From assembly GCA_021814475.1 (NCBI GenBank), contig JAKAIE010000001.1:1-64000 (forward strand): a stretch of 64,000 bases of DNA. Direction: 5' to 3'. The DNA comes from Nitrospirota bacterium (GTDB lineage Bacteria > Nitrospirota > Thermodesulfovibrionia > Thermodesulfovibrionales > UBA6898). A model generated the notes under the pieces. That model saw only the letters and a program-made list of their open reading frames with translations. It searched no databases and was not told the origin of the DNA. How positions within the stretch are numbered: position 1 is the first letter of the stretch; every line of letters starts with the position of its first letter. The position numbers and the translations under genes are program-made. Positions 1-64,000 of this stretch are shown one piece after another.

Positions 1-2
1 CG

Positions 3-125
3 GCAATCAAGGAGTATCTAGAAAATCATAATCAGAATCCTCGGGTGTTTTCATGGACCGCACCTGCAGAAAAGATTCTGACCAAAATAGCTAAATGTAA
101 AGAAGCGTTGGAGACACTACACTAG
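3..125 (+). CDS. IS630-family transposase, C-terminal end (runs off left edge)
   Basis: An open frame entering from the left edge encodes the last 40 residues of a DDE transposase. The tail carries YLENHNQNPRVFSWTAPAE followed by a helix with ILTKIAKCKEAL, which resembles the IS630-family C-terminus (a YN-x-NP-x-PFxWT block followed by an AExIL helix). The catalytic residues lie outside the window, so activity cannot be judged. Its stop codon ends one base before the GTG start of the next gene, so the element abuts the polysaccharide cluster directly. Family assignment is by eye. Confidence 0.7.
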   Translation, partial: AIKEYLENHNQNPRVFSWTAPAEKILTKIAKCKEALETLH

Positions 126-1343
126 GTGAAGAGCCCTGCTATTGTTGTAGTTGGGTATAATAGGCCGGAAGCTTTGTCGCGACTTCTAATGTCTCTATCT
201 GAGGCTAACTTTGATGGGGCCAGTGTACCTTTAATAATAAGTATTGATCAAAATGATAATGCGGGTGTAGCTAAGATCGCCGATGACTTTAGGTGGAACT
301 ATGGTGAAAAAATTGTCAATGTCCACCCCAAAAGGTTAGGATTACGCAAACATATAATAAGTTGTGGTAATTTGGCCCTTCAATATGGCAGTGCTATTGT
401 TTTAGAGGATGATCTTTTTGTTTCTCCCAATTTTTATATGTTTGCAAAAGCAGCCATTGCTTTTTATGAGAAAGAAGACAAAATTGCTGGCATATCTCTC
501 TATTCTCATTTATGGAACGTTAATTGTTCGCGTCCTTTCGTTCCGGCTGATGATGGCATGGATGCTTACTTTCTCCAGTTTGCCCAATCATGGGGGCAAG
601 TGTGGACAGCTTCAATGTGGCGGAGTTTTATTGATTGGTACAATGATAACGCCGCTGATATACAAGATGAGCCCGATCTGCCACAGACAGTTGTTCATTG
701 GCCTGATACATCTTGGTTGAAATATTTTATCAAATATCTGGTCAGAACAAACCGTTATTTTGTTTACCCAAGAATCTCTCTCACGACAAATTTCGGAGAT
801 CGAGGTCAACACTCGAAAGTAGTATCCTCCAGTTATCAAGTGCCGTTATTATTGGGCGATAAGAAGGACTACAAGTTTCCTAAGTATGATATTAATGCTG
901 TAATTTACGACGTCTTTTTTGAAAGGGCTGAACTTGGTGCCGCCTTAGGGGTACTGGAGGAAGAATTATGCGTTGATTTATATTCGTCGAAGGGTAATAA
1001 TCTGGGACGGCGATATTGGTTGACAATGACCACTGCAAATTACAGGGTTCACTCAAGCTACGGACTTAGGATGAGGCCACATGAGGTAAATATAATATAT
1101 GGGATAAAAGGTGATGATATTTATTGCTATGATACAACCTGCATTTATGACGAATCTAAGAATAAACGCCTTATAACAAAATCAAAAATTAATCGAATAG
1201 CTTATGAATTGCGCGATACGAAAAGGGCGGATATTTGGGTGCATGGAATTGTGCATCTAAGAAAGCTCGTTGCAAGTGCCATTAAGAAGGTTTGTATACT
1301 AACAAGGATAATCGATGGGGCTGACTTCAAGCTAAAGAAATGA
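126..1343 (+). CDS. GT2-like glycosyltransferase
   Basis: A 405-residue cytoplasmic sugar transferase, probably of the GT-A fold. The N-terminus (AIVVVGYNRPEALSRLL) is the usual beta-strand plus YNRP nucleotide-sugar entry motif, and VLEDDLFVSPNF around residues 92-103 holds the acidic metal-binding dyad. No long membrane segment is evident. The GTG start lies directly after the transposase stop and has no clear ribosome binding site, so the native upstream region may have been replaced by the insertion element. The gene is AT-rich, like the next two. It probably adds one residue of the surface polysaccharide; donor and acceptor cannot be read from sequence. Confidence 0.75.
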   Translation: MKSPAIVVVGYNRPEALSRLLMSLSEANFDGASVPLIISIDQNDNAGVAKIADDFRWNYGEKIVNVHPKRLGLRKHIISCGNLALQYGSAIVLEDDLFVSPNFYMFAKAAIAFYEKEDKIAGISLYSHLWNVNCSRPFVPADDGMDAYFLQFAQSWGQVWTASMWRSFIDWYNDNAADIQDEPDLPQTVVHWPDTSWLKYFIKYLVRTNRYFVYPRISLTTNFGDRGQHSKVVSSSYQVPLLLGDKKDYKFPKYDINAVIYDVFFERAELGAALGVLEEELCVDLYSSKGNNLGRRYWLTMTTANYRVHSSYGLRMRPHEVNIIYGIKGDDIYCYDTTCIYDESKNKRLITKSKINRIAYELRDTKRADIWVHGIVHLRKLVASAIKKVCILTRIIDGADFKLKK

Positions 1344-1378
1344 AGTAGGGAAAGAGGGAAATAATTATCAACATTAAT

Positions 1379-2629
1379 ATGCATGAATCAAATGAAAAGG
1401 ATCTTTCCATTTCTTTTTTGGGGTGCGTGTTTGATGAGAAGTTGGCAGATTATGTCATTAATAATGATCACAACTTCCCCCAATTAGCTGCCAACAAATT
1501 AGGCTGGCTGTTCATTAACGGGCTTGAGCATTATTACGAGGGATTGCTTAGCGTTTTTAGTGTTATCAATGTTAGCAGCTATCCAGGGTTTTCAGATTTA
1601 TTGATATGCAAAGGACACACACAAACATCTAAGGGCAGTAATTTAATTTATATTCCATATATAAATATAAAACTTATTAAGCACTTAATAATTGCTATCA
1701 GTTCCTTTTTCCTATTAGCAAGGTGGGCAGTTAAATCAAAAAGTAGAAATAAGATTTTAGTCGTTTATTCTATGTATGCTCCATTCCCTGTTGTCTCTCG
1801 GGTATTATCTCTTTGCTTTCGGGTAAAATCCATATTGATAGTTCCCGATCTTCCCGAGCATATGAGAATTGGGGTCCCAACACCGTGGTATCTAAAAATG
1901 TTATTACGCATTAATCGCTGGCAACTTTATTTATTTGGTCGTTTGTTTGACGGCTATATTTTTTTAACAAAGTTCATGACTGAGGGCTTTAATGTTCAGC
2001 CCGATAGATATGAGATTATCGAGGGTTGTGTTGATTCTCTACCTGGCTACAATTCTCATGAGTCAGAAAATTCGATCAATGGGGGACAGCGTATTTTGCT
2101 TTATGCCGGTCAACTAAATGCAGCATATGGCGTGAGGATCCTTCTATTGGCTTTTACTAGTCTGCAAAATCCCGACTATAGACTTTGGATCTGTGGCAGT
2201 GGGCCAATGCGGGAAGAGGTCCTTAGATTCTGCGATATGGATAAACGAATTAAATATTATGGCGTAATTACAAATGACGAGGTAAACAGTCTGTGTCGCA
2301 AGGCCACAGCTTTGATAAATCCCAGAACTGCCGATGGCACCTTCACTAAATACTCCTTCCCATCTAAAATTCTCGAATATTTGAAATCCGGAAAACCCAC
2401 TATAATCTGTAGACTTGAAGGGATTCCCGAGGAATATTACAGCCACACGTATGTCGTTGAAGATCAAAATGAGGCCGGTTTCTCCAAAGCGATAGATTTG
2501 GTCTTATCAAAGCCTGCTGATGAGCTTACTGCGTTTGGTCGAAATTCGCAAAAATGGGTACAAAAAAATAAAAATAATTTGGTGCAAGTGAATAAGATCA
2601 TCAAAATAATCAATAAAATCATTAGGTAA
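1379..2629 (+). CDS. GT4-family (group 1) glycosyltransferase
   Basis: A 416-residue retaining glycosyltransferase of the GT-B fold. The C-terminal half has ILLYAGQLNAAYGVRILL (about residues 237-254), LWICGSGPMREEV, the YYGVITNDEV segment and a KYSFPSKILEYLKSGKPTI nucleotide-binding region, a typical group 1 layout. A hydrophobic stretch near residues 100-115 may associate with the membrane. It follows the previous gene by 35 bp and precedes the DUF4091 gene by 34 bp, so the three are likely co-transcribed. The composition is AT-rich, typical of O-antigen genes gained by transfer. The sugar is unknown. Confidence 0.8.
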   Translation: MHESNEKDLSISFLGCVFDEKLADYVINNDHNFPQLAANKLGWLFINGLEHYYEGLLSVFSVINVSSYPGFSDLLICKGHTQTSKGSNLIYIPYINIKLIKHLIIAISSFFLLARWAVKSKSRNKILVVYSMYAPFPVVSRVLSLCFRVKSILIVPDLPEHMRIGVPTPWYLKMLLRINRWQLYLFGRLFDGYIFLTKFMTEGFNVQPDRYEIIEGCVDSLPGYNSHESENSINGGQRILLYAGQLNAAYGVRILLLAFTSLQNPDYRLWICGSGPMREEVLRFCDMDKRIKYYGVITNDEVNSLCRKATALINPRTADGTFTKYSFPSKILEYLKSGKPTIICRLEGIPEEYYSHTYVVEDQNEAGFSKAIDLVLSKPADELTAFGRNSQKWVQKNKNNLVQVNKIIKIINKIIR

Positions 2630-2663
2630 ATCTGAGCGGTCATTTTTGGGGAATCCATAAACA

Positions 2664-4859
2664 ATGAATTATGTTAGCGTAATATTCCTGATATTTTTCT
2701 GTTCAATATGGACATTGGTGTCTTCATGTGCCGCTGCAACAAATCTTGCACTTAACAAATCCTATTCTGTTTCAATTCAGCATAACTATAGGCTTACAGC
2801 TCCTGCTACCGATAAAACCTCACTTACGGATGGCAAATATACAAGCGGACATTTCTGGACACAAAAATCAACCGTCGGCTGGCAGGGGATCAAGAATTTG
2901 GAGATTATGATTGATCTTGAGAAGATTTCGACCATCGATAGTTTATCCTTCAGTACAGCGAGAGGTACCCGTGGGGATGTTCATTTTCCGTCACATATTG
3001 TCGTTTTCACAGGTCCGGACAAAGAGCATCTGTTATATGTGGGTGATATCGCAAAAGATTCAGATAGTCATCCAGTGGCATATGAGACAAAACGACTGCC
3101 GCTGAATAGAATCGGAGCTAGAGGAAGATATGTCCTGCTAGAGATAGAGGTGAAGGGCTATTATCTGTTCTGTGATGAAATAGAGGTGCTTGAGGGCGAA
3201 CATAACAGTGGCAGAACCGGTAACTTGTCCATAAATGACGCGCGCAAATTGGCGCAACAAATTGTCAGGCTGGATAACGAAAAAAATATCCTTGCCAACC
3301 TATTAGGTCAGCTACAGAAGAGCCTGGGGTCCCAATTAACCGATCGTGTAGTAAAGCATAAAGAGGAAATATCCAATATGCAGGATGCTGAAGCGTTTGA
3401 AGCTGAAATCCTTAAGCTTAGAGGGGCTGCATTGCGCTCTCAATTTCCCGGCAGGCAAATTCTGGTGAAAAATATCTCCCCTTGGGGTCCCTTATCACCG
3501 GTGTCATTATCCGCCGGACGATCGTCCGATGTAATTTCTCTTACAATTCCGCGGGGTGGTTATGAGAATACAGCGTTATTGATAACAAATCTTTCAGCTG
3601 GCTTTCGACAGATATCTTTGTCATTGGATAGGTTACATGAAAAGGCTCCTGAATTGTCTCTGTATGAAGCTCCATTTATCAAGAACGCCGCAATGCAGTA
3701 TGTCCCGGACCCCTTAGTTCCTGTTAAGGGTGGATTCGACTTGCGGTCCGGTGAATCGCGTATGATCTTTCTCACGGCAAGGGGCAGGCGCCCGGGCACG
3801 TGGCAGAGTAGATTGAAAGTTGGCAGCGGAGATGGCGTCACTTATGTCCCCGTAAACATCCGGGTAGCTAACGTTGCCTTGCCACCAAGTCTCGTGCTTA
3901 ACTCGGTAAACTGGAGTTATTTGGATTTCAAGCTTATAAAGGACCGGGACGAGGCGGCGGTAAAAGACTTGGCGATACACCATACAAGTATCCTTGTTGT
4001 GCCCCCTACACACATACCAATGGCTTCGCCTGACAAAACTCTCGACTTCAGTAATTTCAAGAGGTATCTAAAGCTACATGAGAAAGTTAAAAAAGTTCTG
4101 CTTTTTATGGATTATCGGCAGGAACATGTTAGGACTTTCGGCAGCAGTTGTAAATTTCTTGATGAGCGCTGGAAGGCTGCGTTTCGGAACTGGTATAACG
4201 GGCTGATGAAGGCTGCTGATGAGGTGGAGATAAAGCGGAAGCAGATTTACCTGTATCCGTATGATGAGATGCATGATGAAGAAATTGGCCAGTTTATTTC
4301 TTTCGGTAGATGGGCAAAAAAGGAAATTCCAGGCATTCAGCTGTATGCTACGCTTAGCGTTAAGGAGTCGCTGAGGGCGCTCCCCTATCTTGATATAGCC
4401 CAGTTCATCAATGACGAAACCATACTCAATAGAATAGGAAATTATGCGGGCGAAAAGTGGATCTATGATTGTAAAGGACCTGCGAAGTCCCTCTCTCCGT
4501 ACGGCTATTACCGCCTCATGGCATGGAAGGCCTATCTCCGTGGGTATACTGGCATTGGTTTTTGGGCTTACGCTGATGCAGGTTGGGGTGATAATCCCGG
4601 CACTGCCTGGGATGATTTTGACGGTAAGAACCCTGATTATGCCGTTATCTATGAGGGGCCGAATAACACCATCATTTCCAGCCGCCGGTGGGAGGCCTGG
4701 CGCATGGGGATTGAGGACTACGAACTTCTTGCTATGTATTCAAAGGCCAAAGGGGAGGGAGTTGCGAAGGCTCTTGCAAAAAGCGTATTGGACAATCCGC
4801 AGGACACTACAAAGGCAGACGAGGTCAGAAGAAGAATTCTGTTAGAGCTGTCTCAATAA
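2664..4859 (+). CDS. Exported discoidin-like / DUF4091 (glycoside-hydrolase-like) protein
   Basis: A 731-residue protein with an N-terminal hydrophobic signal (residues 1-24, ending SSCAAA; the SSC could also be a weak lipobox). Residues about 30-180 resemble an F5/8 type C carbohydrate-binding domain (LTDGKYTSG, DLEKISTIDSLSFST). A helical linker follows at 190-260. The C-terminal third resembles DUF4091, a TIM-barrel-like glycosidase relative, with YPYDEMHDEE near 535 and YYRLMAWKAYLRGYTGIGFW near 630. It likely binds or trims extracellular polysaccharide, and its location among glycosyltransferases supports that. No enzymatic activity can be assigned with certainty. Confidence 0.65.
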   Translation: MNYVSVIFLIFFCSIWTLVSSCAAATNLALNKSYSVSIQHNYRLTAPATDKTSLTDGKYTSGHFWTQKSTVGWQGIKNLEIMIDLEKISTIDSLSFSTARGTRGDVHFPSHIVVFTGPDKEHLLYVGDIAKDSDSHPVAYETKRLPLNRIGARGRYVLLEIEVKGYYLFCDEIEVLEGEHNSGRTGNLSINDARKLAQQIVRLDNEKNILANLLGQLQKSLGSQLTDRVVKHKEEISNMQDAEAFEAEILKLRGAALRSQFPGRQILVKNISPWGPLSPVSLSAGRSSDVISLTIPRGGYENTALLITNLSAGFRQISLSLDRLHEKAPELSLYEAPFIKNAAMQYVPDPLVPVKGGFDLRSGESRMIFLTARGRRPGTWQSRLKVGSGDGVTYVPVNIRVANVALPPSLVLNSVNWSYLDFKLIKDRDEAAVKDLAIHHTSILVVPPTHIPMASPDKTLDFSNFKRYLKLHEKVKKVLLFMDYRQEHVRTFGSSCKFLDERWKAAFRNWYNGLMKAADEVEIKRKQIYLYPYDEMHDEEIGQFISFGRWAKKEIPGIQLYATLSVKESLRALPYLDIAQFINDETILNRIGNYAGEKWIYDCKGPAKSLSPYGYYRLMAWKAYLRGYTGIGFWAYADAGWGDNPGTAWDDFDGKNPDYAVIYEGPNNTIISSRRWEAWRMGIEDYELLAMYSKAKGEGVAKALAKSVLDNPQDTTKADEVRRRILLELSQ

Positions 4860-4929
4860 GACCTTGTTATCCGCTGATTCTGGCTGTGACGATAGGGTAT
4901 AATATTTCAATTTTCTTGGGAGGGGATAC

Positions 4930-5946
4930 ATGTTCGATAACAAGACACTTCTAATCACAGGGGGGACAGGTTCATTCGGGAATGCCGTTCTTCGACGCTT
5001 CCTGGACACAGAAATCAAACAGATCCGCATCTTCAGCCGCGACGAAAAGAAACAGGAAGACCTCAGGATCAAGTTAAAGAACGATAAGGTCAAATTCTTC
5101 ATCGGGGATGTCCGCAATTACGACAGCATCAGAGCCGCAATGGAGGGCGTTGACTACGTCTTTCACGCTGCAGCCTTAAAACAGGTCCCCTCCTGCGAGT
5201 TCTATCCAATGGAGGCGGTCAGGACAAACGTATTGGGCGCTGAAAACGTTCTTAACTCTGCGGTCGCTGCCAATGTCAAGAAAGTCATCGTCCTGAGCAC
5301 TGACAAGGCCGTCTATCCCATCAATGCCATGGGCCTCTCCAAGGCGATGATGGAAAAGCTGATGGTCGCCAAGTCCAGGATGACCGATCCCGATAAGACA
5401 ATCCTCTGCGCTACGCGCTACGGAAACGTCATGGCCTCCCGGGGTTCTGTTATCCCTCTTTTCGTGAGCCAGATAAAAGAGGGCAAGCCCCTCACTGTCA
5501 CCGATCCCAACATGACCCGCTTCCTGATGTCCATAGAGGATGCTGTGGATCTTGTCCTGTATGCCTTTAACAATGCAAAGCAGGGCGACCTTTTTGTCCA
5601 GAAGGCGCCAGCCTCTACGATCGCTGACCTGGCAGCTGCAATAAAAGGGCTGATGAACCGGGACAATGAGGTGAAGATCATCGGCACGCGGCACGGGGAA
5701 AAGCTCTACGAGACGCTCGTGACAAGAGAAGAGCTTGCGAAGGCAGAGGACCTGGGGGGGTATTACAGGGTCCCTGTTGACGGGAGAGACCTGAACTATA
5801 ACAAGTACTTCATAGAGGGCGAAGAGCAGGTCTCCCATACAGAGGACTATAATTCTCACAACACGCGCCGCCTGAATGTCCAGGAGGTGAAGGATCTTCT
5901 GTCAGGGCTTTATTACATGAAGCAGGAACTGGAAAGCTGGAAATGA
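4930..5946 (+). CDS. fnlA: UDP-GlcNAc 4,6-dehydratase/5-epimerase (FnlA/WbjB/CapE type)
   Basis: A 338-residue short-chain dehydrogenase for the first step of UDP-N-acetyl-L-fucosamine synthesis. It has the NAD motif TGGTGSFG at residues 10-17, then DVRNYDSIRAAMEGVDYVFHAAALKQVP, and the family catalytic stretch STDKAVYPINAMGLSKAMME, where Met stands at the usual Tyr position as is normal for this family. Length matches known FnlA/CapE. GGAGGGG sits upstream of the ATG. It overlaps the next gene by 4 bp, and the order A, B, cupin, C supports the pathway call. Confidence 0.9.
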   Translation: MFDNKTLLITGGTGSFGNAVLRRFLDTEIKQIRIFSRDEKKQEDLRIKLKNDKVKFFIGDVRNYDSIRAAMEGVDYVFHAAALKQVPSCEFYPMEAVRTNVLGAENVLNSAVAANVKKVIVLSTDKAVYPINAMGLSKAMMEKLMVAKSRMTDPDKTILCATRYGNVMASRGSVIPLFVSQIKEGKPLTVTDPNMTRFLMSIEDAVDLVLYAFNNAKQGDLFVQKAPASTIADLAAAIKGLMNRDNEVKIIGTRHGEKLYETLVTREELAKAEDLGGYYRVPVDGRDLNYNKYFIEGEEQVSHTEDYNSHNTRRLNVQEVKDLLSGLYYMKQELESWK

Positions 5947-7076
5947 GCGCTCAGAATATCCTCATAACCGGTGCAAGGGGGTTTATTGGGAAGAACCTTG
6001 TTGCCTCACTCAGGCGTAACGAAGATGTCGTGATCAGGACCTTTGATGTTGATGACGATATCGCGTCTCTTGAAGAGAGAGTTCTTCAGGCTGACTTTAT
6101 ATATCACCTTGCCGGGGTTAACCGGCCTCAGGACCCTGCCGAGTTCAGGACAGGAAATGCTGACTCGACAGCCTCAATCGTGTCTGTCCTTGAGAAGGCA
6201 GGAAGGAAAGTGCCGATACTCCTGACCTCTTCAATCCAGGCTGAACGGGATAACCCCTATGGTGCAAGCAAGAAGGCCGCCGAAGAGATCCTCTCCGATT
6301 ACAGCGGGCGTACCGGAGCTCCGGTGTATATTTATCGTCTGCCAGGCGTATTCGGGAAGTGGTCACGGCCCAACTATAACACAGTTGTTGCGACATTCTG
6401 TCACAATATCGCACGCGGCCTGGAGATACAGATATCTGATCCTAATAATGAAATAGAGCTGGTCTATATAGATGATGTCATCAGGCATTTTATAAGCCAT
6501 TTGAGCGTATCAAACGAAGCCGGTGCAGGCAGGTCATTCTATACCGTCGACACGACCTTTAAGGTCACGCTCGGAGATCTCGCCTCCAGGATATACAGTC
6601 TGAGGGATATGAGGAGAACACTCAGGGTCCCTGACCTGTCGAACTATTTCATGAGATGCCTGAATGCCACCTACCTTTCATTTCTGGATACAAGGGAATT
6701 CTCTTATCCGGTTGATCTCAAACACGACGATAGAGGGTGGCTTTTCGAGCTGATCAAGTCAGAGCATTTCGGACAGATATTTGTATCACGGACATTAAAG
6801 GGCATCACGCGCGGCAACCACTACCACGACAGCAAGATAGAGAAGTTTTGCGTCATTCAGGGGAAGGCGGCTATAAGGTTCAGGCATATCCTGAGCAACG
6901 AATTGATCGAGTATCGGGTCTCTGATGAGAAGATCGAAGTGGTTGACATTCCGCCGGGATACACGCATCATATCGAAAACCTGTCTGACGGGGAGATGAT
7001 CTGCCTGTTCTGGGCGAATCAGATTTTTGATCCGGGGAATCCGGATACATATTTTTGCGATGTTTTCAGGAGATAG
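5943..7076 (+). CDS. fnlB: UDP-sugar 4-reductase/epimerase with cupin tail (FnlB/WbjC/CapF type)
   Basis: A 377-residue bifunctional protein. The N-terminal Rossmann domain has ITGARGFIGKNL and the NPYGASKKAAEE catalytic Tyr-x-x-x-Lys. The C-terminal cupin (about residues 260-377) has GITRGNHYHDSKIEKFCVIQG and a THHIENLSDGE metal-binding motif. Together they turn the FnlA product into UDP-N-acetyl-L-pneumosamine, the second step to UDP-L-FucNAc. The length and the fused cupin match CapF. It is translationally coupled to fnlA by the overlap and followed 3 bp later by a separate cupin gene. Confidence 0.9.
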   Translation: MSAQNILITGARGFIGKNLVASLRRNEDVVIRTFDVDDDIASLEERVLQADFIYHLAGVNRPQDPAEFRTGNADSTASIVSVLEKAGRKVPILLTSSIQAERDNPYGASKKAAEEILSDYSGRTGAPVYIYRLPGVFGKWSRPNYNTVVATFCHNIARGLEIQISDPNNEIELVYIDDVIRHFISHLSVSNEAGAGRSFYTVDTTFKVTLGDLASRIYSLRDMRRTLRVPDLSNYFMRCLNATYLSFLDTREFSYPVDLKHDDRGWLFELIKSEHFGQIFVSRTLKGITRGNHYHDSKIEKFCVIQGKAAIRFRHILSNELIEYRVSDEKIEVVDIPPGYTHHIENLSDGEMICLFWANQIFDPGNPDTYFCDVFRR

Positions 7077-7079
7077 GCA

Positions 7080-7568
7080 ATGCAGGGCAAAGTAAAACTG
7101 ATATCAGCCGAACTGATCAGGGAAGTCGCAGACCAGGCCGCCGTAAACCCACGGTGCAGGCAGAACTACAATTTTCACGATAGCCCCGATGACATCTGCC
7201 AGCGTCTGTTGAATGCAATGGAACCGGGTTCGTACATTCAGCCGCACCGCCACGCAATCAACCCGAAGCCCGAAATGTTTCTTGCGGTTGCAGGCAGGCT
7301 AGGACTGATTCTGTTCAGCGACAGGGGTGAGATAACCGCTACGCATGAGCTTGCGCCGTCCGGCAGACTTCTGGGGGTGGAAATTCCGTCCGGCCTCTGG
7401 CATACCGTGATTTCTCTTGAAAAGGGATCTGTGTTTCTTGAAGTGAAGCCTGGGCCGTACATACCGCTCAGCGGCCAGGATTTTGCCGCTTGGGCGCCAG
7501 CCGGCGGCGAGCCTGCCGCAACTGCCTATCTGGAAACACTGCATGCGGCGTTCGGTCGTGCCGGATAA
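7080..7568 (+). CDS. wbuC: WbuC-family cupin-fold metalloprotein
   Basis: A 162-residue single-domain cupin. MEPGSYIQPHRHAINPKPEM carries the first histidine cluster and GVEIPSGLWHTVISLEKGS the second, as in the WbuC family found in FucNAc O-antigen clusters of E. coli, where its precise role is unsettled. Here it lies between fnlB and fnlC instead of after wbuB. The 3-bp gap from fnlB and 21-bp gap to fnlC indicate one operon. A small-molecule isomerase or a regulator are alternatives. Confidence 0.75.
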   Translation: MQGKVKLISAELIREVADQAAVNPRCRQNYNFHDSPDDICQRLLNAMEPGSYIQPHRHAINPKPEMFLAVAGRLGLILFSDRGEITATHELAPSGRLLGVEIPSGLWHTVISLEKGSVFLEVKPGPYIPLSGQDFAAWAPAGGEPAATAYLETLHAAFGRAG

Positions 7569-7589
7569 ACAGAAAGATTGAGGTATCCA

Positions 7590-8717
7590 GTGAAAAAAAT
7601 AAAAGTCATGACAGTTGTGGGCACCAGGCCCGAGATAATCCGGCTTTCACGAGTACTGGCTGTGCTCGACAGAGATACGGATCATGTCCTTGTGCATACG
7701 GGCCAGAACTATGATTATGAGCTGAACGAAATCTTCTTCAATGACCTGGGAATACGGAAACCCGATTATTTCCTGGATGCTGCAGGCACAAATGCAGCAG
7801 AGACGATCGGCAACACCATAAGCAGGATAGACCCTGTCCTCGAAAAGGAGGTGCCTGAGGCGTTCCTTGTGCTCGGTGACACAAACAGTTGTCTCGCTTC
7901 CATACCTGCAAAGCGCAGGAAGATCCCGATATTCCATATGGAGGCCGGCAATCGCTGCTTTGATCAGCGCGTGCCTGAAGAGACTAACCGGAAGATCGTA
8001 GATCATATAAGCGACATAAATCTTACCTACAGCGATATAGCCCGGGAGTACCTGTTGAGGGAAGGGCTGCCGCCCGACAGGATAATCAAGACCGGAAGCC
8101 CGATGTTCGAGGTCCTGAACCACTACCGCCAAAAGATAGATTCATCAACCGTACATAAAGACCTGAACCTTACAGACCGGGACTACTTTGTTGTGAGCGC
8201 CCACCGCGAGGAGAACATCGAGCCAGAGAAGAACATACTCAAGCTCGTTGGCATCCTGAACAGCATAGCTGAAAATTATGGGAAGCGTGTCATCGTCTCT
8301 ACCCATCCGAGGACCCGCAAGCGTGTCGAAGGGCTTGGGGTCAATTTCCATGAGAAGATCGAACTCCTGAAGCCGCTCGGGCTGACAGACTACGTCCATC
8401 TTCAGCTGCACGCGCAGGCGGTCCTTTCGGACAGTGGCACGATCAACGAGGAGTCGTCTATCCTCAACTTCCCCGCCCTAAATATCCGTGAGGCCCATGA
8501 GAGGCCGGAGGGCATGGAAGAGGGCGCTGTGATGATGACCGGTCTGGAGTTGGAGAGGGTTCTTCAGGGGCTTGAGATCCTGAAGAACCAGCCGCGAGGC
8601 GAGGACCGGATGCTGCGACGGGTTGCCGATTACAGCATGCCTAATGTATCTGAAAAGGTGCTCAGGATAATAATCAGCTATACGGACTACATCAACAGAA
8701 ACGTCTGGAAGAAATAA
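7590..8717 (+). CDS. fnlC: UDP-N-acetyl sugar 2-epimerase (FnlC/WbjD/CapG type)
   Basis: A 375-residue WecB-like non-hydrolysing 2-epimerase giving UDP-L-FucNAc, the last step of the pathway. Motifs: [15 protein letters not shown] at the N-terminus, [35 protein letters not shown], and the nucleotide-binding [19 protein letters not shown] near the C-terminus. The GTG at 7590 is preferred over an upstream TTG at 7578 because GAGG lies about 6 bp before it and the protein then begins [15 protein letters not shown], as in homologues. Confidence 0.9.
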
Positions 8718-8780
8718 TGGCTAATATTTGAGTTTGTGCATTTGGTCCAGATTTATATATGGCACAACGGTAAATACAGA

Positions 8781-10004
8781 ATGCGAATTTTAATGATAAC
8801 TCAACTATTTCAGCCGGAACCAAATCATCTGAAGGGACTTGCCTTTGCTAAGGAGTTGGTTCGACAAGGGCATGAAGTCGAGGTCCTTACAGGCTTCCCG
8901 AACTATCCGGGTGGACAAATCTATCCTGGTTATCGACAGCGTATCTGGCAAAGGGAAACTACGGATGGTATTTCGATTATCCGCGTTCCATTATATCCGG
9001 ATCACAGTAGTTCGGGGCTACGGAGAATACTCTGCTATATCAGTCTTGCATTTTCTGCCAGTATCCCGGGGCTTTTTCTGGTGCGAAAGCCGGATGTAGT
9101 ACATGTATATCAGGGGCCCGCAACCCTTGCTCTGCCTGCAATTATTCTTCGCTTGCTGAGAAAGGTTCCATATGTTCTTGACGTTCAGGACCTTTGGCCA
9201 GAGAGCGTCACAAGTTCTGGCATGCTCAAATCAAGATTTTTGACATCTGCTCTAACTAAGTGGTGTGATTTTGCGAATCGGTTGGCTGCAAAAATTGTTG
9301 TTCTTTCACCAGGATATAAAGAGACGCTTATAAATCGGGGAGTTTCAGCCACAAAGGTCGATATTGTTTATAATTGGTGCGACGAAAGTCAGGTTCATAA
9401 GACAGACGGTGTTACGGTTTCAGTTGATCATTTAGGATTTGAAGGCCGATTCTCAGTTGTTTATGCTGGAAATCTTGGCCGAGTTCAGGCACTCGATTCT
9501 GTTCTCGAGGCAGCAGAGCTGCTTAGCAATGATTATCCTGATGTTATTTTTGTGTTTGTTGGTGACGGAGTTGATGCCCTGAGACTTAAAGAACTTGCGA
9601 ATGCTAAGAAGTTGAAAAATGTGCTTTTCGTGCCACGGCAGCCGGTTTCAGAAATAGGTAGCATACTTCGAAGGGCAGCTGCACTTCTTATTCATCTTCA
9701 AGATGATCCTCTTTGCAGAGTGGGTATTCCACAAAAAACGCAGGCATATCTTGCTATGGGGCGACCCCTCATAGCCGCTGTCAGAGGGAATGCGGCATCA
9801 TTGGTTGAAGAGTCAAAGGCGGGAGTTACCTGTGAACCGACAAATCCCGAAAGTATTGCAGCGGCTGTTATACGACTCAGAAATATGCCGGAGAACGAGA
9901 GGGCCGGAATGGGAAATAATGGTTTGAAATATTACGAAGAATATCTGTCATTTTCTGTAGGGGTACAAAAAATGAATGAGCTATTGAGCGAAGCCGCCTC
10001 ATGA
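8781..10004 (+). CDS. wbuB: WbuB-like GT4 glycosyltransferase (probable L-FucNAc transferase)
   Basis: A 407-residue retaining glycosyltransferase. The start at 8781 gives MRILMITQLFQPEPNHLKG, which aligns with WbuB proteins; an upstream in-frame GTG at 8736 would add 15 atypical residues. Domains: GT4 N-terminal with GFPNYPGG and DVQDLWPESV, C-terminal with VVYAGNLGRVQALDSVLEAA and GDGVDALRLKELA. It follows the FnlABC genes as in E. coli FucNAc clusters, so transfer of FucNAc is a reasonable inference. The gene is more AT-rich than the fnl genes, indicating a mosaic cluster. Confidence 0.8.
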   Translation: MRILMITQLFQPEPNHLKGLAFAKELVRQGHEVEVLTGFPNYPGGQIYPGYRQRIWQRETTDGISIIRVPLYPDHSSSGLRRILCYISLAFSASIPGLFLVRKPDVVHVYQGPATLALPAIILRLLRKVPYVLDVQDLWPESVTSSGMLKSRFLTSALTKWCDFANRLAAKIVVLSPGYKETLINRGVSATKVDIVYNWCDESQVHKTDGVTVSVDHLGFEGRFSVVYAGNLGRVQALDSVLEAAELLSNDYPDVIFVFVGDGVDALRLKELANAKKLKNVLFVPRQPVSEIGSILRRAAALLIHLQDDPLCRVGIPQKTQAYLAMGRPLIAAVRGNAASLVEESKAGVTCEPTNPESIAAAVIRLRNMPENERAGMGNNGLKYYEEYLSFSVGVQKMNELLSEAAS

Positions 10005-10633
10005 AATTGATAGCGCCGAACTTATATTCTATGGGAGTGCAGCATACGTCTGCCGTTGTCCAGCTGCATCTTAACAGCTTTCAGGGTTTTTTTCTTTCAT
10101 TCCTGGGGCCTAGCTTCTTGACAATTTATTATGCTGCTCTATGCAAGGCTTCGGAAGGAATTGCAATCGTTTATTGTAATGACAATGGTATACCGGCAGG
10201 GTTTGTGGTGGGCTCTTCAAATCCGCGTGGGTTTTATTCTCGACTTCTCAAGCGAGAATGGTTAAGATTCGCGATTGCGTCTGTCGGAGCGATGGTGAGA
10301 AAGCCAAACATTATAGTTCGGCTTGCCAGGGCTGTTTCTCACCCGGGAAATAATCCTGTCGGTGAAGATGTTGCTGGTCTGTTCTCGGTAGGTGTGCAAC
10401 CTGACTTTCAGGGATGCGGTATAGGCAAACAGTTGATTTCTGCGTTTCTAGAAGAGGCTGCGAAAAGGGGTTGCAGAAGGGTATTCCTGACCACGGATCG
10501 CGATAATAATGATGCTGTAAATATATTTTATCAAAGATGTGGTTTTGCTATCGAGAGACAATATGAGACACCTGAAGGACGCCGCATGAACGAATACTGG
10601 ATTAGTATTAATGATGAAATGAATAAAGTCTAA
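10001..10633 (+). CDS. GNAT-family N-acetyltransferase
   Basis: A 210-residue acetyl-CoA-dependent transferase. The C-terminal half has the pyrophosphate-binding loop VQPDFQGCGIGKQLISAFLEEA (core residues Q-x-x-G-I-G) and NIFYQRCGFAIERQ, both hallmarks of the GNAT fold. The N-terminus is divergent and contains HLNSFQGFFLSFLG. It overlaps the previous gene by 4 bp and lies 33 bp before a sugar aminotransferase. The likely role is N-acetylation of an amino-sugar nucleotide made by the DegT enzyme; this is inferred from context. Confidence 0.75.
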   Translation: MKLIAPNLYSMGVQHTSAVVQLHLNSFQGFFLSFLGPSFLTIYYAALCKASEGIAIVYCNDNGIPAGFVVGSSNPRGFYSRLLKREWLRFAIASVGAMVRKPNIIVRLARAVSHPGNNPVGEDVAGLFSVGVQPDFQGCGIGKQLISAFLEEAAKRGCRRVFLTTDRDNNDAVNIFYQRCGFAIERQYETPEGRRMNEYWISINDEMNKV

Positions 10634-10666
10634 TAAAGAATATGGTTGGTATGATCGGGAGGGTTT

Positions 10667-11797
10667 ATGTGGCGCGTTCAATTATTTAAACTAAACTATG
10701 ACAACCGCGAGGCGGAGGCGGTCAGTGATGTAATCAAAAGCGGGTGGATCACCATGGGCGAAAAGACAAAGGGGTTCGAGAACGATTTTGCCAGGTCCAT
10801 GGGGGACGGCGTTCATGCTGCTGCCGTCTCAAACGGCACTGCCGCGCTTCACATGGCCCTTCTCGCCCTCGGCATAGGCCCGGGAGATGAGGTAATAGTC
10901 CCGTCCCTGACATTCGTTGCCGACGTGAACGTTGTCAGAATTGTTGGGGCAATCCCTGTTCTGGCCGACTGCAGGTCTTTTGATGACTGGAACATGGACC
11001 CTGCCGATATAGAAAGGAAGATATCGGCAAAGACCAGGGCCGTGATGCTTGTTCATTACGCGGGCTATCCCTGCGATATGAATGCAATAACGGATATCTG
11101 CAGGAGACACAATCTGAAGCTCATAGAAGACTGTGCTCATGCGCCAGGGGCTTCCTATAATGGGCAGGCGTGCGGGGCCATCGGGGATATAGGCTGCTTC
11201 AGTTTCTTTACGAACAAGAATCTCTCCGTAGGCGAGGGCGGAATGGTTACCACCAGGGACGAGGCCCTCGACCGTGAGATTCGCTACATACGCTCTCACG
11301 GTATGACGACCCTCACTCTGGACCGGCATAAGGGAAGGGCCATCAGCTATGACGTTACGAGGCCTGGCCTGAACTACAGGATCGACGAGATGAGGGCTGC
11401 CCTTGGCATCGTCCAGCTGGCGAAGCTGAGTGATGCTAACCAAAAGAGAAGGCGGATAGTCGAGCGCTACAGGGCGGAACTCGGGGGTACGCAAGGTTTG
11501 GTCATTCCCTTCTGCTCTGAGAGGGACGGCGCGAAGTCTTCATATCACATCTTCCCGGTTTTACTGCCTGAGCAAAAGGACAGGAAGGATGTCATTGAGT
11601 CAATGAAGGCTGACGGCGTTCAGACCAGCATCCATTACCCGGCGTTTCAGGAGTTCAGCGCTTACAGGGACATGTTCGGGATGACCCCGGTTGCCCAGGA
11701 GATTTCCAGACGCGCCCTGACACTTCCTCTTTATCCCGAGATGACCGAGGATGAAGTGTCCATAGTGATTGAGGCATTCAAGAAGGCGATGGGATAG
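10667..11797 (+). CDS. DegT/DnrJ/EryC1/StrS-family PLP sugar aminotransferase
   Basis: A 376-residue PLP-dependent aminotransferase acting on keto-sugar nucleotides. The PLP lysine lies in FFTNKNLSVGEGGMVTT, the phosphate-binding region in VSNGTAALHMALLALG, and GDEVIVPSLTFVADVN and EDCAHAPGASYNG are typical. With the 4,6-dehydratase (12714-13904), GNAT protein and PglC-type transferase it would make a 4-amino, then 4-acetamido sugar such as N,N'-diacetylbacillosamine; the exact sugar is inference. A GGGAGG-like site precedes the ATG. Confidence 0.85.
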   Translation: MWRVQLFKLNYDNREAEAVSDVIKSGWITMGEKTKGFENDFARSMGDGVHAAAVSNGTAALHMALLALGIGPGDEVIVPSLTFVADVNVVRIVGAIPVLADCRSFDDWNMDPADIERKISAKTRAVMLVHYAGYPCDMNAITDICRRHNLKLIEDCAHAPGASYNGQACGAIGDIGCFSFFTNKNLSVGEGGMVTTRDEALDREIRYIRSHGMTTLTLDRHKGRAISYDVTRPGLNYRIDEMRAALGIVQLAKLSDANQKRRRIVERYRAELGGTQGLVIPFCSERDGAKSSYHIFPVLLPEQKDRKDVIESMKADGVQTSIHYPAFQEFSAYRDMFGMTPVAQEISRRALTLPLYPEMTEDEVSIVIEAFKKAMG

Positions 11798-11862
11798 CTT
11801 GACGGTAATCATACCGGGTCTCAGCGGCTATATAATATTTATGATGCAGGCATGGGGCATTT

Positions 11863-11871
11863 TGATATACT
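11863..11871 (+). promoter_or_regulatory. Candidate extended -10 promoter for the VapBC-like pair
   Basis: TTGATATACT gives TGn followed by TATACT, an extended -10 element 33 bp before the antitoxin ATG, with GGGAGG just upstream of that start. No convincing -35 is visible at the expected distance, which fits the extended -10 class. A second TATAAT lies at about 11830. Confidence 0.35.
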
Positions 11872-11903
11872 AAATTGCTGAGCTAGACTTCCGGGAGGTA
11901 CAG

Positions 11904-12146
11904 ATGGCAAGGGCAAAGACAATTATTGAAGGCGAAGTGCTGAATATCTTTAAGAGCCTGCCTCAGAACAAGAAGGCCGAGGTGGTCGATTTCATCCAGT
12001 TCCTTGGCAGCCGATTCGAAGGCGAAAAAAAGAGGTCTGTTGCAAGGGCCGTTGCTGCTGTCAAGGGCACATATGGGAGCATGAGGCTCAGTAAAAAGAC
12101 ACTCAAATTTATTGCTGAAAATAAAGACATTGAATATGACTCTTGA
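11904..12146 (+). CDS. VapB-like / DUF2281-type antitoxin
   Basis: An 80-residue protein preceded by GGGAGG. The N-terminal helical region EVLNIFKSLPQNKKAEVVDFI resembles the DUF2281 antitoxin class, which keeps a short LP-x-x-K-x-x-E-x-x-DF core. A basic middle (EKKRSVARAVAAV) and a tail that could bind a PIN toxin follow. It overlaps the downstream PIN gene by 11 bp, the usual antitoxin-first arrangement. It probably neutralises the toxin and represses its own promoter. Confidence 0.7.
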   Translation: MARAKTIIEGEVLNIFKSLPQNKKAEVVDFIQFLGSRFEGEKKRSVARAVAAVKGTYGSMRLSKKTLKFIAENKDIEYDS

Positions 12147-12642
12147 TCAGATAAGAACGGGAGATCATGTATTCATCGACGCGAATATTTTCATTTATAA
12201 TTTCGGCGGGCAGTCCACTGAGTGCAGGGATTTTCTTATCAGGTGCGCGAAGAATGATGTTGCAGGGTATACCCTGACATCGGTGTTGGCCGAGGTCTTA
12301 CACCGGCTGATGATAGCTGAAGCTGTCATGAAGGGGTTTATACCCGAAAAGAACCCTCTCAAACTGCTGGGAGAAAAACCTGAAATAATCAGAATGCTTT
12401 TCTCCTATGCCGGCAATGTCGAAAAGATCAGCAATATGAATATAAGAATACTGCCTTTGACCGAAGATATTATCAGGAAGAGCGCAAGAATCAGACGTTC
12501 CGAAGGACTCCTGACTAATGACTCGCTTGTTGTGGCTGCCGTGAAGGATTTGGGCCTGAATACCCTTGCCTCTAACGACGGCGATTTTGATCATATCAGG
12601 TGGTTGCGAGTGGCGAAACCATCGGATCTTGCCGGTGGGTAG
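12136..12642 (+). CDS. PIN-domain (VapC-like) toxin
   Basis: A 168-residue putative RNase of the PIN fold. The acidic active-site signatures are VFIDANIFIYNF near the start, a glutamate in SVLAEVLHRL, TNDSLVVAAVKDLG, and ASNDGDFD near the C-terminus. The ATG at 12136 overlaps the antitoxin stop and is preferred over an upstream in-frame ATG that would add eight residues. The pair interrupts the polysaccharide cluster between the aminotransferase and dehydratase genes. Confidence 0.8.
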   Translation: MTLDQIRTGDHVFIDANIFIYNFGGQSTECRDFLIRCAKNDVAGYTLTSVLAEVLHRLMIAEAVMKGFIPEKNPLKLLGEKPEIIRMLFSYAGNVEKISNMNIRILPLTEDIIRKSARIRRSEGLLTNDSLVVAAVKDLGLNTLASNDGDFDHIRWLRVAKPSDLAGG

Positions 12643-12713
12643 AGATACATAGCCGCGCAATCACATTTTTGTTGTAATTTATTTTCTATATTGAATTTGG
12701 GGGGATCCTTACA

Positions 12714-13904
12714 ATGTATGATATCCTGAGGTTGATCGGAAGAGACCGTGAGATCTTTGATTCAGATATTGCCACAAATGAAAAGAGGCTAACCGAAATT
12801 GTCAATGCCTCCTCATTCCTTGTCATCGGGGGCGCGGGCTCGATAGGCCAGGCGGTTGCGAGGGAGATATTCAGGCGCAGCCCGAAGAAGCTCCATGTGG
12901 TGGACATCAGCGAAAACAACATGGTCGAACTGGTAAGGGACATCCGCAGTTCTCTCGGTTACATAGAAGGCGATTTCAGGACTTTCGCTATAGACGCAGG
13001 GACCGTAGAATATGACGCCTGCGTTACGAGCCAGGGTCCTTATGATTATGTATTCAACCTTTCGGCCCTGAAGCACGTAAGAAGCGAAAAGGACCCGTTT
13101 ACCCTGATGCGCATGGTAGACGTCAATATACTCAATACGATCAAGACTGTGGAACTTGCCCTGGAGGACGGAAGCAGGAAATACTTCTGCGTATCAACAG
13201 ACAAGGCCACAAACCCGGTCAACATGATGGGGGCGAGCAAGAGGATAATGGAGCTGTTTCTCATGAGGCTGAGCATGCAGATGCCTGTATCCACCGCCCG
13301 CTTTGCGAATGTCGCCTTTTCCGACGGATCGCTGCTGCATGGCTTCAACCAGCGGATCATGAAGTCCCAGCCTTTGTCTGCACCGCAGGATGTGAGGCGC
13401 TATTTCCTAACCCCGAAGGAGTCGGGAGAGCTCTGCCTGATGTCCTGCCTCCTGGGTGACAACAGGGATATATTCTTTCCGAAGCTCGACGAACAGCTCC
13501 ACCTGATCACCTTTGCCGAGATCGCTGTCAAATATCTTGAGGGCCTCGGTTACGAGGCCTACGTATGTGGAAGCGAGGACGAGGCACGATCAAGGGTCTC
13601 GGAACTTAAGGCATCTAGAAAGTGGCCCTGCTACTTCTTTGACAGCGACACTACAGGAGAGAAGGACTTTGAGGAGTTCTATACCTCCGGAGAGATGTTA
13701 GACATGACACGCTTCAGTTCGATAGGGGTTATCAGGAACGAGCCTGTCTTTGACAATGACCTGCTTGACTCATTTCTTTCAGATATAGACGGAATGAAGG
13801 AGAGGCGGAGGTGGGAGAAGGGTGAGCTGGTGGACCTCTTCAACAGGATGCTGCCGGAGTTCAATCATAAAGAGACAGGCAAGTACCTGGACCAGAGGAT
13901 GTGA
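12714..13904 (+). CDS. CapD/FlaA1-like nucleotide-sugar 4,6-dehydratase
   Basis: A 396-residue SDR with NAD motif IGGAGSIGQAVAREI (about residues 38-52), FNLSALKHVRSEKDP, and catalytic stretch STDKATNPVNMMGASKRIME, in which Met again stands at the Tyr position, as in PglF/FlaA1-type inverting or retaining dehydratases. It is longer than soluble FlaA1 because of a C-terminal extension after about residue 280 and lacks the four-helix membrane anchor of PglF. It is probably the first enzyme of the second amino-sugar pathway here, ahead of the DegT aminotransferase. It overlaps the phosphoglycosyl transferase start. Confidence 0.8.
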   Translation: MYDILRLIGRDREIFDSDIATNEKRLTEIVNASSFLVIGGAGSIGQAVAREIFRRSPKKLHVVDISENNMVELVRDIRSSLGYIEGDFRTFAIDAGTVEYDACVTSQGPYDYVFNLSALKHVRSEKDPFTLMRMVDVNILNTIKTVELALEDGSRKYFCVSTDKATNPVNMMGASKRIMELFLMRLSMQMPVSTARFANVAFSDGSLLHGFNQRIMKSQPLSAPQDVRRYFLTPKESGELCLMSCLLGDNRDIFFPKLDEQLHLITFAEIAVKYLEGLGYEAYVCGSEDEARSRVSELKASRKWPCYFFDSDTTGEKDFEEFYTSGEMLDMTRFSSIGVIRNEPVFDNDLLDSFLSDIDGMKERRRWEKGELVDLFNRMLPEFNHKETGKYLDQRM

Positions 13905-14557
13905 TGATGAAGAGACTTATCGACATAACGTTGTCACTTATGGCAGTCATATTATTTTTGCCATTCGGTCTGATAATAGCCCTCATCCTGAGATTCACGG
14001 GCGAAGGCGAGATCTTCTATCTCCAGCCGAGGGTCGGGAAGGACGGCCGGATATTCAACCTGATCAAGTTTGCAACGATGCTGAAGGACAGCCCGAACAT
14101 AGGGACCGGCGACATTACGGTTAAGCATGATCCCCGGGTGCTGCCCTTCGGCGGATTCCTCCGCAAGACCAAGCTTAACGAGGTCCCGCAGGTGCTGAAT
14201 ATCCTGAAGGGCGACATGAGCATAGTCGGCCCGCGTCCGCAGACCCCGAAGTATTTCGCCTACTTTCCTGAATCACTGCAGCCGACGATAAAGAGCATGA
14301 GGCCCGGCCTTACAGGTGTGGGCTCAATAGTATTCCGGGATGAGGAGAGTATAATCGCAAAGTTAGGCGGAGATCCTATAGAGGCGCACAAGAACAAGAT
14401 AGCGCCCTACAAGGCCGAGCTAGAAGGCTGGTACAAACAGAACAGGTCGCTGATTCTCGATCTTAAGCTGATATGGTTTACTGCTCTTGTGGTTCTGAGA
14501 CCCGGGGACATTTCGAAAAAAAATCTATTGAAAGATTTGCCACCCGCTTCTTTTTGA
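13904..14557 (+). CDS. PglC-type sugar phosphotransferase (initiating transferase) with altered catalytic dyad
   Basis: A 217-residue membrane-associated phosphoglycosyl transferase that would load the first sugar phosphate on undecaprenyl phosphate. It has a short N-terminal hydrophobic reentrant helix (LSLMAVILFLPFGLIIALIL), then LQPRVGKDGRIFNLIKFATM and NILKGDMSIVGPRPQTP. The small size matches monotopic PglC proteins. Where the family normally shows Asp-Glu before the LPQ-like element, this protein reads KTKLNEVPQ, Asn-Glu (residues 92-93 from the 13904 start). This affects the nucleophilic Asp of the PglC mechanism. Starts at GTG 13901 and ATG 13907 are also possible. Confidence 0.8.
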   Translation: MMKRLIDITLSLMAVILFLPFGLIIALILRFTGEGEIFYLQPRVGKDGRIFNLIKFATMLKDSPNIGTGDITVKHDPRVLPFGGFLRKTKLNEVPQVLNILKGDMSIVGPRPQTPKYFAYFPESLQPTIKSMRPGLTGVGSIVFRDEESIIAKLGGDPIEAHKNKIAPYKAELEGWYKQNRSLILDLKLIWFTALVVLRPGDISKKNLLKDLPPASF

Positions 14558-14595
14558 AGTGCGATGCATATGTGGGTAGTAAGGTGACAGGATGC

Positions 14596-14901
14596 TTTTC
14601 CCCGGCAGCAGAATCCTACGCTCGCTTTTTGCAGATCCGGGCATCGGTTTTTTCACCCGACTCGCTCAAGTGAACAAAGCCTGGGAAAAGGTATAATATG
14701 ACATGCGCTACGAGATAGAAATCCGGAAGCGAGCTGAAAAGGAGCTATCTCTGTGTCAAAAAGGTGAGGCTCAAAAGATTGCAGATGCCTTTTTTGCGCT
14801 GGAGAGCGGGCTTACAGGAAAGATAAAGAAATTGACGAATCATACCCCTGAGTATCGTCTGAGGGTTGGAGACTGGCGAGTTCTGTTCGAAGTTAAAAAC
14901 G
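14596..14901 (+). repeat. 306-bp direct duplication, copy 1 (relE and upstream region)
   Basis: This block matches 15473-15778 at a constant offset of 877 bp. The one substitution I see turns Phe into Ile in the relE product. It contains the relE promoter region and all but the last codons of relE. Similarity stops abruptly at 14901, inside the relE coding sequence. Confidence 0.9.
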
Positions 14902-14978
14902 CGGGACGCAGCTTCCAGGTCTGTTATTCCCGCCAGCGAAGCCCGAGTGCTAAAAACGGATACAAAAAGTTAGTATAA
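14703..14978 (+). pseudogene. RelE/ParE-type toxin, C-terminus replaced (duplicate copy)
   Basis: The first 66 residues match the intact RelE-like protein at 15580, including MRYEIEIRKRAEKEL and YRLRVGDWRVLFEVKN. After the duplication boundary at 14901 the frame continues into unrelated sequence (AGRSFQVCYSRQ and on), so the C-terminal strand bearing IIIYRICHRREAYR is lost. In this family that strand carries catalytic or RNA-contact residues, so the product is probably inactive. A TATAAT at 14692-14697 lies just before the ATG. No antitoxin of the 15833 type follows. Confidence 0.75.
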
Positions 14979-15022
14979 TTTAGCATTAAGAATTCGAATT
15001 GCAATTAGGTCGGAGGTATGAT

Positions 15023-15316
15023 ATGCAGCATGCAACGGCTAAAGCACTTGAAGTTCTATCCAGAGAGTTTAGTCTTTCTGAAGACGAAATTATTCAAGCG
15101 GGGTTGAAGATTTTTCTGGAGAGAAAGTTGCGGGAGATAAAGTCAGAGATATTTAGAATAACGGGAAAATACAGGATTCAATCCTCAGAAGAATTTGATC
15201 AATTGTATAAGACAGGCCAGGTAGAAGAGAAGGATTCCTGGGGAGACTATCAGAGACTCGACCACCTGGAATTCAAGCGGGAAGAGATTGAACGGCTTTT
15301 ACGGGAATCTGAGTGA
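15023..15316 (+). CDS. Probable antitoxin (TumA-like architecture)
   Basis: A 97-residue acidic helical protein with GGAGG 6 bp upstream of the ATG. The N-terminal half (KALEVLSREFSLSEDEIIQAG) looks like a small DNA-binding or dimerisation segment. The C-terminal KYRIQSSEEFDQLYKTGQVE followed by WGDYQRLDHL resembles the toxin-wrapping region of proteins found upstream of TumE/DUF6516 toxins. It overlaps a truncated reading frame at 15313 that may be the toxin remnant. Family assignment is by eye. Confidence 0.5.
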   Translation: MQHATAKALEVLSREFSLSEDEIIQAGLKIFLERKLREIKSEIFRITGKYRIQSSEEFDQLYKTGQVEEKDSWGDYQRLDHLEFKREEIERLLRESE

Positions 15317-15387
15317 TCGTAAATGTCCAGCATCTCAGAGATATTGCTGAGATCGAATTTAAGACCCCAAATGGGGTCAGGTCTTGA
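15313..15387 (+). pseudogene. Truncated toxin remnant after the TumA-like gene
   Basis: A GTG overlapping the stop of the upstream gene opens a frame starting MIVNVQHLRDIAEIEFK that runs into the REP-like R element at about 15360 and stops after 24 residues. The coupled start and the N-terminal helix are what a TumE-type toxin would show, so the rest was probably removed when the repeat arrived. The remnant is too short to prove the family. Confidence 0.4.
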
Positions 15388-15409
15388 ATCGTGCAATTAA
15401 TCTCTTTGG
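15360..15409. repeat. R element, copy 1 (REP-like palindrome)
   Basis: It contains AAGACCCCAAATGGGGTCAG, in which GACCCC and GGGGTC form a perfect hairpin around AAAT, followed by GGTCTTG and a GTGCAATTAATCTCTTTGG tail. Two more copies lie at 17472 and 19171. Such palindromes resemble REP elements mobilised by Y1-type RAYT transposases; no such transposase is in the window. Confidence 0.7.
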
Positions 15410-15472
15410 ACTCAATTCCCGACCCAAAATGGGGTCAGCGACCCAAAATGGCAGTAAGGGGCACAGGCTACT

Positions 15473-15778
15473 TTTTCCCCGGCAGCAGAATCCTACGCTC
15501 GCTTTTTGCAGATCCGGGCATCGGTTTTTTCACCCGACTCGCTCAAGTGAACAAAGCCTGGGAAAAGGTATAATATGACATGCGCTACGAGATAGAAATC
15601 CGGAAGCGAGCTGAAAAGGAGCTATCTCTGTGTCAAAAAGGTGAGGCTCAAAAGATTGCAGATGCCATTTTTGCGCTGGAGAGCGGGCTTACAGGAAAGA
15701 TAAAGAAATTGACGAATCATACCCCTGAGTATCGTCTGAGGGTTGGAGACTGGCGAGTTCTGTTCGAAGTTAAAAACG
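15473..15778 (+). repeat. 306-bp direct duplication, copy 2 (intact relE locus)
   Basis: Matches 14596-14901 at an offset of 877 bp. This copy is followed by the natural end of relE and by an antitoxin gene, so it is likely the parental locus. Its left end, TTTTCCCCGGCAGCAG, recurs near 19276 next to another R element. Confidence 0.9.
15569..15574 (+). promoter_or_regulatory. TATAAT box immediately before relE
   Basis: A perfect TATAAT ends 5 bp before the relE ATG at 15580, with no ribosome binding site between. If it is the -10 element, transcription would start at about the start codon and the mRNA would be leaderless. The same box precedes the first relE copy at 14692. Confidence 0.4.
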
Positions 15779-15828
15779 ACAGGATTATTATTTATCGTAT
15801 TTGTCACAGAAGGGAGGCATACCGATAA
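15580..15828 (+). CDS. relE: RelE/ParE-superfamily toxin
   Basis: An 82-residue protein of the RelE fold, a ribosome-dependent mRNA endonuclease or related toxin. It has the typical N-terminal RKRAEKELSLCQK helix, the ALESGLTGKIKKLTN turn, YRLRVGDWRVLFEV, and the C-terminal RIIIYRICHRREAYR strand. Full length fits the family (80-95 residues). The antitoxin gene follows after 4 bp, so the toxin comes first, the higBA-like order. The N-terminal part is duplicated at 14703. Confidence 0.85.
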   Translation: MRYEIEIRKRAEKELSLCQKGEAQKIADAIFALESGLTGKIKKLTNHTPEYRLRVGDWRVLFEVKNDRIIIYRICHRREAYR

Positions 15829-15832
15829 TACT

Positions 15833-16042
15833 ATGGAAGCTCAAATTATTGAAAAGCAGGGGAAGAAACAATTCGCCGTCATCGATTATAAAGAATTTGT
15901 CCGCATGCAGAAGGAATTGGAAGATTACCACGATCTTCTGGAGTTGCGGCGGGCAAAGGCTGATCCTAGTAATCGTCAGGGGCGTGTATTTCGTGACGTA
16001 GCCGCGGAATTGGGATTAAAAAGGAGGCACAAGAGGACATAG
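15833..16042 (+). CDS. Antitoxin partner of RelE (Phd/RelB-like)
   Basis: A 69-residue protein beginning MEAQIIEKQGKKQFAVIDYK, which resembles the Phd/YefM-type N-terminal strand, then EFVRMQKELEDYHDLLELRR, a helix suited to pair with a RelE toxin, and a basic C-terminus (GLKRRHKRT). It starts 4 bp after relE and so is co-transcribed. It probably binds both the toxin and its promoter. Family naming is tentative. Confidence 0.7.
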   Translation: MEAQIIEKQGKKQFAVIDYKEFVRMQKELEDYHDLLELRRAKADPSNRQGRVFRDVAAELGLKRRHKRT

Positions 16043-16496
16043 CACATCTTTTGGGGGAGAATTGAAGGGGAGAATGCTTTCTGCGCCTCCGGCGGGCTCT
16101 ATCTTTATTACCTTCGGGAGAGGTGTTGATCCCCTTCGGGAATTTAGGATATTGGCGGTGTCCGGAGGGTTAAGTCCCGATGACTGTTTGAAGGCCGGAA
16201 TCTATATATCATTCAATCCATGCCGGACAAGTTTCAGCGGGATACCGGAGGACAGTGGCAATAGCCGTTAAGAATTCCCGTAGGGGCGGCCTTCTTTGGC
16301 TCCACCTTGATTGGCCGGCAAGAAAGGTGGACAGGAGTGCGGGGCGGGGCCCCGTGATGGAAAATGATAATATGTTCTTTCATTTATGACTCTAAGTCAT
16401 TAGCTGATTGTTTGTATTTCTGAATGGGGCTCTGCCCCAAACCCCGGTTCTTTTCTTGCGCGCCCAAGAAAATGAACCAAAAGAAGGGCGCCCTGT

Positions 16497-16638
16497 GAAC
16501 ATTTCTTAACGGCGGCCTCGGTCGTCCGGACTACATTTCGGAAACTCGCCCGGTAAGGTTTAGAAGCCTACACGATTCCGGGCTCAAACAGTCCGAAATG
16601 CTTAACGTCCGGACTCGGTCGGCCGCCTAAAATGTTCA
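16497..16638. repeat. Inverted-repeat core of module P
   Basis: The left arm TGAACATTT-CTTAACGGCGGCC, continuing CGGTCG-TCCGGAC and ATTTCGGA, pairs imperfectly with the right arm TCCGAAATG, CCGGACTCGGTCGGCCGCC, AAATGTTCA. The arms are about 45 nt with a loop of about 50 nt that has its own CCCGG/CCGGG hairpin. The loop exists in two alternative versions among copies while the arms are conserved. Confidence 0.8.
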
Positions 16639-16986
16639 GATGGGTCTGCGCCTCCTGCGGGCTCGATCTTTATTCCCTTCGGGAGAGGTGTTGATCCCCT
16701 TCGGGAATTTAGGATATTGCCGGTGTCCGGAGGTGGTCCCCTCTTGGGAGGGGTGAAGGGGTGGGTGGTCTTAGAACTCGGTCGGCCGCCTAAAATGTTC
16801 AGATGGGTCTGCGCCTCCTGCGGGCTCGATCTTTATTCCCTTCGGGAGAGGTGTTGATCCCCTTCGGGAATTTAGGATATTGGCGGTGGCCGGAGGGTTA
16901 AGTCCCGATGACTGTTTGAAGGCCGGAATCTATATATCATTCAATCCATGCCGGACAAGTTTCAGCGGGATACCGGAGGGCAGTGG

Positions 16987-17347
16987 TGTAACCTCTCACA
17001 TTCAATGGCATCGAAATTGGCACTTTTGTTCAGATTAAATTGACCCATCTCGAATATTTCCCAGATTTGCTTGACCTCTTTCAGAGAGGTCATCTCGCTC
17101 AGTGAGGCTGTTAAGGTTCGCCACAAGGGATCAGAAAAGCATGAGCGGATGAGCATCTGAGTAGCTTTCGTCCCTCTCTGTGTGCAACATAAACACCGCT
17201 TATAGGCCCCCAATGTGATAAACGTGCACATCTTTGCAGGGAATAGATTCCCTTAGATGCGGTCTTTTCGGTTGTTCTGTGCAATTATTGCGAGAAACTT
17301 TCAGCATAATCTGAGAAATTCGGGTCAGAATAATGTGAGAGCTTACA
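16987..17347. mobile_element. 361-bp non-autonomous insertion with terminal inverted repeats and 5-bp target duplication
   Basis: The ends are TGTAACCTCTCACATT at 16987-17002 and AATGTGAGAGCTTACA at 17332-17347, inverted repeats of 16 bp with one mismatch. AGTGG at 16982-16986 is repeated at 17348-17352, and uninterrupted Q copies read straight through CAGTGGCAATAGCC. The element therefore inserted into a Q module. Its only frame is on the minus strand (start near 17231, CxxCC motif LCCTQRG), runs out past the left end and is too short for a transposase. It is probably a MITE or internally deleted IS. Confidence 0.9.
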
Positions 17348-17471
17348 AGTGGCAATAGCCGTTAAGAATTCCCGTAGGGGCGGCCTTCTTTGGCTCCACC
17401 TTGATTGGCCGGCAAGAAAGGTGGACAGGGGTGCGGGGCGGGGCCCCGTGATGGAAAATGATAAGAGACCT

Positions 17472-17549
17472 CAAATGGGGTCAGGTCTTGTTCCGTGCAA
17501 TTAATCTCTTTGGCCCAATTATCCGTAATAACAGCAATTTTGAATTTTG
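17472..17549. repeat. R element, copy 2
   Basis: CAAATGGGGTCAGGTCTTG, then GTGCAATTAATCTCTTTGG and a tail ending near TTTTGAATTTTGA. It truncates the third Q module on its left, and its right end supplies the -35 region of the phd promoter. It is colinear with copy 3 at 19171 over about 78 bp. Confidence 0.7.
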
Positions 17550-17584
17550 AACTATCGGTTAATTTGGTCTATACTAGACTAGTA
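17547..17584 (+). promoter_or_regulatory. Promoter and palindromic operator of phd/vapC
   Basis: TTGAAC at 17547-17552 and TATACT at 17570-17575 are separated by 17 bp. The perfect 13-bp palindrome TACTAGACTAGTA (17572-17584) overlaps the -10 box, the expected position for autorepression by a Phd-type antitoxin dimer. GGGAGG lies just before the ATG at 17608. Confidence 0.7.
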
Positions 17585-17607
17585 AATGGTTTAATAGGGA
17601 GGATTGT

Positions 17608-17853
17608 ATGAATACATTCAGTTCATATGAAGCCAAGACACACTTATCAGAGTTATTGAGCAGAGCGTCCAGGGGGGAACAGATTACCATAACGAAGCAC
17701 GGTGTTCCTGTTGCGTTGCTTGTGTCCCCCCGGAAGGGCATGCACCGGACTGATATGCGTGCGGTGATTCAGGGCATACGTGAGTTTCGCAGGACGCATA
17801 CACTGGGAGAGACGAGCCTGAAGGAATTGATTGAGGAGGGTAGAAGGTTTTGA
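17608..17853 (+). CDS. Phd/YefM-family antitoxin
   Basis: An 81-residue antitoxin. MNTFSSYEAKTHLSELLSRA followed by GEQITITKHGVPVALLVSP is the full Phd_YefM signature: strand, helix, then the TITKHGKPVA hairpin. The C-terminal MRAVIQGIREFRRTHTLGET likely wraps the toxin. It overlaps the VapC gene by 4 bp. Repression through the palindrome at 17572 is the expected mode of regulation. Confidence 0.9.
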   Translation: MNTFSSYEAKTHLSELLSRASRGEQITITKHGVPVALLVSPRKGMHRTDMRAVIQGIREFRRTHTLGETSLKELIEEGRRF

Positions 17854-18260
17854 ACCGCTTTGTGCTTGACTGTTCGGTCGTCATGGCCTGGTGCTTTGAG
17901 GATGAAAAGGACAGGTACTCCGACACGGTACTTGACCTGCTTTCGGCATCCGAGGCGGTTGTGCCGTCACTATGGGCCCTGGAAATTGCAAATGTATTGC
18001 TTGCGGGGGAACGCAGGAAGAGATTGACCAAGGCCGACTCTTTCCGGTTTATTAATCTGCTTCGGGAGCTGCCTATAACTGTTGACCAGGAGACAACCGA
18101 TCATGCCCTGAGTGAAACCATATCGATTGGAAGAGAGCAGGGTCTGTCGTCTTATGATGCGACTTATTTAGAGCTTGCGATGCGTGAAGGTATTGCCCTG
18201 GCCACGCGGGATGAGGGCCTGCGAAAGGCTGCCCGGAAATGCGGCGTGAAACTGATTTAG
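17850..18260 (+). CDS. vapC: VapC-like PIN-domain toxin
   Basis: A 136-residue PIN endoribonuclease. Active-site motifs are FVLDCSVVMAWCFEDE at the N-terminus, a glutamate in WALEIANVLLAGERR, GLSSYDATYLELAMREG and ALATRDEGLRKAARKCG. Translation probably begins at TTG 17850, within the antitoxin stop (TTGA). Length is typical. The first P module of array B begins 36 bp after its stop. Confidence 0.9.
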   Translation: MNRFVLDCSVVMAWCFEDEKDRYSDTVLDLLSASEAVVPSLWALEIANVLLAGERRKRLTKADSFRFINLLRELPITVDQETTDHALSETISIGREQGLSSYDATYLELAMREGIALATRDEGLRKAARKCGVKLI

Positions 18261-18295
18261 AAGATCTCCCTTCTCTGAAGAAATAGGACTTATTC

Positions 18296-19140
18296 CGAAT
18301 GGGGCTCTGCCCCAAACCCCGGTTCTTTTCTTGCGCGCCCAAGAAAATGAACCAAAAGAAGGGCGCCCTGTGAACATTTCTTAACGGCGGCCTCGGTCGC
18401 CCGGACTACATTTCGGAAACTCGCCCCGCAGGGAATAATCCATTTCCGTATCCGTGGCTCAAACAGTCCGAAATGCTTAACGCCCGGACTCTGTCGGCCA
18501 CCTAAAATGTTCAAAAGGGGATACCACGCAGAGCCGGGGCAAAGCCCCATTGTCAGGCAGTGAGACTCTCAGCTCTTCGCTCTTAGCTCTTCTTCCCCTT
18601 CGGGAATTTAGGGTATTGACAGTGGCCGGAGGGTTAAGTCCCGATGACTGTTTGAAGGCCGGAATCTATATATCATTCAATCCCTGCCGGACAAGTTTCA
18701 GCGGGATACCGGAGGACAGTGGCAATAGCCGTTAAGAATTCCCGTAGGGGCGGCCTTCTTTGGCTCCACCTTGATTGGCCGGCAAGAAAGGTGGACAGGG
18801 GTGCGGGGCGGGGCCCCGTGATGGAAAATGATAATATGTTCTTTCATTTCTGACTCTAAGTCATTAGCAGATTGTTTGTATTTCTGAATGGGGCTCTGCC
18901 CCAAACCCCGGTTCTTTTCTTGAGCGCCCAAGAAAACGAACCAAAAGAAGGGCGCCCTGTGAACATTTCTTAACGGCGGCCTCGGTCGTCCGGACTACAT
19001 TTCGGAAACTCGCCCGGTAAGGTTTAGAAGCCTACACGATTCCGGGCTCAAACAGTCCGAAATGCTTAACGTCCGGACTCTGTCGGCCGCCTAAAATGTT
19101 CAGATGGGTCTGCGCCTCCGGCTGGCTGGATCTTGATAAC
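18296..19140. repeat. P/Q composite repeat array B
   Basis: Order P (18296-18516), Q (18592-18890), P (18895-19115). The first P has the alternative loop with CCCCGCAGGGAATAATCC; the second has the GGTAAGGTTTAGAAGCC loop. Between P and Q lies a CAGCTCTTCGCTCTTAGC stretch also present in array E. No gene is credible in this 1.1-kb gap between vapC and the DUF4258 gene. Confidence 0.85.
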
Positions 19141-19170
19141 GTAAAATATTTTTCGCACAATTGAGTCATT

Positions 19171-19290
19171 CAAATGGGGTCAGGTCTTGCTCCGTGCAAT
19201 TAATCTCTTTGGGCCCAATTTCCTGTAATAACAGCAATTTTTAATTTTGGACACAGTAAAGGTGACAGACTTTTCCCCGGCAGCAGAATC
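19171..19290. repeat. R element copy 3 joined to the S sequence
   Basis: CAAATGGGGTCAGGTCTTG at 19171 matches the other R copies through about 19249. It is followed by AAGGTGACAG and TTTTCCCCGGCAGCAGAATCC, the same sequence that forms the left end of the relE duplications. R and S therefore travel as a compound element at two loci. Confidence 0.65.
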
Positions 19291-19394
19291 CACCGCCCGC
19301 TTTTTCGCAGATCTGCCCCAGCCTCCGCAGGAGCTGCAGGGAATTGGTCTAAGGTGCTTGCCGGCGGGGCGGTTAATTATCGATGTTGATTGCG

Positions 19395-19403
19395 TGATAT
19401 AAT
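19395..19403 (+). promoter_or_regulatory. Extended -10 box before the DUF4258 gene
   Basis: TGATATAAT provides TGn plus a perfect TATAAT, ending 10 bp before the ATG at 19414 with no ribosome binding site between, so transcripts would be leaderless or nearly so. The same sequence is preserved in the duplicated fragment at 20887. Confidence 0.45.
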
Positions 19404-19413
19404 AAAGCCGCAT

Positions 19414-19641
19414 ATGGAAGCATATGGGTTTACAGAGTATTTTGAAAAAGAAGTTCTCAGAAAAAGGTCTTATCTCAAAAAGGAGTGGTGTATTCGGGTG
19501 ATCAGTAATCCTCTGAAAGTCGAAACTCAGGAGGGCAACAGATTTCGATTCTGGGGCATTGTCGATGAGCTTGACGGCCGCATACTGAGGGTCATTACGT
19601 TGGCAGATAACGCATTTCCGGACAGGAGGTTTAAGCTGTGA
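19414..19641 (+). CDS. DUF4258-like small protein (probable toxin)
   Basis: A 75-residue protein. RKRSYLKKEWCIRVISNPLK and RFRFWGIVDELDGRILRVIT fit the DUF4258 pattern, a compact beta-rich fold related to RelE-like toxins. The ATG at 19414 is chosen over a TTG at 19390 because the TATAAT lies between them. It overlaps the DUF2283 gene by 4 bp; DUF4258 and DUF2283 genes commonly occur as pairs, interpreted as a toxin-antitoxin module. No biochemical role is proven here. Confidence 0.7.
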   Translation: MEAYGFTEYFEKEVLRKRSYLKKEWCIRVISNPLKVETQEGNRFRFWGIVDELDGRILRVITLADNAFPDRRFKL

Positions 19642-19856
19642 AACTGAACTATTATAAGGATACTGATTCTCTGTATATAGACCTCTCAGAGAAGGGGAGC
19701 GTCGAGAGCAAGGAGATTTCAGAGGGCGTGGTTTTGGATTATGATGAAGCTGGCAATCTGGTGGGCATCGACATTGATAACGCCAGCAAAAAGGTTCAGC
19801 TGAAAGAGTTGATTCTGAATAGACTTCCTTCTGACGTGCGGACGGTAGCGGCTTAA
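19638..19856 (+). CDS. DUF2283-family protein (probable antitoxin)
   Basis: A 72-residue protein. KLNYYKDTDSLYIDLSEKGS, then EISEGVVLDYDEAGNLVGIDI is the DUF2283 signature, with the Y-D-x-x-x-D-x-LYI and V-LD-x-x-x-x-G-x-x-x-GI-E/D blocks. It starts with GTG overlapping the previous stop. In this pairing it likely forms the antidote or accessory half of the module. Confidence 0.8.
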   Translation: MKLNYYKDTDSLYIDLSEKGSVESKEISEGVVLDYDEAGNLVGIDIDNASKKVQLKELILNRLPSDVRTVAA

Positions 19857-19876
19857 CCGATTCGCTACATACGCTC

Positions 19877-20000
19877 TCGGCTCTGCCCCAACCCCCGGTT
19901 CTTTTCTTGCGCGCCTCAAACAGTCCGAAATGCTTAACGCCCGGACTCGGTCGGCCACCTAAAATGTTCAGATGGGTATGCGCCTCCGGCGGGCTCTCTG
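19877..20000. repeat. Internally deleted P module
   Basis: Begins GGCTCTGCCCCAACCCCCGG and jumps from TTGCGCGCC directly to CTCAAACAGTCCGAAATGC, so the left arm and loop are missing, then ends in the usual AAAATGTTCA and linker. It shows that P modules can lose one arm. Confidence 0.75.
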
Positions 20001-20020
20001 CTCTCGGGCCGGCAGTCGTA

Positions 20021-20029
20021 TGGTATACT
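20021..20029 (+). promoter_or_regulatory. Candidate extended -10 promoter for hicBA
   Basis: TGGTATACT gives TGn plus TATACT, 47 bp before the hicB ATG at 20076. GGGGGTGAG upstream of that ATG serves as ribosome binding site. No clear -35 is seen. Confidence 0.35.
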
Positions 20030-20075
20030 TTTACATAGTCTTTTATTATTGCGTACATTTGCAGGGGGTGAGTTA

Positions 20076-20312
20076 ATGAGAACCAAAAAGGCATCTTTCC
20101 GTATTATCTACCGCCCGGAACCTGAAGGCGGTTATACCGTGATCGTTCCTTCTCTTCCGGGGTGCATCACATATGGCAGCGATATGGAAGAGGCGCGCGA
20201 AATGGCGCAAGATGCCATAAAGGCCTACATAGAAAGCATGAAGAAGCACGGTGAAGCCTTCTGCGACGACTCTGATACATTTGAAGGAATGCTCACCCTT
20301 CGGTATGCCTAA
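20076..20312 (+). CDS. hicB: HicB-family antitoxin
   Basis: A 78-residue HicB. FRIIYRPEPEGGYTVIVPSL followed by PGCITYGSDMEEAREMAQDA is the partial RNase-H-like HicB fold. There is no extra DNA-binding domain, so repression may need the complex. The ATG at 20076 is preferred to a TTG at 20049 for its ribosome binding site and family length. It overlaps hicA by 8 bp; the antitoxin-first order is the less classical but common layout. Confidence 0.9.
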   Translation: MRTKKASFRIIYRPEPEGGYTVIVPSLPGCITYGSDMEEAREMAQDAIKAYIESMKKHGEAFCDDSDTFEGMLTLRYA

Positions 20313-20517
20313 AGTCCCACCCCTTAATGCAGATAAGCTGATAAAGATACTGCTGAAGCATGGATTTGTTCTTGACCATCAGACTGGAAGCCACAGGGTA
20401 TATATCAACAAAAAAATGGGGAAACGGGTAATAGTTCCTTATCACAGAAAAGATCTGCCAAAAGGGACTTTGATGGCTATTGTCAAGGCATCCGGAATTG
20501 ATGGACTCTTCGATTAG
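20305..20517 (+). CDS. hicA: HicA-family mRNA interferase toxin
   Basis: A 70-residue double-stranded-RNA-binding-fold toxin that cleaves mRNA. MPKVPPLNADKLIKILLKHG, the catalytic histidine in QTGSHRVYINK, and the VPYHRKDLPKGTLMAIVKAS tail are all standard. The ATG at 20305 overlaps the hicB stop. It probably belongs to the same mobile gene pool as the other pairs in this island. Confidence 0.9.
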   Translation: MPKVPPLNADKLIKILLKHGFVLDHQTGSHRVYINKKMGKRVIVPYHRKDLPKGTLMAIVKASGIDGLFD

Positions 20518-20574
20518 TCGGCGTATTCAGCCCTCAGCTTTCAACCACGTCTCTTAGCGTTCAGCTCTCAGCTG

Positions 20575-20868
20575 CCTTGGGGCTCTGCCCCAAACCCCGG
20601 TTCTTTTCTTGCGCGCCCAAGAAAATGAACCAAAAGAAAGGCGCCCTGTGAACATTTCTTAACGGCGGCCTCGGTCGTCCGGACTACATTTCGGAAACTC
20701 GCCCTGTGCTCTCCCCTTCGGGAATTTAGGATATTGCCGGTGTCCGGAGGTGGTCCCCTCTTGGGAGGGGTGAAGGGGTGGGTGGTCTTAGAACTCGGTC
20801 GGCCGCCTAAAATGTTCAAAAGGGGAAGTACCGGCAAGAAAGGTGGACAGGGGTGCGGGGCGGGGTAA
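20575..20868. repeat. Rearranged P/Q repeat D
   Basis: A P left arm (20577-20705) runs into a short Q piece (CCCCTTCGGGAATTTAGG at 20715), a GGTGGTCCCCTCTTGGGAGG segment also present at 16735 and 30220, then the P right arm and, at 20829-20865, the Q stretch GGCAAGAAAGGTGGACAGG. It is a recombinant of the two modules. Confidence 0.75.
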
Positions 20869-20946
20869 TTATCGATGTTGATTGCGTGATATAATAAGGC
20901 CGCATATGGAGGCATATGGGTTTACAGGGTATTTTGAAAAAGAAGT
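20866..20946 (+). repeat. Partial duplication of the DUF4258 promoter and 5' end
   Basis: Matches 19374-19454 at an offset of 1492 bp with a few substitutions. It carries the TGATATAAT box and the first 14 codons of the DUF4258 gene. It abuts the repeat D sequence at the left. Confidence 0.85.
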
Positions 20947-20953
20947 CCCCTGA
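20906..20953 (+). pseudogene. DUF4258 gene fragment
   Basis: ATG at 20906 reads MEAYGFTGYFEKEVP and then stops, copying the N-terminus of the 19414 gene. Only the duplicated 5' end is present, so it is a dead fragment. It still carries the intact promoter box and may drive transcription into the phosphomannomutase gene. Confidence 0.8.
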
Positions 20954-21048
20954 ACGCGATGATAGAAAAGAAGGCCGGGATCCCGTAAGCTTGCTTTGGC
21001 TTGAGGGGCAGTGGTCAATAAAAAAGTCGGGGCGCCGGGGAGGTGAAG

Positions 21049-22395
21049 ATGAGCTGCTTCAAGGCATATGACATACGGGGAAGGGTCCCCGACGAACTGG
21101 ACGGGGATATCGCCTACCGCATCGGGAGGGCCTATGCCCGTTTCCTGAATCCTGCAAGGGTTGTCATCGGCCGGGACATCAGGCTGTCGAGCGGGGAGCT
21201 CTCTGCGGCCCTGGCGCTGGGGCTCCTGGATTCCGGGGTCGCTGTCCAGGATATCGGGCTCTGCGGCACGGAGGAGGTCTACTTCTGCACCTTCCACAGC
21301 GGCGCGGACGGTGGGATCATGGTGACGGCGTCGCATAATCCGATGGACTATAACGGCATGAAGCTGGTGCGCGGCGGTTCCCGGCCGATAAGCGGGGACA
21401 GCGGCCTCGATACGATCAGGGACCTGACGGAGCGGAACGAATTCGAGGAGGCGCCCCGGAAGGGAAAGATCACCGGGCTGGACCTCCGCAGGGAATATAT
21501 CGGCCACCTTCTCGGGTATATAGACACTGCAGGCCTCAGGCCTTTGAGGATCGTGGTGAATGCGGGCAACGGGTGCGCGGGGCCGGTAGTTGATATGCTG
21601 GAGGCGCACCTCCCTTTTGAGTTCATCAGGCTCCATCATGAACCTGACGGCAGTTTTCCCAACGGCATACCCAACCCCCTGCTGCCGGAAAATCGCGGCG
21701 CTACCGCCGGGGCGGTGGTGTCCCATAAGGCGGATCTCGGGATCGCCTGGGATGGCGACTTTGACCGCTGCTTTTTCTTCGACGAGCGGGGCCGGTTCAT
21801 TGAGGGATACTACATCGTCGGACTCCTCGCCTCCGCCCTGCTGGCCAGGCACCATGGCGCAAAGATCATCCACGATCCGAGGCTCATCTGGAACACGATC
21901 GACATCGTGAAGAAGGCCGGCGGAGTGCCTGTCCAGTCAAAGACGGGCCATGCCTTTATCAAGGAGCGCATGAGGGAAGAGGACGCGATCTACGGCGGGG
22001 AGATGTCCGCCCATCATTATTTCAGGGATTTTGCCTATTGCGACAGCGGGATGATCCCGTGGCTGCTGATCGCGGGGATCATGTCCGCATCAGGGAAACC
22101 CCTCTCCGCCCTCCTCGGGGAGCGGATGGGGCTCTTTCCGGCAAGCGGCGAGATCAACCGGAGACTGAATGAGCCGGCCTCCGCCATCCTCCGGATTGAA
22201 GACCAATACCGGCGGTCAGCCCTGAGGATAGACCGCACGGACGGCCTGAGCATGGAGTTCGGGGAGTGGCGGTTCAACCTCCGGAGCTCGAACACCGAGC
22301 CGGTCGTGAGGCTGAATGTGGAGTCGCGAGGGGATGAGCAGCTGATGAGGGCGAAGACCGAAGAGATACTGAGGCTTTTGGAGGGCAGTGAGTAG
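21049..22395 (+). CDS. Phosphomannomutase/phosphoglucomutase
   Basis: A 448-residue alpha-D-phosphohexomutase interconverting hexose 6- and 1-phosphates for sugar-nucleotide synthesis. The catalytic phosphoserine is in [14 protein letters not shown], the metal loop is AWDGDFDRC, the sugar-specificity loop [12 protein letters not shown], and the phosphate-binding loop [15 protein letters not shown]. The SAHH loop and length favour the ManB/AlgC group. The ATG at 21049 follows GGGGAGG; an in-frame GTG at 21043 is less likely. It supplies precursors to the polysaccharide and LPS genes in the window. Confidence 0.9.
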
Positions 22396-22531
22396 CGCCG
22401 CAGAGTCAAGGGCGCAGGCCAAAAGGAGAAAATTCACCCGCCGAATTCCCTTGCAAAAAAAACGGCATTTTATTAAACTGTAGCAGTCATATTTTCGGGG
22501 AGTAAAACATTGTAAGGGGAGGCGGGATCAC

Positions 22532-24013
22532 TTGGGGATCAGCCAGTATTTTTCCTATTTTGCAGCAGCACTGCTTCTGTCCGCGATACTCGTGCCGTTG
22601 ATGCGTCCGCTGGCGTTCAGGCTGGGGGCGGTCGACCGGGGCGAGGGCCGGAGGGTGCATACGGGCATCATCCCGAGGCTCGGAGGCATCGCCTTTTTCA
22701 TGGCCTTTTTCGTAGTCTCTGCCTTCTCCCTCTACCGCGGCACGTGGGACGGGTTTCATAACACCTTTGTCGGCGTCCTGCTCGGCTCGGCTATCATCGC
22801 CCTGCTGGGCTTCTACGACGACCTGAAGGGGGCGCGCGTCAGCCACAAGCTCCTCGCCGAGGTGCTCGCCGCGGTGATCATCTACGCGTGGGGCATCCGC
22901 ATCGACTTTATTGCCAGCCCCCTTGGCGGAAAGATCCTGCTGGGCTGGCTGAGCCTGCCGGTGACGGTTCTCTGGATCATCGTGATCACGAACGCCATAA
23001 ACCTGATAGACGGCCTTGACGGCCTTGCGGCCGGAACCGGCATCTTCATCGCGGCAACCTTCTTTTTCATCTCAGGGGCGGATACCCACCTGCAGCTCTC
23101 CTTCGTGATCCTCGTCGGCGCCCTGGGCGGATTTCTGATCTACAACTTCCCTCCCGCCTCGATCTTCATGGGGGACTCCGGGAGTCTCTTCATCGGTTTC
23201 TTCCTCGGCGCGATGTCGATCCTGTCGTCCCATAAGTCCACTGCCCTTGCCGTGGTCATGGTCCCGATCATCGCCTTCAGCCTGCCGCTCCTCGATATGG
23301 TCTATGCGGTCCTGAGGAGGTACTACCGCGGCCTGCCCCTGGGCGAGCCGGACAGGGAGCATATCCATCACAAACTGCTCGAAAAGGGGTTTTCGAAGAA
23401 GACGGTCCTGGTCGTCATCTATGCGCTCAATGTCGCCGTCATGCTCATGGCGCTTCTGTTCATCAGCAGGCAGGTCAACGGGGCCTTCATCGGGGTCGTC
23501 TTTATGATGGTGTTTGCGGCGGTCGGACTGCGCCTTCTGGGATACGTGAAGTTCATCCCGATCGTGAGGGAGCTGAAACAGAATTTCGAACTGAACCGCA
23601 AGAGGAAGTACTTCAACTACCTCATCAGGCGTTTCAGCCACGGCGTGGGCCGCAACGGCACGATCGGGGAGGTTAGGAGGGAGCTCACTACCCTAGTTCA
23701 CGAATACGGTCTGTCGACCGCCAGGATATACTTCTACCCGTATGACCACGTGCGCCCGTTCTTCGAATACCGCAACCCGGACAAGCAGGAAGACGGCAAG
23801 CCGATCGCACTGACGCTGCCGATCGTCGACCGCGGCAACTATATCGGTTCGATCGAGATCACGAAGGAGATGGACGGCGAATATTTCCTCTGCCTCAGTG
23901 AGCTCCTGAACGCCCTCTGCATGCTGATGCACCGGTATATACCGGGTTACCAGGAGACGGCTGCAGCCCCTGGGCTGCAGCTGATTACTCCGGCAATGAA
24001 CAATGAACGATGA
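22532..24013 (+). CDS. WecA/MraY-family undecaprenyl-phosphate sugar-1-phosphate transferase with C-terminal extension
   Basis: A 493-residue polytopic enzyme that initiates lipid-linked glycan synthesis. Motifs: GFYDDLKGARVSHK (DD pair), NAINLIDGLDGLAAG, IFMGDSGSLFIGF and the REHIHHKLLEKGFSKK histidine motif. About ten membrane helices are expected through residue 340. The last roughly 150 residues are soluble and look like a degenerate GAF-type sensor (TTLVHEYGLSTARIYFYPYD, PIVDRGNYIGSIEI), not present in classical WecA. Start is TTG 22532 with GGGGAGG upstream. Confidence 0.8.
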   Translation: MGISQYFSYFAAALLLSAILVPLMRPLAFRLGAVDRGEGRRVHTGIIPRLGGIAFFMAFFVVSAFSLYRGTWDGFHNTFVGVLLGSAIIALLGFYDDLKGARVSHKLLAEVLAAVIIYAWGIRIDFIASPLGGKILLGWLSLPVTVLWIIVITNAINLIDGLDGLAAGTGIFIAATFFFISGADTHLQLSFVILVGALGGFLIYNFPPASIFMGDSGSLFIGFFLGAMSILSSHKSTALAVVMVPIIAFSLPLLDMVYAVLRRYYRGLPLGEPDREHIHHKLLEKGFSKKTVLVVIYALNVAVMLMALLFISRQVNGAFIGVVFMMVFAAVGLRLLGYVKFIPIVRELKQNFELNRKRKYFNYLIRRFSHGVGRNGTIGEVRRELTTLVHEYGLSTARIYFYPYDHVRPFFEYRNPDKQEDGKPIALTLPIVDRGNYIGSIEITKEMDGEYFLCLSELLNALCMLMHRYIPGYQETAAAPGLQLITPAMNNER

Positions 24014-24050
24014 GACTGCCGACAGGACGAAACACTGAAACGAGGAGACT

Positions 24051-24773
24051 ATGACCGGAGAGATCGTTGAGCAGCGCTGCTTTGAGAGGTATTCGTTGCA
24101 TACAGTGGAGGTGTCCGGCAGGATGCTGTTTTCGAGCCGGGTGAAGCTCCTGGACCTGAGCATCGCCGGGATTTCGGTCGAGGTGGACAAGAGGCTGAAC
24201 ATCGGGATCGACTACCAGGTCAAGGTCGAAAACGGGGGCGACCCCCTGTCTCTGAAGGGCAGGGTCGTCTGGTCCAGCCTTATCAAGACCGAGGAAGGCG
24301 GCAACGGGGAGATCGTCCCGATCTACAGGGCCGGCCTGCAGTTCAACTCACTGTCGGAGGCCCAGGCCCGGGAGCTGACACGGTTCATCCGGGCATGCAC
24401 AGGGCAGGACATACAGAACGACATGCATAAGCAGAACAACCTCCGCTGCACAGTACGGTATGACATTGCGCAGCTCCGGAAGGAGGGGGAGCTTTCTGTC
24501 GGGACGCCCCCCCAGTACAAGGTGAAGGTGATAGGCCTCGGCGGCATGCTCCTCTGCTGCGACAGGCCGCTGAAGGCCGAAAGCAGGTACCCCATGGAGA
24601 TCGTGGCGCCCGGCGGTGAGGTGATCAAGTTCCTCGGCAGGATCGCCTCCTGCAAGGTCGACGGGCAGGGCGGCGGCGGGTACGACATCGGCGTGGAATT
24701 CCTCGATCTTTCCGCCGGACAGAGGAGCGCGCTGGTCAAACTCATCAGGCTGGCGGAGGCGCAGGGTAAGTGA
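24051..24773 (+). CDS. Tandem PilZ-domain protein
   Basis: A 240-residue cytoplasmic protein with two PilZ domains. The first has RCFER (RxxxR, residues 9-13) and DLSIAG (D/NxSxxG), an intact c-di-GMP site. The second has RCTVR (RxxxR) but VIGLGGM where the D/NxSxxG motif should be, so it is degenerate. It may link c-di-GMP levels to the preceding polyprenyl sugar transferase, which ends 37 bp upstream. Transcription would end at the strong terminator at 24911. Confidence 0.8.
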   Translation: MTGEIVEQRCFERYSLHTVEVSGRMLFSSRVKLLDLSIAGISVEVDKRLNIGIDYQVKVENGGDPLSLKGRVVWSSLIKTEEGGNGEIVPIYRAGLQFNSLSEAQARELTRFIRACTGQDIQNDMHKQNNLRCTVRYDIAQLRKEGELSVGTPPQYKVKVIGLGGMLLCCDRPLKAESRYPMEIVAPGGEVIKFLGRIASCKVDGQGGGGYDIGVEFLDLSAGQRSALVKLIRLAEAQGK

Positions 24774-24844
24774 CGGCGGGCAAAGGGGAGGTCGCCCTTC
24801 CCCTGGATGTCTTTCACCAGTTGCTGTCCCCGGGTAAATCTCTC

Positions 24845-24874
24845 TTGATTCGAAGGTATATTCTGTGGTATCCT
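24845..24874 (+). promoter_or_regulatory. Promoter upstream of the cspA leader
   Basis: TTGATT (24845-24850), 18 bp, then TATCCT (24869-24874) with a TGG extension. It would initiate near 24881, giving a leader of about 118 nt to the cspA start that includes the terminator hairpin at 24911. Confidence 0.5.
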
Positions 24875-24910
24875 GTAAACAGAGTTTCAGAGGTTTTTTT
24901 GGATTCGGTA

Positions 24911-24947
24911 AGGCCACAAAGACTTTTAGCTTTGTGGCCTTTTTTTA
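24911..24947 (+). terminator. Intrinsic terminator between PilZ gene and cspA
   Basis: A perfect 11-bp stem AGGCCACAAAG / CTTTGTGGCCT with an 8-nt loop ACTTTTAG and seven T residues. It lies between the predicted cspA promoter and the cspA coding region, so it may act as an attenuator or close a short RNA as well as terminate the upstream operon. Confidence 0.85.
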
Positions 24948-24998
24948 TACGGTGCAACCTTCTGAGCTTCAGTTTACAAGTAAAGGAGGTAGAAAATC

Positions 24999-25199
24999 AT
25001 GGCGAATGGAACAGTGAAATGGTTCAATGAATCCAAGGGATTCGGCTTTATCACGGGCGAAGACGGCAGTGATGTGTTTGTCCACTATTCTGCGATCCAG
25101 GGCAATGGCTTCAAGACCATTGCTGAGGGTGACGCAGTCAGCTTCGACACTGAAAAAGGCCCCAAGGGCCCCAAGGCAGTGAACGTGGTAAAACTGTAA
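24999..25199 (+). CDS. cspA: Cold-shock domain protein (CspA family)
   Basis: A 66-residue OB-fold RNA and single-strand DNA chaperone. [20 protein letters not shown] holds RNP1, and [17 protein letters not shown] holds RNP2, both intact. Length is standard. AAAGGAGG precedes the ATG by 7 bp. The leader contains a full terminator hairpin, so expression may depend on antitermination, an activity known for E. coli Csp proteins. A bidirectional terminator follows at 25207. Confidence 0.95.
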
Positions 25200-25206
25200 T
25201 ACGTCG

Positions 25207-25242
25207 AAAAAAAAAGGGGGCCGTGAGGCCCCCTTTTTTTTT
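25207..25242. terminator. Bidirectional intrinsic terminator (cspA / parvulin gene)
   Basis: A run of nine A, GGGGGCC-GTGA-GGCCCCC, then nine T. It can end transcription from both strands and lies between the convergent cspA and parvulin genes. Confidence 0.95.
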
Positions 25243-25251
25243 GCCCGCTTT

Positions 25252-26244
25252 CTAATGGGCCTTCGGTTTCGGCTCTTCTTTGGGAGCGGCCCCGTTTTTC
25301 TGCGCCGGTTCGTCCTTCTTTGAGGCGTCATCCTTCTTTACGGCCTCCTTGCCTGTCTCGGAGGGCTGCCCTGGCGCGGCCTTGCCTGTCTCATCTTTCA
25401 GCTTCGGCAGGGCGTCTTTCATGATCTCCACAGTGTAGTTCTTCTTCAGACCGGCTACGTACTTGTCGAAGGCCTCTTTCTGCCGTTCGCCCGAGAGCTT
25501 CTGGCTTATCAGGTCCTTGATCCGGTCGAATTCGATCACCGGGCCCGCCTTCTTGTCCGTCACCTTGATGATATGATAACCGAAGCTCGTCTTGACCGGC
25601 CTGCTGATCTCTCCGACCTTCAGCGCGGCGGCAGCCTTCTCGAATTCGGGGACCATCTGGCCGCGCGTGAAATATCCGAGATCGCCGCCGTTTTTCGCCG
25701 AACCCTTGTCTATCGACAGCTTCCGTGCGAGGTCTTCGAATTTTTCGCCCTTCTTCAGGCGCTCCAGCACGGCGTTCGCCTCGGCTTCAGTCTTCACCAG
25801 GATGTGGCTCGCCCTGATCTGGCTCGTCGTCGAAAAATCCTGCTTGTGCTTCTCGTAGTAGTCCTTGACCTCCTGGTCAGTGACCTTCGAGGCGTTCATG
25901 ATCTCTTTTTCGAGGAGCTCCGAGACAAGGGTCAGCTTTTTGAACTCTTCCACCTTCTTCAGGAAGTCGGGAGATTTGTCCAGGCCCTGCTTCAGCGCCT
26001 CCTGGTAGAGCATCTCTTTCTTGACGAGCTCGTCGATGAACTTTTCCCTGCCCTTTTCGTCCTGGAACATCTGCTGCGCGTAGTCCGGAAGCGCCTTCAT
26101 CTCCCTTTCGAGATCGCCTTCGGTGATTACCGCGTTGCCGACCTTTGCGATGACCGTCCCGGTCTGTTCCTTGGTTTCAGTTGTCTTTTTGGCGCAGGCC
26201 GCAAGGGCCGCAACGATCATTACGGCCAACAGTATTTTTTTCAT
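25252..26244 (-). CDS. Parvulin-type peptidyl-prolyl isomerase lipoprotein (PrsA/SurA-like)
   Basis: A 330-residue periplasmic foldase. The signal peptide ends in a lipobox LAACAKK, giving a lipoprotein. A SurA-like helical chaperone domain (about residues 30-145) precedes the rotamase domain (about 145-240) with [35 protein letters not shown] and [13 protein letters not shown]. The C-terminal 55 residues are a Lys/Glu/Pro-rich low-complexity tail ([15 protein letters not shown]), probably unstructured. It likely assists outer-membrane or secreted protein folding. Confidence 0.9.
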
Positions 26245-26324
26245 GGGGTGTCTCCTTCGTAAAGTAGTACGTGTTAAAAACAGTAAATATATTTATAGCA
26301 TATTTTGGCGTTTTGTATCTGTTT

Positions 26325-26354
26325 TTGACAAGTGTATTTTTTTTGTGATACATT
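26325..26354 (+). promoter_or_regulatory. Candidate hemL promoter
   Basis: TTGACA (26325-26330), 18 bp, TACATT (26349-26354). The ATG of hemL is at 26363, so initiation would fall at the start codon. An upstream promoter with a true leader is possible, because the region is very AT-rich. Confidence 0.35.
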
Positions 26355-26362
26355 ATGAAGTT

Positions 26363-27649
26363 ATGAAAACATTCGCCAATTCACACAGGCTTTTCAGGAA
26401 GGCTGCCAAAACCATCCCCGGGGGGGTGAACAGCCCTGTCCGCGCCTTCCGTGCTGTCGGCGGCAATCCGCTCTTCATCGACCACGCGAAGGGGGCCCGC
26501 ATCTACGACGTGGACGGCAACAGTTATATCGATTATGTCCTGTCTTGGGGTCCGATGATACTCGGTCATGCGCACCCTGCGGTCGTGAAGGCGCTCAGAA
26601 GCGCGGTCGGCCGCGGCACGAGCTTCGGCGCCCCGACGGCGCTAGAGGTCGAACTCGCGGAGCAGGTGCTCCGGCTGTATCCCTCCATGGACATGATCAG
26701 GATGGTCAATTCGGGCACAGAGGCGACGATGAGCGCGATCCGAGTGGCGCGGGGTTTTACCGGCCGCGACAGGATCATCAAGTTCGAGGGGTGCTACCAC
26801 GGCCACGCCGACGGGCTCCTTGTCAAGGCAGGCTCCGGCGCCGCCACCTTCGGCGTTCCCGACAGCCCCGGCGTCCCGCGTGCGTATGCTAAAAATACGA
26901 TCACCCTTCCCTATAATGACAGCGCTGCGGTGAAGAGGACGATCGAAAAGGAATGGCGCGATATCGCCTGTGTCATCGTCGAGCCGGTGGTCGGCAATAT
27001 CGGGTGCGTTCTGCCGCAGCCGGGCTTTCTCGAGACCCTCCGGACCGCCACGAAGAAACACGGCATTGTCCTTATATTCGACGAGGTGATGACCGGCTTC
27101 AGGGTCTCCTTCGGCGGGGCGCAGAAACACTACGGGATAAAGCCCGACATGACCTGTCTCGGGAAGGTGATCGGCGGGGGTCTGCCGGTGGGCGCCTATG
27201 GCGGCCGCAGGGAGATCATGGCGATGGTCTCGCCCGAGGGCCCGGTGTATCAGGCCGGCACGCTCTCCGGGAACCCGCTGGCGATGACCGCGGGGATCAC
27301 TACGATCCGGGAGCTGGCGAAGCCGGGGGCATACAGGGCGCTGGAAGAGAAGTCCTCGATGCTCGAGGCCGGGCTGAAGGACGCCGCGAAACGGGCGGGC
27401 GTCAGGACCAGATTCTACCGGGCAGGCAGCATGTTCTGCACCTATTTCACGGATACGGACGTCAGGGATTATTCCACGGCGAAGACCGCGGATACCGCGA
27501 AGTTCGGCCGTTTCTTTACGGAGATGCTGCAGCAGGGCGTCAATATCGCTCCGTCGCAGTTCGAGGCGGGTTTCATGTCCATGGCCCACTCCGATAAGGA
27601 GCTCGACCGGACTGTCAGGGCAGCATACGAAGCATTCAGGAAAATATAG
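26363..27649 (+). CDS. hemL: Glutamate-1-semialdehyde 2,1-aminomutase
   Basis: A 428-residue PLP enzyme making 5-aminolevulinate in the C5 heme pathway. It begins [20 protein letters not shown], and [10 protein letters not shown] is the family hallmark. The substrate loop is [36 protein letters not shown] follows, and the PLP lysine lies in [17 protein letters not shown]. The ATG at 26363 fits family length; an in-frame ATG 240 bp upstream reads backwards over the parvulin gene and is rejected. Heme supply fits the adjacent multiheme cytochromes. Confidence 0.95.
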
Positions 27650-27678
27650 CGTGACATATTGTTCAGGGAGGTTTTTTG

Positions 27679-28677
27679 ATGTTAAATCCGTTTAAGCTGG
27701 TGGGAAGATTTTTGACATGGGTGAACGAAGGGCTGTCGGCCAAGGCCAAGATCATTATCGCGATCGGCATGCTGATGTTCATCGGCCTCATGGGGTATGT
27801 GGCATACAGGATTAACGACTATTTCGAGAACGACCCGAAGGCCTGTATGACCTGCCACGTCCACGACGCGGCGAACAACGCCTGGGCGGTCAGCGAGCAT
27901 AAGTCTGTCGGCTGTCACGACTGCCATCACGCCTCCAAGAAGGAGCAGATGATCCAGATGTACCGGTTTGTCTTTATGGGGGTGAAGTCCGTTTCTCCCC
28001 GCCACGGCGAGATCATAGTTGCCTGGAAGGTCTGCTACTCCTGCCACTGGGAGAAGAATCCGAAGTTCCCCAATGCGAAGCAGGTGAACAATTCACAGCT
28101 GCATTCGAAGCACGTCTTCATGGAGAAGATCGAGTGCGTGAAGTGCCACGGCTACAATATCCACAAATTCACGGCCGAGCCGCGGTTCTGCGTCAGATGC
28201 CATCAGGGCAGGGAAGTGCATGGCACCGGCATGGGCGAACTCGCCTGTCTGAACTGCCATACCGACAGGACGAAAGACCTGAAACCGGGCCGCAAGAAAT
28301 GCCTCTTCTGTCATGGCGACGAGTCGGTGAGAAAGGAACTTCTGGCGGATGCGACGCTGGACGTGACCCATTACCAGCCGGATGAGGCGACGATCAAGAA
28401 GGCGATCAAGATCAAGCTTTCCAGTGACGCGCCGATGCAGTTCGACTGCTACCAGTGCCACAAGCCGCACAAGACGGCAAGGCCGGACTGGGGCAACTGT
28501 ACGACCTGCCATCCCAATACGCCGAATGTCGGCAAGCACAGTCTGCACATCGGCATGGGCCTCAAGTGCAAGGACTGCCATAAACCGCATATCTGGCGCG
28601 TGAAGCCGGAGCAGGCCAAGAAGGACTGCGTGAAGTGCCACGAATACAAGGACCCCAAGAAGTTCATCACGGAATAG
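27679..28677 (+). CDS. NapC/NirT-like membrane-anchored 11-heme cytochrome c
   Basis: A 332-residue periplasmic cytochrome anchored by one N-terminal helix (IIIAIGMLMFIGLMGYVAYR). I count eleven CxxCH sites: CMTCH, CHDCH, CYSCH, CVKCH, CVRCH, CLNCH, CLFCH, CYQCH, CTTCH, CKDCH and CVKCH. The first part resembles NapC/NirT quinol dehydrogenases, which have four or five hemes, so this is an extended form. AGGGAGG precedes the ATG at 27679. It probably passes electrons between the quinone pool and periplasmic acceptors, perhaps with the tetraheme/NrfCD genes after the repeat array. Confidence 0.8.
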   Translation: MLNPFKLVGRFLTWVNEGLSAKAKIIIAIGMLMFIGLMGYVAYRINDYFENDPKACMTCHVHDAANNAWAVSEHKSVGCHDCHHASKKEQMIQMYRFVFMGVKSVSPRHGEIIVAWKVCYSCHWEKNPKFPNAKQVNNSQLHSKHVFMEKIECVKCHGYNIHKFTAEPRFCVRCHQGREVHGTGMGELACLNCHTDRTKDLKPGRKKCLFCHGDESVRKELLADATLDVTHYQPDEATIKKAIKIKLSSDAPMQFDCYQCHKPHKTARPDWGNCTTCHPNTPNVGKHSLHIGMGLKCKDCHKPHIWRVKPEQAKKDCVKCHEYKDPKKFITE

Positions 28678-28696
28678 TTCTTTCTCCGCAGCATCA

Positions 28697-28730
28697 CAGC
28701 CCCGCCGGCGGCAGCATGCCGGCGGGGCTG
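28697..28730 (+). terminator. Terminator-like hairpin after the 11-heme cytochrome
   Basis: A perfect 13-bp stem CAGCCCCGCCGGC / GCCGGCGGGGCTG with an 8-nt loop, but no T tract. It marks the end of the cytochrome gene 20 bp after its stop. Confidence 0.6.
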
Positions 28731-28794
28731 TACAGATCGCTTTCCTCCTTCAGCTTTTGTTCCTTCGCTGTAAGAAATAAGATTGTCTTTCTGA

Positions 28795-30330
28795 ATGGGG
28801 CTCTGCCCCAAACCCCGGTTCTTTTCTTGCGCGCCCAAGAAAATGAACCAAAAGAAGGGCGCCCTGTGAACATTTCTTAACGCTGGCCTCGGTCGTCCGG
28901 ACTACATTTCGGAAACTCGCCCGGTAAGGTTTAGAAGCCTACACGATTCCGGGCTCAAACAGTCCGAAATGCTTAACGCCCGGACTCGGTCGGCCACCTA
29001 AAATGTTCAAAAGGGGATACCACGCAGAGCCGGGGCAAAGCCCCATTGTCAGGCAGTGAGACTCTCAGCTCTTCGCTCTTAGCTCTTCTTCCCCTTCGGG
29101 AATTTAGGATATTGGCGCTGTCCGGAGGGTTAAGTCCCGATGACTGTTCGAAGGCCGGAATCTATATATCGTTCAATCCATACCGGACAAGTTTCAGCGG
29201 GATACCGGAGGACAGTGGCAATAGCCGTTAAGAATTCCCGTAGGGGCGGCCTTCTTTGGCTCCACCTTGATTGGCCGGCAAGAAAGGTGGACAGGGGTGC
29301 GGGGCGGGGCCCCGTGATGGAAAATGATAATATGTTCTTTCATTTATGACTCTAAGTCATTAGCTGATTGTTTGTATTTCTGAATGGGGCTCTGCCCCAA
29401 ACCCCGGTTCTTTTCTTGTGCGCCCAAGAAAATGAACCAAAAGAAGGGCGCCCTGTGAACATTTCTTAACGGCGTCCTCGGTCGTCCGGACTACATTTCG
29501 GAAACTCGCCCCGCAGGGAATAATCCATTTCCGTATCCGTGGCTCAAACAGTCCGAAATGCTTAACGCCCGGACTCGGTCGGCCGCCTAAAATGTTCAGA
29601 TGGGTAATACTCCGTGATCCCCTTCGGGAATTTAGGGTATTGACAGTGTCCGGAGGGTTAAGTCCCGATGACTGTTTGAAGGCCGGAATCTATATATCAT
29701 TCAATCCATACCGGACAAGTTTCAGCGGGATACCGGAGGACAGCGGCAATACCCGTTAAGAATTCCCGTAGGGGCGGCCTTCTTTGGCTCCACCTTGATT
29801 GGCCGGCAAGAAAGGTGGACAGGGGTGCGGGGCGGGGCCCCGTGATGGAAAATGATAATATGTTCTTTCATTTCTGACTCTAAGTCATTAGCAGATTGTT
29901 TGTATTTCTGAATGGGGCTCTGCCCCAAACCCCGGTTCTTTTCTTGAGCGCCCAAGAAAACGAACCAAAAGAAGGGCGCCCTGTGAACATTTCTTAACGG
30001 CGGCCTCGGTCGCCCGGACTACATTTCGGAAACTCGCCCGGTAAGGTTTAGAAGCCTACACGATTCCGGGCTCAAACAGTCCGAAATGCTTAACGCCCGG
30101 ACTCGGTCGGCCACCTAAAATGTTCAGATGGGTCTGCGCCTCCGGCGGGCTCGATCTTTATTCCCTTCGGGAGAGGGGATCTTCCCCTTCGGGAATTTAG
30201 GATATTGGCGCTGTCCGGAGGTGGTCCCCTCTTGGGAGGGGTGAAGGGGTGGGTGGTCTTAGGACTCGGTCGGCCACCTAAAATGTTCATTGGGTCTGCG
30301 CCTCCGGCGGGCTCTCAGCTCTGAGGGCAA
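28795..30330. repeat. P/Q composite repeat array E
   Basis: A 1.5-kb array without credible genes: P (28795-29010), Q (29087-29382), P (29383-29606, alternative loop), Q (29617-29908), P (29909-30135), linker and a short chimeric Q ending in a P right arm (30182-30290). Module order and both loop variants match arrays A and B. It separates the 11-heme cytochrome from the tetraheme/NrfCD operon. Confidence 0.85.
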
Positions 30331-30415
30331 TGCGCTCCAAAAATAATTCTTGCGTTTCTATCTTGCTTTTCCTGTATAATGAAAATAAAAAATCGCAAAA
30401 TGCGAGGTGCGCTTA

Positions 30416-30889
30416 ATGAGGAATCATGTTTTCAGACCGTTGATCGTTGTCGTGGGTCTCGTGGCAATCGTTCTCGTCGTCAGGGTCTTCTATGTTCCCG
30501 GGGATTTCCGTATTCATGAAAACGGGTACATGTACGGCTGGTACAGGACCGGCAACATCGAAGACTGGAAAAAGGTCAAAGTCAAGTACCAGGGGAGAGA
30601 GTACTGCAAGGACTGCCATCCAGACAAGCTCGAAAGCATCTCCCAGTCACCCCATGCCATTATCCAGTGCGAAAACTGCCACGGTCCGGGGATAGGGCAT
30701 CCGGATAATCCCGCAAAACTTCCGATAGACAGGTCCCGGGGCCTCTGCCTCCGGTGTCATACAAAACTTCCCTATCCCACGTCCGGCAGGGCGAATATCA
30801 GGGGCATTGATCCTGACACGCACAATGCCGGCATTGAATGCGCCTCCTGCCATAACCCGCATAAGCCGTCACTGGAGGGACTGAAATGA
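30416..30889 (+). CDS. Tetraheme membrane-anchored cytochrome c
   Basis: A 157-residue protein with an N-terminal anchor (PLIVVVGLVAIVLVVRVFYV) and four CxxCH motifs: CKDCH, CENCH, CLRCH and CASCH. GAGG lies 8 bp before the ATG at 30416; an in-frame GTG at 30407 is less likely. It overlaps the iron-sulfur gene by 4 bp, so it is the cytochrome subunit of an NrfCD-type quinone-linked complex. It does not resemble NrfB or NrfA closely. Confidence 0.85.
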   Translation: MRNHVFRPLIVVVGLVAIVLVVRVFYVPGDFRIHENGYMYGWYRTGNIEDWKKVKVKYQGREYCKDCHPDKLESISQSPHAIIQCENCHGPGIGHPDNPAKLPIDRSRGLCLRCHTKLPYPTSGRANIRGIDPDTHNAGIECASCHNPHKPSLEGLK

Positions 30890-31668
30890 AAAGAAGAGAT
30901 TTTCTGAGAAGGGCCGCGATCGGTGTAGCAGGCATCACCCTCCCTCTGGCGGCGTTCGAGATAGTCAACCCCGGGAAGCTCTTTGCGGGTAAGGACGACG
31001 GGGCGAAGGTCCGGTGGGTCTTCCTGGTCGATACGTACAAGTGCGTCGGCTGCGGCTTCTGCGTGAAGGCCTGCAAGAACGAAAACGAGATCCCGTACGA
31101 CGCGAACGTGACGAGGACGTGGGTCGAACGCTATGTGGTCAAAAAAGACGGCAAGGTGCTGGCCGATACGCCGAAGGGCGGCCGTGACGGTTTCATCACG
31201 CGCAAGATAGACCTGGGCGAGGGGAAGTTCGAGGACGTGAAGAATGAAGACATAGACAAGGCCTACTTCGTGCCGAAGCTCTGCAATCAGTGCGACAACC
31301 CGCCCTGCGTGCAGGTCTGCCCTGTCGGGGCTACGTATCAGACGCCCGACGGCATCGTACAGGTCGACAGGACCTGGTGCATCGGCTGCGGGTACTGCAT
31401 CATGGGGTGCCCCTACGGCGTCAGGTTCTTCCATCCGGTATACCATACGGCGGAGAAGTGCAACTTCTGCTATCACCGGATCACCAAGGGCCTGAAGACA
31501 GCCTGCGTGCAGGCCTGTCCCTTCGGCGCCCGCCAGATCGGCAACCTGAAAGACCCGAACGATCCCGTGACGAAGGTGATCATGACTGAGCGCGTCGGCA
31601 TCCTGAAAGAGGAATACGGCACCAAACCCCAGGTCTTCTATATCGGTCTCGACAGGGAGGTGAAATAA
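30886..31668 (+). CDS. NrfC-like Tat-exported ferredoxin subunit with four [4Fe-4S] clusters
   Basis: A 260-residue periplasmic electron-transfer subunit. The start MKRRDFLRRAAIGVAG is a Tat signal (RRDFL). Sixteen cysteines fall in four groups: CVGCGFCVKAC, CNQCDNPPCVQVC, CIGCGYCIMGC and CNFC with CVQAC. That is the NrfC/HybA/PsrB pattern. Upstream tetraheme cytochrome and downstream NrfD-like subunit form one complex; no molybdopterin or NrfA catalytic subunit is encoded next to it. Confidence 0.9.
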   Translation: MKRRDFLRRAAIGVAGITLPLAAFEIVNPGKLFAGKDDGAKVRWVFLVDTYKCVGCGFCVKACKNENEIPYDANVTRTWVERYVVKKDGKVLADTPKGGRDGFITRKIDLGEGKFEDVKNEDIDKAYFVPKLCNQCDNPPCVQVCPVGATYQTPDGIVQVDRTWCIGCGYCIMGCPYGVRFFHPVYHTAEKCNFCYHRITKGLKTACVQACPFGARQIGNLKDPNDPVTKVIMTERVGILKEEYGTKPQVFYIGLDREVK

Positions 31669-31669
31669 G

Positions 31670-32923
31670 ATGGTTCACGGTGAAATCTGGACAGTCAAAG
31701 AACTTTTCGTCTATCCGAACGAGTACATCTACTGGTCGATACAGATCGTCATGTACCCGTTCATGACCGGGCTGGTCGCAGGGGCGTTCGTGCTTTCGTC
31801 CCTGTACCATGTCTTTGGCATACAGCGGTTGAAGGACATGGCCAGGTTTGCCCTTGTCTTTTCCTTCGCGTTGCTCTTTGTGGCCCCGATGCCGATCGTC
31901 CTGCACCTGCAGCATCCGTTCCGGGGGATCAACGTCTTCATGACGCCCCACTTCACCTCTGCGATCGCGGCCTTTGGTATCGTCTTTTCCACCTACGGCG
32001 CCATTGTCGCCTCGGAACTCTGGTTCCTGTACCGGAAGAGTTTTGTCGAGATCGCGCAGCCTTTGAAGGAGAAGCAGGACAAGACGATAGGCGAGTGGCT
32101 GAAGTTCCTGCTCTTCTGCACCCTCACTCTCGGGGTCTACGATATCAGCGAGGAGGCGCTCCACCGAGATGAAAAGGCGATCAAGATCCTGGCCGGTATC
32201 GGCATCCCCGTTGCCTGTTTCCTGCATGGCTATGCCGGGTTTATCTTCGGGTCGGTAAAGGCCAATGCCCTCTGGATGACGCCGCTGATGCCGGTCATCT
32301 TCATCATGTCCGCAATCGTCTCGGGTATTGCCCTCTGCATGCTCACCTATATACTCACCATGGAGTTGAGGAAGTATCTTGAATCCCGGAGCAGGTCCTC
32401 CCGGCCCGGATACGGCTCAAAAGAGGAGATCCAGAGCGCAGAACTGAATCTCATAAGAATGACGGCAAAATATCTTCTTGCATTCCTGGTGTCTGCAATT
32501 TCGCTGGAACTGCTTGACCTCATCTTCAGGGGCTATACAGCCGTAAAATCGTGGGACGTGCTCAGGAGTGTGATATACGGAAAGGACTTTGTCGATATCT
32601 TCATCCTGCAGTACGGCATAGGAAACCTCCTGCCCTTCATCATTTTTCTGATACCGGGGTTGACGATCAGGAGGGCCATCCTCGGCACGGCGCTGATACT
32701 CTTCGGCGTCTTCATGATGAGGTGGAATGTCGTTATCGGAGGTCAGGCATTTTCGCTGTCGTTCGCCGGATACATGCATTATCACATGCCGATCTGGCCG
32801 ACCGACTGGGAGACATTCAAGGAAGGCCTGTTCGGCGCACTGCTGATATTTATTATGCCGTTTCCGCTGTTCTGGATTATTGCCAAGATATTCCCGGTCT
32901 TCAACCTGAATGAATCGCACTGA
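31670..32923 (+). CDS. NrfD/PsrC-type integral membrane quinone-interacting subunit
   Basis: A 417-residue polytopic protein with about nine or ten hydrophobic segments, among them MTGLVAGAFVLSSLYHVFG, FALVFSFALLFVAPMPIVL, MPVIFIMSAIVSGIALCML and LFGALLIFIMPFPLFWIIA. Layout and the preceding NrfC-like gene fit NrfD/PsrC, which exchanges electrons with quinones. It starts 1 bp after the NrfC-like stop. Transcription ends at the terminator at 32956. Confidence 0.85.
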   Translation: MVHGEIWTVKELFVYPNEYIYWSIQIVMYPFMTGLVAGAFVLSSLYHVFGIQRLKDMARFALVFSFALLFVAPMPIVLHLQHPFRGINVFMTPHFTSAIAAFGIVFSTYGAIVASELWFLYRKSFVEIAQPLKEKQDKTIGEWLKFLLFCTLTLGVYDISEEALHRDEKAIKILAGIGIPVACFLHGYAGFIFGSVKANALWMTPLMPVIFIMSAIVSGIALCMLTYILTMELRKYLESRSRSSRPGYGSKEEIQSAELNLIRMTAKYLLAFLVSAISLELLDLIFRGYTAVKSWDVLRSVIYGKDFVDIFILQYGIGNLLPFIIFLIPGLTIRRAILGTALILFGVFMMRWNVVIGGQAFSLSFAGYMHYHMPIWPTDWETFKEGLFGALLIFIMPFPLFWIIAKIFPVFNLNESH

Positions 32924-32955
32924 CAAATTCCAGTGCGGTAATCTATAATCTATCT

Positions 32956-32991
32956 ATCCCCGCCCCGTGAACCGGGGCGGGGATTTTTTTT
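32956..32991 (+). terminator. Intrinsic terminator after the NrfCD-like operon
   Basis: A 12-bp perfect stem ATCCCCGCCCCG / CGGGGCGGGGAT with a TGAAC loop and eight T residues. Confidence 0.9.
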
Positions 32992-33017
32992 CACAGGGAA
33001 GGGAGAAAGATACAGGT

Positions 33018-33242
33018 TTGGGACTTTTTACACGCGAATACCTGAGGGCGGTGAACGTAGGGCTGAACCTCGTCGTGTCGACCTTTGTGGGACTCGGCAT
33101 CGGCTACTGGCTCGACAACGTTTTTTCGACCGGACCCTGGCTCACCCTCATATTCCTGCTGCTCGGCATTGTTGCGGGGTTCGTGGAGATCTTCAGGATG
33201 ATCCGCAAGGAGGACAGTGGAACTGCTAAGAAGGATCTATAG
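33018..33242 (+). CDS. atpZ: AtpZ/AtpI-like two-helix membrane protein
   Basis: A 74-residue protein with two membrane helices: NLVVSTFVGLGIGYWLDNVF and WLTLIFLLLGIVAGFVEIF. The G-x-G-x-WLD-x-x-F-x-T-x-P-x-x-T pattern is typical of AtpZ, a Mg2+ or assembly factor gene found before atpI. The TTG at 33018 is preferred, because the upstream in-frame GTG lies within the terminator hairpin at 32956. It overlaps atpI by 26 bp. No atpB or other ATP synthase gene follows. Confidence 0.75.
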   Translation: MGLFTREYLRAVNVGLNLVVSTFVGLGIGYWLDNVFSTGPWLTLIFLLLGIVAGFVEIFRMIRKEDSGTAKKDL

Positions 33243-33579
33243 CCGCTCCCTCCTGGCGCTCCTTCCCGCAGCCGCGGTCGCGTCGTTCTTCGGGTGGTGG
33301 AGGGCGCCCGCCGGCGTACTGCTCGGCGGCCTTCTCGCACTGCTGAATTTACGGGGCCTTGCCTGGGGTGTGCGCGGCCTTCTGGGGGCCGACAGGATCA
33401 TGGCGAAGATGATATTCTTCAGCCAGTTCAGGCTGGTGATGCTCTTTCTGGTCCTTGCGCTCGTCGTCTACCTGCGGCTTGCGGACATCTTCGGGATCCT
33501 GGCGGGGTTTTCGATCGTCTTTGCGGTCGTCCTGATTGAGGGGTACAGGCTGTCGTCACAGACTCACACACGGGATTAG
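33217..33579 (+). CDS. atpI: ATP synthase subunit I (AtpI-like)
   Basis: A 120-residue protein with four hydrophobic helices: SLLALLPAAAVASFFGWW, APAGVLLGGLLALLNLRGL, FRLVMLFLVLALVVYLRL and IFGILAGFSIVFAVVLIEG. This matches small AtpI proteins that help c-ring assembly. GTG start with AGGAGG upstream. Normally followed by atpB; here a convergent ompA-like gene follows, so the pair is separated from the rest of the ATP synthase operon or that operon lies elsewhere. Confidence 0.7.
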   Translation: MELLRRIYSRSLLALLPAAAVASFFGWWRAPAGVLLGGLLALLNLRGLAWGVRGLLGADRIMAKMIFFSQFRLVMLFLVLALVVYLRLADIFGILAGFSIVFAVVLIEGYRLSSQTHTRD

Positions 33580-33584
33580 AAACA

Positions 33585-33613
33585 GACGAGGCGGCCCCGG
33601 CGGCCGCCTCGTC
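33585..33613. terminator. Hairpin between convergent atpI and ompA-like genes
   Basis: A perfect 12-bp stem GACGAGGCGGCC / GGCCGCCTCGTC with a 5-nt loop between two converging genes. There is no T tract on either side. Confidence 0.55.
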
Positions 33614-33636
33614 CCTTCCCCAGACCCTCTGTCCGG

Positions 33637-34638
33637 TTACTTCACAAGTATCTCGAAGTGCACCCGCCTGTTCAGCTTCGCTGCGTGTGATTCCTTTTTC
33701 GGTCTCTTCTCTTTGATCTCCGGCATTGTTTTGCCGTATCCCTTTGTGGTCAGTCTTTCCGGGGCGATCCCGTCCTTCACCAGGTAGTTCTTTACCGCGT
33801 CGGCCCTCTTCACGCTGAGCTTCATATTATACTCGTCCGTGCCGATGGCAGAGGTATGGCCCTGGATCTCTATCTCAAGGCCGGGATTCTCCCTGAGCTT
33901 CGCGATGTTTTTGTCGAGTATTTCCCTGGCTGCCGGGGTGAGCGAGTATCTGTCGTTGGCAAAGTGTACGTCCTCCAGCACGATCATAATCGGTTCGGGT
34001 TTCGCAACGGCTGCCGGCGCAGGCTGAGGCTCGGGTTTCGGTGCAGGCGCGGGGGCGACGACCGGCGCGGGCCTGGTTTCAGGCTGCGGTTCGGGCTTCG
34101 GCGCTGGGACGGCCGCCGGCTGAACCTCGGGAGCGGGAGCGCTCTTTGGGGTCCTGCCCCCGAGAGTGAATGTCAGCCCGGCCGAGACGATCACGTTGTT
34201 CGAGTGCGTGACCACATTGCGGATCTCGGACCTCAGGGCCACGGAGTCATTAAAGGCGAACTTGAAGCCTGCGCCGACATCTCCCATCATCGTGTCGAAG
34301 TGCGGTCTGTGCTCCGGCTCGACATGCCCGTACCCCACACCGGCGAGGAGAAAAGGGGTGAAGGCCTTTTCCGGGCTGAGGTGGTACAGGGCATCAAAGC
34401 CGATCAGCCGTGCGCTTGATTCAACCTTGTTGTAGGCGCCTTCGATCTCCCAGTGCTTTGTGACGTTATAGCCAACGCGGAGGCCGACGATCTTCTTGTG
34501 GCAGAACTCCGGCGAGTTTGCCGAGATGCAGTACCCGAAGAAAGGGTTTATTTCGAAACTGTCCTCCCTTATCTCGGCCGAGGCGCGCAGGGGAAGCGAC
34601 AGAACGAGTAGCAACGCAAGAAAAGCTGTTTTCCTCAT
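33637..34638 (-). CDS. OmpA-family outer-membrane protein
   Basis: A 333-residue protein. The signal peptide ends at about residue 21 (LRASA), and a beta-barrel of about 150 residues follows (PFFGYCISANS, FDALYHLSPEKAFTPFLLAG). Next comes a Pro/Ala-rich linker (EPQPETRPAPVVAPAPAPKP) and an OmpA C-terminal peptidoglycan-binding domain with IEIQGHTSAIGTDEYNMKLS and LTTKGYGKTMP. It tethers the outer membrane to the cell wall. Monocistronic by context. Confidence 0.9.
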   Translation of the reverse strand: MRKTAFLALLLVLSLPLRASAEIREDSFEINPFFGYCISANSPEFCHKKIVGLRVGYNVTKHWEIEGAYNKVESSARLIGFDALYHLSPEKAFTPFLLAGVGYGHVEPEHRPHFDTMMGDVGAGFKFAFNDSVALRSEIRNVVTHSNNVIVSAGLTFTLGGRTPKSAPAPEVQPAAVPAPKPEPQPETRPAPVVAPAPAPKPEPQPAPAAVAKPEPIMIVLEDVHFANDRYSLTPAAREILDKNIAKLRENPGLEIEIQGHTSAIGTDEYNMKLSVKRADAVKNYLVKDGIAPERLTTKGYGKTMPEIKEKRPKKESHAAKLNRRVHFEILVK

Positions 34639-34827
34639 ACATCCTCCAGAAAAAGATTTCTACTATAATATCCGCGGACCTCCTTCCTGTCAACCGGAGC
34701 GGACCACTCGCGGAGGCCTGTTTTCCGGCCGCGTAAGAACCTGATTATGATTGACTCGCCGACCGGGGATGATTATTATAAGGGACATATTTTCATGGGA
34801 ATCCGTTCAGGGAGGAGAGAGTAATTG

Positions 34828-36030
34828 ATGAAGAGGATTTTTTCGGCAATAATCGTCATGCTGATTTTTTCAGTGTTTCTGGCGGGATGCGGGTGCGGGG
34901 GGAGCGAGGTATGGCTGGTCTCGATTGCGGTTTCACCGGCCGACCCGGCGATCGTCCCGGGGACGACTCAGCCTTTCACTGCGACCGGGACATATTCCGA
35001 CAACACGACGCGGGACATAACCACGGCGGCCACCTGGAGCTCTTCGGACCAGAACGTCGCCACGGTCAGCAACGCCTCGGGTTCGGAAGGATGGGCCGCG
35101 GGGGTCCGGACCGGTGCCGCTACGATCACGGCGACGGCAGACGGCGTCAGCGGCAGTACGTCCCTGACTGTGCTCCCGGTGCTGGTGTCGATCAGCGTGA
35201 CGCCTGCAGACAGGAGCCTGGATATCGGGGCGACCCAGCAGTATACGGCAACGGGGACATATTCCGACAACAGCACCAAAGACCTCTCGGGGGTGGTGAC
35301 CTGGAGTTCCTCAGCGGAGGCGATCGCGACGATCAGCAATGCGGCCGGCTCCACTGGCCTTTTGGCCGCGGTCTCCGCGGGCCAGGCCACGGTCACCGCA
35401 ACGGCAGGGACCGTCTCCGGATCGACGGGGCTGACGGTGAACCCTCCGGTGGCGCCGCCCGTGCTCCCGGTGCTGGTGTCGATCAGCGTGACGCCTGCAG
35501 ACAGGAGCCTGGATATCGGGGCGACCCAGCAGTATACGGCAACGGGGACATATTCCGACAACAGCACCAAAGACCTCTCGGGGGTGGTGACCTGGAGTTC
35601 CTCGGCGGAGGCGATCGCGACGATCAGCAATGCGGCCGGCTCCAGGGGGTTTGCAACCGCGGTATCCGCGGGCCAGGTCTCTGTTTTCGCGACATTGGGC
35701 AGTATCTCGGGCTCGGCGGCGCTGACGGTTAACCCGGTCATTCCGCCTGTTCCCCCGGTGACCCTGGTGTCGATCAAGGTGACGCCGGAGAATCTCTGGA
35801 CCGGATTCGGCAAGACGATCCCGTATGCCGCGACAGGGACATTCTCGGACGGCTCGACGAAGGATATCACGACCGATGCCGTCTGGTCCTCATCGAAGCC
35901 GGAGATCGCCACGATCAGCAACGACGCCGGAGCAAAGGGGCTCGCCACGACGGATCACAAGATCGGCGTTACCGTGATCACGGCCACCTCAGGCGCTGTC
36001 TCGGGCTCGACCACACTCTTTGATCCGTAA
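34828..36030 (+). CDS. Lipoprotein with four Ig-like (BIG2) domains
   Basis: A 400-residue secreted lipoprotein (lipobox VFLAGCGCG) with four repeats of about 90 residues of bacterial Ig-like group 2: ATGTYSDNTTRDITTAATWS, then variants with ATWSSS / VTWSSS and GSTSLTV endings. Repeats two and three are nearly identical because of a DNA-level duplication (35170-35353 and 35461-35644). ATG 34828 follows GGAGGAGA. The function is probably surface adhesion or a structural spacer; it is unlinked to a known partner. Confidence 0.8.
   Translation: MKRIFSAIIVMLIFSVFLAGCGCGGSEVWLVSIAVSPADPAIVPGTTQPFTATGTYSDNTTRDITTAATWSSSDQNVATVSNASGSEGWAAGVRTGAATITATADGVSGSTSLTVLPVLVSISVTPADRSLDIGATQQYTATGTYSDNSTKDLSGVVTWSSSAEAIATISNAAGSTGLLAAVSAGQATVTATAGTVSGSTGLTVNPPVAPPVLPVLVSISVTPADRSLDIGATQQYTATGTYSDNSTKDLSGVVTWSSSAEAIATISNAAGSRGFATAVSAGQVSVFATLGSISGSAALTVNPVIPPVPPVTLVSIKVTPENLWTGFGKTIPYAATGTFSDGSTKDITTDAVWSSSKPEIATISNDAGAKGLATTDHKIGVTVITATSGAVSGSTTLFDP
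35170..35353 (+). repeat. 184-bp repeat within the BIG2 gene, copy 1
   Basis: Matches 35461-35644 at an offset of 291 bp (97 codons), with one A/G difference noticed. It encodes most of the second Ig-like domain. Confidence 0.9.
35461..35644 (+). repeat. 184-bp repeat within the BIG2 gene, copy 2
   Basis: Second copy of the 35170-35353 block, encoding the third Ig-like domain. In-frame unit size shows a recent domain duplication. Confidence 0.9.
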
Positions 36031-36046
36031 ATCAACACTCGTTCTG

Positions 36047-36078
36047 CAGGCCCTTCCCCCTGGTGAGGGAAGGGCCTG
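36047..36078 (+). terminator. Hairpin after the BIG2 lipoprotein gene
   Basis: A perfect 12-bp stem CAGGCCCTTCCC / GGGAAGGGCCTG with an 8-nt loop and a weak TATCCTT tail. It lies 9 bp before the ATG of the PHP gene. Confidence 0.65.
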
Positions 36079-36087
36079 TATCCTTCA

Positions 36088-36729
36088 ATGCCCTTCCGTA
36101 TAGACCTTCATGTGCATTCCCGTGACAGCGGGGACAACAACGCCGACCCCGAAGAATCGGTCATCCAGGCGATCGACCGGCGCCTCCAGGGTATAGCGTT
36201 CACCGAGCATTATTCTTTCGGGGCCTCGGAGGGCGCCCTCCGTCTGGCCGAAAAATACAGGGACCGCATCGTTATTATCAGGGGGGTCGAGTATTCAACC
36301 CCTGACGGCCACTGTCTGATATTCGGCGTCGATACGGACAGGCTGCCCCTGAAGGACCTTACGGTACAGGAGATCGTCACCGTGGTGACAGGGGAGGGCG
36401 GCGCCGTCATCCCGTCCCATCCGTACCGCTCGGTTAACAGCCTCGGCGACCGGGTGAAGCGGCTCCGGGGTATTGCTGCGGTGGAGGGATATAACGGGTG
36501 TAACATGGCCCTCTTCAACGACAGGGCGGTAGAAACGGCCCGTATGCTGAGCCTGCCTTATACCGGGGGGTCCGATGCGCACGAATCTAGGGACGTCGGC
36601 GCGTGCTACACGGAATTCGACGCCCTGGTCACTCCCGAAAACCTCGTCGGACTCTTAAGGGCCGGGAGGTACCGGGGGGTCGATACGAGGAAGATCTCGA
36701 AGGGATTCTGGTCCGGATTTCCGTCCTAG
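36088..36729 (+). CDS. PHP-domain phosphoesterase
   Basis: A 213-residue metal-dependent phosphoesterase. The metal ligands are visible: IDLHVHSRDSGD (HxH), AFTEHYSFGA, GVEYSTPDGH, VIPSHPYRS and the C-terminal GGSDAHESRDVG. This is the PHP layout of small stand-alone enzymes such as 5'-3' phosphoesterases acting on nucleotides; the substrate is unknown. It overlaps the converging ymdB gene by 4 bp at the 3' end. Confidence 0.85.
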   Translation: MPFRIDLHVHSRDSGDNNADPEESVIQAIDRRLQGIAFTEHYSFGASEGALRLAEKYRDRIVIIRGVEYSTPDGHCLIFGVDTDRLPLKDLTVQEIVTVVTGEGGAVIPSHPYRSVNSLGDRVKRLRGIAAVEGYNGCNMALFNDRAVETARMLSLPYTGGSDAHESRDVGACYTEFDALVTPENLVGLLRAGRYRGVDTRKISKGFWSGFPS

Positions 36730-37508
36730 GAATGAGTCAGCTGGATCCTCTGTATGGCCGAGGCCTTCCCCGACTCTTCGCTCACCTCGATCACCACGCC
36801 TGAGAGGATAGCCTCTCCCGGGGCGGTCTCGAACTTTGCCGGCATGCTCGTGAGGAAACGCTGGAGTATCTGGCCGACATCCATCCCTATGACCGAGTGG
36901 CCGGGGCCGGTCATCCCCGCGTCCGTGATATAGGCGGTCCCGCCAGGGAGGACCTTCTCGTCCGCCGTCTGGACGTGGGTATGGGTGCCGAGTACCGCGG
37001 AGACCTTGCCGTCGAGATAGTACCCCAGGGCGATCTTTTCGGACGTCGCCTCCGCATGCATGTCCACTATGATGATGCGCGTCTCCTGCGATATCCGTTC
37101 CACCTCCGGCGCGATCGTCCTGAACGGGCAGTCCATCCCCATCATATAGACGCGCCCCGAGACATTGATCACCCCGACCTTGATCCCGCCAGCCGTGTTG
37201 AAGATGATGCTGCCGAAACCCGGCGCACCGGGCGGATAGTTCAGGGGGCGGAGGACCCGGTTGTCCTTGGAGATGTAGTGGACAAAATCCTTCTTGTCCC
37301 AGACATGGTTTCCAGTGGTGATGACATGGACGCCCATCCTGAAGAGGTCGCCGACGAGCGGCTCTGTAAGCCCGAAGCCGCCCGCGACGTTTTCGGCATT
37401 GGCAATGACCAGGTCGATCTTGTACCTGTCGGTCAGGCTCGGCAGAAGCGCCTTGACCGCGTTCCTGCCGGACTTTCCGACTATATCTCCGATAAAGAGT
37501 ATCTTCAT
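36726..37508 (-). CDS. ymdB: TIGR00282/YmdB-family metallophosphoesterase
   Basis: A 260-residue enzyme of the YmdB class, a 2',3'-cyclic nucleotide phosphodiesterase in Bacillus. Motifs: MKILFIGDIVGKSGRNAV, IANAENVAGGFG, TTGNHVWDKKDF, VDMHAEATSEK and GTHTHVQTADEKVLPGGTAY, giving the dimetal site Asp-Glu-Asn-His-His. It follows rny by 3 bp, a conserved gene pair linked to RNA turnover and developmental switches in Bacillus. Confidence 0.9.
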   Translation of the reverse strand: MKILFIGDIVGKSGRNAVKALLPSLTDRYKIDLVIANAENVAGGFGLTEPLVGDLFRMGVHVITTGNHVWDKKDFVHYISKDNRVLRPLNYPPGAPGFGSIIFNTAGGIKVGVINVSGRVYMMGMDCPFRTIAPEVERISQETRIIIVDMHAEATSEKIALGYYLDGKVSAVLGTHTHVQTADEKVLPGGTAYITDAGMTGPGHSVIGMDVGQILQRFLTSMPAKFETAPGEAILSGVVIEVSEESGKASAIQRIQLTHS

Positions 37509-37511
37509 CCG

Positions 37512-39074
37512 CTACTTCGCATATTCCACATAACGCGACTCCCGGATGACGGTCACCTTGATCTGACCCGGGTAGGACATCTCCGCCTCTATCTTCTTCG
37601 AGAGGTCCCGCGCGATCATCGAAGAGAGTTCGTCGTTAACCTCTTCCGGTTTGACGATGATCCGGATCTCCCTGCCTGCCTGGATGGCGTAGCATTTCTC
37701 GACGCCCTTGAACGAGAGGGCCATCGTTTCGAGGGCCTCAAGACGCTTGAGATAATGTTCTATGCTTTCACGCCTCACGCCCGGACGCGCGGCCGACAGC
37801 GCATCGGCAGCCGCTACCAGCGCCGCCTCCACCGTCAGAGGGTCGCCTTCGCCGTGGTGGACCTGGATCGCATTGACGACCTTGTTGTTTTCCCCGAATT
37901 TCTTTGCGAGGTTCGCGCCGATGTCCTGATGCGTGCCTTCTATCTCATGGTCGACCGCCTTGCCGATGTCGTGGAGCAGGCCGGCCCGCTTCGCCAGTTT
38001 GGCGTCAACCCCCAGTTCGCTCGCCATCATGCCGGCAAAGTAGGCCACCTCCCGCGAGTGCTGGAGGACATTCTGGCCGTATGAGGTCCGGTATTTCAGC
38101 CGGCCGAGGATACGGATGAGTTCGGGGTGGATGCCGGAGAGGCCGATATCGAAGGTGGCCTTTTCCCCTTCTTCCCTGATGCTGTTGTCGACCTCTTTCT
38201 TTACCTTCTCTACGATCTCCTCGATCCGGGTCGGGTGGATCCTGCCGTCGGTGATCAGCCGCTCCAGGGAGAGGCGCGCTACTTCTCGCCTGACCGGGTC
38301 GAATCCGGAAAGCGTCACCATTTCGGGCGTATCGTCGACGATCAGGTCTACGCCGGTAGCCGCCTCGAGGGCCCTGATGTTCCTCCCCTCCCGGCCGATG
38401 ATCCTGCCCTTCATCTCATCGTTGGGCAGGCTCACGGCGGTGACGGTCGCGTCGGCGACGTAATCGCTGGCATATCGCTGTATCGCGAAGCCCATGATCT
38501 CCTTCGCCTTCTTCTCCGCATTCTCCTTCGCCTCGTCCTCGATCCTCTTGACGACCTTGGCGATCTCGAAGCGGGTCTCCTCTTCCGTCCGCCTCAGCAG
38601 TTCCTCGCGCGCCTCTGTCGCGGTCAGTCCCGAGAGTCTTTCGAGCACTGCCATCTGGTCACTGATCAGCTGGGTGGACCGGGCCTCTTTTTCCTGGACG
38701 GTCTTTTCCTTCAGACCGATCTCCTTTTCCCGCCGTCCGATCTCGTGGTCGCGCTTGTCGATCTGGTCGAATTTCCGCTCGATGGATTCCTCTTTCTGGC
38801 GGAGCCTCTTCTCCAGCTGGTTCAGCTCGGTCCGGCGTTCCTTCAGCTCTTTTTCGGCCTCGGTCTTTGCCTGGTAGATGATGTCTTTGGCCTCGAGGGT
38901 CGCCTCCTTGCGGAGCGCCTCCGCATCCCGGACCGCTTCTTCCGTAACCTTTCTCTTGTCCTGGTCAATTGTTGCCTTCTGGGTCTGCAGCGCCTTCTTG
39001 TAGACGAGGCTCAGAAGCAGACCGGTGATGACTCCGGCAGCGATCGCTGCCAGCAGATAAACCGGATTAAACAT
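37512..39074 (-). CDS. rny: Ribonuclease Y
   Basis: A 520-residue membrane-bound endoribonuclease. N-terminal helix [19 protein letters not shown], a long coiled coil (about residues 30-190, [17 protein letters not shown] onwards), a KH domain with [20 protein letters not shown], and an HD domain with [20 protein letters not shown] and [10 protein letters not shown]. Length is typical. It starts inside rarA (8-bp overlap), so rarA-rny-ymdB is one operon. Confidence 0.95.
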
Positions 39075-40344
39075 CTGGTGTGGACCTCCTTTTTTGCAGC
39101 ATGGTATGTATGATTTTTTCGTACCCTTCCTCTGTCGGCGTATAGAACGAGCGGGGGGCCGACAGGTAAGCCTGTTTCACATAATGCCCAGGGAAGCTAT
39201 GGGGATACTGGTATCCGATCCCCGCGCCGAGTCTCTTCGCCCCCTGGTAGTGTGAGTCGCGCAGGTGCGACGGGACCTGCTGCAGGGGCTCGTTCCTGAC
39301 CGCGCCGATTGCGGCGTCTATGGCGGCGCAGGAGGCGTTGCTCTTCGGCGCCGCGGCGATATAGATCACCGCCTGGGCCAGGGGTATCCGTCCTTCCGGC
39401 ATGCCGATCCTATCGACCGCCTGCAGCGCCGAGACTGCGAGCGTCAGGGCCTGCGGGTCGGCGTTGCCGATGTCCTCCGAGGCGCAGATCACGATCCTCC
39501 GTGCGATGAACAGGGGGTCTTCCCCGGATTCGATCATGCGCGCGAGCCAGTAGACCGCCGCGTCCGGGTCGGAGCCCCGCATGCTCTTGATAAAGGCGGA
39601 GATGATGTTGTAGTGTTCATCTTCGTCATAGTACAGGGATTTCGACTGTGAGGCCTCCCGTATCAGCGCCGCCGTGATAGTGTATGTATCGGAGCCGGCG
39701 TCGAAGGAAGACAGGAAGGAGAGTTCGAGGATATTGAGCGCCTTTCTGGCATCGCCGCCGCAGAGGGACGCGATCACCCCGATCCCCTCGTCGTCTATAC
39801 TGACCCGGTAATCCCCCAGCCCGCGCCTGTCGGTGACCGCGCGCCTCAGCAGCGTCCGTATGTCATCGGCGGGTATCGGCATGAACTGGAAGATCTGGGA
39901 CCGGGACGAGAGCGCCGGCACAAGGGCGAAGAAGGGGTTCTGGGTCGAGGCCCCTATCAGGATCACCTCGCCCTGCTCGATATGGGGGAGAAGCGCGTCC
40001 TGCTGGATCTTATTGAAGCGGTGGATCTCGTCGACGAACAGGATCGTCCTTCCCCCACGGATGGAGGAGACCGCGTCCCTGATGTCCTTGATGCCGGCGG
40101 TGACTGCGTTGAGCGAGATGAAGTCGGCGCGCGTCTTCCTTGCGACTATATGGGCGAGGGCGGTCTTCCCTGTGCCCGGGGGGCCGTACAGGATGACGGA
40201 GACGAGTTTGTCCTCATCGATCAGCCGCCGCAACGGCCTGTTCGCGCCGAGCAGATGCTGCTGGCCGAGGAAATCATCGAAATCCTCGGGCTGCATCCGC
40301 CAGGCAAGCGGGGGTATGCCTTTCTGACTCTTAAAAAGTTCCAA
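39067..40344 (-). CDS. rarA: Replication-associated recombination protein RarA (MgsA)
   Basis: A 425-residue AAA+ ATPase acting at stalled replication forks. Walker [16 protein letters not shown], Walker [21 protein letters not shown], sensor 1 ASTQNPFF, and a C-terminal tetramerisation domain with [20 protein letters not shown] and QAYL. Upstream on the same strand lies the 6S RNA gene; proximity of 6S RNA genes to rarA is known in several phyla. Confidence 0.95.
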
Positions 40345-40555
40345 TCAATAGTCCCGTGCTGGACTATTCTATGGGCTGGACTGTTGGGTGCGAGAAATCC
40401 CGAAAAAGGTACAATAGGGGTTGATAAAGATGTATAGAAGGGTCTGTGTCGACAGACCTCATTGCACTTTTTTCTTTAAAAAACGCGATTTTCTTCTCCA
40501 AGAGGCCCGGTCCCACAGAAGCCAGTTTCATTAAAGTAAACAACACAGACATTAA
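40345..40555. other. Spacer between 6S RNA gene and rarA
   Basis: About 210 bp without a credible gene. It holds a small perfect hairpin GGTCTGT-GTCG-ACAGACC at 40441-40458, which may serve as the 3' processing or termination region of 6S RNA on the minus strand, and AT-rich sequence. A 115-codon minus-strand frame that runs through here and across the 6S gene is rejected. Confidence 0.5.
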
Positions 40556-40740
40556 GGTCCCGCCCTGCCGTGTAAGTGAAGAATCAGATCCGCCCATTGG
40601 ATAGGTGGGTGCCATAAAGCTGCCTTCAGGCTTCTGCCACAAGGGCAACATGCACACCAGCAGCATACGCTGGCTCCCTAAAGATCTAATTTGCCGGATC
40701 AACATGTTCACCTATCACCTGCAGGGCAGGTAATTGACCT
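40556..40740 (-). ncRNA. ssrS: 6S RNA
   Basis: About 185 nt on the minus strand, the usual length. A closing stem pairs 5' GGTC and CTGCCCT with 3' GGCAGGG and GGACC. The apical region reads GGCAGAAGCCTGAAGGCAGC then GGCACCCACCT, which lines up with E. coli 6S AGAAGCCTTAAAACTGC then CACCTTGAACC. The RNA traps housekeeping RNA polymerase by mimicking an open promoter. Exact ends are estimated from the closing stem. The location upstream of rarA supports the call. Confidence 0.85.
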
Positions 40741-40922
40741 GACGATTAATTCCCTTACTTCCATATCTATATTTATAACAGAATACCCGGTGTTTCGGCA
40801 AGAGAAAATTCTTTTAGTCCGAAGCGTTTTAGCTTGTATTGCAGCCGGAGATTGAATAAACTAAAAGAATATATTTTTTGGCGTTGCGGTATAGTCGCGG
40901 GTGAGCGACAAAGGAGGTCAGT

Positions 40923-41141
40923 ATGTTTGGATTGGGAATGCCGGAACTTCTTGTGATACTGGTTATTGCCCTGGTCCTTTTCGGGGGCAACAGGCTGCCC
41001 GAGATCGGCAAGGGGATCGGCCAGGCGATAAGGAATTTCAAAAAGGCGACGAACGAACCCGATGAGATTGATGTCACCCCCAAGAAGGGCGTTTCGAAAG
41101 AGGACGGCAAGGGAGGCGACGAAAAAACAAAAAGTGAATAG
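40923..41141 (+). CDS. tatA: Sec-independent translocase subunit TatA
   Basis: A 72-residue single-span protein: [20 protein letters not shown] helix, the [20 protein letters not shown] amphipathic helix with the conserved F-G-x-x-x-LP motif, then an acidic and lysine-rich tail. AAAGGAGG precedes the ATG. It overlaps alr by 8 bp. It would serve the Tat substrates in this window (NrfC-like protein, flavoenzyme). TatB and TatC are not seen here. Confidence 0.95.
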
Positions 41142-42231
41142 AGGCCCCGTTGCTGAGATAGACCTGTCCGCGCTTCAGCATAACCTCTCCATCCTCCGGA
41201 AACGTATCAACGACAGACCCGTTATCGCCGTTGTCAAAGCGGATGCCTATGGCCACGGCGCCCCGGAAATCTCCAGGAGGCTCCTGGAGGAGGGCGTCGG
41301 GACCCTTGCAGTCGCCTTCACCGGCGAGGCGAAGAAACTGAGGGAGGCCGGCATCGCGGCGCCCATCATCGTCCTGTTTGACCGGGATGACCCCTCAGAT
41401 TATTTTGACTTCCACCTCACCCCGGTGCTCCAGGATGTCGCGACCGCTGAACGGCTTTCGAGGGAGGCCGGTCGCCGTGATGCGCGTCTCGGGGTGCACC
41501 TGAAGATCGATACAGGCATGGGCAGGATCGGTTTCAGGGCCGAAGAGGCGGTGGCCGTGGCGGAGAGGATCGCCGGGATGAAGGGCCTCGAAATCACCGG
41601 CCTCATGAGCCATTTTTCCGAGGCCGACCTTGCGGACCGTTCGTACGCTGAAAGACAGCTCAGGATTTTCAGCGGCATAAGGGCGGAGATGACCGGACGG
41701 CTGGGCTGCCCCCTGCTCTGCCATATGGCGAACAGCGCGGCCGCGCTCTCTCTGGAGGATGCGGTCTTCGACGCGGTCAGGCCCGGCCTGCTTCTCTGGG
41801 GGTACTCTCCGTTTCCGGAGCAATACGGCCTCAGGCCGCTCATGAAGATACGGACCAGGGTCCTCGCGCTGCGCGCTATGGCGGCGGGCTGCCCGGTGAG
41901 CTACGGGAGGACCTTTGTCACGTCGCGGCCGAGCAGGATCGCCGTGGTCCCGCTGGGGTATGCCGACGGCTACAGCAGGCATTTTTCGAACAACGCCGAG
42001 ATGCTGGTGCGCGGGGTCCGCGTCCCGGTTGCCGGCAGGGTCTGCATGGACCTGACGATGCTCGATGTCACCGACGTGCCGGGGGTTGCCGAAGGCGACG
42101 AGGTGGTGGTCCTGGGGCGGCAGGGCGGCGAGTCGATCAGCGCGTGCGAACTCGCCCCGAAGGCGGGAACCATTCCCTACGAAATCCTGACCTCGCTGGG
42201 CCGTGCGGCGCGGAAAGAGTACCATTCATGA
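41134..42231 (+). CDS. alr: Alanine racemase
   Basis: A 365-residue PLP enzyme supplying D-alanine for peptidoglycan. [18 protein letters not shown] is followed by the PLP lysine motif [37 protein letters not shown] and the [14 protein letters not shown]-like stretch ([15 protein letters not shown]) with the catalytic Tyr region are present. A GTG at 41134 overlapping the tatA stop gives the correct N-terminus; an ATG at 41062 would add 24 atypical residues. Confidence 0.9.
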
Positions 42232-42264
42232 ACATGGACATGTGCAGAGGCGGAATAGCGTCCG

Positions 42265-43941
42265 ATGCATAAAAAAATAGCCGAGATCCTCCAGGAGATG
42301 GGGGAGGTGACCGAGGCGGAGACCGCGAGACTTCTCGAGATCCAGAGGACTGAAGGCATGCGCCGCAGGTTCGGGGAGATCGCGATCGAACACGGCATAT
42401 CCGAAGACCGGCTGGTCGAGGCCCTGTCGCAGCAGTTTCATCTTCCCGTCGCCGGGGCGAAGGATTTTCCTGAGGCGGTCCCACTGGAAAAAATATCCTT
42501 CGGCTTTCTCGAAAACAACCTGATCCTTCCCCTTTCCGTCCGGGACAACCTCCTGAGTGTGGCCACGGGAGATCCCACGCAGACCGAAGGCATTGATTCG
42601 CTCAGGTCCTCTTTCGGGTATGATATCGCCCTGTACATCGCAAAAAAGTCAGCTATCCTGGAACATCTCCAGCTGCTGCGCGGCTCGAGGACAGCGGTCA
42701 TGCAGCGCCTTATCGAGGATGCGGCGGAGGATGAGACCACGGCGGCCGCGGTGACCGGGGAGATAAGCCACCTGAAGGACCTCGCCCAGGAAAAGGGGAT
42801 TATCCAGCTCGTCAATATCCTCATCGAAAACGCCGTGAAAGACCGCGCCAGCGATATCCATATCGAGCCGGGGGAGCTGAGCGTCAGGGCGCGGTACCGG
42901 ATCGACGGGGTGCTTTTTGAGAAGGAGGTCCTGCCGATGCGGACCTATTCCGCCATCTCCTCGAGGATCAAGCTGCTCGCCCAGATGAACATTGCGGAAC
43001 GGCGGCTTCCGCAGGACGGCCGGATAAAGACCTCGTTTTCAGGGAGGGAGATCGATATCAGGGTCTCGACCCTGCCGACGATCCATGGCGAGAGTATCGT
43101 CATGCGTCTCCTCGACAAGGGGGTGTCGTTCGTGACGCTGGAGGAACTCGGCTTCGACCGGATGATGCTCGACATGTATGAGGAGATGATCCGGAAACCC
43201 TACGGCATGATTCTGATCACCGGACCCACCGGGAGCGGCAAATCGACGACGTTATACGCCTCTCTCGACAAGATCAACACCCCGGAAAAGAAGATCATCA
43301 CGATAGAGGAGCCGGTGGAATACCTGATGCCCGGCATCAACCAGATACAGGTGCGCCCGAAGATCGGACTGACCTTTGCCGGAGGGCTGCGCCATATCGT
43401 CAGGCAGGACCCTGACGTCATCATGGTCGGCGAGATCAGGGACATGGAGACGGCAGGGATCTCGATCCACGCCGCCCTTACAGGCCACCTCCTTTACAGT
43501 ACGCTGCATACGAACGATGCCCCGGGCGCGGTGACACGACTCATGGATATGGGGATCGAGAACTATCTCGTCGCATCTACGCTCATATGCGTGATAGCGC
43601 AGCGGCTGGTCAGGAGGATCTGCGGCCACTGCCGCGAACAGCTGCCCGAGGCCGGCGAGGCGGCCAGAAGGCTCGATCCGAGGCTCGTGACGCTCTGGCA
43701 CGGGAGGGGCTGCGAACATTGCGCCGGGACCGGGTACAGGGGGCGCATCGGGATCTTCGAGATGCTCCCGGTCGGTGAGGAGATCAGGGGCCTGGTCATG
43801 CGGCATGCCACGGCCAAGGAGATTAAGGACATGGCGGTCTCGCTCGGCATGCGCACGCTCAGGGAGGACGGTATCCAGAAGGTGGCAACGGGCGTCACGA
43901 CGCTCGACGAGGTGCTGCGCGTCACCCAGGTGGAACTGTGA
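42265..43941 (+). CDS. gspE: Type II secretion ATPase GspE
   Basis: A 558-residue cytoplasmic hexameric ATPase. N-terminal MshEN/T2SSE_N domain (ILQEMGEVTEAETARLLEIQ), an N2 domain with DRASDIHIEPGELSVRARYRI, Walker A GPTGSGKSTTLYASL, Asp box TIEEPVEY, Walker B VGEIRDMETA, His box LHTNDAPGAVTRL, and a CGHC / CEHC zinc finger near residues 455-500. Length is typical. First gene of a secretion operon, 33 bp after alr. Confidence 0.9.
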   Translation: MHKKIAEILQEMGEVTEAETARLLEIQRTEGMRRRFGEIAIEHGISEDRLVEALSQQFHLPVAGAKDFPEAVPLEKISFGFLENNLILPLSVRDNLLSVATGDPTQTEGIDSLRSSFGYDIALYIAKKSAILEHLQLLRGSRTAVMQRLIEDAAEDETTAAAVTGEISHLKDLAQEKGIIQLVNILIENAVKDRASDIHIEPGELSVRARYRIDGVLFEKEVLPMRTYSAISSRIKLLAQMNIAERRLPQDGRIKTSFSGREIDIRVSTLPTIHGESIVMRLLDKGVSFVTLEELGFDRMMLDMYEEMIRKPYGMILITGPTGSGKSTTLYASLDKINTPEKKIITIEEPVEYLMPGINQIQVRPKIGLTFAGGLRHIVRQDPDVIMVGEIRDMETAGISIHAALTGHLLYSTLHTNDAPGAVTRLMDMGIENYLVASTLICVIAQRLVRRICGHCREQLPEAGEAARRLDPRLVTLWHGRGCEHCAGTGYRGRIGIFEMLPVGEEIRGLVMRHATAKEIKDMAVSLGMRTLREDGIQKVATGVTTLDEVLRVTQVEL

Positions 43942-44930
43942 ACCCGGCGGCAAAGGGCAGGGAGCAAAGGGCAGGGAACGCGCGGGGGAAGTTTTCCGGA
44001 GAGGAGGGGTTTGCCCTGATGATGGTGCTCTGGGTGCTCGTGCTGCTGAGCATCGTTGCCCTGAACCATATGAACGCGACGAGGTGGAATACCGCCAGCA
44101 CCAGGAACCTGAAGGAGGAGACGATAGGGTATTACCTCGCCCTTTCGGGGTATAACGAGGCGGTCCATTTTCTGATGTCCGACAGGGACCCCGGCCTTGA
44201 CTATGTCGATGCCTCGGGGAATTTCCGGGTGGATACGGACTCGCCCCCGATCGCAGGGAAGAAGCTGGAGGACGCCGGAGAGGTGGACATAAGGATTACT
44301 GATGAGGACTCAAAGATAAACATAAATAATGCGTCCTCTGAGGGGTTGAAGGCGCTTTTCACATACGCCGGTCTTGACGATGAAAAGGCTGCCGGGCTTG
44401 TAGATGCGGTCCTCGACTGGAGAGACCCTGATTCGGAGCGCCGCCTCAACGGCGCCGAAGATGAATATTATGAGGGGCTTCCAGACCCGTACAAGGCAAA
44501 AAACGCCTTTTTCGATCTGCCCGAAGAGCTGCTCCTGGTGAAGGGCATGAAGCCCGAGTACCTGTACGGCAGCAAGGATATCCATCCGATCCTGCCGCTC
44601 ATCACGACCTTCGGGACCGGCAACGTGAATATCAACACCGCCTCCCCGGAACTCATGACGTATATGGGCCTGAACAGCTTCGAGGTCGAGGCGCTGTTAA
44701 AGCAGCGGAGCCCCGAGGCGGGGGGCTTCAGGGCGATCCCCCCGCAGTTTGCGGACCGGGGGTTTAAGTCGATGGCCTCTGCCAACCTGAGGATCGAGGT
44801 TTCGGGCAGGGCGAAAAACAGCACCCTCCTGTCGAAGATAGTCGCGGTGGTGAACCGTCAGCCGGCCGGCAGGGGTTTCAGGGTGCGTACGCTGTACTGG
44901 AAGGAATATGAAGAGAGTAGCGGGAGTTAG
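43938..44930 (+). CDS. gspK: Type II secretion minor pseudopilin GspK
   Basis: A 330-residue pseudopilin. The prepilin peptidase site is at EEGFALMMVLWVLVLLS (Gly24/Phe25); the residue at mature position 5 is Met instead of Glu, the known GspK feature. The SAM-like insert has NINNASSEGLKALFTYAG and the second copy NVNINTASPELMTYMGL. It caps the pseudopilus tip with GspI and GspJ, which are not encoded in this operon. It overlaps gspE by 4 bp and gspL by 23 bp. Confidence 0.85.
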   Translation: MNPAAKGREQRAGNARGKFSGEEGFALMMVLWVLVLLSIVALNHMNATRWNTASTRNLKEETIGYYLALSGYNEAVHFLMSDRDPGLDYVDASGNFRVDTDSPPIAGKKLEDAGEVDIRITDEDSKININNASSEGLKALFTYAGLDDEKAAGLVDAVLDWRDPDSERRLNGAEDEYYEGLPDPYKAKNAFFDLPEELLLVKGMKPEYLYGSKDIHPILPLITTFGTGNVNINTASPELMTYMGLNSFEVEALLKQRSPEAGGFRAIPPQFADRGFKSMASANLRIEVSGRAKNSTLLSKIVAVVNRQPAGRGFRVRTLYWKEYEESSGS

Positions 44931-46185
44931 TCTCGGCCAGTCCAGCCTCGGCGGCTGCGTTGCCGATATCCGGTTCAGGTCCCTGAAACCGGCCGGTTTC
45001 GAAGAGGCGCCTCTGCCTGCGGAGGCTGCCGCGAGGCGGGATGCGATTGCCGCGTTTCTCGGCCGCTGGAAAAAGGAGCGGGATCCGCGCGGGCTGGTGG
45101 TCGGTCTTCCCCTGCAGAGCATCTCCCACCATGTCGTCGATCTCCCCGCGATGGACAGGAGCGACATGCGCCGCGCGCTCAGTTTCGAACTCGAGAAATA
45201 CCTGCCGCTTGATGTGAATGAATATTATTTCGATTTTGTCCCGATGCGCGCGGAGAAGGGCAGGACGCAGGCTGCGGTCTTTGCGGTGAAGAAGGAGACG
45301 GTCGACGCGGTGGTGACGCTGGCGCGCGAGGCGGGGCTGGAACTGCTCGCGGTGAGGCCGTCCTTCCTGGCAGCCCTGAGGGGCCTGTCCGAACTGCAGG
45401 GAGGGAAGAGCCTCAACGGCATATTCGTGCATGGCGCGGAGGATGCATACGAACTGGCCGGACTCAGAAAGTCAGTCCCTGTATACCTGAAATCGGTCCC
45501 CCGCGACGGCAATGTCGGGGAAACGGTCGAGAGGCTGTCGGCGCAGTATCCCGGTGCGGTTTACTTTGACGGCCCGGATGAGGCCGTGCTCGGCGCCAGG
45601 GTCCCGGTGACAAAGGTCCACCCGCGCATCCCCCATATCCTGGCGTTTTCGGCGGTGAAAAGGGGGCCTCTCGACATCAATCTGCTGCCGGCCGGGGATA
45701 CGGTCCGGCAGTGGCATTATTTTCCCCGGGCGAGCGCGGCTATCGGGGCCGCGGCCATTAGTGTGTATCTGCTGACCGGGCTGATGATTTATTATAAGGA
45801 CTCCTCTGCCCTGACAGAGATCGAGACCCGGAGGACGGCGATCAGGAGCCGGGCGTCGGGCCTGCTGGAGGCGAAGAAGAAGCTCGACGCCCTCGACAGC
45901 AGCCGGCGGGTTCTGTCGGAGTTCCGCGGAAGGAGCACTGTGGCGGTGGGGGCGCTGGCCGGCCTCAGCGAAATTCTGCCGAAGGAGGCCTGGCTGATCA
46001 GCCTGACTGTTGATGAAAAGGGCAAAATCGAGATGGAGGGTTTTGCGGCCAGGAGTTCCTCCGTGGTGATGGCGCTCGAAAAATCACATCTCTTCAGGGA
46101 CATCGCCTATTCGGCGCCGATCATCACGAAGGACGGCGAGGAACGTTTTGCCCTGAAGATGGAGATGGCGGGACCAGGTGAATAG
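44908..46185 (+). CDS. gspL: GspL-like protein with PilM-like and PilN-like parts
   Basis: A 425-residue assembly protein. The N-terminal 260 residues resemble an actin-like PilM/GspL cytoplasmic domain (GVSLGQSSLGGCVADI, DLPAMDRSDMRRALSFELEK, YLPLDVNEYYFDF). One membrane helix at about 272-292 (ASAAIGAAAISVYLLTGLMI) leads to a PilN/GspL-type periplasmic domain with a coiled coil and LAGLSEILPKEAWLISLTVD. It thus joins PilM and PilN functions in one chain, as GspL does. It recruits GspE to the membrane. Confidence 0.8.
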   Translation: MKRVAGVSLGQSSLGGCVADIRFRSLKPAGFEEAPLPAEAAARRDAIAAFLGRWKKERDPRGLVVGLPLQSISHHVVDLPAMDRSDMRRALSFELEKYLPLDVNEYYFDFVPMRAEKGRTQAAVFAVKKETVDAVVTLAREAGLELLAVRPSFLAALRGLSELQGGKSLNGIFVHGAEDAYELAGLRKSVPVYLKSVPRDGNVGETVERLSAQYPGAVYFDGPDEAVLGARVPVTKVHPRIPHILAFSAVKRGPLDINLLPAGDTVRQWHYFPRASAAIGAAAISVYLLTGLMIYYKDSSALTEIETRRTAIRSRASGLLEAKKKLDALDSSRRVLSEFRGRSTVAVGALAGLSEILPKEAWLISLTVDEKGKIEMEGFAARSSSVVMALEKSHLFRDIAYSAPIITKDGEERFALKMEMAGPGE

Positions 46186-46705
46186 GCGGTATCTTATCCT
46201 CGGGCTGGCGCTGGCGGTGACGGTTGCGGCATTCGACCGGTATTTTGTGGTGCCCCGGGCTGCGGCGCTCGAGGATTCGGTTGCGGTCGCATACCGGGGG
46301 CTGCAGAAGGACGAACGGTTCGTCAGAGGCCCGGCCGGAACCGGGAAGGATATCACCGCGGCGACCGAAGACCTCCGGAAACTCGAAGGCGGCCTGATAC
46401 CGGAGAAGACGGAGTTTCTCGCCTCGGTCCGGCTCCAGGACGACGTGTCCGGAATGGCCGGAAAGGCCGGTCTCAGGATCGCGACGACGCGGACCCTGCC
46501 TGCGGCGGATCTCGGCGGGTACCTGTCGATCCCGATCTATTATGAAGGCAGCGGCGACATAAAGCGGCTGAGCGATTTTTTCAGGGCACTGGAGTCCGGA
46601 CCTCTTCTGGTCCGGGTCGACAGGCTGACGATTGGCGTCACCAATATGCAGAACCCTAAGGAGCTGAAGTTCAAGATGCAGGTCTCCGGAGTTGCCAGAC
46701 GATGA
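46178..46705 (+). CDS. gspM: GspM/PilO-like assembly protein
   Basis: A 175-residue inner-membrane protein with an N-terminal helix (YLILGLALAVTVAAFDRYFV), a short coiled coil and a ferredoxin-like periplasmic domain (LSIPIYYEGSGDIKRLSDFF, LVRVDRLTIGVTNMQNPKEL), the PilO/GspM layout. GTG start overlapping gspL by 8 bp. It pairs with GspL in the secretion platform. The assignment rests on length, topology and position. Confidence 0.7.
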   Translation: MNRRYLILGLALAVTVAAFDRYFVVPRAAALEDSVAVAYRGLQKDERFVRGPAGTGKDITAATEDLRKLEGGLIPEKTEFLASVRLQDDVSGMAGKAGLRIATTRTLPAADLGGYLSIPIYYEGSGDIKRLSDFFRALESGPLLVRVDRLTIGVTNMQNPKELKFKMQVSGVARR

Positions 46706-47208
46706 TACGGCAGGGCTTTATCCTTGGCGCGGCGGTGCTCCTGCTGCTGTTCGCCTCCTGGAATTTTTACGCAAAGGCAGTGAGGCATGACCCGTATGCC
46801 GGCGCGGAGCCGTTAAAGGCCGCGGCCAAGGCCCAGGGCGGTTCTGCAGCCATACAGGACAGGGGCCGGCCGGGCTGGAGCTCCGTTATCCATGAGAAAA
46901 ACCTGTTCAGCCCCGGCAGGACCTACCGCGAACCGAAGCCCGAGGCCCTCGTGGCGGCTCCGGTGGAGCCGCCGAAGCGTCCCGAGTTGAATCTCAAGGG
47001 GATCATCGAGGACGCCTCGGGTGAGTATGTCGCCTATATCGAGATCGACAAGGGGAAGCCGGTGCCGTTGAGGAAGGGCGAGAAAACCGCTGATATCCAA
47101 TTAATTGATATATCAGGCAGGAAGGCTGTGTTAAAATGGAATGGCGAAATGACTGAACTCAGCCTCGACAAGATAAAGACGATAGCAAACCCGAAGGCGG
47201 CGAAATGA
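46702..47208 (+). CDS. gspC: GspC-like protein with HR domain, no PDZ
   Basis: A 168-residue inner-membrane protein with one N-terminal helix (FILGAAVLLLLFASWNFYAK) and a periplasmic HR-like domain (HEKNLFSPGRTY, LNLKGIIEDASGEYVAYIEI, LRKGEKTADIQLIDISGRKA). The C-terminal PDZ domain of classical GspC is absent, as in several non-enteric systems. It links the inner-membrane platform to the secretin encoded next. Confidence 0.75.
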   Translation: MIRQGFILGAAVLLLLFASWNFYAKAVRHDPYAGAEPLKAAAKAQGGSAAIQDRGRPGWSSVIHEKNLFSPGRTYREPKPEALVAAPVEPPKRPELNLKGIIEDASGEYVAYIEIDKGKPVPLRKGEKTADIQLIDISGRKAVLKWNGEMTELSLDKIKTIANPKAAK

Positions 47209-49214
47209 GATATTTTGCCCTGCTGATGGTTTTCATGGCGCTGCTGGCGGGGTGTGTGAAAAAACAGACTGTGCAGACCGCGGATGTCGCCAAGGAGATC
47301 GAGGCCGGTCAGGAACTGAAGCTTCCCGAGATAAAGCCCTCGCAGGAAACCCCGCCGGCAAAGAAAAAGGAGAACACTCCCCCCGGCAAGGCCGCTGAAG
47401 AGCAGTATATCATGCTGAACTTCGAGAATGCGGATATCGATACGGTCATCTCCACGATCGGCGAGATGCTGAAGATAAACTATATCGTTGCGCCCGGCGT
47501 CACCGGCAAGATCACTATCCAGTCGCATCACAAGATACCGCTCAGCGAGCTCTTCTCCACCTTCCAGACGATCCTCGAGTTCAACGGTTTTACCGCGGTC
47601 AAGTACGGAAGTTTTTACCGGATTGTGCCGATCGACCAGGCGAAGCAGCAGCCGGTGCCGATCGAGACCGGCAAGGAGCCCGTGGTAACCAAGGACGCCG
47701 GCTTTGTCACCCAGCAGATCCCGCTTGAATATGTGAAGGCGGCTGATGTCGCCAATATAGTGAAGAACCTGATGCCCCGCGGTACCGATATCATTGTCTA
47801 TGAGCCTTCGAATATGCTGATCGTCACGGCCCAGCCCTCGGGGATCATGAAGTTCCTGAAGCTGATCGAGGCGATCGATATTCCGGCGAGCGACCGCGAT
47901 GCGATCAGGACATTCGTCTACAATGTCGAAAACGGCGAGGCGAAGAAACTGGTCGAGATTCTCAAGAATGTTTACATATCCAGGAAGTCGGAGGCGACTT
48001 CCGCGGTGAAGTCCATGTCTCCGTCCCCGGTTCCGGTTACGCCGGCTGGCCCTTCCGGCCAGCGGCTGGCGAGGCTGCAGGTTCCGGCGTCCGCTGCGCA
48101 GGGCCCGGAGGGTCTGGCAGGAGAGATCGAGGGGGAGGTCCAGATCGAGGCGTATGAGGATATCAATGCGATCATTATCAAGTCGACGCCGCGGGCTTAC
48201 CTGTCGCTTCTCGAGACGATAAAGAAACTCGACGTGCAGCCCAAACAGGTCCTGATCGAGGTCATGATCGCCGAGATAACCCTTGATGATTCAACCCAGT
48301 TCGGGCTCGAATGGCTCATGAAGCAGAGCGTACAGATGAAGAACCGGAATGACGATTTCGACGTTGTCGGCGGCTTTGCCTCGGCGGACAACGCGGGCTA
48401 TCTGACGTACGATACCTCGCGGAACCTCTTCACCCTTGCAGGGACCGCCGCCGCAGCCGCGGCGACCGGGGGAACCGCGACCACGGCCGCAAGCACTGTC
48501 CTGTCGCACCCGGCGAACGTCTTTGCCACGATCATCTCTCCGGGGAAGTTCGATGTCCTGATGACCGCGGCCGCGGCGACCGACAAGCTCAACGTTCTGG
48601 CAAGCCCGAACATCATGGCGCTCGACAACAAGGAGGCCAAGATCGAGATCGCCGATGAGGTCCCGGTGGCAACCTCCATAACCCAGCCGACCGCAGGGGG
48701 CATCGGCACGACCGTGACCGCGACATCCCAGGTCCAGTTCAAGTCCGCCGGTACGATTCTTACTGTGACGCCCCATATCAACGAGAAGAAGCAGGTCACC
48801 CTCAAACTGGTGCAGGAGGTGAGTGAGCCGAGCCAGAACTACAAGATCCAGGGTCAGGACTTCCAGGGCTTCAGGACGAGAAAGGCCACGACGACCGCGA
48901 TCGTGCAGGATGGTCACACGCTGGTCATAGGCGGCATCATCCAGGAGAGGAAGGGCACGTCCCGCAGCGGCCTTCCTCTCCTGAGCGACATCCCGGTGCT
49001 CGGCTATCTCTTCGGCACGACGAGCGACACCATGACGCGCAGGGAACTCATCGTCATGGTGACGCCCCATGTGATCTCTACCCACGAAGAGGCGGACGAG
49101 CTGACACGTGAGGTGAAGAACAGGGTGATGGGCATCAAGGAGAAGATCGCGCAGAAGGAGCTGAAAGCGGACAAAAAGATCGAGAGTATCAGCTCCGGAG
49201 AGAAGAAGAAATAG
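47205..49214 (+). CDS. gspD: Type II secretion secretin GspD (lipoprotein)
   Basis: A 669-residue outer-membrane channel. A lipobox LLAGCVKK marks it as self-piloted lipoprotein. N0 (about residues 75-140: FENADIDTVISTIGEMLKIN), N1-N3 (IVKNLMPRGTDIIVYEPSNM; NVENGEAKKLVEILKNVYIS), then a secretin core with IEVMIAEITLDDSTQFGLEW, LNVLASPNIMALDNKEAKIE, AGTILTVTPHINEKKQVTLK and the C-terminal GLPLLSDIPVLGYLFGTTS. An Ala/Thr-rich hypervariable loop lies near residues 410-430. Confidence 0.9.
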   Translation: MRYFALLMVFMALLAGCVKKQTVQTADVAKEIEAGQELKLPEIKPSQETPPAKKKENTPPGKAAEEQYIMLNFENADIDTVISTIGEMLKINYIVAPGVTGKITIQSHHKIPLSELFSTFQTILEFNGFTAVKYGSFYRIVPIDQAKQQPVPIETGKEPVVTKDAGFVTQQIPLEYVKAADVANIVKNLMPRGTDIIVYEPSNMLIVTAQPSGIMKFLKLIEAIDIPASDRDAIRTFVYNVENGEAKKLVEILKNVYISRKSEATSAVKSMSPSPVPVTPAGPSGQRLARLQVPASAAQGPEGLAGEIEGEVQIEAYEDINAIIIKSTPRAYLSLLETIKKLDVQPKQVLIEVMIAEITLDDSTQFGLEWLMKQSVQMKNRNDDFDVVGGFASADNAGYLTYDTSRNLFTLAGTAAAAAATGGTATTAASTVLSHPANVFATIISPGKFDVLMTAAAATDKLNVLASPNIMALDNKEAKIEIADEVPVATSITQPTAGGIGTTVTATSQVQFKSAGTILTVTPHINEKKQVTLKLVQEVSEPSQNYKIQGQDFQGFRTRKATTTAIVQDGHTLVIGGIIQERKGTSRSGLPLLSDIPVLGYLFGTTSDTMTRRELIVMVTPHVISTHEEADELTREVKNRVMGIKEKIAQKELKADKKIESISSGEKKK

Positions 49215-49227
49215 ATGGACCTCGGGG

Positions 49228-50784
49228 ATGTCGTCGCCGTTGAACGTGGCCGCAAAAAAGTGCGATAACATTCTCATAAGGGCGGTCAACTGGGTCGGCG
49301 ATGCGGTCATGACGATGCCGGCCATACGCGGGGTGCGGGCCGCCTTCCCAGCTGCCCGTATAAGTCTCCTTGCCAGGTCTTCTGTCGCGCCCCTTTTCGC
49401 GCACGACCCGAACATAGACGAGATCATCCCTTATCCGGAGAGCGGCGGAGGCCTGTCCGCGAAGGCGGGGGTCGTGCGCATGCTCAGACGGCGCAGGTTC
49501 AACAGGGCGGTGCTGCTGCAGAACGCATTTGACGCGGCGCTGATATCCTTCCTCGCCGGTATCCCGGAGAGGATCGGCTACAACAGGGACGGCCGCGGGA
49601 TGCTGCTCACCAGGGGGGTCGCATTCGGCAGGGAAGCCAGGCAGATGCACCATATCGATTACTATCTCAATCTCCTCCGGGAGGCGGGGTTCAACCCTGA
49701 GTCCCCGAAACCCTGGATATACCTGACGGCCGGCGAGAGACTGGATGCCCGGGAGAGGGTCAGGCGTCTCGGAAGACCCCTGGTCGCCCTCAATCCCGGC
49801 GCGGCATACGGCTCGTCAAAGCGCTGGCCGCCGGAACGCTTTGCAGAAGTCGGGGCCAGGTTCATGCGCGAGAGAGACGCCGGGGTCGTTATCCTCGGGG
49901 GGCCGAAAGAGACAGCGATCGGCGCCGAGATCGCCGCTGGGATACGCCAGCGCTTATCCGGTCAGGACGGTGAAATCCCGCTGATGAATGCCGCAGGGAA
50001 GACGACACTCCGCGAACTTGCCGCCCTTATCTCCGAGGCTGACCTCCTGATCACAAATGATTCCGGGCCGATGCATATCGGCTACGCGGTCAGAACACCT
50101 CTCGTGGCGGTCTTCGGTTCGACCTCTCCGCAGCACACCGGTCCGGTCGGAAAGGACGTCGTCGTGGTAAAGAAGGACGTTGCCTGTTCTCCCTGCTTCG
50201 AGCGCGAGTGCGGACGGGGAGACCTCAGGTGCATGGACCGTATATCCGCAAATGAGGTCTTCGATGCCGGAGCGGGGCTCATAAAAACAGGCAGGGCGGT
50301 CTTTTTCGACCGTGACGGGACGCTCTGCAGGGATGCACATTACCTGTCGCGCATGGAGGATTTCGAAATCCTGCCGGGGATCGGACGACTGCGGGAACTG
50401 AAGGACCGCGGGTTCAGTCTGATCGGGGTATCGAACCAGTCCGGCATCGCGCGCGGAAAGATAGACGAGGGGTTTGTGAAAAGGGTGAATGCGATATTCA
50501 TGGGGGAGTACGGCTTTGATGCGTTTTATTACTGCCCGCATCATCCGGACGATCATTGCGCCTGCAGAAAGCCCGAGCCCGGGTTGCTCCTCGACGCCCG
50601 GTCTGACCACAACATCGATCTGAAGAGGTCTTTTGTCGTGGGCGACAAGGAGATCGACATGCTGCTTGCGTCTGCGGTCGGCGCTGCGGGCATCCATGTG
50701 CGGACCGGCCAGGAGGAGACGGCGCCGTCCGCCGATTACGTGGCAGGAGGCCTCGACGAGGTCGTGAGGATCATCAATGGCTGA
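49228..50784 (+). CDS. Fused heptosyltransferase (WaaF) and heptose-bisphosphate phosphatase (GmhB)
   Basis: A 518-residue two-domain protein. Residues about 13-345 are a GT9 heptosyltransferase (ILIRAVNWVGDAVMTMPAIR, GAAYGSSKRWPPERFAEVG, LLITNDSGPMHIGYAVRTPL, HTGPVG). Residues about 355-518 are a HAD phosphatase of the GmhB class: VFFDRDGTLCRDAHYL, VSNQSGIARGKID, the zinc loop CPHHPDDHCACRKP and VGDKEIDMLLA. It would make and use ADP-heptose for LPS inner core. The domains are separate genes in enteric bacteria. It overlaps the next heptosyltransferase by 8 bp. Confidence 0.9.
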   Translation: MSSPLNVAAKKCDNILIRAVNWVGDAVMTMPAIRGVRAAFPAARISLLARSSVAPLFAHDPNIDEIIPYPESGGGLSAKAGVVRMLRRRRFNRAVLLQNAFDAALISFLAGIPERIGYNRDGRGMLLTRGVAFGREARQMHHIDYYLNLLREAGFNPESPKPWIYLTAGERLDARERVRRLGRPLVALNPGAAYGSSKRWPPERFAEVGARFMRERDAGVVILGGPKETAIGAEIAAGIRQRLSGQDGEIPLMNAAGKTTLRELAALISEADLLITNDSGPMHIGYAVRTPLVAVFGSTSPQHTGPVGKDVVVVKKDVACSPCFERECGRGDLRCMDRISANEVFDAGAGLIKTGRAVFFDRDGTLCRDAHYLSRMEDFEILPGIGRLRELKDRGFSLIGVSNQSGIARGKIDEGFVKRVNAIFMGEYGFDAFYYCPHHPDDHCACRKPEPGLLLDARSDHNIDLKRSFVVGDKEIDMLLASAVGAAGIHVRTGQEETAPSADYVAGGLDEVVRIING

Positions 50785-51811
50785 TCGGCCGGTCGTGCTC
50801 CGGTATGCGCCTGAGAGGGTCCTGGTCGTCAAGCCGAGTTCTCTCGGGGATGTCGTCCACAGCCTCCCTTTCCTTCATGCCCTGAAATCGTGTATGCCCG
50901 ATGCCCGGATAGACTGGGTGATCGCCAGGGGTCTGGAAGGCCTTCTGGAGGGGCATCCGATGATCAAGGATCTCATCGTGATAGACAAGGACCGCTGGAG
51001 GCGGATCTCCCGGGCAGCCGAAACGCTGGGCGAGCTAAGGGAGCTCTCGGACAGGCTGAAGGCAGGCGGGTACGATCTCGTGATCGATCTGCAGGGGCTC
51101 CTGCGGAGCGGCCTGATGACGAAGGCAACGGCCGCCCCCGTGCGGATCGGTTTTGCCGAGGCACGGGAGGGGAGCAGGTTTTTTTACACCCATAAGGTAA
51201 CCGGCGGACGGGACATCCACGCCGTCGACCGGTATCTGAAGATCGCGGCTGCACTCGGCTGTCCGCCCGGGAAGGTGGCATTCCCCTTTCCCGAACCGGC
51301 CCGGGGATCCGACGTGGTGCGGGACATCCGGGACCGGCTGAAGGACTATATCGTGCTGGTCCCCGGGGCGAGATGGGACACCAAGATATGGCCCGCGGAG
51401 CTTTTCGGCAGACTTGCCTCAGTCCTTCCTCTGAGATCGGTCGTGATCGGCGGGAACGCGGACCGGCAGAGGGCAGAAGAGATCGTCCGGGTTTCCGGGG
51501 GAAGGGCGGTCTCCCTTGCCGGGCAGACGACGATCCCCGAACTGGTCGAACTGATCAGGAGCTCGCGGTGCGCAATCACGAACGATTCAGGCCCGATGCA
51601 CATCGCCGCTGCCCTGGACATCCCCGTCGTCGCCCTTTTCGGCCCGACGAGTCCGGTGAAGACCGGCCCGTACGGGAGCCGGCACCTGGTCCTGAAGAGT
51701 GAGCGTGCGTGCGCGCCGTGCTTTAAAAAGAAGTGCGATGACATCCGGTGCATGAGGGATATCTCGGTCGAGATGGTGCTGGCCGGGACGAAGGAGTTGC
51801 TGCAGGAATGA
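50777..51811 (+). CDS. Lipopolysaccharide heptosyltransferase (GT9, WaaC-like)
   Basis: A 344-residue GT-B enzyme adding heptose to the LPS core. VLVVKPSSLGDVVHSLPFLH at the N-terminus is the WaaC-type glycine and aspartate motif; DLVIDLQGLLRSGLMTKA, VPGARWDTKIWPAELFGRLA and CAITNDSGPMHIAAALDIPV follow. It overlaps the fused waaF-gmhB gene and the small DsrE-like gene, so LPS core genes form one unit with the secretion operon upstream. Confidence 0.85.
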   Translation: MADRPVVLRYAPERVLVVKPSSLGDVVHSLPFLHALKSCMPDARIDWVIARGLEGLLEGHPMIKDLIVIDKDRWRRISRAAETLGELRELSDRLKAGGYDLVIDLQGLLRSGLMTKATAAPVRIGFAEAREGSRFFYTHKVTGGRDIHAVDRYLKIAAALGCPPGKVAFPFPEPARGSDVVRDIRDRLKDYIVLVPGARWDTKIWPAELFGRLASVLPLRSVVIGGNADRQRAEEIVRVSGGRAVSLAGQTTIPELVELIRSSRCAITNDSGPMHIAAALDIPVVALFGPTSPVKTGPYGSRHLVLKSERACAPCFKKKCDDIRCMRDISVEMVLAGTKELLQE

Positions 51812-52110
51812 AGCTCGGTATCCTGGTGAACACCGACAGGCATGAAGACCATCTTTCCGGGCTCACGAAGGCAGCCGTGGCCCTGGGGCATGACGTGATC
51901 ATCTTCGTGATGGACGACGGCACACGGCTGTTGAGCCGGCCCGTTATACGCGACCTCTGCGGGCTCCCAGGGGTGAGCATAAGTTTCTGCGATATGAACG
52001 CCAGGCAATGCGGCCTGGACCGGGAGGGCCTGCCGCCTTCGATAGTCTGCGGAAGCCAGTACAACAACGCAGTGATGAACCACGAGGCCGACAGGGTGAT
52101 AGTGTTATGA
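51808..52110 (+). CDS. DsrE/DsrF-like small sulfur-relay family protein
   Basis: A 100-residue DsrE-like protein: KLGILVNTDRHEDHLSGLTK, AAVALGHDVIIFVMDDGTRL, and a cysteine-containing ISFCDMNARQCGL at the active-site loop. It starts at ATG 51808 within the previous stop (ATGA), and the next gene starts the same way. DsrE proteins bind persulfide sulfur; why one lies in an LPS operon is not evident from sequence. Confidence 0.7.
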   Translation: MKLGILVNTDRHEDHLSGLTKAAVALGHDVIIFVMDDGTRLLSRPVIRDLCGLPGVSISFCDMNARQCGLDREGLPPSIVCGSQYNNAVMNHEADRVIVL

Positions 52111-52277
52111 AGATCCTCCATATCCTCAACGACGGCCCCGAGCCGGTTTCTTCCTCGATCATAGAAATACAGGCGAGGGACCATGAGCTGACCGTGATCG
52201 ACCTTGCGAAGAAGGAGAAGCCGTACGAAGAGATAGTAGGGGAGATATTTTCCCACGACAGGGTGATCTCGTGGTAG
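52107..52277 (+). CDS. DsrH/TusB-like small protein
   Basis: A 56-residue protein: KILHILNDGPEPVSSSIIEI, ELTVIDLAKKEKPYEEIVGE, SHDRVISW. Length and strand-helix pattern fit a shortened DsrH/TusB-like fold partner of the DsrE-like protein. Its ATGA overlap shows translational coupling. No cysteine is present, so it would be a non-catalytic partner. Confidence 0.55.
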   Translation: MKILHILNDGPEPVSSSIIEIQARDHELTVIDLAKKEKPYEEIVGEIFSHDRVISW

Positions 52278-52394
52278 GAGTTTTGTCTGGCGGGGGCAAT
52301 TGGCGAATTGCCGCAATCTGGCGACTGATGAACGATAAAGCCGGGATGACATTTGCTATTATGTATTCAAGGCATCGTATGTGGAGGTTTCCCT

Positions 52395-52688
52395 ATGAAA
52401 ACACTTGACGAAGTAAAGGCGACGCTCAGGAAGCATAAAGCTGAGGTTGTCAGGGACTATAACGTTAAGGAACTCGGTATTTTCGGCTCGGTTGTGCGGG
52501 GAGAGCAGCAGGTGAGAAGCGACATCGATATTCTGGTGGAGTATAACGAACTGCCTGACCTTTTGAAGCTGATAGAGCTTGAAAGAAGACTCCAGCGGAT
52601 ATTGAGAAATAAAGTGGATCTGGTCGAAAAGACCGGCCTCAGACCTGAACTGAAAGATTCAATCCTGGGAGAGGTTGTCTATATATGA
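52395..52688 (+). CDS. mntA: MNT-type nucleotidyltransferase antitoxin
   Basis: A 97-residue minimal nucleotidyltransferase. The GSVVRG and SDIDILVEY motifs give the Gly-Ser and the Asp-x-Asp catalytic centre of MntA, which adenylylates the HEPN toxin HepT. The ATG at 52395 follows GGAGG and fits the family; an earlier start at 52353 is not supported. Its HEPN partner, overlapping at 52685, is broken, so the antitoxin is orphaned. Confidence 0.8.
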   Translation: MKTLDEVKATLRKHKAEVVRDYNVKELGIFGSVVRGEQQVRSDIDILVEYNELPDLLKLIELERRLQRILRNKVDLVEKTGLRPELKDSILGEVVYI

Positions 52689-52778
52689 AGCGGGACTATT
52701 CCTTGTTCCTCAAGGATATTCTCGAAGCGATTTCGGATATAGTAAAGTTTTATCGATGATATGACCTTCACTGAATGA
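52685..52778 (+). pseudogene. hepT: hepT (HEPN toxin) remnant with frameshift
   Basis: ATG overlapping mntA reads MKRDYSLFLKDILEAISDI-VKF, the start of HepT, then stops at 52757. Removing one T from the TTTT at 52748-52751 would continue as IDDMTFTE, the expected HepT sequence, before a stop at 52776. Nothing further of the HEPN domain (the R-x4-H active site) remains. Both a frameshift and a 3' deletion are therefore present. Confidence 0.75.
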
Positions 52779-52976
52779 CGCTTACTCGAAACTCATATCT
52801 TTGTCGTTCTCATAAGGAGACAAGATAGTTCCCCCGCTTCAACAGCATATGTCGCCTGTCAGGGCTAGGCATATGAACTGAAAGTATCATCCACAAGAAC
52901 TTTCTGTTGCTCTTTTTTCTCCGGCATCGTATCATAATTTCTGGAAAGACAGTAACTTATTGAGGGGGGTGGCTAA

Positions 52977-54068
52977 ATGGGATTCTTCGACAGGCTTAGA
53001 AGCGAGTTCGTTGATATCATACAGTGGCTCGACGATTCGAACGACACGCTCGTTCATCGTTTCGAGAGGTACGCAAACGAGATCAAGTACGAGGCGAAGC
53101 TCGTAGTCAGGGAAGGGCAGCAGGCGGTGTTTCTCAATGAAGGCCAGATCGCGGACGTATTTAAGCCCGGCACGTATACCCTGAATACGAAGAACCTGCC
53201 GATCATGGCCACCCTTCAGGGCTGGAAATACGGCTTCGAGAGCCCGTTCAAGGCAGAGGTCTATTTCTGCAGCACCCGCCAGTTCACGAACCTCAAATGG
53301 GGCACCCCCGGCCCGGTTACGATGCGCGACAAAGAGTTCGGCGCGATACGGGTCACATCTTTCGGCATATACTCTATCAGGATCAAGGACCCTGCGGTTT
53401 TCATAAGGGAGATCGTCGGGACCGACGGAAACTTTACGACCGAGTCGATCACTGACAATCTCCGGGGGAAGATAGGCATGAGGATCAAGGAGGTGCTTCC
53501 CGAGACAGGAATTCCTATCATCGATATGGAATCAAAGGTGATGGTCCTCGGCCAGATGCTGAAGGACCGCATAGCGCCTTCCTTCGAGGGGTTCGGCCTT
53601 GAGCTGACGGAGGTCCAGGTGCAGGACATAGGCCTCCCGGAGGAGGTCGAAAGCGCCATAGACAAGAGCGGCGCGATAAAGGCGGTGGGAGACCTGCGGA
53701 CCTTTACCCAGTATGAGACCGCCTCGTCGATAGGCGTTGCGGCCGCAAACCCCAGCGGGGTTGCGGCCGCAGGCGTCGGTATGGGCATGGGCTTTTCGAT
53801 GGCGAACCAGATGGGACAGGCGATGGCAGGCGGTCAGACGCCGTCTCCGGAGGCGCCTCCTCCGCTTCTCGTCTTTTATGCCGCGATCGGGGGAAAGCAG
53901 GAAGGCCCCTTCACCCTGGACATCCTCAAACAGAAGGTTGCCTCCGGCGTGATCACCGGGGAGACCCTGGTCTGGAGGACGGGGATGAAGGAATGGACCG
54001 CCGCGGGTCAGGTCCCTGACCTGGCCGGCCTATTTACGGAGACTCCTCCTCCGCTTCCGGGGACATAG
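52977..54068 (+). CDS. SPFH-domain (YdjI/virion-core-like) protein with GYF_2 tail
   Basis: A 363-residue membrane-associated scaffold protein. It starts GFFDRLRSEFVDIIQWLDDS, has the YdjI-like ANEIKYEAKLVVREGQQAVF, FKPGTYTL and LKWGTPGPVTMRDKEFGAIR (SPFH core about residues 30-240). A Gly/Ala/Met-rich segment (245-280) and a C-terminal GYF_2 domain (about 295-350: YAAIGGKQEGPFTLDILKQK, WRTGMKEWTAAGQ) follow. In B. subtilis, YdjI recruits PspA to membranes. It heads the operon, with GAGGGGGGTGG before the ATG. Confidence 0.85.
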   Translation: MGFFDRLRSEFVDIIQWLDDSNDTLVHRFERYANEIKYEAKLVVREGQQAVFLNEGQIADVFKPGTYTLNTKNLPIMATLQGWKYGFESPFKAEVYFCSTRQFTNLKWGTPGPVTMRDKEFGAIRVTSFGIYSIRIKDPAVFIREIVGTDGNFTTESITDNLRGKIGMRIKEVLPETGIPIIDMESKVMVLGQMLKDRIAPSFEGFGLELTEVQVQDIGLPEEVESAIDKSGAIKAVGDLRTFTQYETASSIGVAAANPSGVAAAGVGMGMGFSMANQMGQAMAGGQTPSPEAPPPLLVFYAAIGGKQEGPFTLDILKQKVASGVITGETLVWRTGMKEWTAAGQVPDLAGLFTETPPPLPGT

Positions 54069-54074
54069 TCCCTG

Positions 54075-55982
54075 ATGAAGGCCAACTGCCCGTCCTGCGG
54101 CGCCGAAGTCATTTTCAGGTCGAGCGTATCCGTCTTTTCGGTATGCGATCATTGCCAGTCGATGATCGTCAGAAAAGATATGGACCTCGAATCTCTCGGC
54201 AGCATGGCGCAACTCCCGGACGATATCTCGCCTCTGAAGATCGGCAGCCGCGGCAAGTGCAGAGGGTCGGCATTCGAGGTGATCGGCCGTCTCCGCGTCT
54301 CGTGGAGCGAGGGGGGATGGAACGAGTGGTATCTCCTCTTTGACGACGGAAATTTCGGCTGGCTCGCAGACGCGATGGGCTTCTTCATGGTGAGCATCGA
54401 GGTGGACGGCCCGGTTAAACTGCCTCCGCTTTCTATCCTCGAACCTGGGAAAGGGGTCGACCTCCAGAAGAAGAAATTCTCGGTCGACGACATAAAGGAG
54501 ACCTCATGTGTGGGAAGCGAGGGCGAACTGCCCTTCAGGGGCATCAGCGGCAGGAAGTCGGTGAGCGTCGACCTCAGCAACAATGCCGGAGAATTCGCGA
54601 ACATCGAATATCCTGAAGGGGAGGAGCCCAGGCTCTACATCGGAAGGTATATGGACTTCGCGAACCTCGAACTCTCGAACCTCAGGGACCTCGAAGCCGA
54701 TATCAAAAAAGTGCGGTCTTCGGAACTCTTCAAATGCCCGTCCTGCGGAGGGCCTTTTTCGATGCTCACCCCCGGCCTGACAGCTTCCGTGGCCTGCCAG
54801 TACTGCGGATCGACGATAGATACCACCCATCCGACTCTCGAGATCCTGAGCAGGGCCGAAAAGAAGATGACGATCAAGCCTCTCATCCCTATAGGCAGCA
54901 GGGGGACCCTCTTCGGGACCCAATGGGAGGTGACCGGATTCGTCAGGAGGGCCGACAAGACCGGGATATATACATGGGACGAATATCTCCTCTTCAATCC
55001 CTTCAGGGGGTTCAGATGGCTGACGACTTATAACGGCCACTGGAATTATGTCGAGATGATGCGTATCCGGCCGGAGCCTGCGGTGTCCGACGTGACGTAC
55101 GGGGGGAAAAGGTTCAAGCGGTTTCTCAACGGAAAGGCGAAGGTCGTCTATGTGCTCGGGGAGTTCTACTGGAGGGTCAGGATAGGGGAGACTGTTGACG
55201 TATCGGACTTCATAAACCCGCCCGAGATTCTCTCCTGCGAAAGCGACCGGACCGAGTCGGACTGGTCGGTCGGGAGGTATATCGAACCCGAGGAGGTTGC
55301 CGGGGCCTTCGGAATAAAGGAGAAAATGCCGGCAAAGGAGGGTGTGGCCCCGAACCAGCCGTCTCCGTATGGCAAATCCGCCCGGGGCATTTCGTTCACC
55401 TTCCTGGGCTTTGTCATGCTCCTGACCTTGCTCCAGATCTATTTTGTCGTGGCCTCGCCTGACAAGCAGGTATACAGAGGCAGCTTCACGTTCAACAGCA
55501 GTGATACGTCAAAGTCTCTGGTCTCCCCCTCATTCGACCTGCCCGGGGGCCCGAACAACCTTTCGGTAGAGATGCGGTCCAATCTCCAGAACGACTGGAT
55601 CGGCGCGGAAATCGACCTGGTCAACGACGGGACCGGCAAGAGTCTAGGTTTCGAGCAGGGCGTCGAATACTATTCTGGCACGGACAGCGACGGTTCATGG
55701 TCCGAGGGAAGCAGGGATAAGAGCCTGGTGCTTTCCTCAGTCCCTGCCGGAAGATACCACCTGGTGATCCAGCCTGCCGCGGACGCGACGAAGCCCGGCG
55801 AGCGGAGCTTCACCCTCTCTCTGCGGATGGGGGTGGCGACGTGGTGCAACTATTTTGCGGCCCTCCTGCTTATCGGGCTCTACCCGATATTTTCATGCGG
55901 GAAGGGCCGGAGCTTTGAAACTAAGAGATGGTCCGAGAGTGACCTTTCTCCCTACGGTACCTCTGATGACGAAGGAGAGTGA
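54075..55982 (+). CDS. Double zinc-ribbon / double DUF4178 membrane protein
   Basis: A 635-residue protein. Two repeats each hold a zinc ribbon (CPSCG ... CDHC at residues 5-27; CPSCG ... CQYCG near 219-240) followed by a DUF4178 domain (FEVIGRLRVSWSEGGWNEWY with LLFDDGNFGWL; WEVTGFVRRADKTGIYTWDE with LLFNPFRGFRW). A membrane helix at about 440-458 (ISFTFLGFVMLLTLLQIYFV) and another near 602-620 flank a beta-rich extracytoplasmic domain. It resembles B. subtilis YdjG in having a zinc ribbon plus membrane anchor. Its activity is unknown. Confidence 0.75.
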   Translation: MKANCPSCGAEVIFRSSVSVFSVCDHCQSMIVRKDMDLESLGSMAQLPDDISPLKIGSRGKCRGSAFEVIGRLRVSWSEGGWNEWYLLFDDGNFGWLADAMGFFMVSIEVDGPVKLPPLSILEPGKGVDLQKKKFSVDDIKETSCVGSEGELPFRGISGRKSVSVDLSNNAGEFANIEYPEGEEPRLYIGRYMDFANLELSNLRDLEADIKKVRSSELFKCPSCGGPFSMLTPGLTASVACQYCGSTIDTTHPTLEILSRAEKKMTIKPLIPIGSRGTLFGTQWEVTGFVRRADKTGIYTWDEYLLFNPFRGFRWLTTYNGHWNYVEMMRIRPEPAVSDVTYGGKRFKRFLNGKAKVVYVLGEFYWRVRIGETVDVSDFINPPEILSCESDRTESDWSVGRYIEPEEVAGAFGIKEKMPAKEGVAPNQPSPYGKSARGISFTFLGFVMLLTLLQIYFVVASPDKQVYRGSFTFNSSDTSKSLVSPSFDLPGGPNNLSVEMRSNLQNDWIGAEIDLVNDGTGKSLGFEQGVEYYSGTDSDGSWSEGSRDKSLVLSSVPAGRYHLVIQPAADATKPGERSFTLSLRMGVATWCNYFAALLLIGLYPIFSCGKGRSFETKRWSESDLSPYGTSDDEGE

Positions 55983-55988
55983 TTGACG

Positions 55989-56123
55989 ATGAAACTTTAC
56001 CTGCTGTACGGGGCGATCATATGCGCGCTTTTTTTTGGCGCGGGGTTGAGAGGCTATGTCCTCTCTGGCATCACGCAGTCTGCAAAATGGGGCCCTCAGG
56101 GGCACGGCATGTATCATAAATAA
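55989..56123 (+). CDS. Small (44-residue) membrane protein
   Basis: A short gene starting 6 bp after the DUF4178 stop. The N-terminal helix KLYLLYGAIICALFFGAGLR spans a membrane; the rest (GYVLSGITQSAKWGPQGHGM) is a short soluble tail ending HGMYHK. The CDS fills the gap between two operon genes, and 23 bp separates it from the DUF350 gene. I do not recognise a family. It may be a subunit of the membrane complex. Confidence 0.65.
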   Translation: MKLYLLYGAIICALFFGAGLRGYVLSGITQSAKWGPQGHGMYHK

Positions 56124-56146
56124 CGCGCAACATTCAAGGAGGAGAT

Positions 56147-56365
56147 ATGGACGGTTTAATCAATGCCAAGGACATGGTGGCCTCGGTGGTATTTTCGGTC
56201 TTCGGTCTCGTGCTCTTCGGGGTGGCCTTTTTCATCTTCGACAAGATCACCCCGGGCGAACTCGGCAATGAGATCCTCGAAAAGCAGAATATGGCGGCCG
56301 CGATCGTGGTTGCCGCGCTCATCCTCGGCATCTCGATCATTGTCGGCATGTCGATACACGGCTGA
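56147..56365 (+). CDS. DUF350 membrane protein
   Basis: A 72-residue protein with two hydrophobic helices: VVFSVFGLVLFGVAFFIFDK and AAAIVVAALILGISIIVGMS, separated by ITPGELGNEILEKQNMA. This is the DUF350 half-repeat, as in E. coli YjfL (which has more copies). AAGGAGG lies before the ATG. In E. coli the yjfIJKLMC operon links DUF350 with a PspA homologue and a glutathionylspermidine-synthase-like protein, which parallels the polyamine enzyme encoded next here. Confidence 0.85.
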   Translation: MDGLINAKDMVASVVFSVFGLVLFGVAFFIFDKITPGELGNEILEKQNMAAAIVVAALILGISIIVGMSIHG

Positions 56366-56380
56366 ATAAAGTCCCTGCAG

Positions 56381-57877
56381 ATGGCGTATGCCCTGCTTCT
56401 TTCCGTATTCATCATCTCGACCTGCGGTCTGGTCTATGAACTGACCGCAGGGGCGCTTGCAAGTTATCTCCTCGGGGACTCGGTCACCCAGTTTTCTATC
56501 ATTATCGGCGTCTATCTCTCGGCCATGGGGCTCGGCTCCTGGCTGTCGCGCCATATCGTCAGGAACGTCATCACGGTCTTTATCGAGGTCGAGATGCTCA
56601 TCGGTCTTGTCGGCGGCTGTTCGTCAGCCCTTCTCTTTACGCTCTTTGAAGTGTCGGCGTATTTCCGTTCCATCCTCTATCTGCTTATAAGCGTGACCGG
56701 GGTCCTGGTGGGGCTCGAAATACCCCTCATCATGCGGGTGCTCAAAAACAGGTTCGAGTTCAAAGACCTGGTCTCTAAGGTCTTCACCTTCGACTATATC
56801 GGCGCGCTTTTTGCGTCGCTCCTCTTCCCTCTCATCCTTGTGCCGTACCTCGGCCTGATCAGGTCTTCGTTCATGTTCGGCATCATCAATGTGCTGGTGG
56901 CGCTCTGGGCGCTCCGCCTTTTCAAAGATGAGGTGCGTTGGGCGAAGGGGCTCGCCGGGACTGCCTTTTTCCTCCTCGCCCTTCTTGCCACCGGGTTTGT
57001 CTGGTCCGGGAGTATCCTGCAGTTTACCGAGACCCTCGGGTACAAGGGGGACATAATCTACGCAAAGACCACCCACTATCAGCGCATGGTCCTTGTGCGC
57101 GACGCCGACAGCCTCCAGCTCTTCCTCAACGGGAATCTCCAGTTCAACTCCCGCGACGAATACAGGTACCACGAGGCCCTGGTGCATCCGGGGCTGGGCT
57201 CGATAAAGGAACCGAAAGATGTCCTTGTCCTCGGCGGAGGCGACGGTCTAGCCCTGAGGGAGATATTGAAGTACGGCACGGTCAGATCCGTAACCCTGGT
57301 AGACCTGGATCCCGCCATGACCAATCTCTTCAGGACCCACGAGACCCTCGTCGCGCTGAACAAGGGCTCGCTCAATTCGCCGAAGGTTAAGATCATCAAT
57401 GCCGACGGCTTTGTCTGGATCAGGGAGAACCGCAGGCTGTTCGACTTCATCGTCGTGGACCTTCCCGACCCTTCGAGCTTCTCTCTGGGCAAGCTCTACA
57501 CCAGCACCTTTTACCGGTTCCTGGACAGGGCCCTGGCCGAAGACGGCGTCATAGTGATCCAGAGCACTTCTCCCTTCGTGGCAAGAAAGGCCTTCTGGTG
57601 TGTCGTCAACACCCTCCGTTCCGTCGGCCTCGAAACGACTCCGTATCATGTATATCTTCCGTCTTTCGGAGAATGGGGGTATGTGATCGCGACGAAGAGG
57701 CCTTTCGTAATGCCGGACAGGTTCATGCCCGGGCTTCGCTTCATCACGCCCGAGACCGCAAAGGCGATGACCGGATTTCCGCCCGATATGGGGGAGGTCG
57801 CTACAGAGGTGAACAGACTGAACAACCAGGTCCTTGTGAGGTACTTTGAGGAGGAGTGGGCGAGGTATGTCCGCTGA
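56381..57877 (+). CDS. Membrane-spanning spermidine-synthase-like aminopropyltransferase
   Basis: A 498-residue protein. The first 210 residues form about seven helices (LLLSVFIISTCGLVYELTAG, FSIIIGVYLSAMGLGSWLSR, FDYIGALFASLLFPLILVPY). The C-terminal 290 residues are a spermidine synthase fold: LFLNGNLQFNSRDEYRYHEA, VLVLGGGDGLALREILKYG, VDLDPAMTNLF, INADGFVWIRE, VVDLPDPSSFSLGKLYT. The GGGDG and DxPDP motifs are intact. It probably uses decarboxylated AdoMet or a relative to modify a polyamine-like or membrane substrate. It starts 15 bp after DUF350 and overlaps the flavoenzyme gene by 11 bp. Confidence 0.85.
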   Translation: MAYALLLSVFIISTCGLVYELTAGALASYLLGDSVTQFSIIIGVYLSAMGLGSWLSRHIVRNVITVFIEVEMLIGLVGGCSSALLFTLFEVSAYFRSILYLLISVTGVLVGLEIPLIMRVLKNRFEFKDLVSKVFTFDYIGALFASLLFPLILVPYLGLIRSSFMFGIINVLVALWALRLFKDEVRWAKGLAGTAFFLLALLATGFVWSGSILQFTETLGYKGDIIYAKTTHYQRMVLVRDADSLQLFLNGNLQFNSRDEYRYHEALVHPGLGSIKEPKDVLVLGGGDGLALREILKYGTVRSVTLVDLDPAMTNLFRTHETLVALNKGSLNSPKVKIINADGFVWIRENRRLFDFIVVDLPDPSSFSLGKLYTSTFYRFLDRALAEDGVIVIQSTSPFVARKAFWCVVNTLRSVGLETTPYHVYLPSFGEWGYVIATKRPFVMPDRFMPGLRFITPETAKAMTGFPPDMGEVATEVNRLNNQVLVRYFEEEWARYVR

Positions 57878-59507
57878 TCCGCCGGACCGCTCCATCACAC
57901 GGCGCTCTTTTCTGAAAAAAACCGCCCTGGCCGCTGGAGCGGCCGCGGGACTGATCTCCTGCAATCCAGTTGTCCCCGCCGGGAGAAGGAAATTCCCCGG
58001 GCGCATTATGGGGGCGGACTGGAAGACCGGGCATATGCTGCTCGAAGGCAGGAAGACCGCGCCTTCAGCCACTGTCAAAACAGGCATCGTCATTGTCGGC
58101 GGCGGCATTGCAGGCCTATCCGCGGCAAGGGAACTGGCGAAGAATGGGTGCGGAGATTTTCTGCTCCTCGAACTTGGCGGGACGGTCGGCGGCAATGCCG
58201 CCAGCGGGGCCAACGCTGTTTCGGCGTATCCGTGGGGGGCGCATTATGTGCCTATACCCGGCGAAGAAGCGGTCTTCACGAGGGAGCTTTTCCGGGAGCT
58301 CGGGATCATAGAAGGATATGATTCAAAGGGGCTGCCGATCTACAATGAGTTTTATCTCTGCGCCGATCCGATGGAGAGGCTCTTCATCCACGGCAGGTGG
58401 CAGGAAGGGCTCGTGCCGAATATCGGCATCTCCGGAAGAGATAAACAGCAGTATGCCGAATTCTTCGGCATGATGGAAGGGTTCAGGCGGGCCAGGGGAG
58501 CGGACGGCAGACGCGCCTTTGCGATTCCCCTCGAACTCAGCTCAGCCGACGAACGCTTCCGGCGGTTTGACCGCATGAGCATGAGGAGGTTCATGTCCGT
58601 CAACGGCTGGGACTCGGAGCCTCTCCTGTGGTACACGGACTACTGCTGCCGCGATGATTACGGCAGTACGCTCGATGACGTCTCCGCCTGGGCGGGCATC
58701 CATTACTTCGCGGCAAGGGACGGAAGGGCGTCAAACGCAGAACCCCAGGCGGTCGTCACCTGGCCGGAGGGAAACGGGTGGATCGTCAGGAGGATGGCGG
58801 AGCCGTTGCACGACAGGATCCGGTGCAGTTCCTGTGTCCTGAATATCGGGAGATCCGGGAGCGATATCGCCACAGATGTCTTCGACAGCCGGACGAAGAC
58901 GGTGACCAGGGTCGTCTCTCAGGCGGTCGTATATGCCGCCCCGAGGTTCACCGCCATGAAGACGATACAGGACCTCCGTGACAGACCCTCTCCCTACGTG
59001 AAGGACTTCGGATACGCCCCCTGGGTTATCGCGAACATAACTGTCAGGGGAATTCCGGCAGGCAAGGGCGCCGCCCTCTCCTGGGACAATGTCGTATACA
59101 AGGGTGAGTCCCTCGGCTATGTGGACGCAGGTCATCAGGATATCTCGTATTACAGGGACAAGACGGTTATGACGTACTATAAACCCCTTGTCCCGGGAGA
59201 CCCGGCCGCTGAAAGGAAAAGGGCGCTCGGGACCGGGTACGATATATGGGCGGAGATGATCGTCAGGGAGCTCTCTGCGATCCATCCGGGCATCGAACAG
59301 GCCATCGAGGAACTGAATGTCTGGATCTGGGGGCATGCCATGATCAGGCCCGTGCCCGGATTCATATGGGGCGAGGCAAGGCAGGCCGCCCTGAAGCCGC
59401 TCGGCAGAATTCATTTTGCGCATTCCGACATGAGCGGCATATCCATATTCGAAGAGGCCCAGTACAGGGGGATCATGGCGGCAAGGGCCGCTGTGAACAG
59501 TGTATAG
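57867..59507 (+). CDS. Tat-exported FAD-dependent amine-oxidase-like lipoprotein
   Basis: A 546-residue flavoenzyme. The N-terminus DRSITRRSFLKKTALAAGAA is a canonical twin-arginine signal ending in GLISC, a lipobox, so a periplasmic lipoprotein is expected. The Rossmann motif IVGGGIAGLSAARELAKNG begins near residue 75, followed by GGTVGGNAASG and a C-terminal FAD contact HFAHSDMSGISIFEEAQYRG. The fold resembles flavin amine oxidases and phytoene-desaturase-like enzymes. It may oxidise a product of the preceding polyamine-synthase-like protein; the substrate is inference. The ATG at 57867 is preferred over 57846. Confidence 0.8.
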   Translation: MSADPPDRSITRRSFLKKTALAAGAAAGLISCNPVVPAGRRKFPGRIMGADWKTGHMLLEGRKTAPSATVKTGIVIVGGGIAGLSAARELAKNGCGDFLLLELGGTVGGNAASGANAVSAYPWGAHYVPIPGEEAVFTRELFRELGIIEGYDSKGLPIYNEFYLCADPMERLFIHGRWQEGLVPNIGISGRDKQQYAEFFGMMEGFRRARGADGRRAFAIPLELSSADERFRRFDRMSMRRFMSVNGWDSEPLLWYTDYCCRDDYGSTLDDVSAWAGIHYFAARDGRASNAEPQAVVTWPEGNGWIVRRMAEPLHDRIRCSSCVLNIGRSGSDIATDVFDSRTKTVTRVVSQAVVYAAPRFTAMKTIQDLRDRPSPYVKDFGYAPWVIANITVRGIPAGKGAALSWDNVVYKGESLGYVDAGHQDISYYRDKTVMTYYKPLVPGDPAAERKRALGTGYDIWAEMIVRELSAIHPGIEQAIEELNVWIWGHAMIRPVPGFIWGEARQAALKPLGRIHFAHSDMSGISIFEEAQYRGIMAARAAVNSV

Positions 59508-59614
59508 GAACGGTGATGAGGTTTCGTTCGGGGGGAATGTCTCCGCATGCGGCACAGAGCCCGGAATCCTTCTGATCTGACTCCTGAACAGAACTATCAG
59601 TCAATTCTTCCCGG

Positions 59615-59646
59615 CTAATTATGGGCTAATTCTCGCGGTGTATAGT
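59615..59646 (+). promoter_or_regulatory. OmpR-family direct-repeat box and -10 upstream of pepSY operon
   Basis: CTAATT-N5-CTAATT (59615-59620 and 59626-59631) is a direct repeat with 11-bp period, similar in layout to PmrA/QseB boxes. TATAGT at 59641-59646 lies 9 bp after it, so the box covers the -35 position as at activated promoters. The response regulator encoded downstream is the likely ligand (autoregulation). Confidence 0.6.
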
Positions 59647-59708
59647 GATTGTATCGGCAGACGCAAACGCGCCTGACCGAAATAAATCAAGTCGGAAGGA
59701 GTATTATC

Positions 59709-60020
59709 ATGAAAGCATCCGGGAATTACGTGATGGTTTTGTTGGGTCTGTTTCTGATGGCGTCCGCAACAGATGCGTTCGCCTATACAGGACAGAAATT
59801 AGCCGGAGATGCAAAGATCAGCCTGGAACAGGCGCGGGTGATCGCCCTCAGGGCCCATCCCGGGAAGATTGCCGATGAGGAACTGGAACAGGAGAAAGGC
59901 GGCAGCGGCCTGCGCTATTCCTTCGACATCCGACACGGCAAGGTCACGCAGGAAGTTGGCGTGGACGCCAAAACTGGCGATCTGCTGGAAAACGCACCGG
60001 AGGGTCCTGACGCGGACTAA
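59709..60020 (+). CDS. PepSY-domain periplasmic protein
   Basis: A 103-residue protein with a signal peptide cut near TDAFA (residue 25) and one PepSY domain: KISLEQARVIALRAHPGKIA, LRYSFDIRHGKVTQEVGVDA, KTGDLLE. Small PepSY proteins often regulate peptidases or act as ligands of sensor kinases. GGAAGGAG precedes the ATG at 59709. It is the first gene of the operon behind the direct-repeat box and may modulate the histidine kinase encoded at its end. Confidence 0.85.
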   Translation: MKASGNYVMVLLGLFLMASATDAFAYTGQKLAGDAKISLEQARVIALRAHPGKIADEELEQEKGGSGLRYSFDIRHGKVTQEVGVDAKTGDLLENAPEGPDAD

Positions 60021-60105
60021 ATTCTCTTTGGGCCTCAAGGCCACTTTTCAGTTGCTCAAAAATATCAAAACTGTCATAAAATTGGCAGGTAGAAAGGAAA
60101 GTCGT

Positions 60106-60864
60106 ATGGACAATATCAGTGAGCGCACCTTGAGCAAGGTTCCAGAAGTCACTTTGATCTTCTGGATTATTAAAATAGCGGCTACCACCCTGGGTGAAAC
60201 CGGCGGCGATACAGTGTCTATGTCTATGAAACTGGGTTATCTTGTTGGAACAGCCATTTTCGCCGCAATTTTTCTGGTCGCTGTAGCTGCCCAAATTAAG
60301 GCAAGGGGCTTCCACCCGTTCCTCTACTGGACGACGATAATCGCAACGACAACAGTTGGAACGACGTTGGCTGATTTTGCAGACCGGTCCCTTGGAATAG
60401 GATATGCCGGGGGTGCATTGTTGCTATTTATCCTGCTGATGGCATCACTGTTCATTTGGTACCGTTCACTGGGCACGGTATCGGTTGATACCATCAGTTC
60501 TCCAAAAGCAGAGATGTTCTATTGGCTGACAATCATGTTTTCTCAGACCTTAGGGACTGCTCTGGGCGACTGGACCGCCGACACTGCCGGACTTGGTTAC
60601 GGAGGCGGCGCGCTTGTGTTCAGTGTCTTGCTGGCCCTTGTGGTTGCGGCGTACTACAGGACAAACATATCCCGTACTATGCTGTTTTGGGCGGCGTTTA
60701 TTCTTACGCGCCCGCTTGGGGCGGTAGTCGGAGATCTTCTTGACAAGCCGCTCAGTGCGGGCGGGCTGGCATTAAGCCGCTATTCCGCCTCGGCTGCGCT
60801 TTTTGCATTTATGCTGACGTGTATTTTATTTTTCAAGCAGAGGGCAGCGGAAAAGGTTCATTAA
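60106..60864 (+). CDS. COG4705-type membrane protein with four GD-type repeats
   Basis: A 252-residue polytopic protein with about eight helices. Four repeats carry similar loops: ATTLGETGGDTVS, TTTVGTTLADFADRS, SQTLGTALGDWTADT and TRPLGAVVGDLLDKP. Each follows a helix, giving an internally repeated membrane fold with acidic residues inside. This is the COG4705 family, of unknown transport function, often found with two-component genes. AAAGGAAAG precedes the ATG at 60106. The only coupling evidence is position. Confidence 0.75.
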   Translation: MDNISERTLSKVPEVTLIFWIIKIAATTLGETGGDTVSMSMKLGYLVGTAIFAAIFLVAVAAQIKARGFHPFLYWTTIIATTTVGTTLADFADRSLGIGYAGGALLLFILLMASLFIWYRSLGTVSVDTISSPKAEMFYWLTIMFSQTLGTALGDWTADTAGLGYGGGALVFSVLLALVVAAYYRTNISRTMLFWAAFILTRPLGAVVGDLLDKPLSAGGLALSRYSASAALFAFMLTCILFFKQRAAEKVH

Positions 60865-60893
60865 AGCGCGGCAGATTGGCCGCAGGAGGGTAC

Positions 60894-61559
60894 ATGCGCG
60901 TTCTGTTGGTAGAAGACGACCCCATGATCGGAGAGGCTATCCGGGAAGCGCTCAAGGATGCGTCATATGCGACTGATTGGGTGAAGAACGGGCTGGCCGC
61001 GCTCAACACGATCGCTTGTCAGAACTACGACCTCATCCTACTCGACCTGGGTTTGCCGGGCAAGGATGGGCGGGAGGTGCTGAACGTGATCCGTGCCAAA
61101 AAAAATCCTGTGCCTTTGCTGATCATCACTGCACGGGATGGGCTGGATGATCGGATTCGGGGGTTGGACGCCGGCGCTGACGACTATGTTCTCAAGCCTT
61201 TCGAGATGGCAGAGTTGCTTGCCCGGATGCGCGCCGTACTGCGACGCAAGGGGGGGATTGCATCACCCAATTTTACCAATGGCATAGTGTCGCTTGATCC
61301 GGCAACGCGAGAAGCAACGGTCAATACAGGAGGGCCGGTACAGCTTTCCAGCAGGGAATTCGCTCTTTTGCAGGCCCTGCTTGTTCGACCCGGGGCAATT
61401 CTTTCCCGCAGCGATCTGGAAGAGCGAATTTACGGATGGGGCGAGGAAGTAGAAAGCAACGCCGTAGATTTCCTGATTCACGCGCTGCGCAAGAAACTGG
61501 GAGGCGAGGTCATCAAAAATGTCAGGGGGGCAGGATGGATGGTTTCAAAAAACGGTTGA
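60894..61559 (+). CDS. OmpR/QseB-family response regulator
   Basis: A 221-residue transcription factor. The receiver domain has MRVLLVEDDPMIGEAIREAL, phosphoacceptor Asp in LILLDLGLPGKDG, and Lys in VLKPFEMAELLARMRAVLR. The winged-helix C-terminus has LSSREFALLQALLVRPGAIL and VDFLIHALRKKLG. An ATG at 60894 preceded by GGAGG is preferred. It overlaps the kinase gene by 25 bp. It likely binds the CTAATT direct repeat at 59615. Confidence 0.9.
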   Translation: MRVLLVEDDPMIGEAIREALKDASYATDWVKNGLAALNTIACQNYDLILLDLGLPGKDGREVLNVIRAKKNPVPLLIITARDGLDDRIRGLDAGADDYVLKPFEMAELLARMRAVLRRKGGIASPNFTNGIVSLDPATREATVNTGGPVQLSSREFALLQALLVRPGAILSRSDLEERIYGWGEEVESNAVDFLIHALRKKLGGEVIKNVRGAGWMVSKNG

Positions 61560-62893
61560 GAGACTCGCTCCAGATCAGACTGTCTTTCTGGCTGTCGTTG
61601 GCTATTCTGGCTGTCGCGGTGATTGCCGGAATATTTGCTTTTATCTCGGCGTTCAACGAGGCGCATGAGTTACAGGATGATGTATTGCGCCAGGTCGCCA
61701 TGTTGTTCGACCGGCACGGCCTGACTGTGCCTCACGCAGGCAATCCGGGTACAAAAGCGGACAGCGATCCCGAAGCACGGGTCTTCGTGCAGCCACTTTC
61801 AGCGGCCCCTCCACGCAATCCCGATAACAATTCCAGCCCAACCCTGGCCCTGCCGCAAGGCCTTCGTGATGGCCTGCAAACCGTCCGCGCCAATAATGGA
61901 ACCTATCGTATCCTGGTCAGAACCCTCGGCAGTGGCGAACGCCTGGCAGTGGCACAAGAGACGGCTGTCCGTGACGAAATCGCTCGAGACAGCGCGTTGC
62001 GCACCCTGATGCCGTTTCTGGTGCTGGTTCCGATTCTGCTGCTTGTCATGGCCTATCTTATACGCAAAATCTTCAAGCCGATTGCCGTTCTCTCCCTCGA
62101 AATCGATCAGCGTACCGAGCAGGAACTTCATCCGATTGCCCCCGAACCATTCCCGGCGGAAATTCGGCCGTTTGTGGGCGCAATCAATCGACTGTTAAGG
62201 CGTGTAGAACAGTCAATGACTGCACAGCGGCGCTTTGTCGCCGATGCTGCGCATGAACTGCGCTCACCGCTGACGGCGCTGTCATTGCAGGCCGAGAGGC
62301 TTGCGGATGCCGATATGTCCGCCAACGCGCATGAGCGCCTGAATACATTGCGTCAAGGTATCGAGCGCGGCAGGATATTGCTGGATCAAATGTTGGCGCT
62401 GGCACGCGCGCAAGCCTCGGAGGGCACGTCCCGCACCACCGTTTCCATGCAGCAGGTTTTTAGGCGCGTACTGGAAGATTTGATGCCATTGGCAGAGGCG
62501 AAGGGCATTGATATCGGTGTCGTGAGTGACTCGGATACTCACGTTGCCGTCAACGAGGTTGACCTGATAGCCCTGGTCAAAAATCTCGTGGACAACGCCG
62601 TCCGTTACACTCCGAAAGGCGGGCGTGTCGATTTGTTTTTTTTAACGACCGAGGAGGGGACGACGCTGGTGGTCGAAGATAACGGCCCCGGCATTCCGGA
62701 GGCAGAACGGGAGAGGGTGTTTGATCCGTTCTACCGTGTCCTGGGCAGCGATGAAATTGGTTCCGGCCTCGGCCTGTCTATTGTCCAGGCCATTTCCGCC
62801 CGGGTTGGCGCTAAGGTCAGCTTCGGCCCTGCACGCGATCAATCAGGGTCCGGCCTGCGTGTCATGGTGACTTTCCCTTTGAGGGCAGGCTGA
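61535..62893 (+). CDS. QseC/PmrB-like sensor histidine kinase
   Basis: A 452-residue membrane kinase. Two helices (LSLAILAVAVIAGIFAFISA near residues 17-36; LMPFLVLVPILLLVMAYLIR near 158-177) flank a periplasmic sensor. HAMP-like segment, then H box FVADAAHELRSPLTALSLQA, N box LVDNAVRYTPKGG, and G boxes VEDNGPGIPEAERERVFDPF and GSGLGLSIVQAI. The pair with the upstream regulator is conventional, and the gene context resembles QseBC/PmrAB-like loci. Confidence 0.9.
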   Translation: MDGFKKRLRDSLQIRLSFWLSLAILAVAVIAGIFAFISAFNEAHELQDDVLRQVAMLFDRHGLTVPHAGNPGTKADSDPEARVFVQPLSAAPPRNPDNNSSPTLALPQGLRDGLQTVRANNGTYRILVRTLGSGERLAVAQETAVRDEIARDSALRTLMPFLVLVPILLLVMAYLIRKIFKPIAVLSLEIDQRTEQELHPIAPEPFPAEIRPFVGAINRLLRRVEQSMTAQRRFVADAAHELRSPLTALSLQAERLADADMSANAHERLNTLRQGIERGRILLDQMLALARAQASEGTSRTTVSMQQVFRRVLEDLMPLAEAKGIDIGVVSDSDTHVAVNEVDLIALVKNLVDNAVRYTPKGGRVDLFFLTTEEGTTLVVEDNGPGIPEAERERVFDPFYRVLGSDEIGSGLGLSIVQAISARVGAKVSFGPARDQSGSGLRVMVTFPLRAG

Positions 62894-62995
62894 GGATAGG
62901 TTAGTAGAGAGGTGTATTATGAGCAGAGGTCTCCTTTCGAGTGTTAATATATCACACAATAGATCAATCTAAAAACTGAAGATCAGGGAGGTGGA

Positions 62996-63082
62996 ATGAT
63001 GTATATCAGCAGCGCCTTGCCGCTGCGCGATACTCAGGCATTGACCTCGAAGTATAGCTCAGTGACGATTCCGGCTAAATGA
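62996..63082 (+). pseudogene. Short frame, possible 3' remnant of a coupled gene
   Basis: AGGGAGGTGGA precedes an ATG that opens a 28-codon frame (MYISSALPLRDTQALTSKYS). Its stop overlaps the next ATG as ATGA at 63079, as in coupled operon genes. It may be the joined start and end of a deleted gene. I do not recognise the product, and expression is uncertain. Confidence 0.3.
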
Positions 63083-63198
63083 TTATCGAGGCGCTTGTAA
63101 AAGGAATGGTGGATGAGGCTGTTGCGAGGAAGATAGTACAGGCAACAGGTCATTCCATTGGAACCTGCTATGGGAAGCACTGCGTTCGGCGGATATAG
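63079..63198 (+). pseudogene. N-terminal remnant of a DUF4276/TOPRIM-like protein
   Basis: ATG 63079 reads MIIEALVKGMVDEAVARKIV followed by QATGHSIGTCYGKHCVRRI and stops at 63196 after 39 residues. The EALVEG-x-VDEAVA-x-K pattern with ATGH and YGK resembles the start of DUF4276/TOPRIM-like nuclease-type proteins that occur as partners of AAA ATPases. The rest is missing. Family assignment is tentative. Confidence 0.4.
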
Positions 63199-63201
63199 AC
63201 C

Positions 63202-64000
63202 TTGTTCGAGGTTTTTTCGAAAAGACGCGAAAAAGTGATGTTTCTTCTCATCGCGGCCTGCTCCGTCCTCACCTTCCTCCTGCAATACACGTACCGGTCC
63301 CTGGACGACAACCGTCTGACGAGCTGGGAGGCAGCGTTCAAATTCGCGGACTTCAGGCATGTTCTGGCCGCGCTCTGTGTCGGGATGCTCGTTGCATGGC
63401 CCCTCTCCCGGGTCCTTTTCCCAAGGAGATATCGTTCAGTCATTTTATTCGTTCTTTCTTTCGGCCTCTGCATGCCCTTCTGGAGCGAGCCGGAGATGAT
63501 CGTGGATGCGGCGAGGTATTTCACTCAGGCCAAGTACCTCGAACTTCATGGTCCCGTTTTTTTTCTGAAGGAGTGGGGAAGGCAGATCTTCGCGTGGACC
63601 GATACGCCGGTCGTCTCTTTCCTCTACGGGCTTATCTTCAGATATCTCGGTGAGACGCGGGTTTACATCCAGATATTCACGACAGCCTGTTTCAGCCTGA
63701 CCGTTCTTCTCACCTACCGCCTCGGCAGCAGGCTCTGGGACGAGGAAACCGGATACATCGGTGCGCTGCTGCTGCTCGGGATCCCCTTCCTTTACTCCCA
63801 GGCGCCGCTGATGATGGTCGATGTCCCTCTCATGTTCTTCCTGATGGTGTCGGTATACACTTTCCTGCTGGCTCTTGAGAGGGGAGGAGGTATGATCCTC
63901 CTGTCGGCTCTCGCGATCGCCACGACCTTCTATGTAAAGTATTCGTCCTTCCTTATGCTTACTGTGCTGCCGGTCCTGTTTTGCGTCGTCCTGCTCTCCG
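63202..64000 (+). CDS. GT39/PMT_2-type membrane glycosyltransferase, N-terminal part (runs off right edge)
   Basis: An incomplete protein of at least 266 residues in a multi-pass ArnT/PMT-like fold. After a basic start (FSKRREKV) come helices FLLIAACSVLTFLLQY, FVLSFGLCMPFW and LGIPFLYSQAPLMMVDVPLM. The SEPEMIVDAARYFTQAKYLE loop carries the acidic residues expected after helix 1 of this class, and the DxPLMF segment is typical. Start is TTG 63202 or ATG 63238. The enzyme uses polyprenyl-phosphate sugars to glycosylate a protein or lipid; the acceptor cannot be told. Confidence 0.75.
   Translation, partial: MFEVFSKRREKVMFLLIAACSVLTFLLQYTYRSLDDNRLTSWEAAFKFADFRHVLAALCVGMLVAWPLSRVLFPRRYRSVILFVLSFGLCMPFWSEPEMIVDAARYFTQAKYLELHGPVFFLKEWGRQIFAWTDTPVVSFLYGLIFRYLGETRVYIQIFTTACFSLTVLLTYRLGSRLWDEETGYIGALLLLGIPFLYSQAPLMMVDVPLMFFLMVSVYTFLLALERGGGMILLSALAIATTFYVKYSSFLMLTVLPVLFCVVLLS

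Follow-up and report, generated by a model that had tools for sequence, protein, structure and literature searches.

A conserved membrane operon joins a spermidine-synthase-like enzyme, a Tat flavoenzyme and a small peptide ending in lysine

Results

The window, a 64,000-nucleotide stretch of a Nitrospirota contig (JAKAIE010000001.1), holds six open reading frames (ORFs) on the forward strand between positions 52977 and 59507. The first (52977-54068) encodes an SPFH (band-7) scaffold with a C-terminal GYF_2 domain, predicted to be cytoplasmic (Pfam Band_7_1, 343 bits; GYF_2, 67 bits), and 6 bp separate it from a gene (54075-55982) whose product contains a zinc ribbon-DUF4178 unit twice, followed by a helix, an ectodomain and a second helix (two DUF4178 copies, 128 bits; CxxC pairs). 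After 0-6 bp, depending on the choice of start codon, comes a 44-amino acid one-helix peptide ending in Met-Tyr-His-Lys (55989-56123), which matched no Pfam family and which we propose, from the conservation of its C-terminal lysine, to be the substrate of a modification. A 23 bp gap leads to a 72-amino acid DUF350 protein of a half-length, two-helix form (56147-56365; 49 bits), and 15 bp further on lies the gene for a seven-helix membrane domain fused to an aminopropyltransferase of the spermidine-synthase fold (56381-57877). The final ORF (57867-59507) overlaps its predecessor by 11-32 bp, according to the start chosen, and encodes an FAD amine-oxidase-like enzyme with predicted Tat export and a lipobox-like cysteine. 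Two gene starts were corrected, the most likely being ATG at 57867 for the flavoenzyme and ATG at 55989 for the peptide, with TTG at 55983 as an alternative for the latter; candidate starts give a peptide of 44-46 amino acids. The ORFs together with their Pfam and NCBIfam matches thus confirm the original prediction of six same-strand genes with small gaps or overlap.

Pfam matches revealed no ATP-grasp, peptidase or TPM-domain protein among the six products, in agreement with the earlier statement that an ATP-grasp enzyme is absent. A promoter scan showed no excess over shuffled sequence, and a terminator scan yielded little. Upstream of the operon are an MNT-type nucleotidyltransferase (52395-52760; Pfam NTP_transf_2), just after it a very short frame that is apparently what remains of its HEPN partner, and, outside the operon, a weakly matching DsrE-like small protein (51808-52110) that adjoins a heptosyltransferase. 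Downstream on the same strand, ~360 bp away, is a DUF347-repeat membrane protein (59869-60864), which is unlinked in related operons.

Scanning the genome collection with a flavoenzyme alignment gave 281 relatives, and the best 80 of these 281 contigs were read. Among these 80 the seven-helix aminopropyltransferase was present in 64, DUF4178 in 58, DUF350 in 55, SpeD in 36 and SPFH in 30, while many of the remaining loci were on contigs ending early or had partner genes elsewhere. PspA was found in none of the 80 and nowhere in the window's whole genome, which extends the earlier observation that none lies nearby. Contig names covered Nitrospirae, Cyanobacteriota/Melainabacteria, Bdellovibrionales, Verrucomicrobia, Leptospirales, several proteobacterial groups, Bacteroidota and others. 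Gene order was kept in Nitrospirota genomes bearing DUF4178 of the window's type, and the six-gene order recurs across other genera, orders and phyla and is therefore not due to chance; the operon is conserved as a unit over many phyla. The six genes had been predicted to belong together, and both the order within the phylum and the 80-contig scan bear this out. A chance neighbourhood of an FAD enzyme and a spermidine synthase was likewise ruled out by the co-occurrence counts in the 80 flavoenzyme loci.

Within Nitrospirota, DUF4178 was present in 16 of 296 sampled genomes. It was present in 15/15 flavoenzyme-bearing genomes tested, and one operon without an adjacent flavoenzyme (L039) has this gene elsewhere in the genome (L049). 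DUF350 orthologues were 68-76 amino acids long in 55 loci, and SPFH orthologues from other phyla carry SHOCT in place of GYF (L055:4201-5187, L074:4175-5167). In DUF4178 homologues from five loci, the C-terminal ectodomain matches a protein (Lipo40) that is a separate membrane protein in the PspA-type operon at L040; the window's own ectodomain gave no such match at 1e-3.

The aminopropyltransferase exceeded the cut-offs of both Spermine_synth (PF01564; 139 bits over 22.9) and NF002956 (657 bits over 472). Its AlphaFold2 model (pLDDT 89.6) has seven N-terminal helices and matches SpeE structures in Foldseek, with E values down to 5.7e-16. Q254, D259, Y263, D310, D342, D360 and D363 were found in 121/121 sequences, and positions 288 and 308 were Asp or Glu in all 121. 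We take these residues to be the donor-binding and catalytic Asp, Gln and Tyr of SpeE-type enzymes, and on this alignment the predicted catalytic set is invariant or nearly so; the synthase-like domain, whose active site had been in question, has kept these residues. Lys and Arg are enriched in the loops of one membrane face in 121/121 sequences, and by the positive-inside rule the seven helices would leave the N-terminus cytoplasmic and the catalytic domain external. Such an arrangement is consistent with the parts meeting in the periplasm, as the domain would then share its side of the membrane with the Tat enzyme and the lipoprotein tails.

SpeD linked in 36/80 loci supports an aminopropyl donor. 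A search of the window's own assembly, which is 94% complete, gave no SpeD, an absence likely due to that incompleteness. A dcAdoMet-independent enzyme was considered and dropped, since SpeD is carried by 15/15 other DUF4178-bearing relatives. The window's genome holds a separate soluble-type SpeE next to a decarboxylase-like gene (G000:C52, around 23132-23668), and the organism therefore also has an ordinary polyamine route.

In the flavoenzyme a Tat signal was recognised by TIGR01409 (23 bits over 16.7), and the protein matched both the flavin amine oxidase family (PF01593, Amino_oxidase; 36 bits over 19.8) and NAD_binding_8. Its model (pLDDT 89.3) resembles monoamine oxidase (MAO), putrescine oxidase and spermidine dehydrogenase (SpdH), with an E value of 1.8e-23 against MAO-A in Foldseek, and the fold is confidently predicted to be monoamine/putrescine-oxidase-like, in line with the oxidase role first assigned to it.

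The slot between DUF4178 and DUF350 is filled in nearly every operon by a peptide of ~45-70 amino acids that has a single hydrophobic helix followed by a 22-44-residue tail. The last residue was lysine in 59/60 untruncated flavoenzyme-anchored operons and the ending was His-Lys in 57, with variable positions farther from the C-terminus; at the single exception (L100) DUF4178 and DUF350 were also not nearby. Gly-Lys replaces His-Lys in five lysine-tailed flavoenzyme loci or sets. As background, none of 609 small hydrophobic opposite-strand ORFs from the same loci ended in His-Lys. Positive charge was greater before the helix than after it in 32 peptides, with the reverse in 11 and 16 ties; this tendency, like the lipoprotein tails, which must lie outside, fits a periplasmic meeting of all parts. 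The tail table was compiled by hand from the listed ORFs and every ending was then verified against the ORF set.

Because the first set was chosen by the flavoenzyme, a second sample was drawn by the seven-helix aminopropyltransferase from Pseudomonadota and Bacteroidota, in which 57 neighbourhoods were read and 55 were untruncated; the two samples share at least one species. An envelope protein with a C-terminal lysine was found in 49 of these 55 loci, with endings that included Tyr-His-Lys, Gly-Gly-Lys, Gly-Phe-Gly-Lys, Arg-Gly-Lys and Gly-Arg-Ile-Lys; among 1300 background opposite-strand ORFs, 64 ended in lysine. The six exceptions were two Gly-Gly tails (L211, L213) and four loci with no Lys or Gly-Gly tail in the stretch read (L178, L179, L218, L220). 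All five Nitrospirota loci of the PspA type or related to it (L037, L040-L043) had a lysine tail as well. The anchors bearing these tails varied and comprised helix peptides, lipoproteins, and fusions to the end of DUF4178 (L180-182, L186, L210) or of another membrane protein (L193). Several flavoenzyme-bearing operons have Gly in place of the -2 histidine, and all those without the flavoenzyme have Gly, Ile or Val there, with the lysine kept throughout. We had considered the association of His-Lys with the flavoenzyme as proof of direct action and rejected it, the Fisher value of 2e-13 being invalid; the tree shows essentially one transition, and the covariation is therefore not independent support and counts as weak evidence.

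A ligase requires a terminal carboxylate and an aminopropyltransferase requires an amine, and the tail endings differ with the neighbouring enzyme. At L211 and L213 an ATP-grasp YjfC homologue and SpeD lie beside the aminopropyltransferase and the tail ends in Ser-Tyr-Gly-Gly; in the tree both loci are nested within a clade of lysine tails with a support of 99. Upstream neighbours of 42 GSP_synth-type ATP-grasp relatives ended in Gly-Gly (23), Gly-Ser (7), Ser-Ser (4) or otherwise (8), and none (0/42) ended in lysine. Likewise, E. coli YgiB (L149:745-1416) and YjfM (L148:5388-6026) end in Gly-Gly, and YgiC and YjfC of this species are annotated as peptide-spermidine ligases (RefSeq product name; Pederick 2023 as cited in PMC12270671). 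Our case for the terminal residue as the substrate rests mainly on the pairing of a lysine end with the aminopropyltransferase and of Gly-Gly with the ligase. Ligase-side tails (L237-L287, YgiB/YjfM) nearly always finish in Gly or Ser, most often Gly-Gly, preceded by a Gly/Ser/Arg-rich stretch, and an RGGFG motif is frequent.

Discussion

We give about an even chance to the operon attaching a polyamine-type group, on the periplasmic side, to a protein tail anchored in the envelope, with lysine as the acceptor and subsequent oxidation by the flavoenzyme. The peptide at 55989-56123 would act as a one-helix anchor whose flexible tail presents His-Lys, and an aminopropyl group from SpeD-made dcAdoMet would be transferred onto the terminal lysine, with its epsilon amine as the presumed acceptor atom. 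The Tat flavoenzyme (57867-59507) would then oxidise the new amine, while the SPFH-GYF protein, the zinc-ribbon/DUF4178 protein and DUF350 may form a scaffold or regulatory membrane complex. The seven-helix domain could carry dcAdoMet to a catalytic domain predicted to lie in the periplasm; alternatively, a cytoplasmic active site might work before export. The physiological role may be in membrane or envelope stress. Several points speak against this protein-tail modification: the conserved lysine at the tail's end may serve for docking or sorting, an outside catalytic domain leaves the periplasmic supply of the donor unexplained, His-Lys covaries with the flavoenzyme on essentially one branch, five flavoenzyme loci or sets have Gly-Lys, four sampled loci show neither a Lys nor a Gly-Gly tail nearby, and the window's own assembly yielded no SpeD. 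The original prediction, that the operon makes and then oxidises a polyamine-like group, is compatible with these data, although they point to a protein tail, not a free polyamine, as the probable acceptor. It had overlooked the nearly universal C-terminal lysine of the peptide, the SpeD that accompanies the operon in other loci and the sister operon considered below.

The same genes could instead make a free spermidine-like polyamine at the membrane, which the flavoenzyme would oxidise, with the peptide as an accessory subunit and its lysine as a docking or assembly signal. The membrane enzyme genuinely has the SpeE fold, the flavoenzyme model resembles enzymes that oxidise putrescine and spermidine, and C-terminal residues can, as is generally known, act as recognition motifs. 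We nevertheless consider this unlikely, if still a serious competitor, as the genome already holds a soluble-type SpeE beside a decarboxylase-like gene, and a docking motif is unlikely to consist of the last residue alone on unrelated anchors and is not expected to become Gly-Gly in the company of an ATP-grasp ligase. Modification of the histidine or of the terminal carboxylate, or cleavage of the peptide as a precursor into a small product, appears improbable. Diphthamide, in which a histidine accepts an aminocarboxypropyl group from S-adenosylmethionine, offers a precedent, and the -2 histidine is found in 57/59 operon peptides, but this residue is exchanged while the lysine stays, and the operon contains neither a peptidase nor an ATP-grasp gene.

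Very improbable, in our judgement, is a neighbourhood without shared chemistry; here the genes would encode a membrane-stress complex, with the aminopropyltransferase domain in a sensor role and the lysine tail held by its charge to phospholipid or polyanions. Catalytic residues invariant in 121 sequences and the linkage of SpeD and the oxidase argue against it, and a pure charge role needs no single lysine exactly at the end, even though, according to Ravi et al. 2024 (PMC11237479), SPFH, DUF350 and the partners of the PspA type belong among membrane-stress proteins.

The operon family itself is already known through a PspA-containing sister operon (PMC11237479). In Ravi et al. 2024 (PMC11237479), an operon of CesT/Tir-PspA, a 7TM-spermidine synthase, DUF350, DUF4178 and a lipoprotein of the Ctha_1186 type is described, together with a related group that has an ATP-grasp ligase. 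Their second-group operon resembles that of the window in uniting a 7TM aminopropyltransferase, DUF350 and DUF4178, whereas the window has SPFH-GYF replacing CesT/Tir-PspA, a doubled DUF4178, a half-length DUF350 and an added Tat flavoenzyme; PspA, part of the CesT/Tir-PspA dyad, was found neither in the window's genome nor in the best 80 of the 281 flavoenzyme loci. We found that Ravi-type operons also carry a C-terminal-lysine tail protein, which goes unmentioned in the accessible text of that paper. What is new here is the near-universal C-terminal lysine of the peptide, and the peptide itself looks like the key part of the operon. No description of aminopropylated lysine tails turned up in the openly accessible literature that was searched.

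The E. coli YgiB-YgiC and YjfIJKLMC systems resemble the operon studied here in having DUF350 (YjfL), a setting of membrane stress and, next to a polyamine-related enzyme, a Gly/Ser-rich tail protein anchored in the envelope, but YgiBC and YjfMC pair an ATP-grasp ligase with a Gly-Gly tail, whereas this operon pairs an aminopropyltransferase with a His-Lys tail and has no ligase. The analogy with Bacillus YdjI/YdjG drawn in the original prediction holds in part: B. subtilis ydjFGHI likewise pairs an SPFH protein with a membrane protein bearing a zinc ribbon, while the operon here has neither PspA nor a TPM-domain protein and adds polyamine genes. The flavoenzyme is like MAO, putrescine oxidase and SpdH in predicted fold and FAD-binding motif; it differs from them in sharing only 14-19% identity, in its predicted Tat export and in its operon linkage. 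In the hypusine pathway, deoxyhypusine synthase acts on a lysine of eIF5A, which receives a polyamine-derived aminoalkyl group that is then oxidised. The likeness to the window is one of concept only, as the enzymes are unrelated and the donor, acceptor protein, location and oxidation chemistry differ.

It is possible, if somewhat doubtful, that bacteria of many phyla, in a so far unrecognised post-translational modification, aminopropylate the C-terminal lysine of a tail anchored in the envelope, giving a hypusine-like, tethered polyamine that in a subset is oxidised by the Tat flavoenzyme. The oxidation product would probably be an aldehyde, which could serve in crosslinking. If protein-tail modification is correct, Gly-Gly tails with a ligase and lysine tails with a transferase would be two chemical solutions to one end, membrane spermidine-synthase-like enzymes would act on a protein tail at a named residue and not on a free diamine, and polyamine/envelope operons of the PspA, SPFH and YjfC types would be united as makers of polyamine-tipped envelope tails. 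On this reading the most conserved clue in the operon is a small gene outside all Pfam families.

A further membrane protein accompanies some of these operons. This polytopic, His-containing protein X of ~370 amino acids has no Pfam match and was not found in 11 Nitrospirota genomes by a search run without a positive control; it lies between the flavoenzyme and SpeD (L055:10629-11744, L110:10623-11750 and others) and turns up repeatedly in operons from Bdellovibrionota, Bacteroidota, Cyanobacteriota and Proteobacteria.
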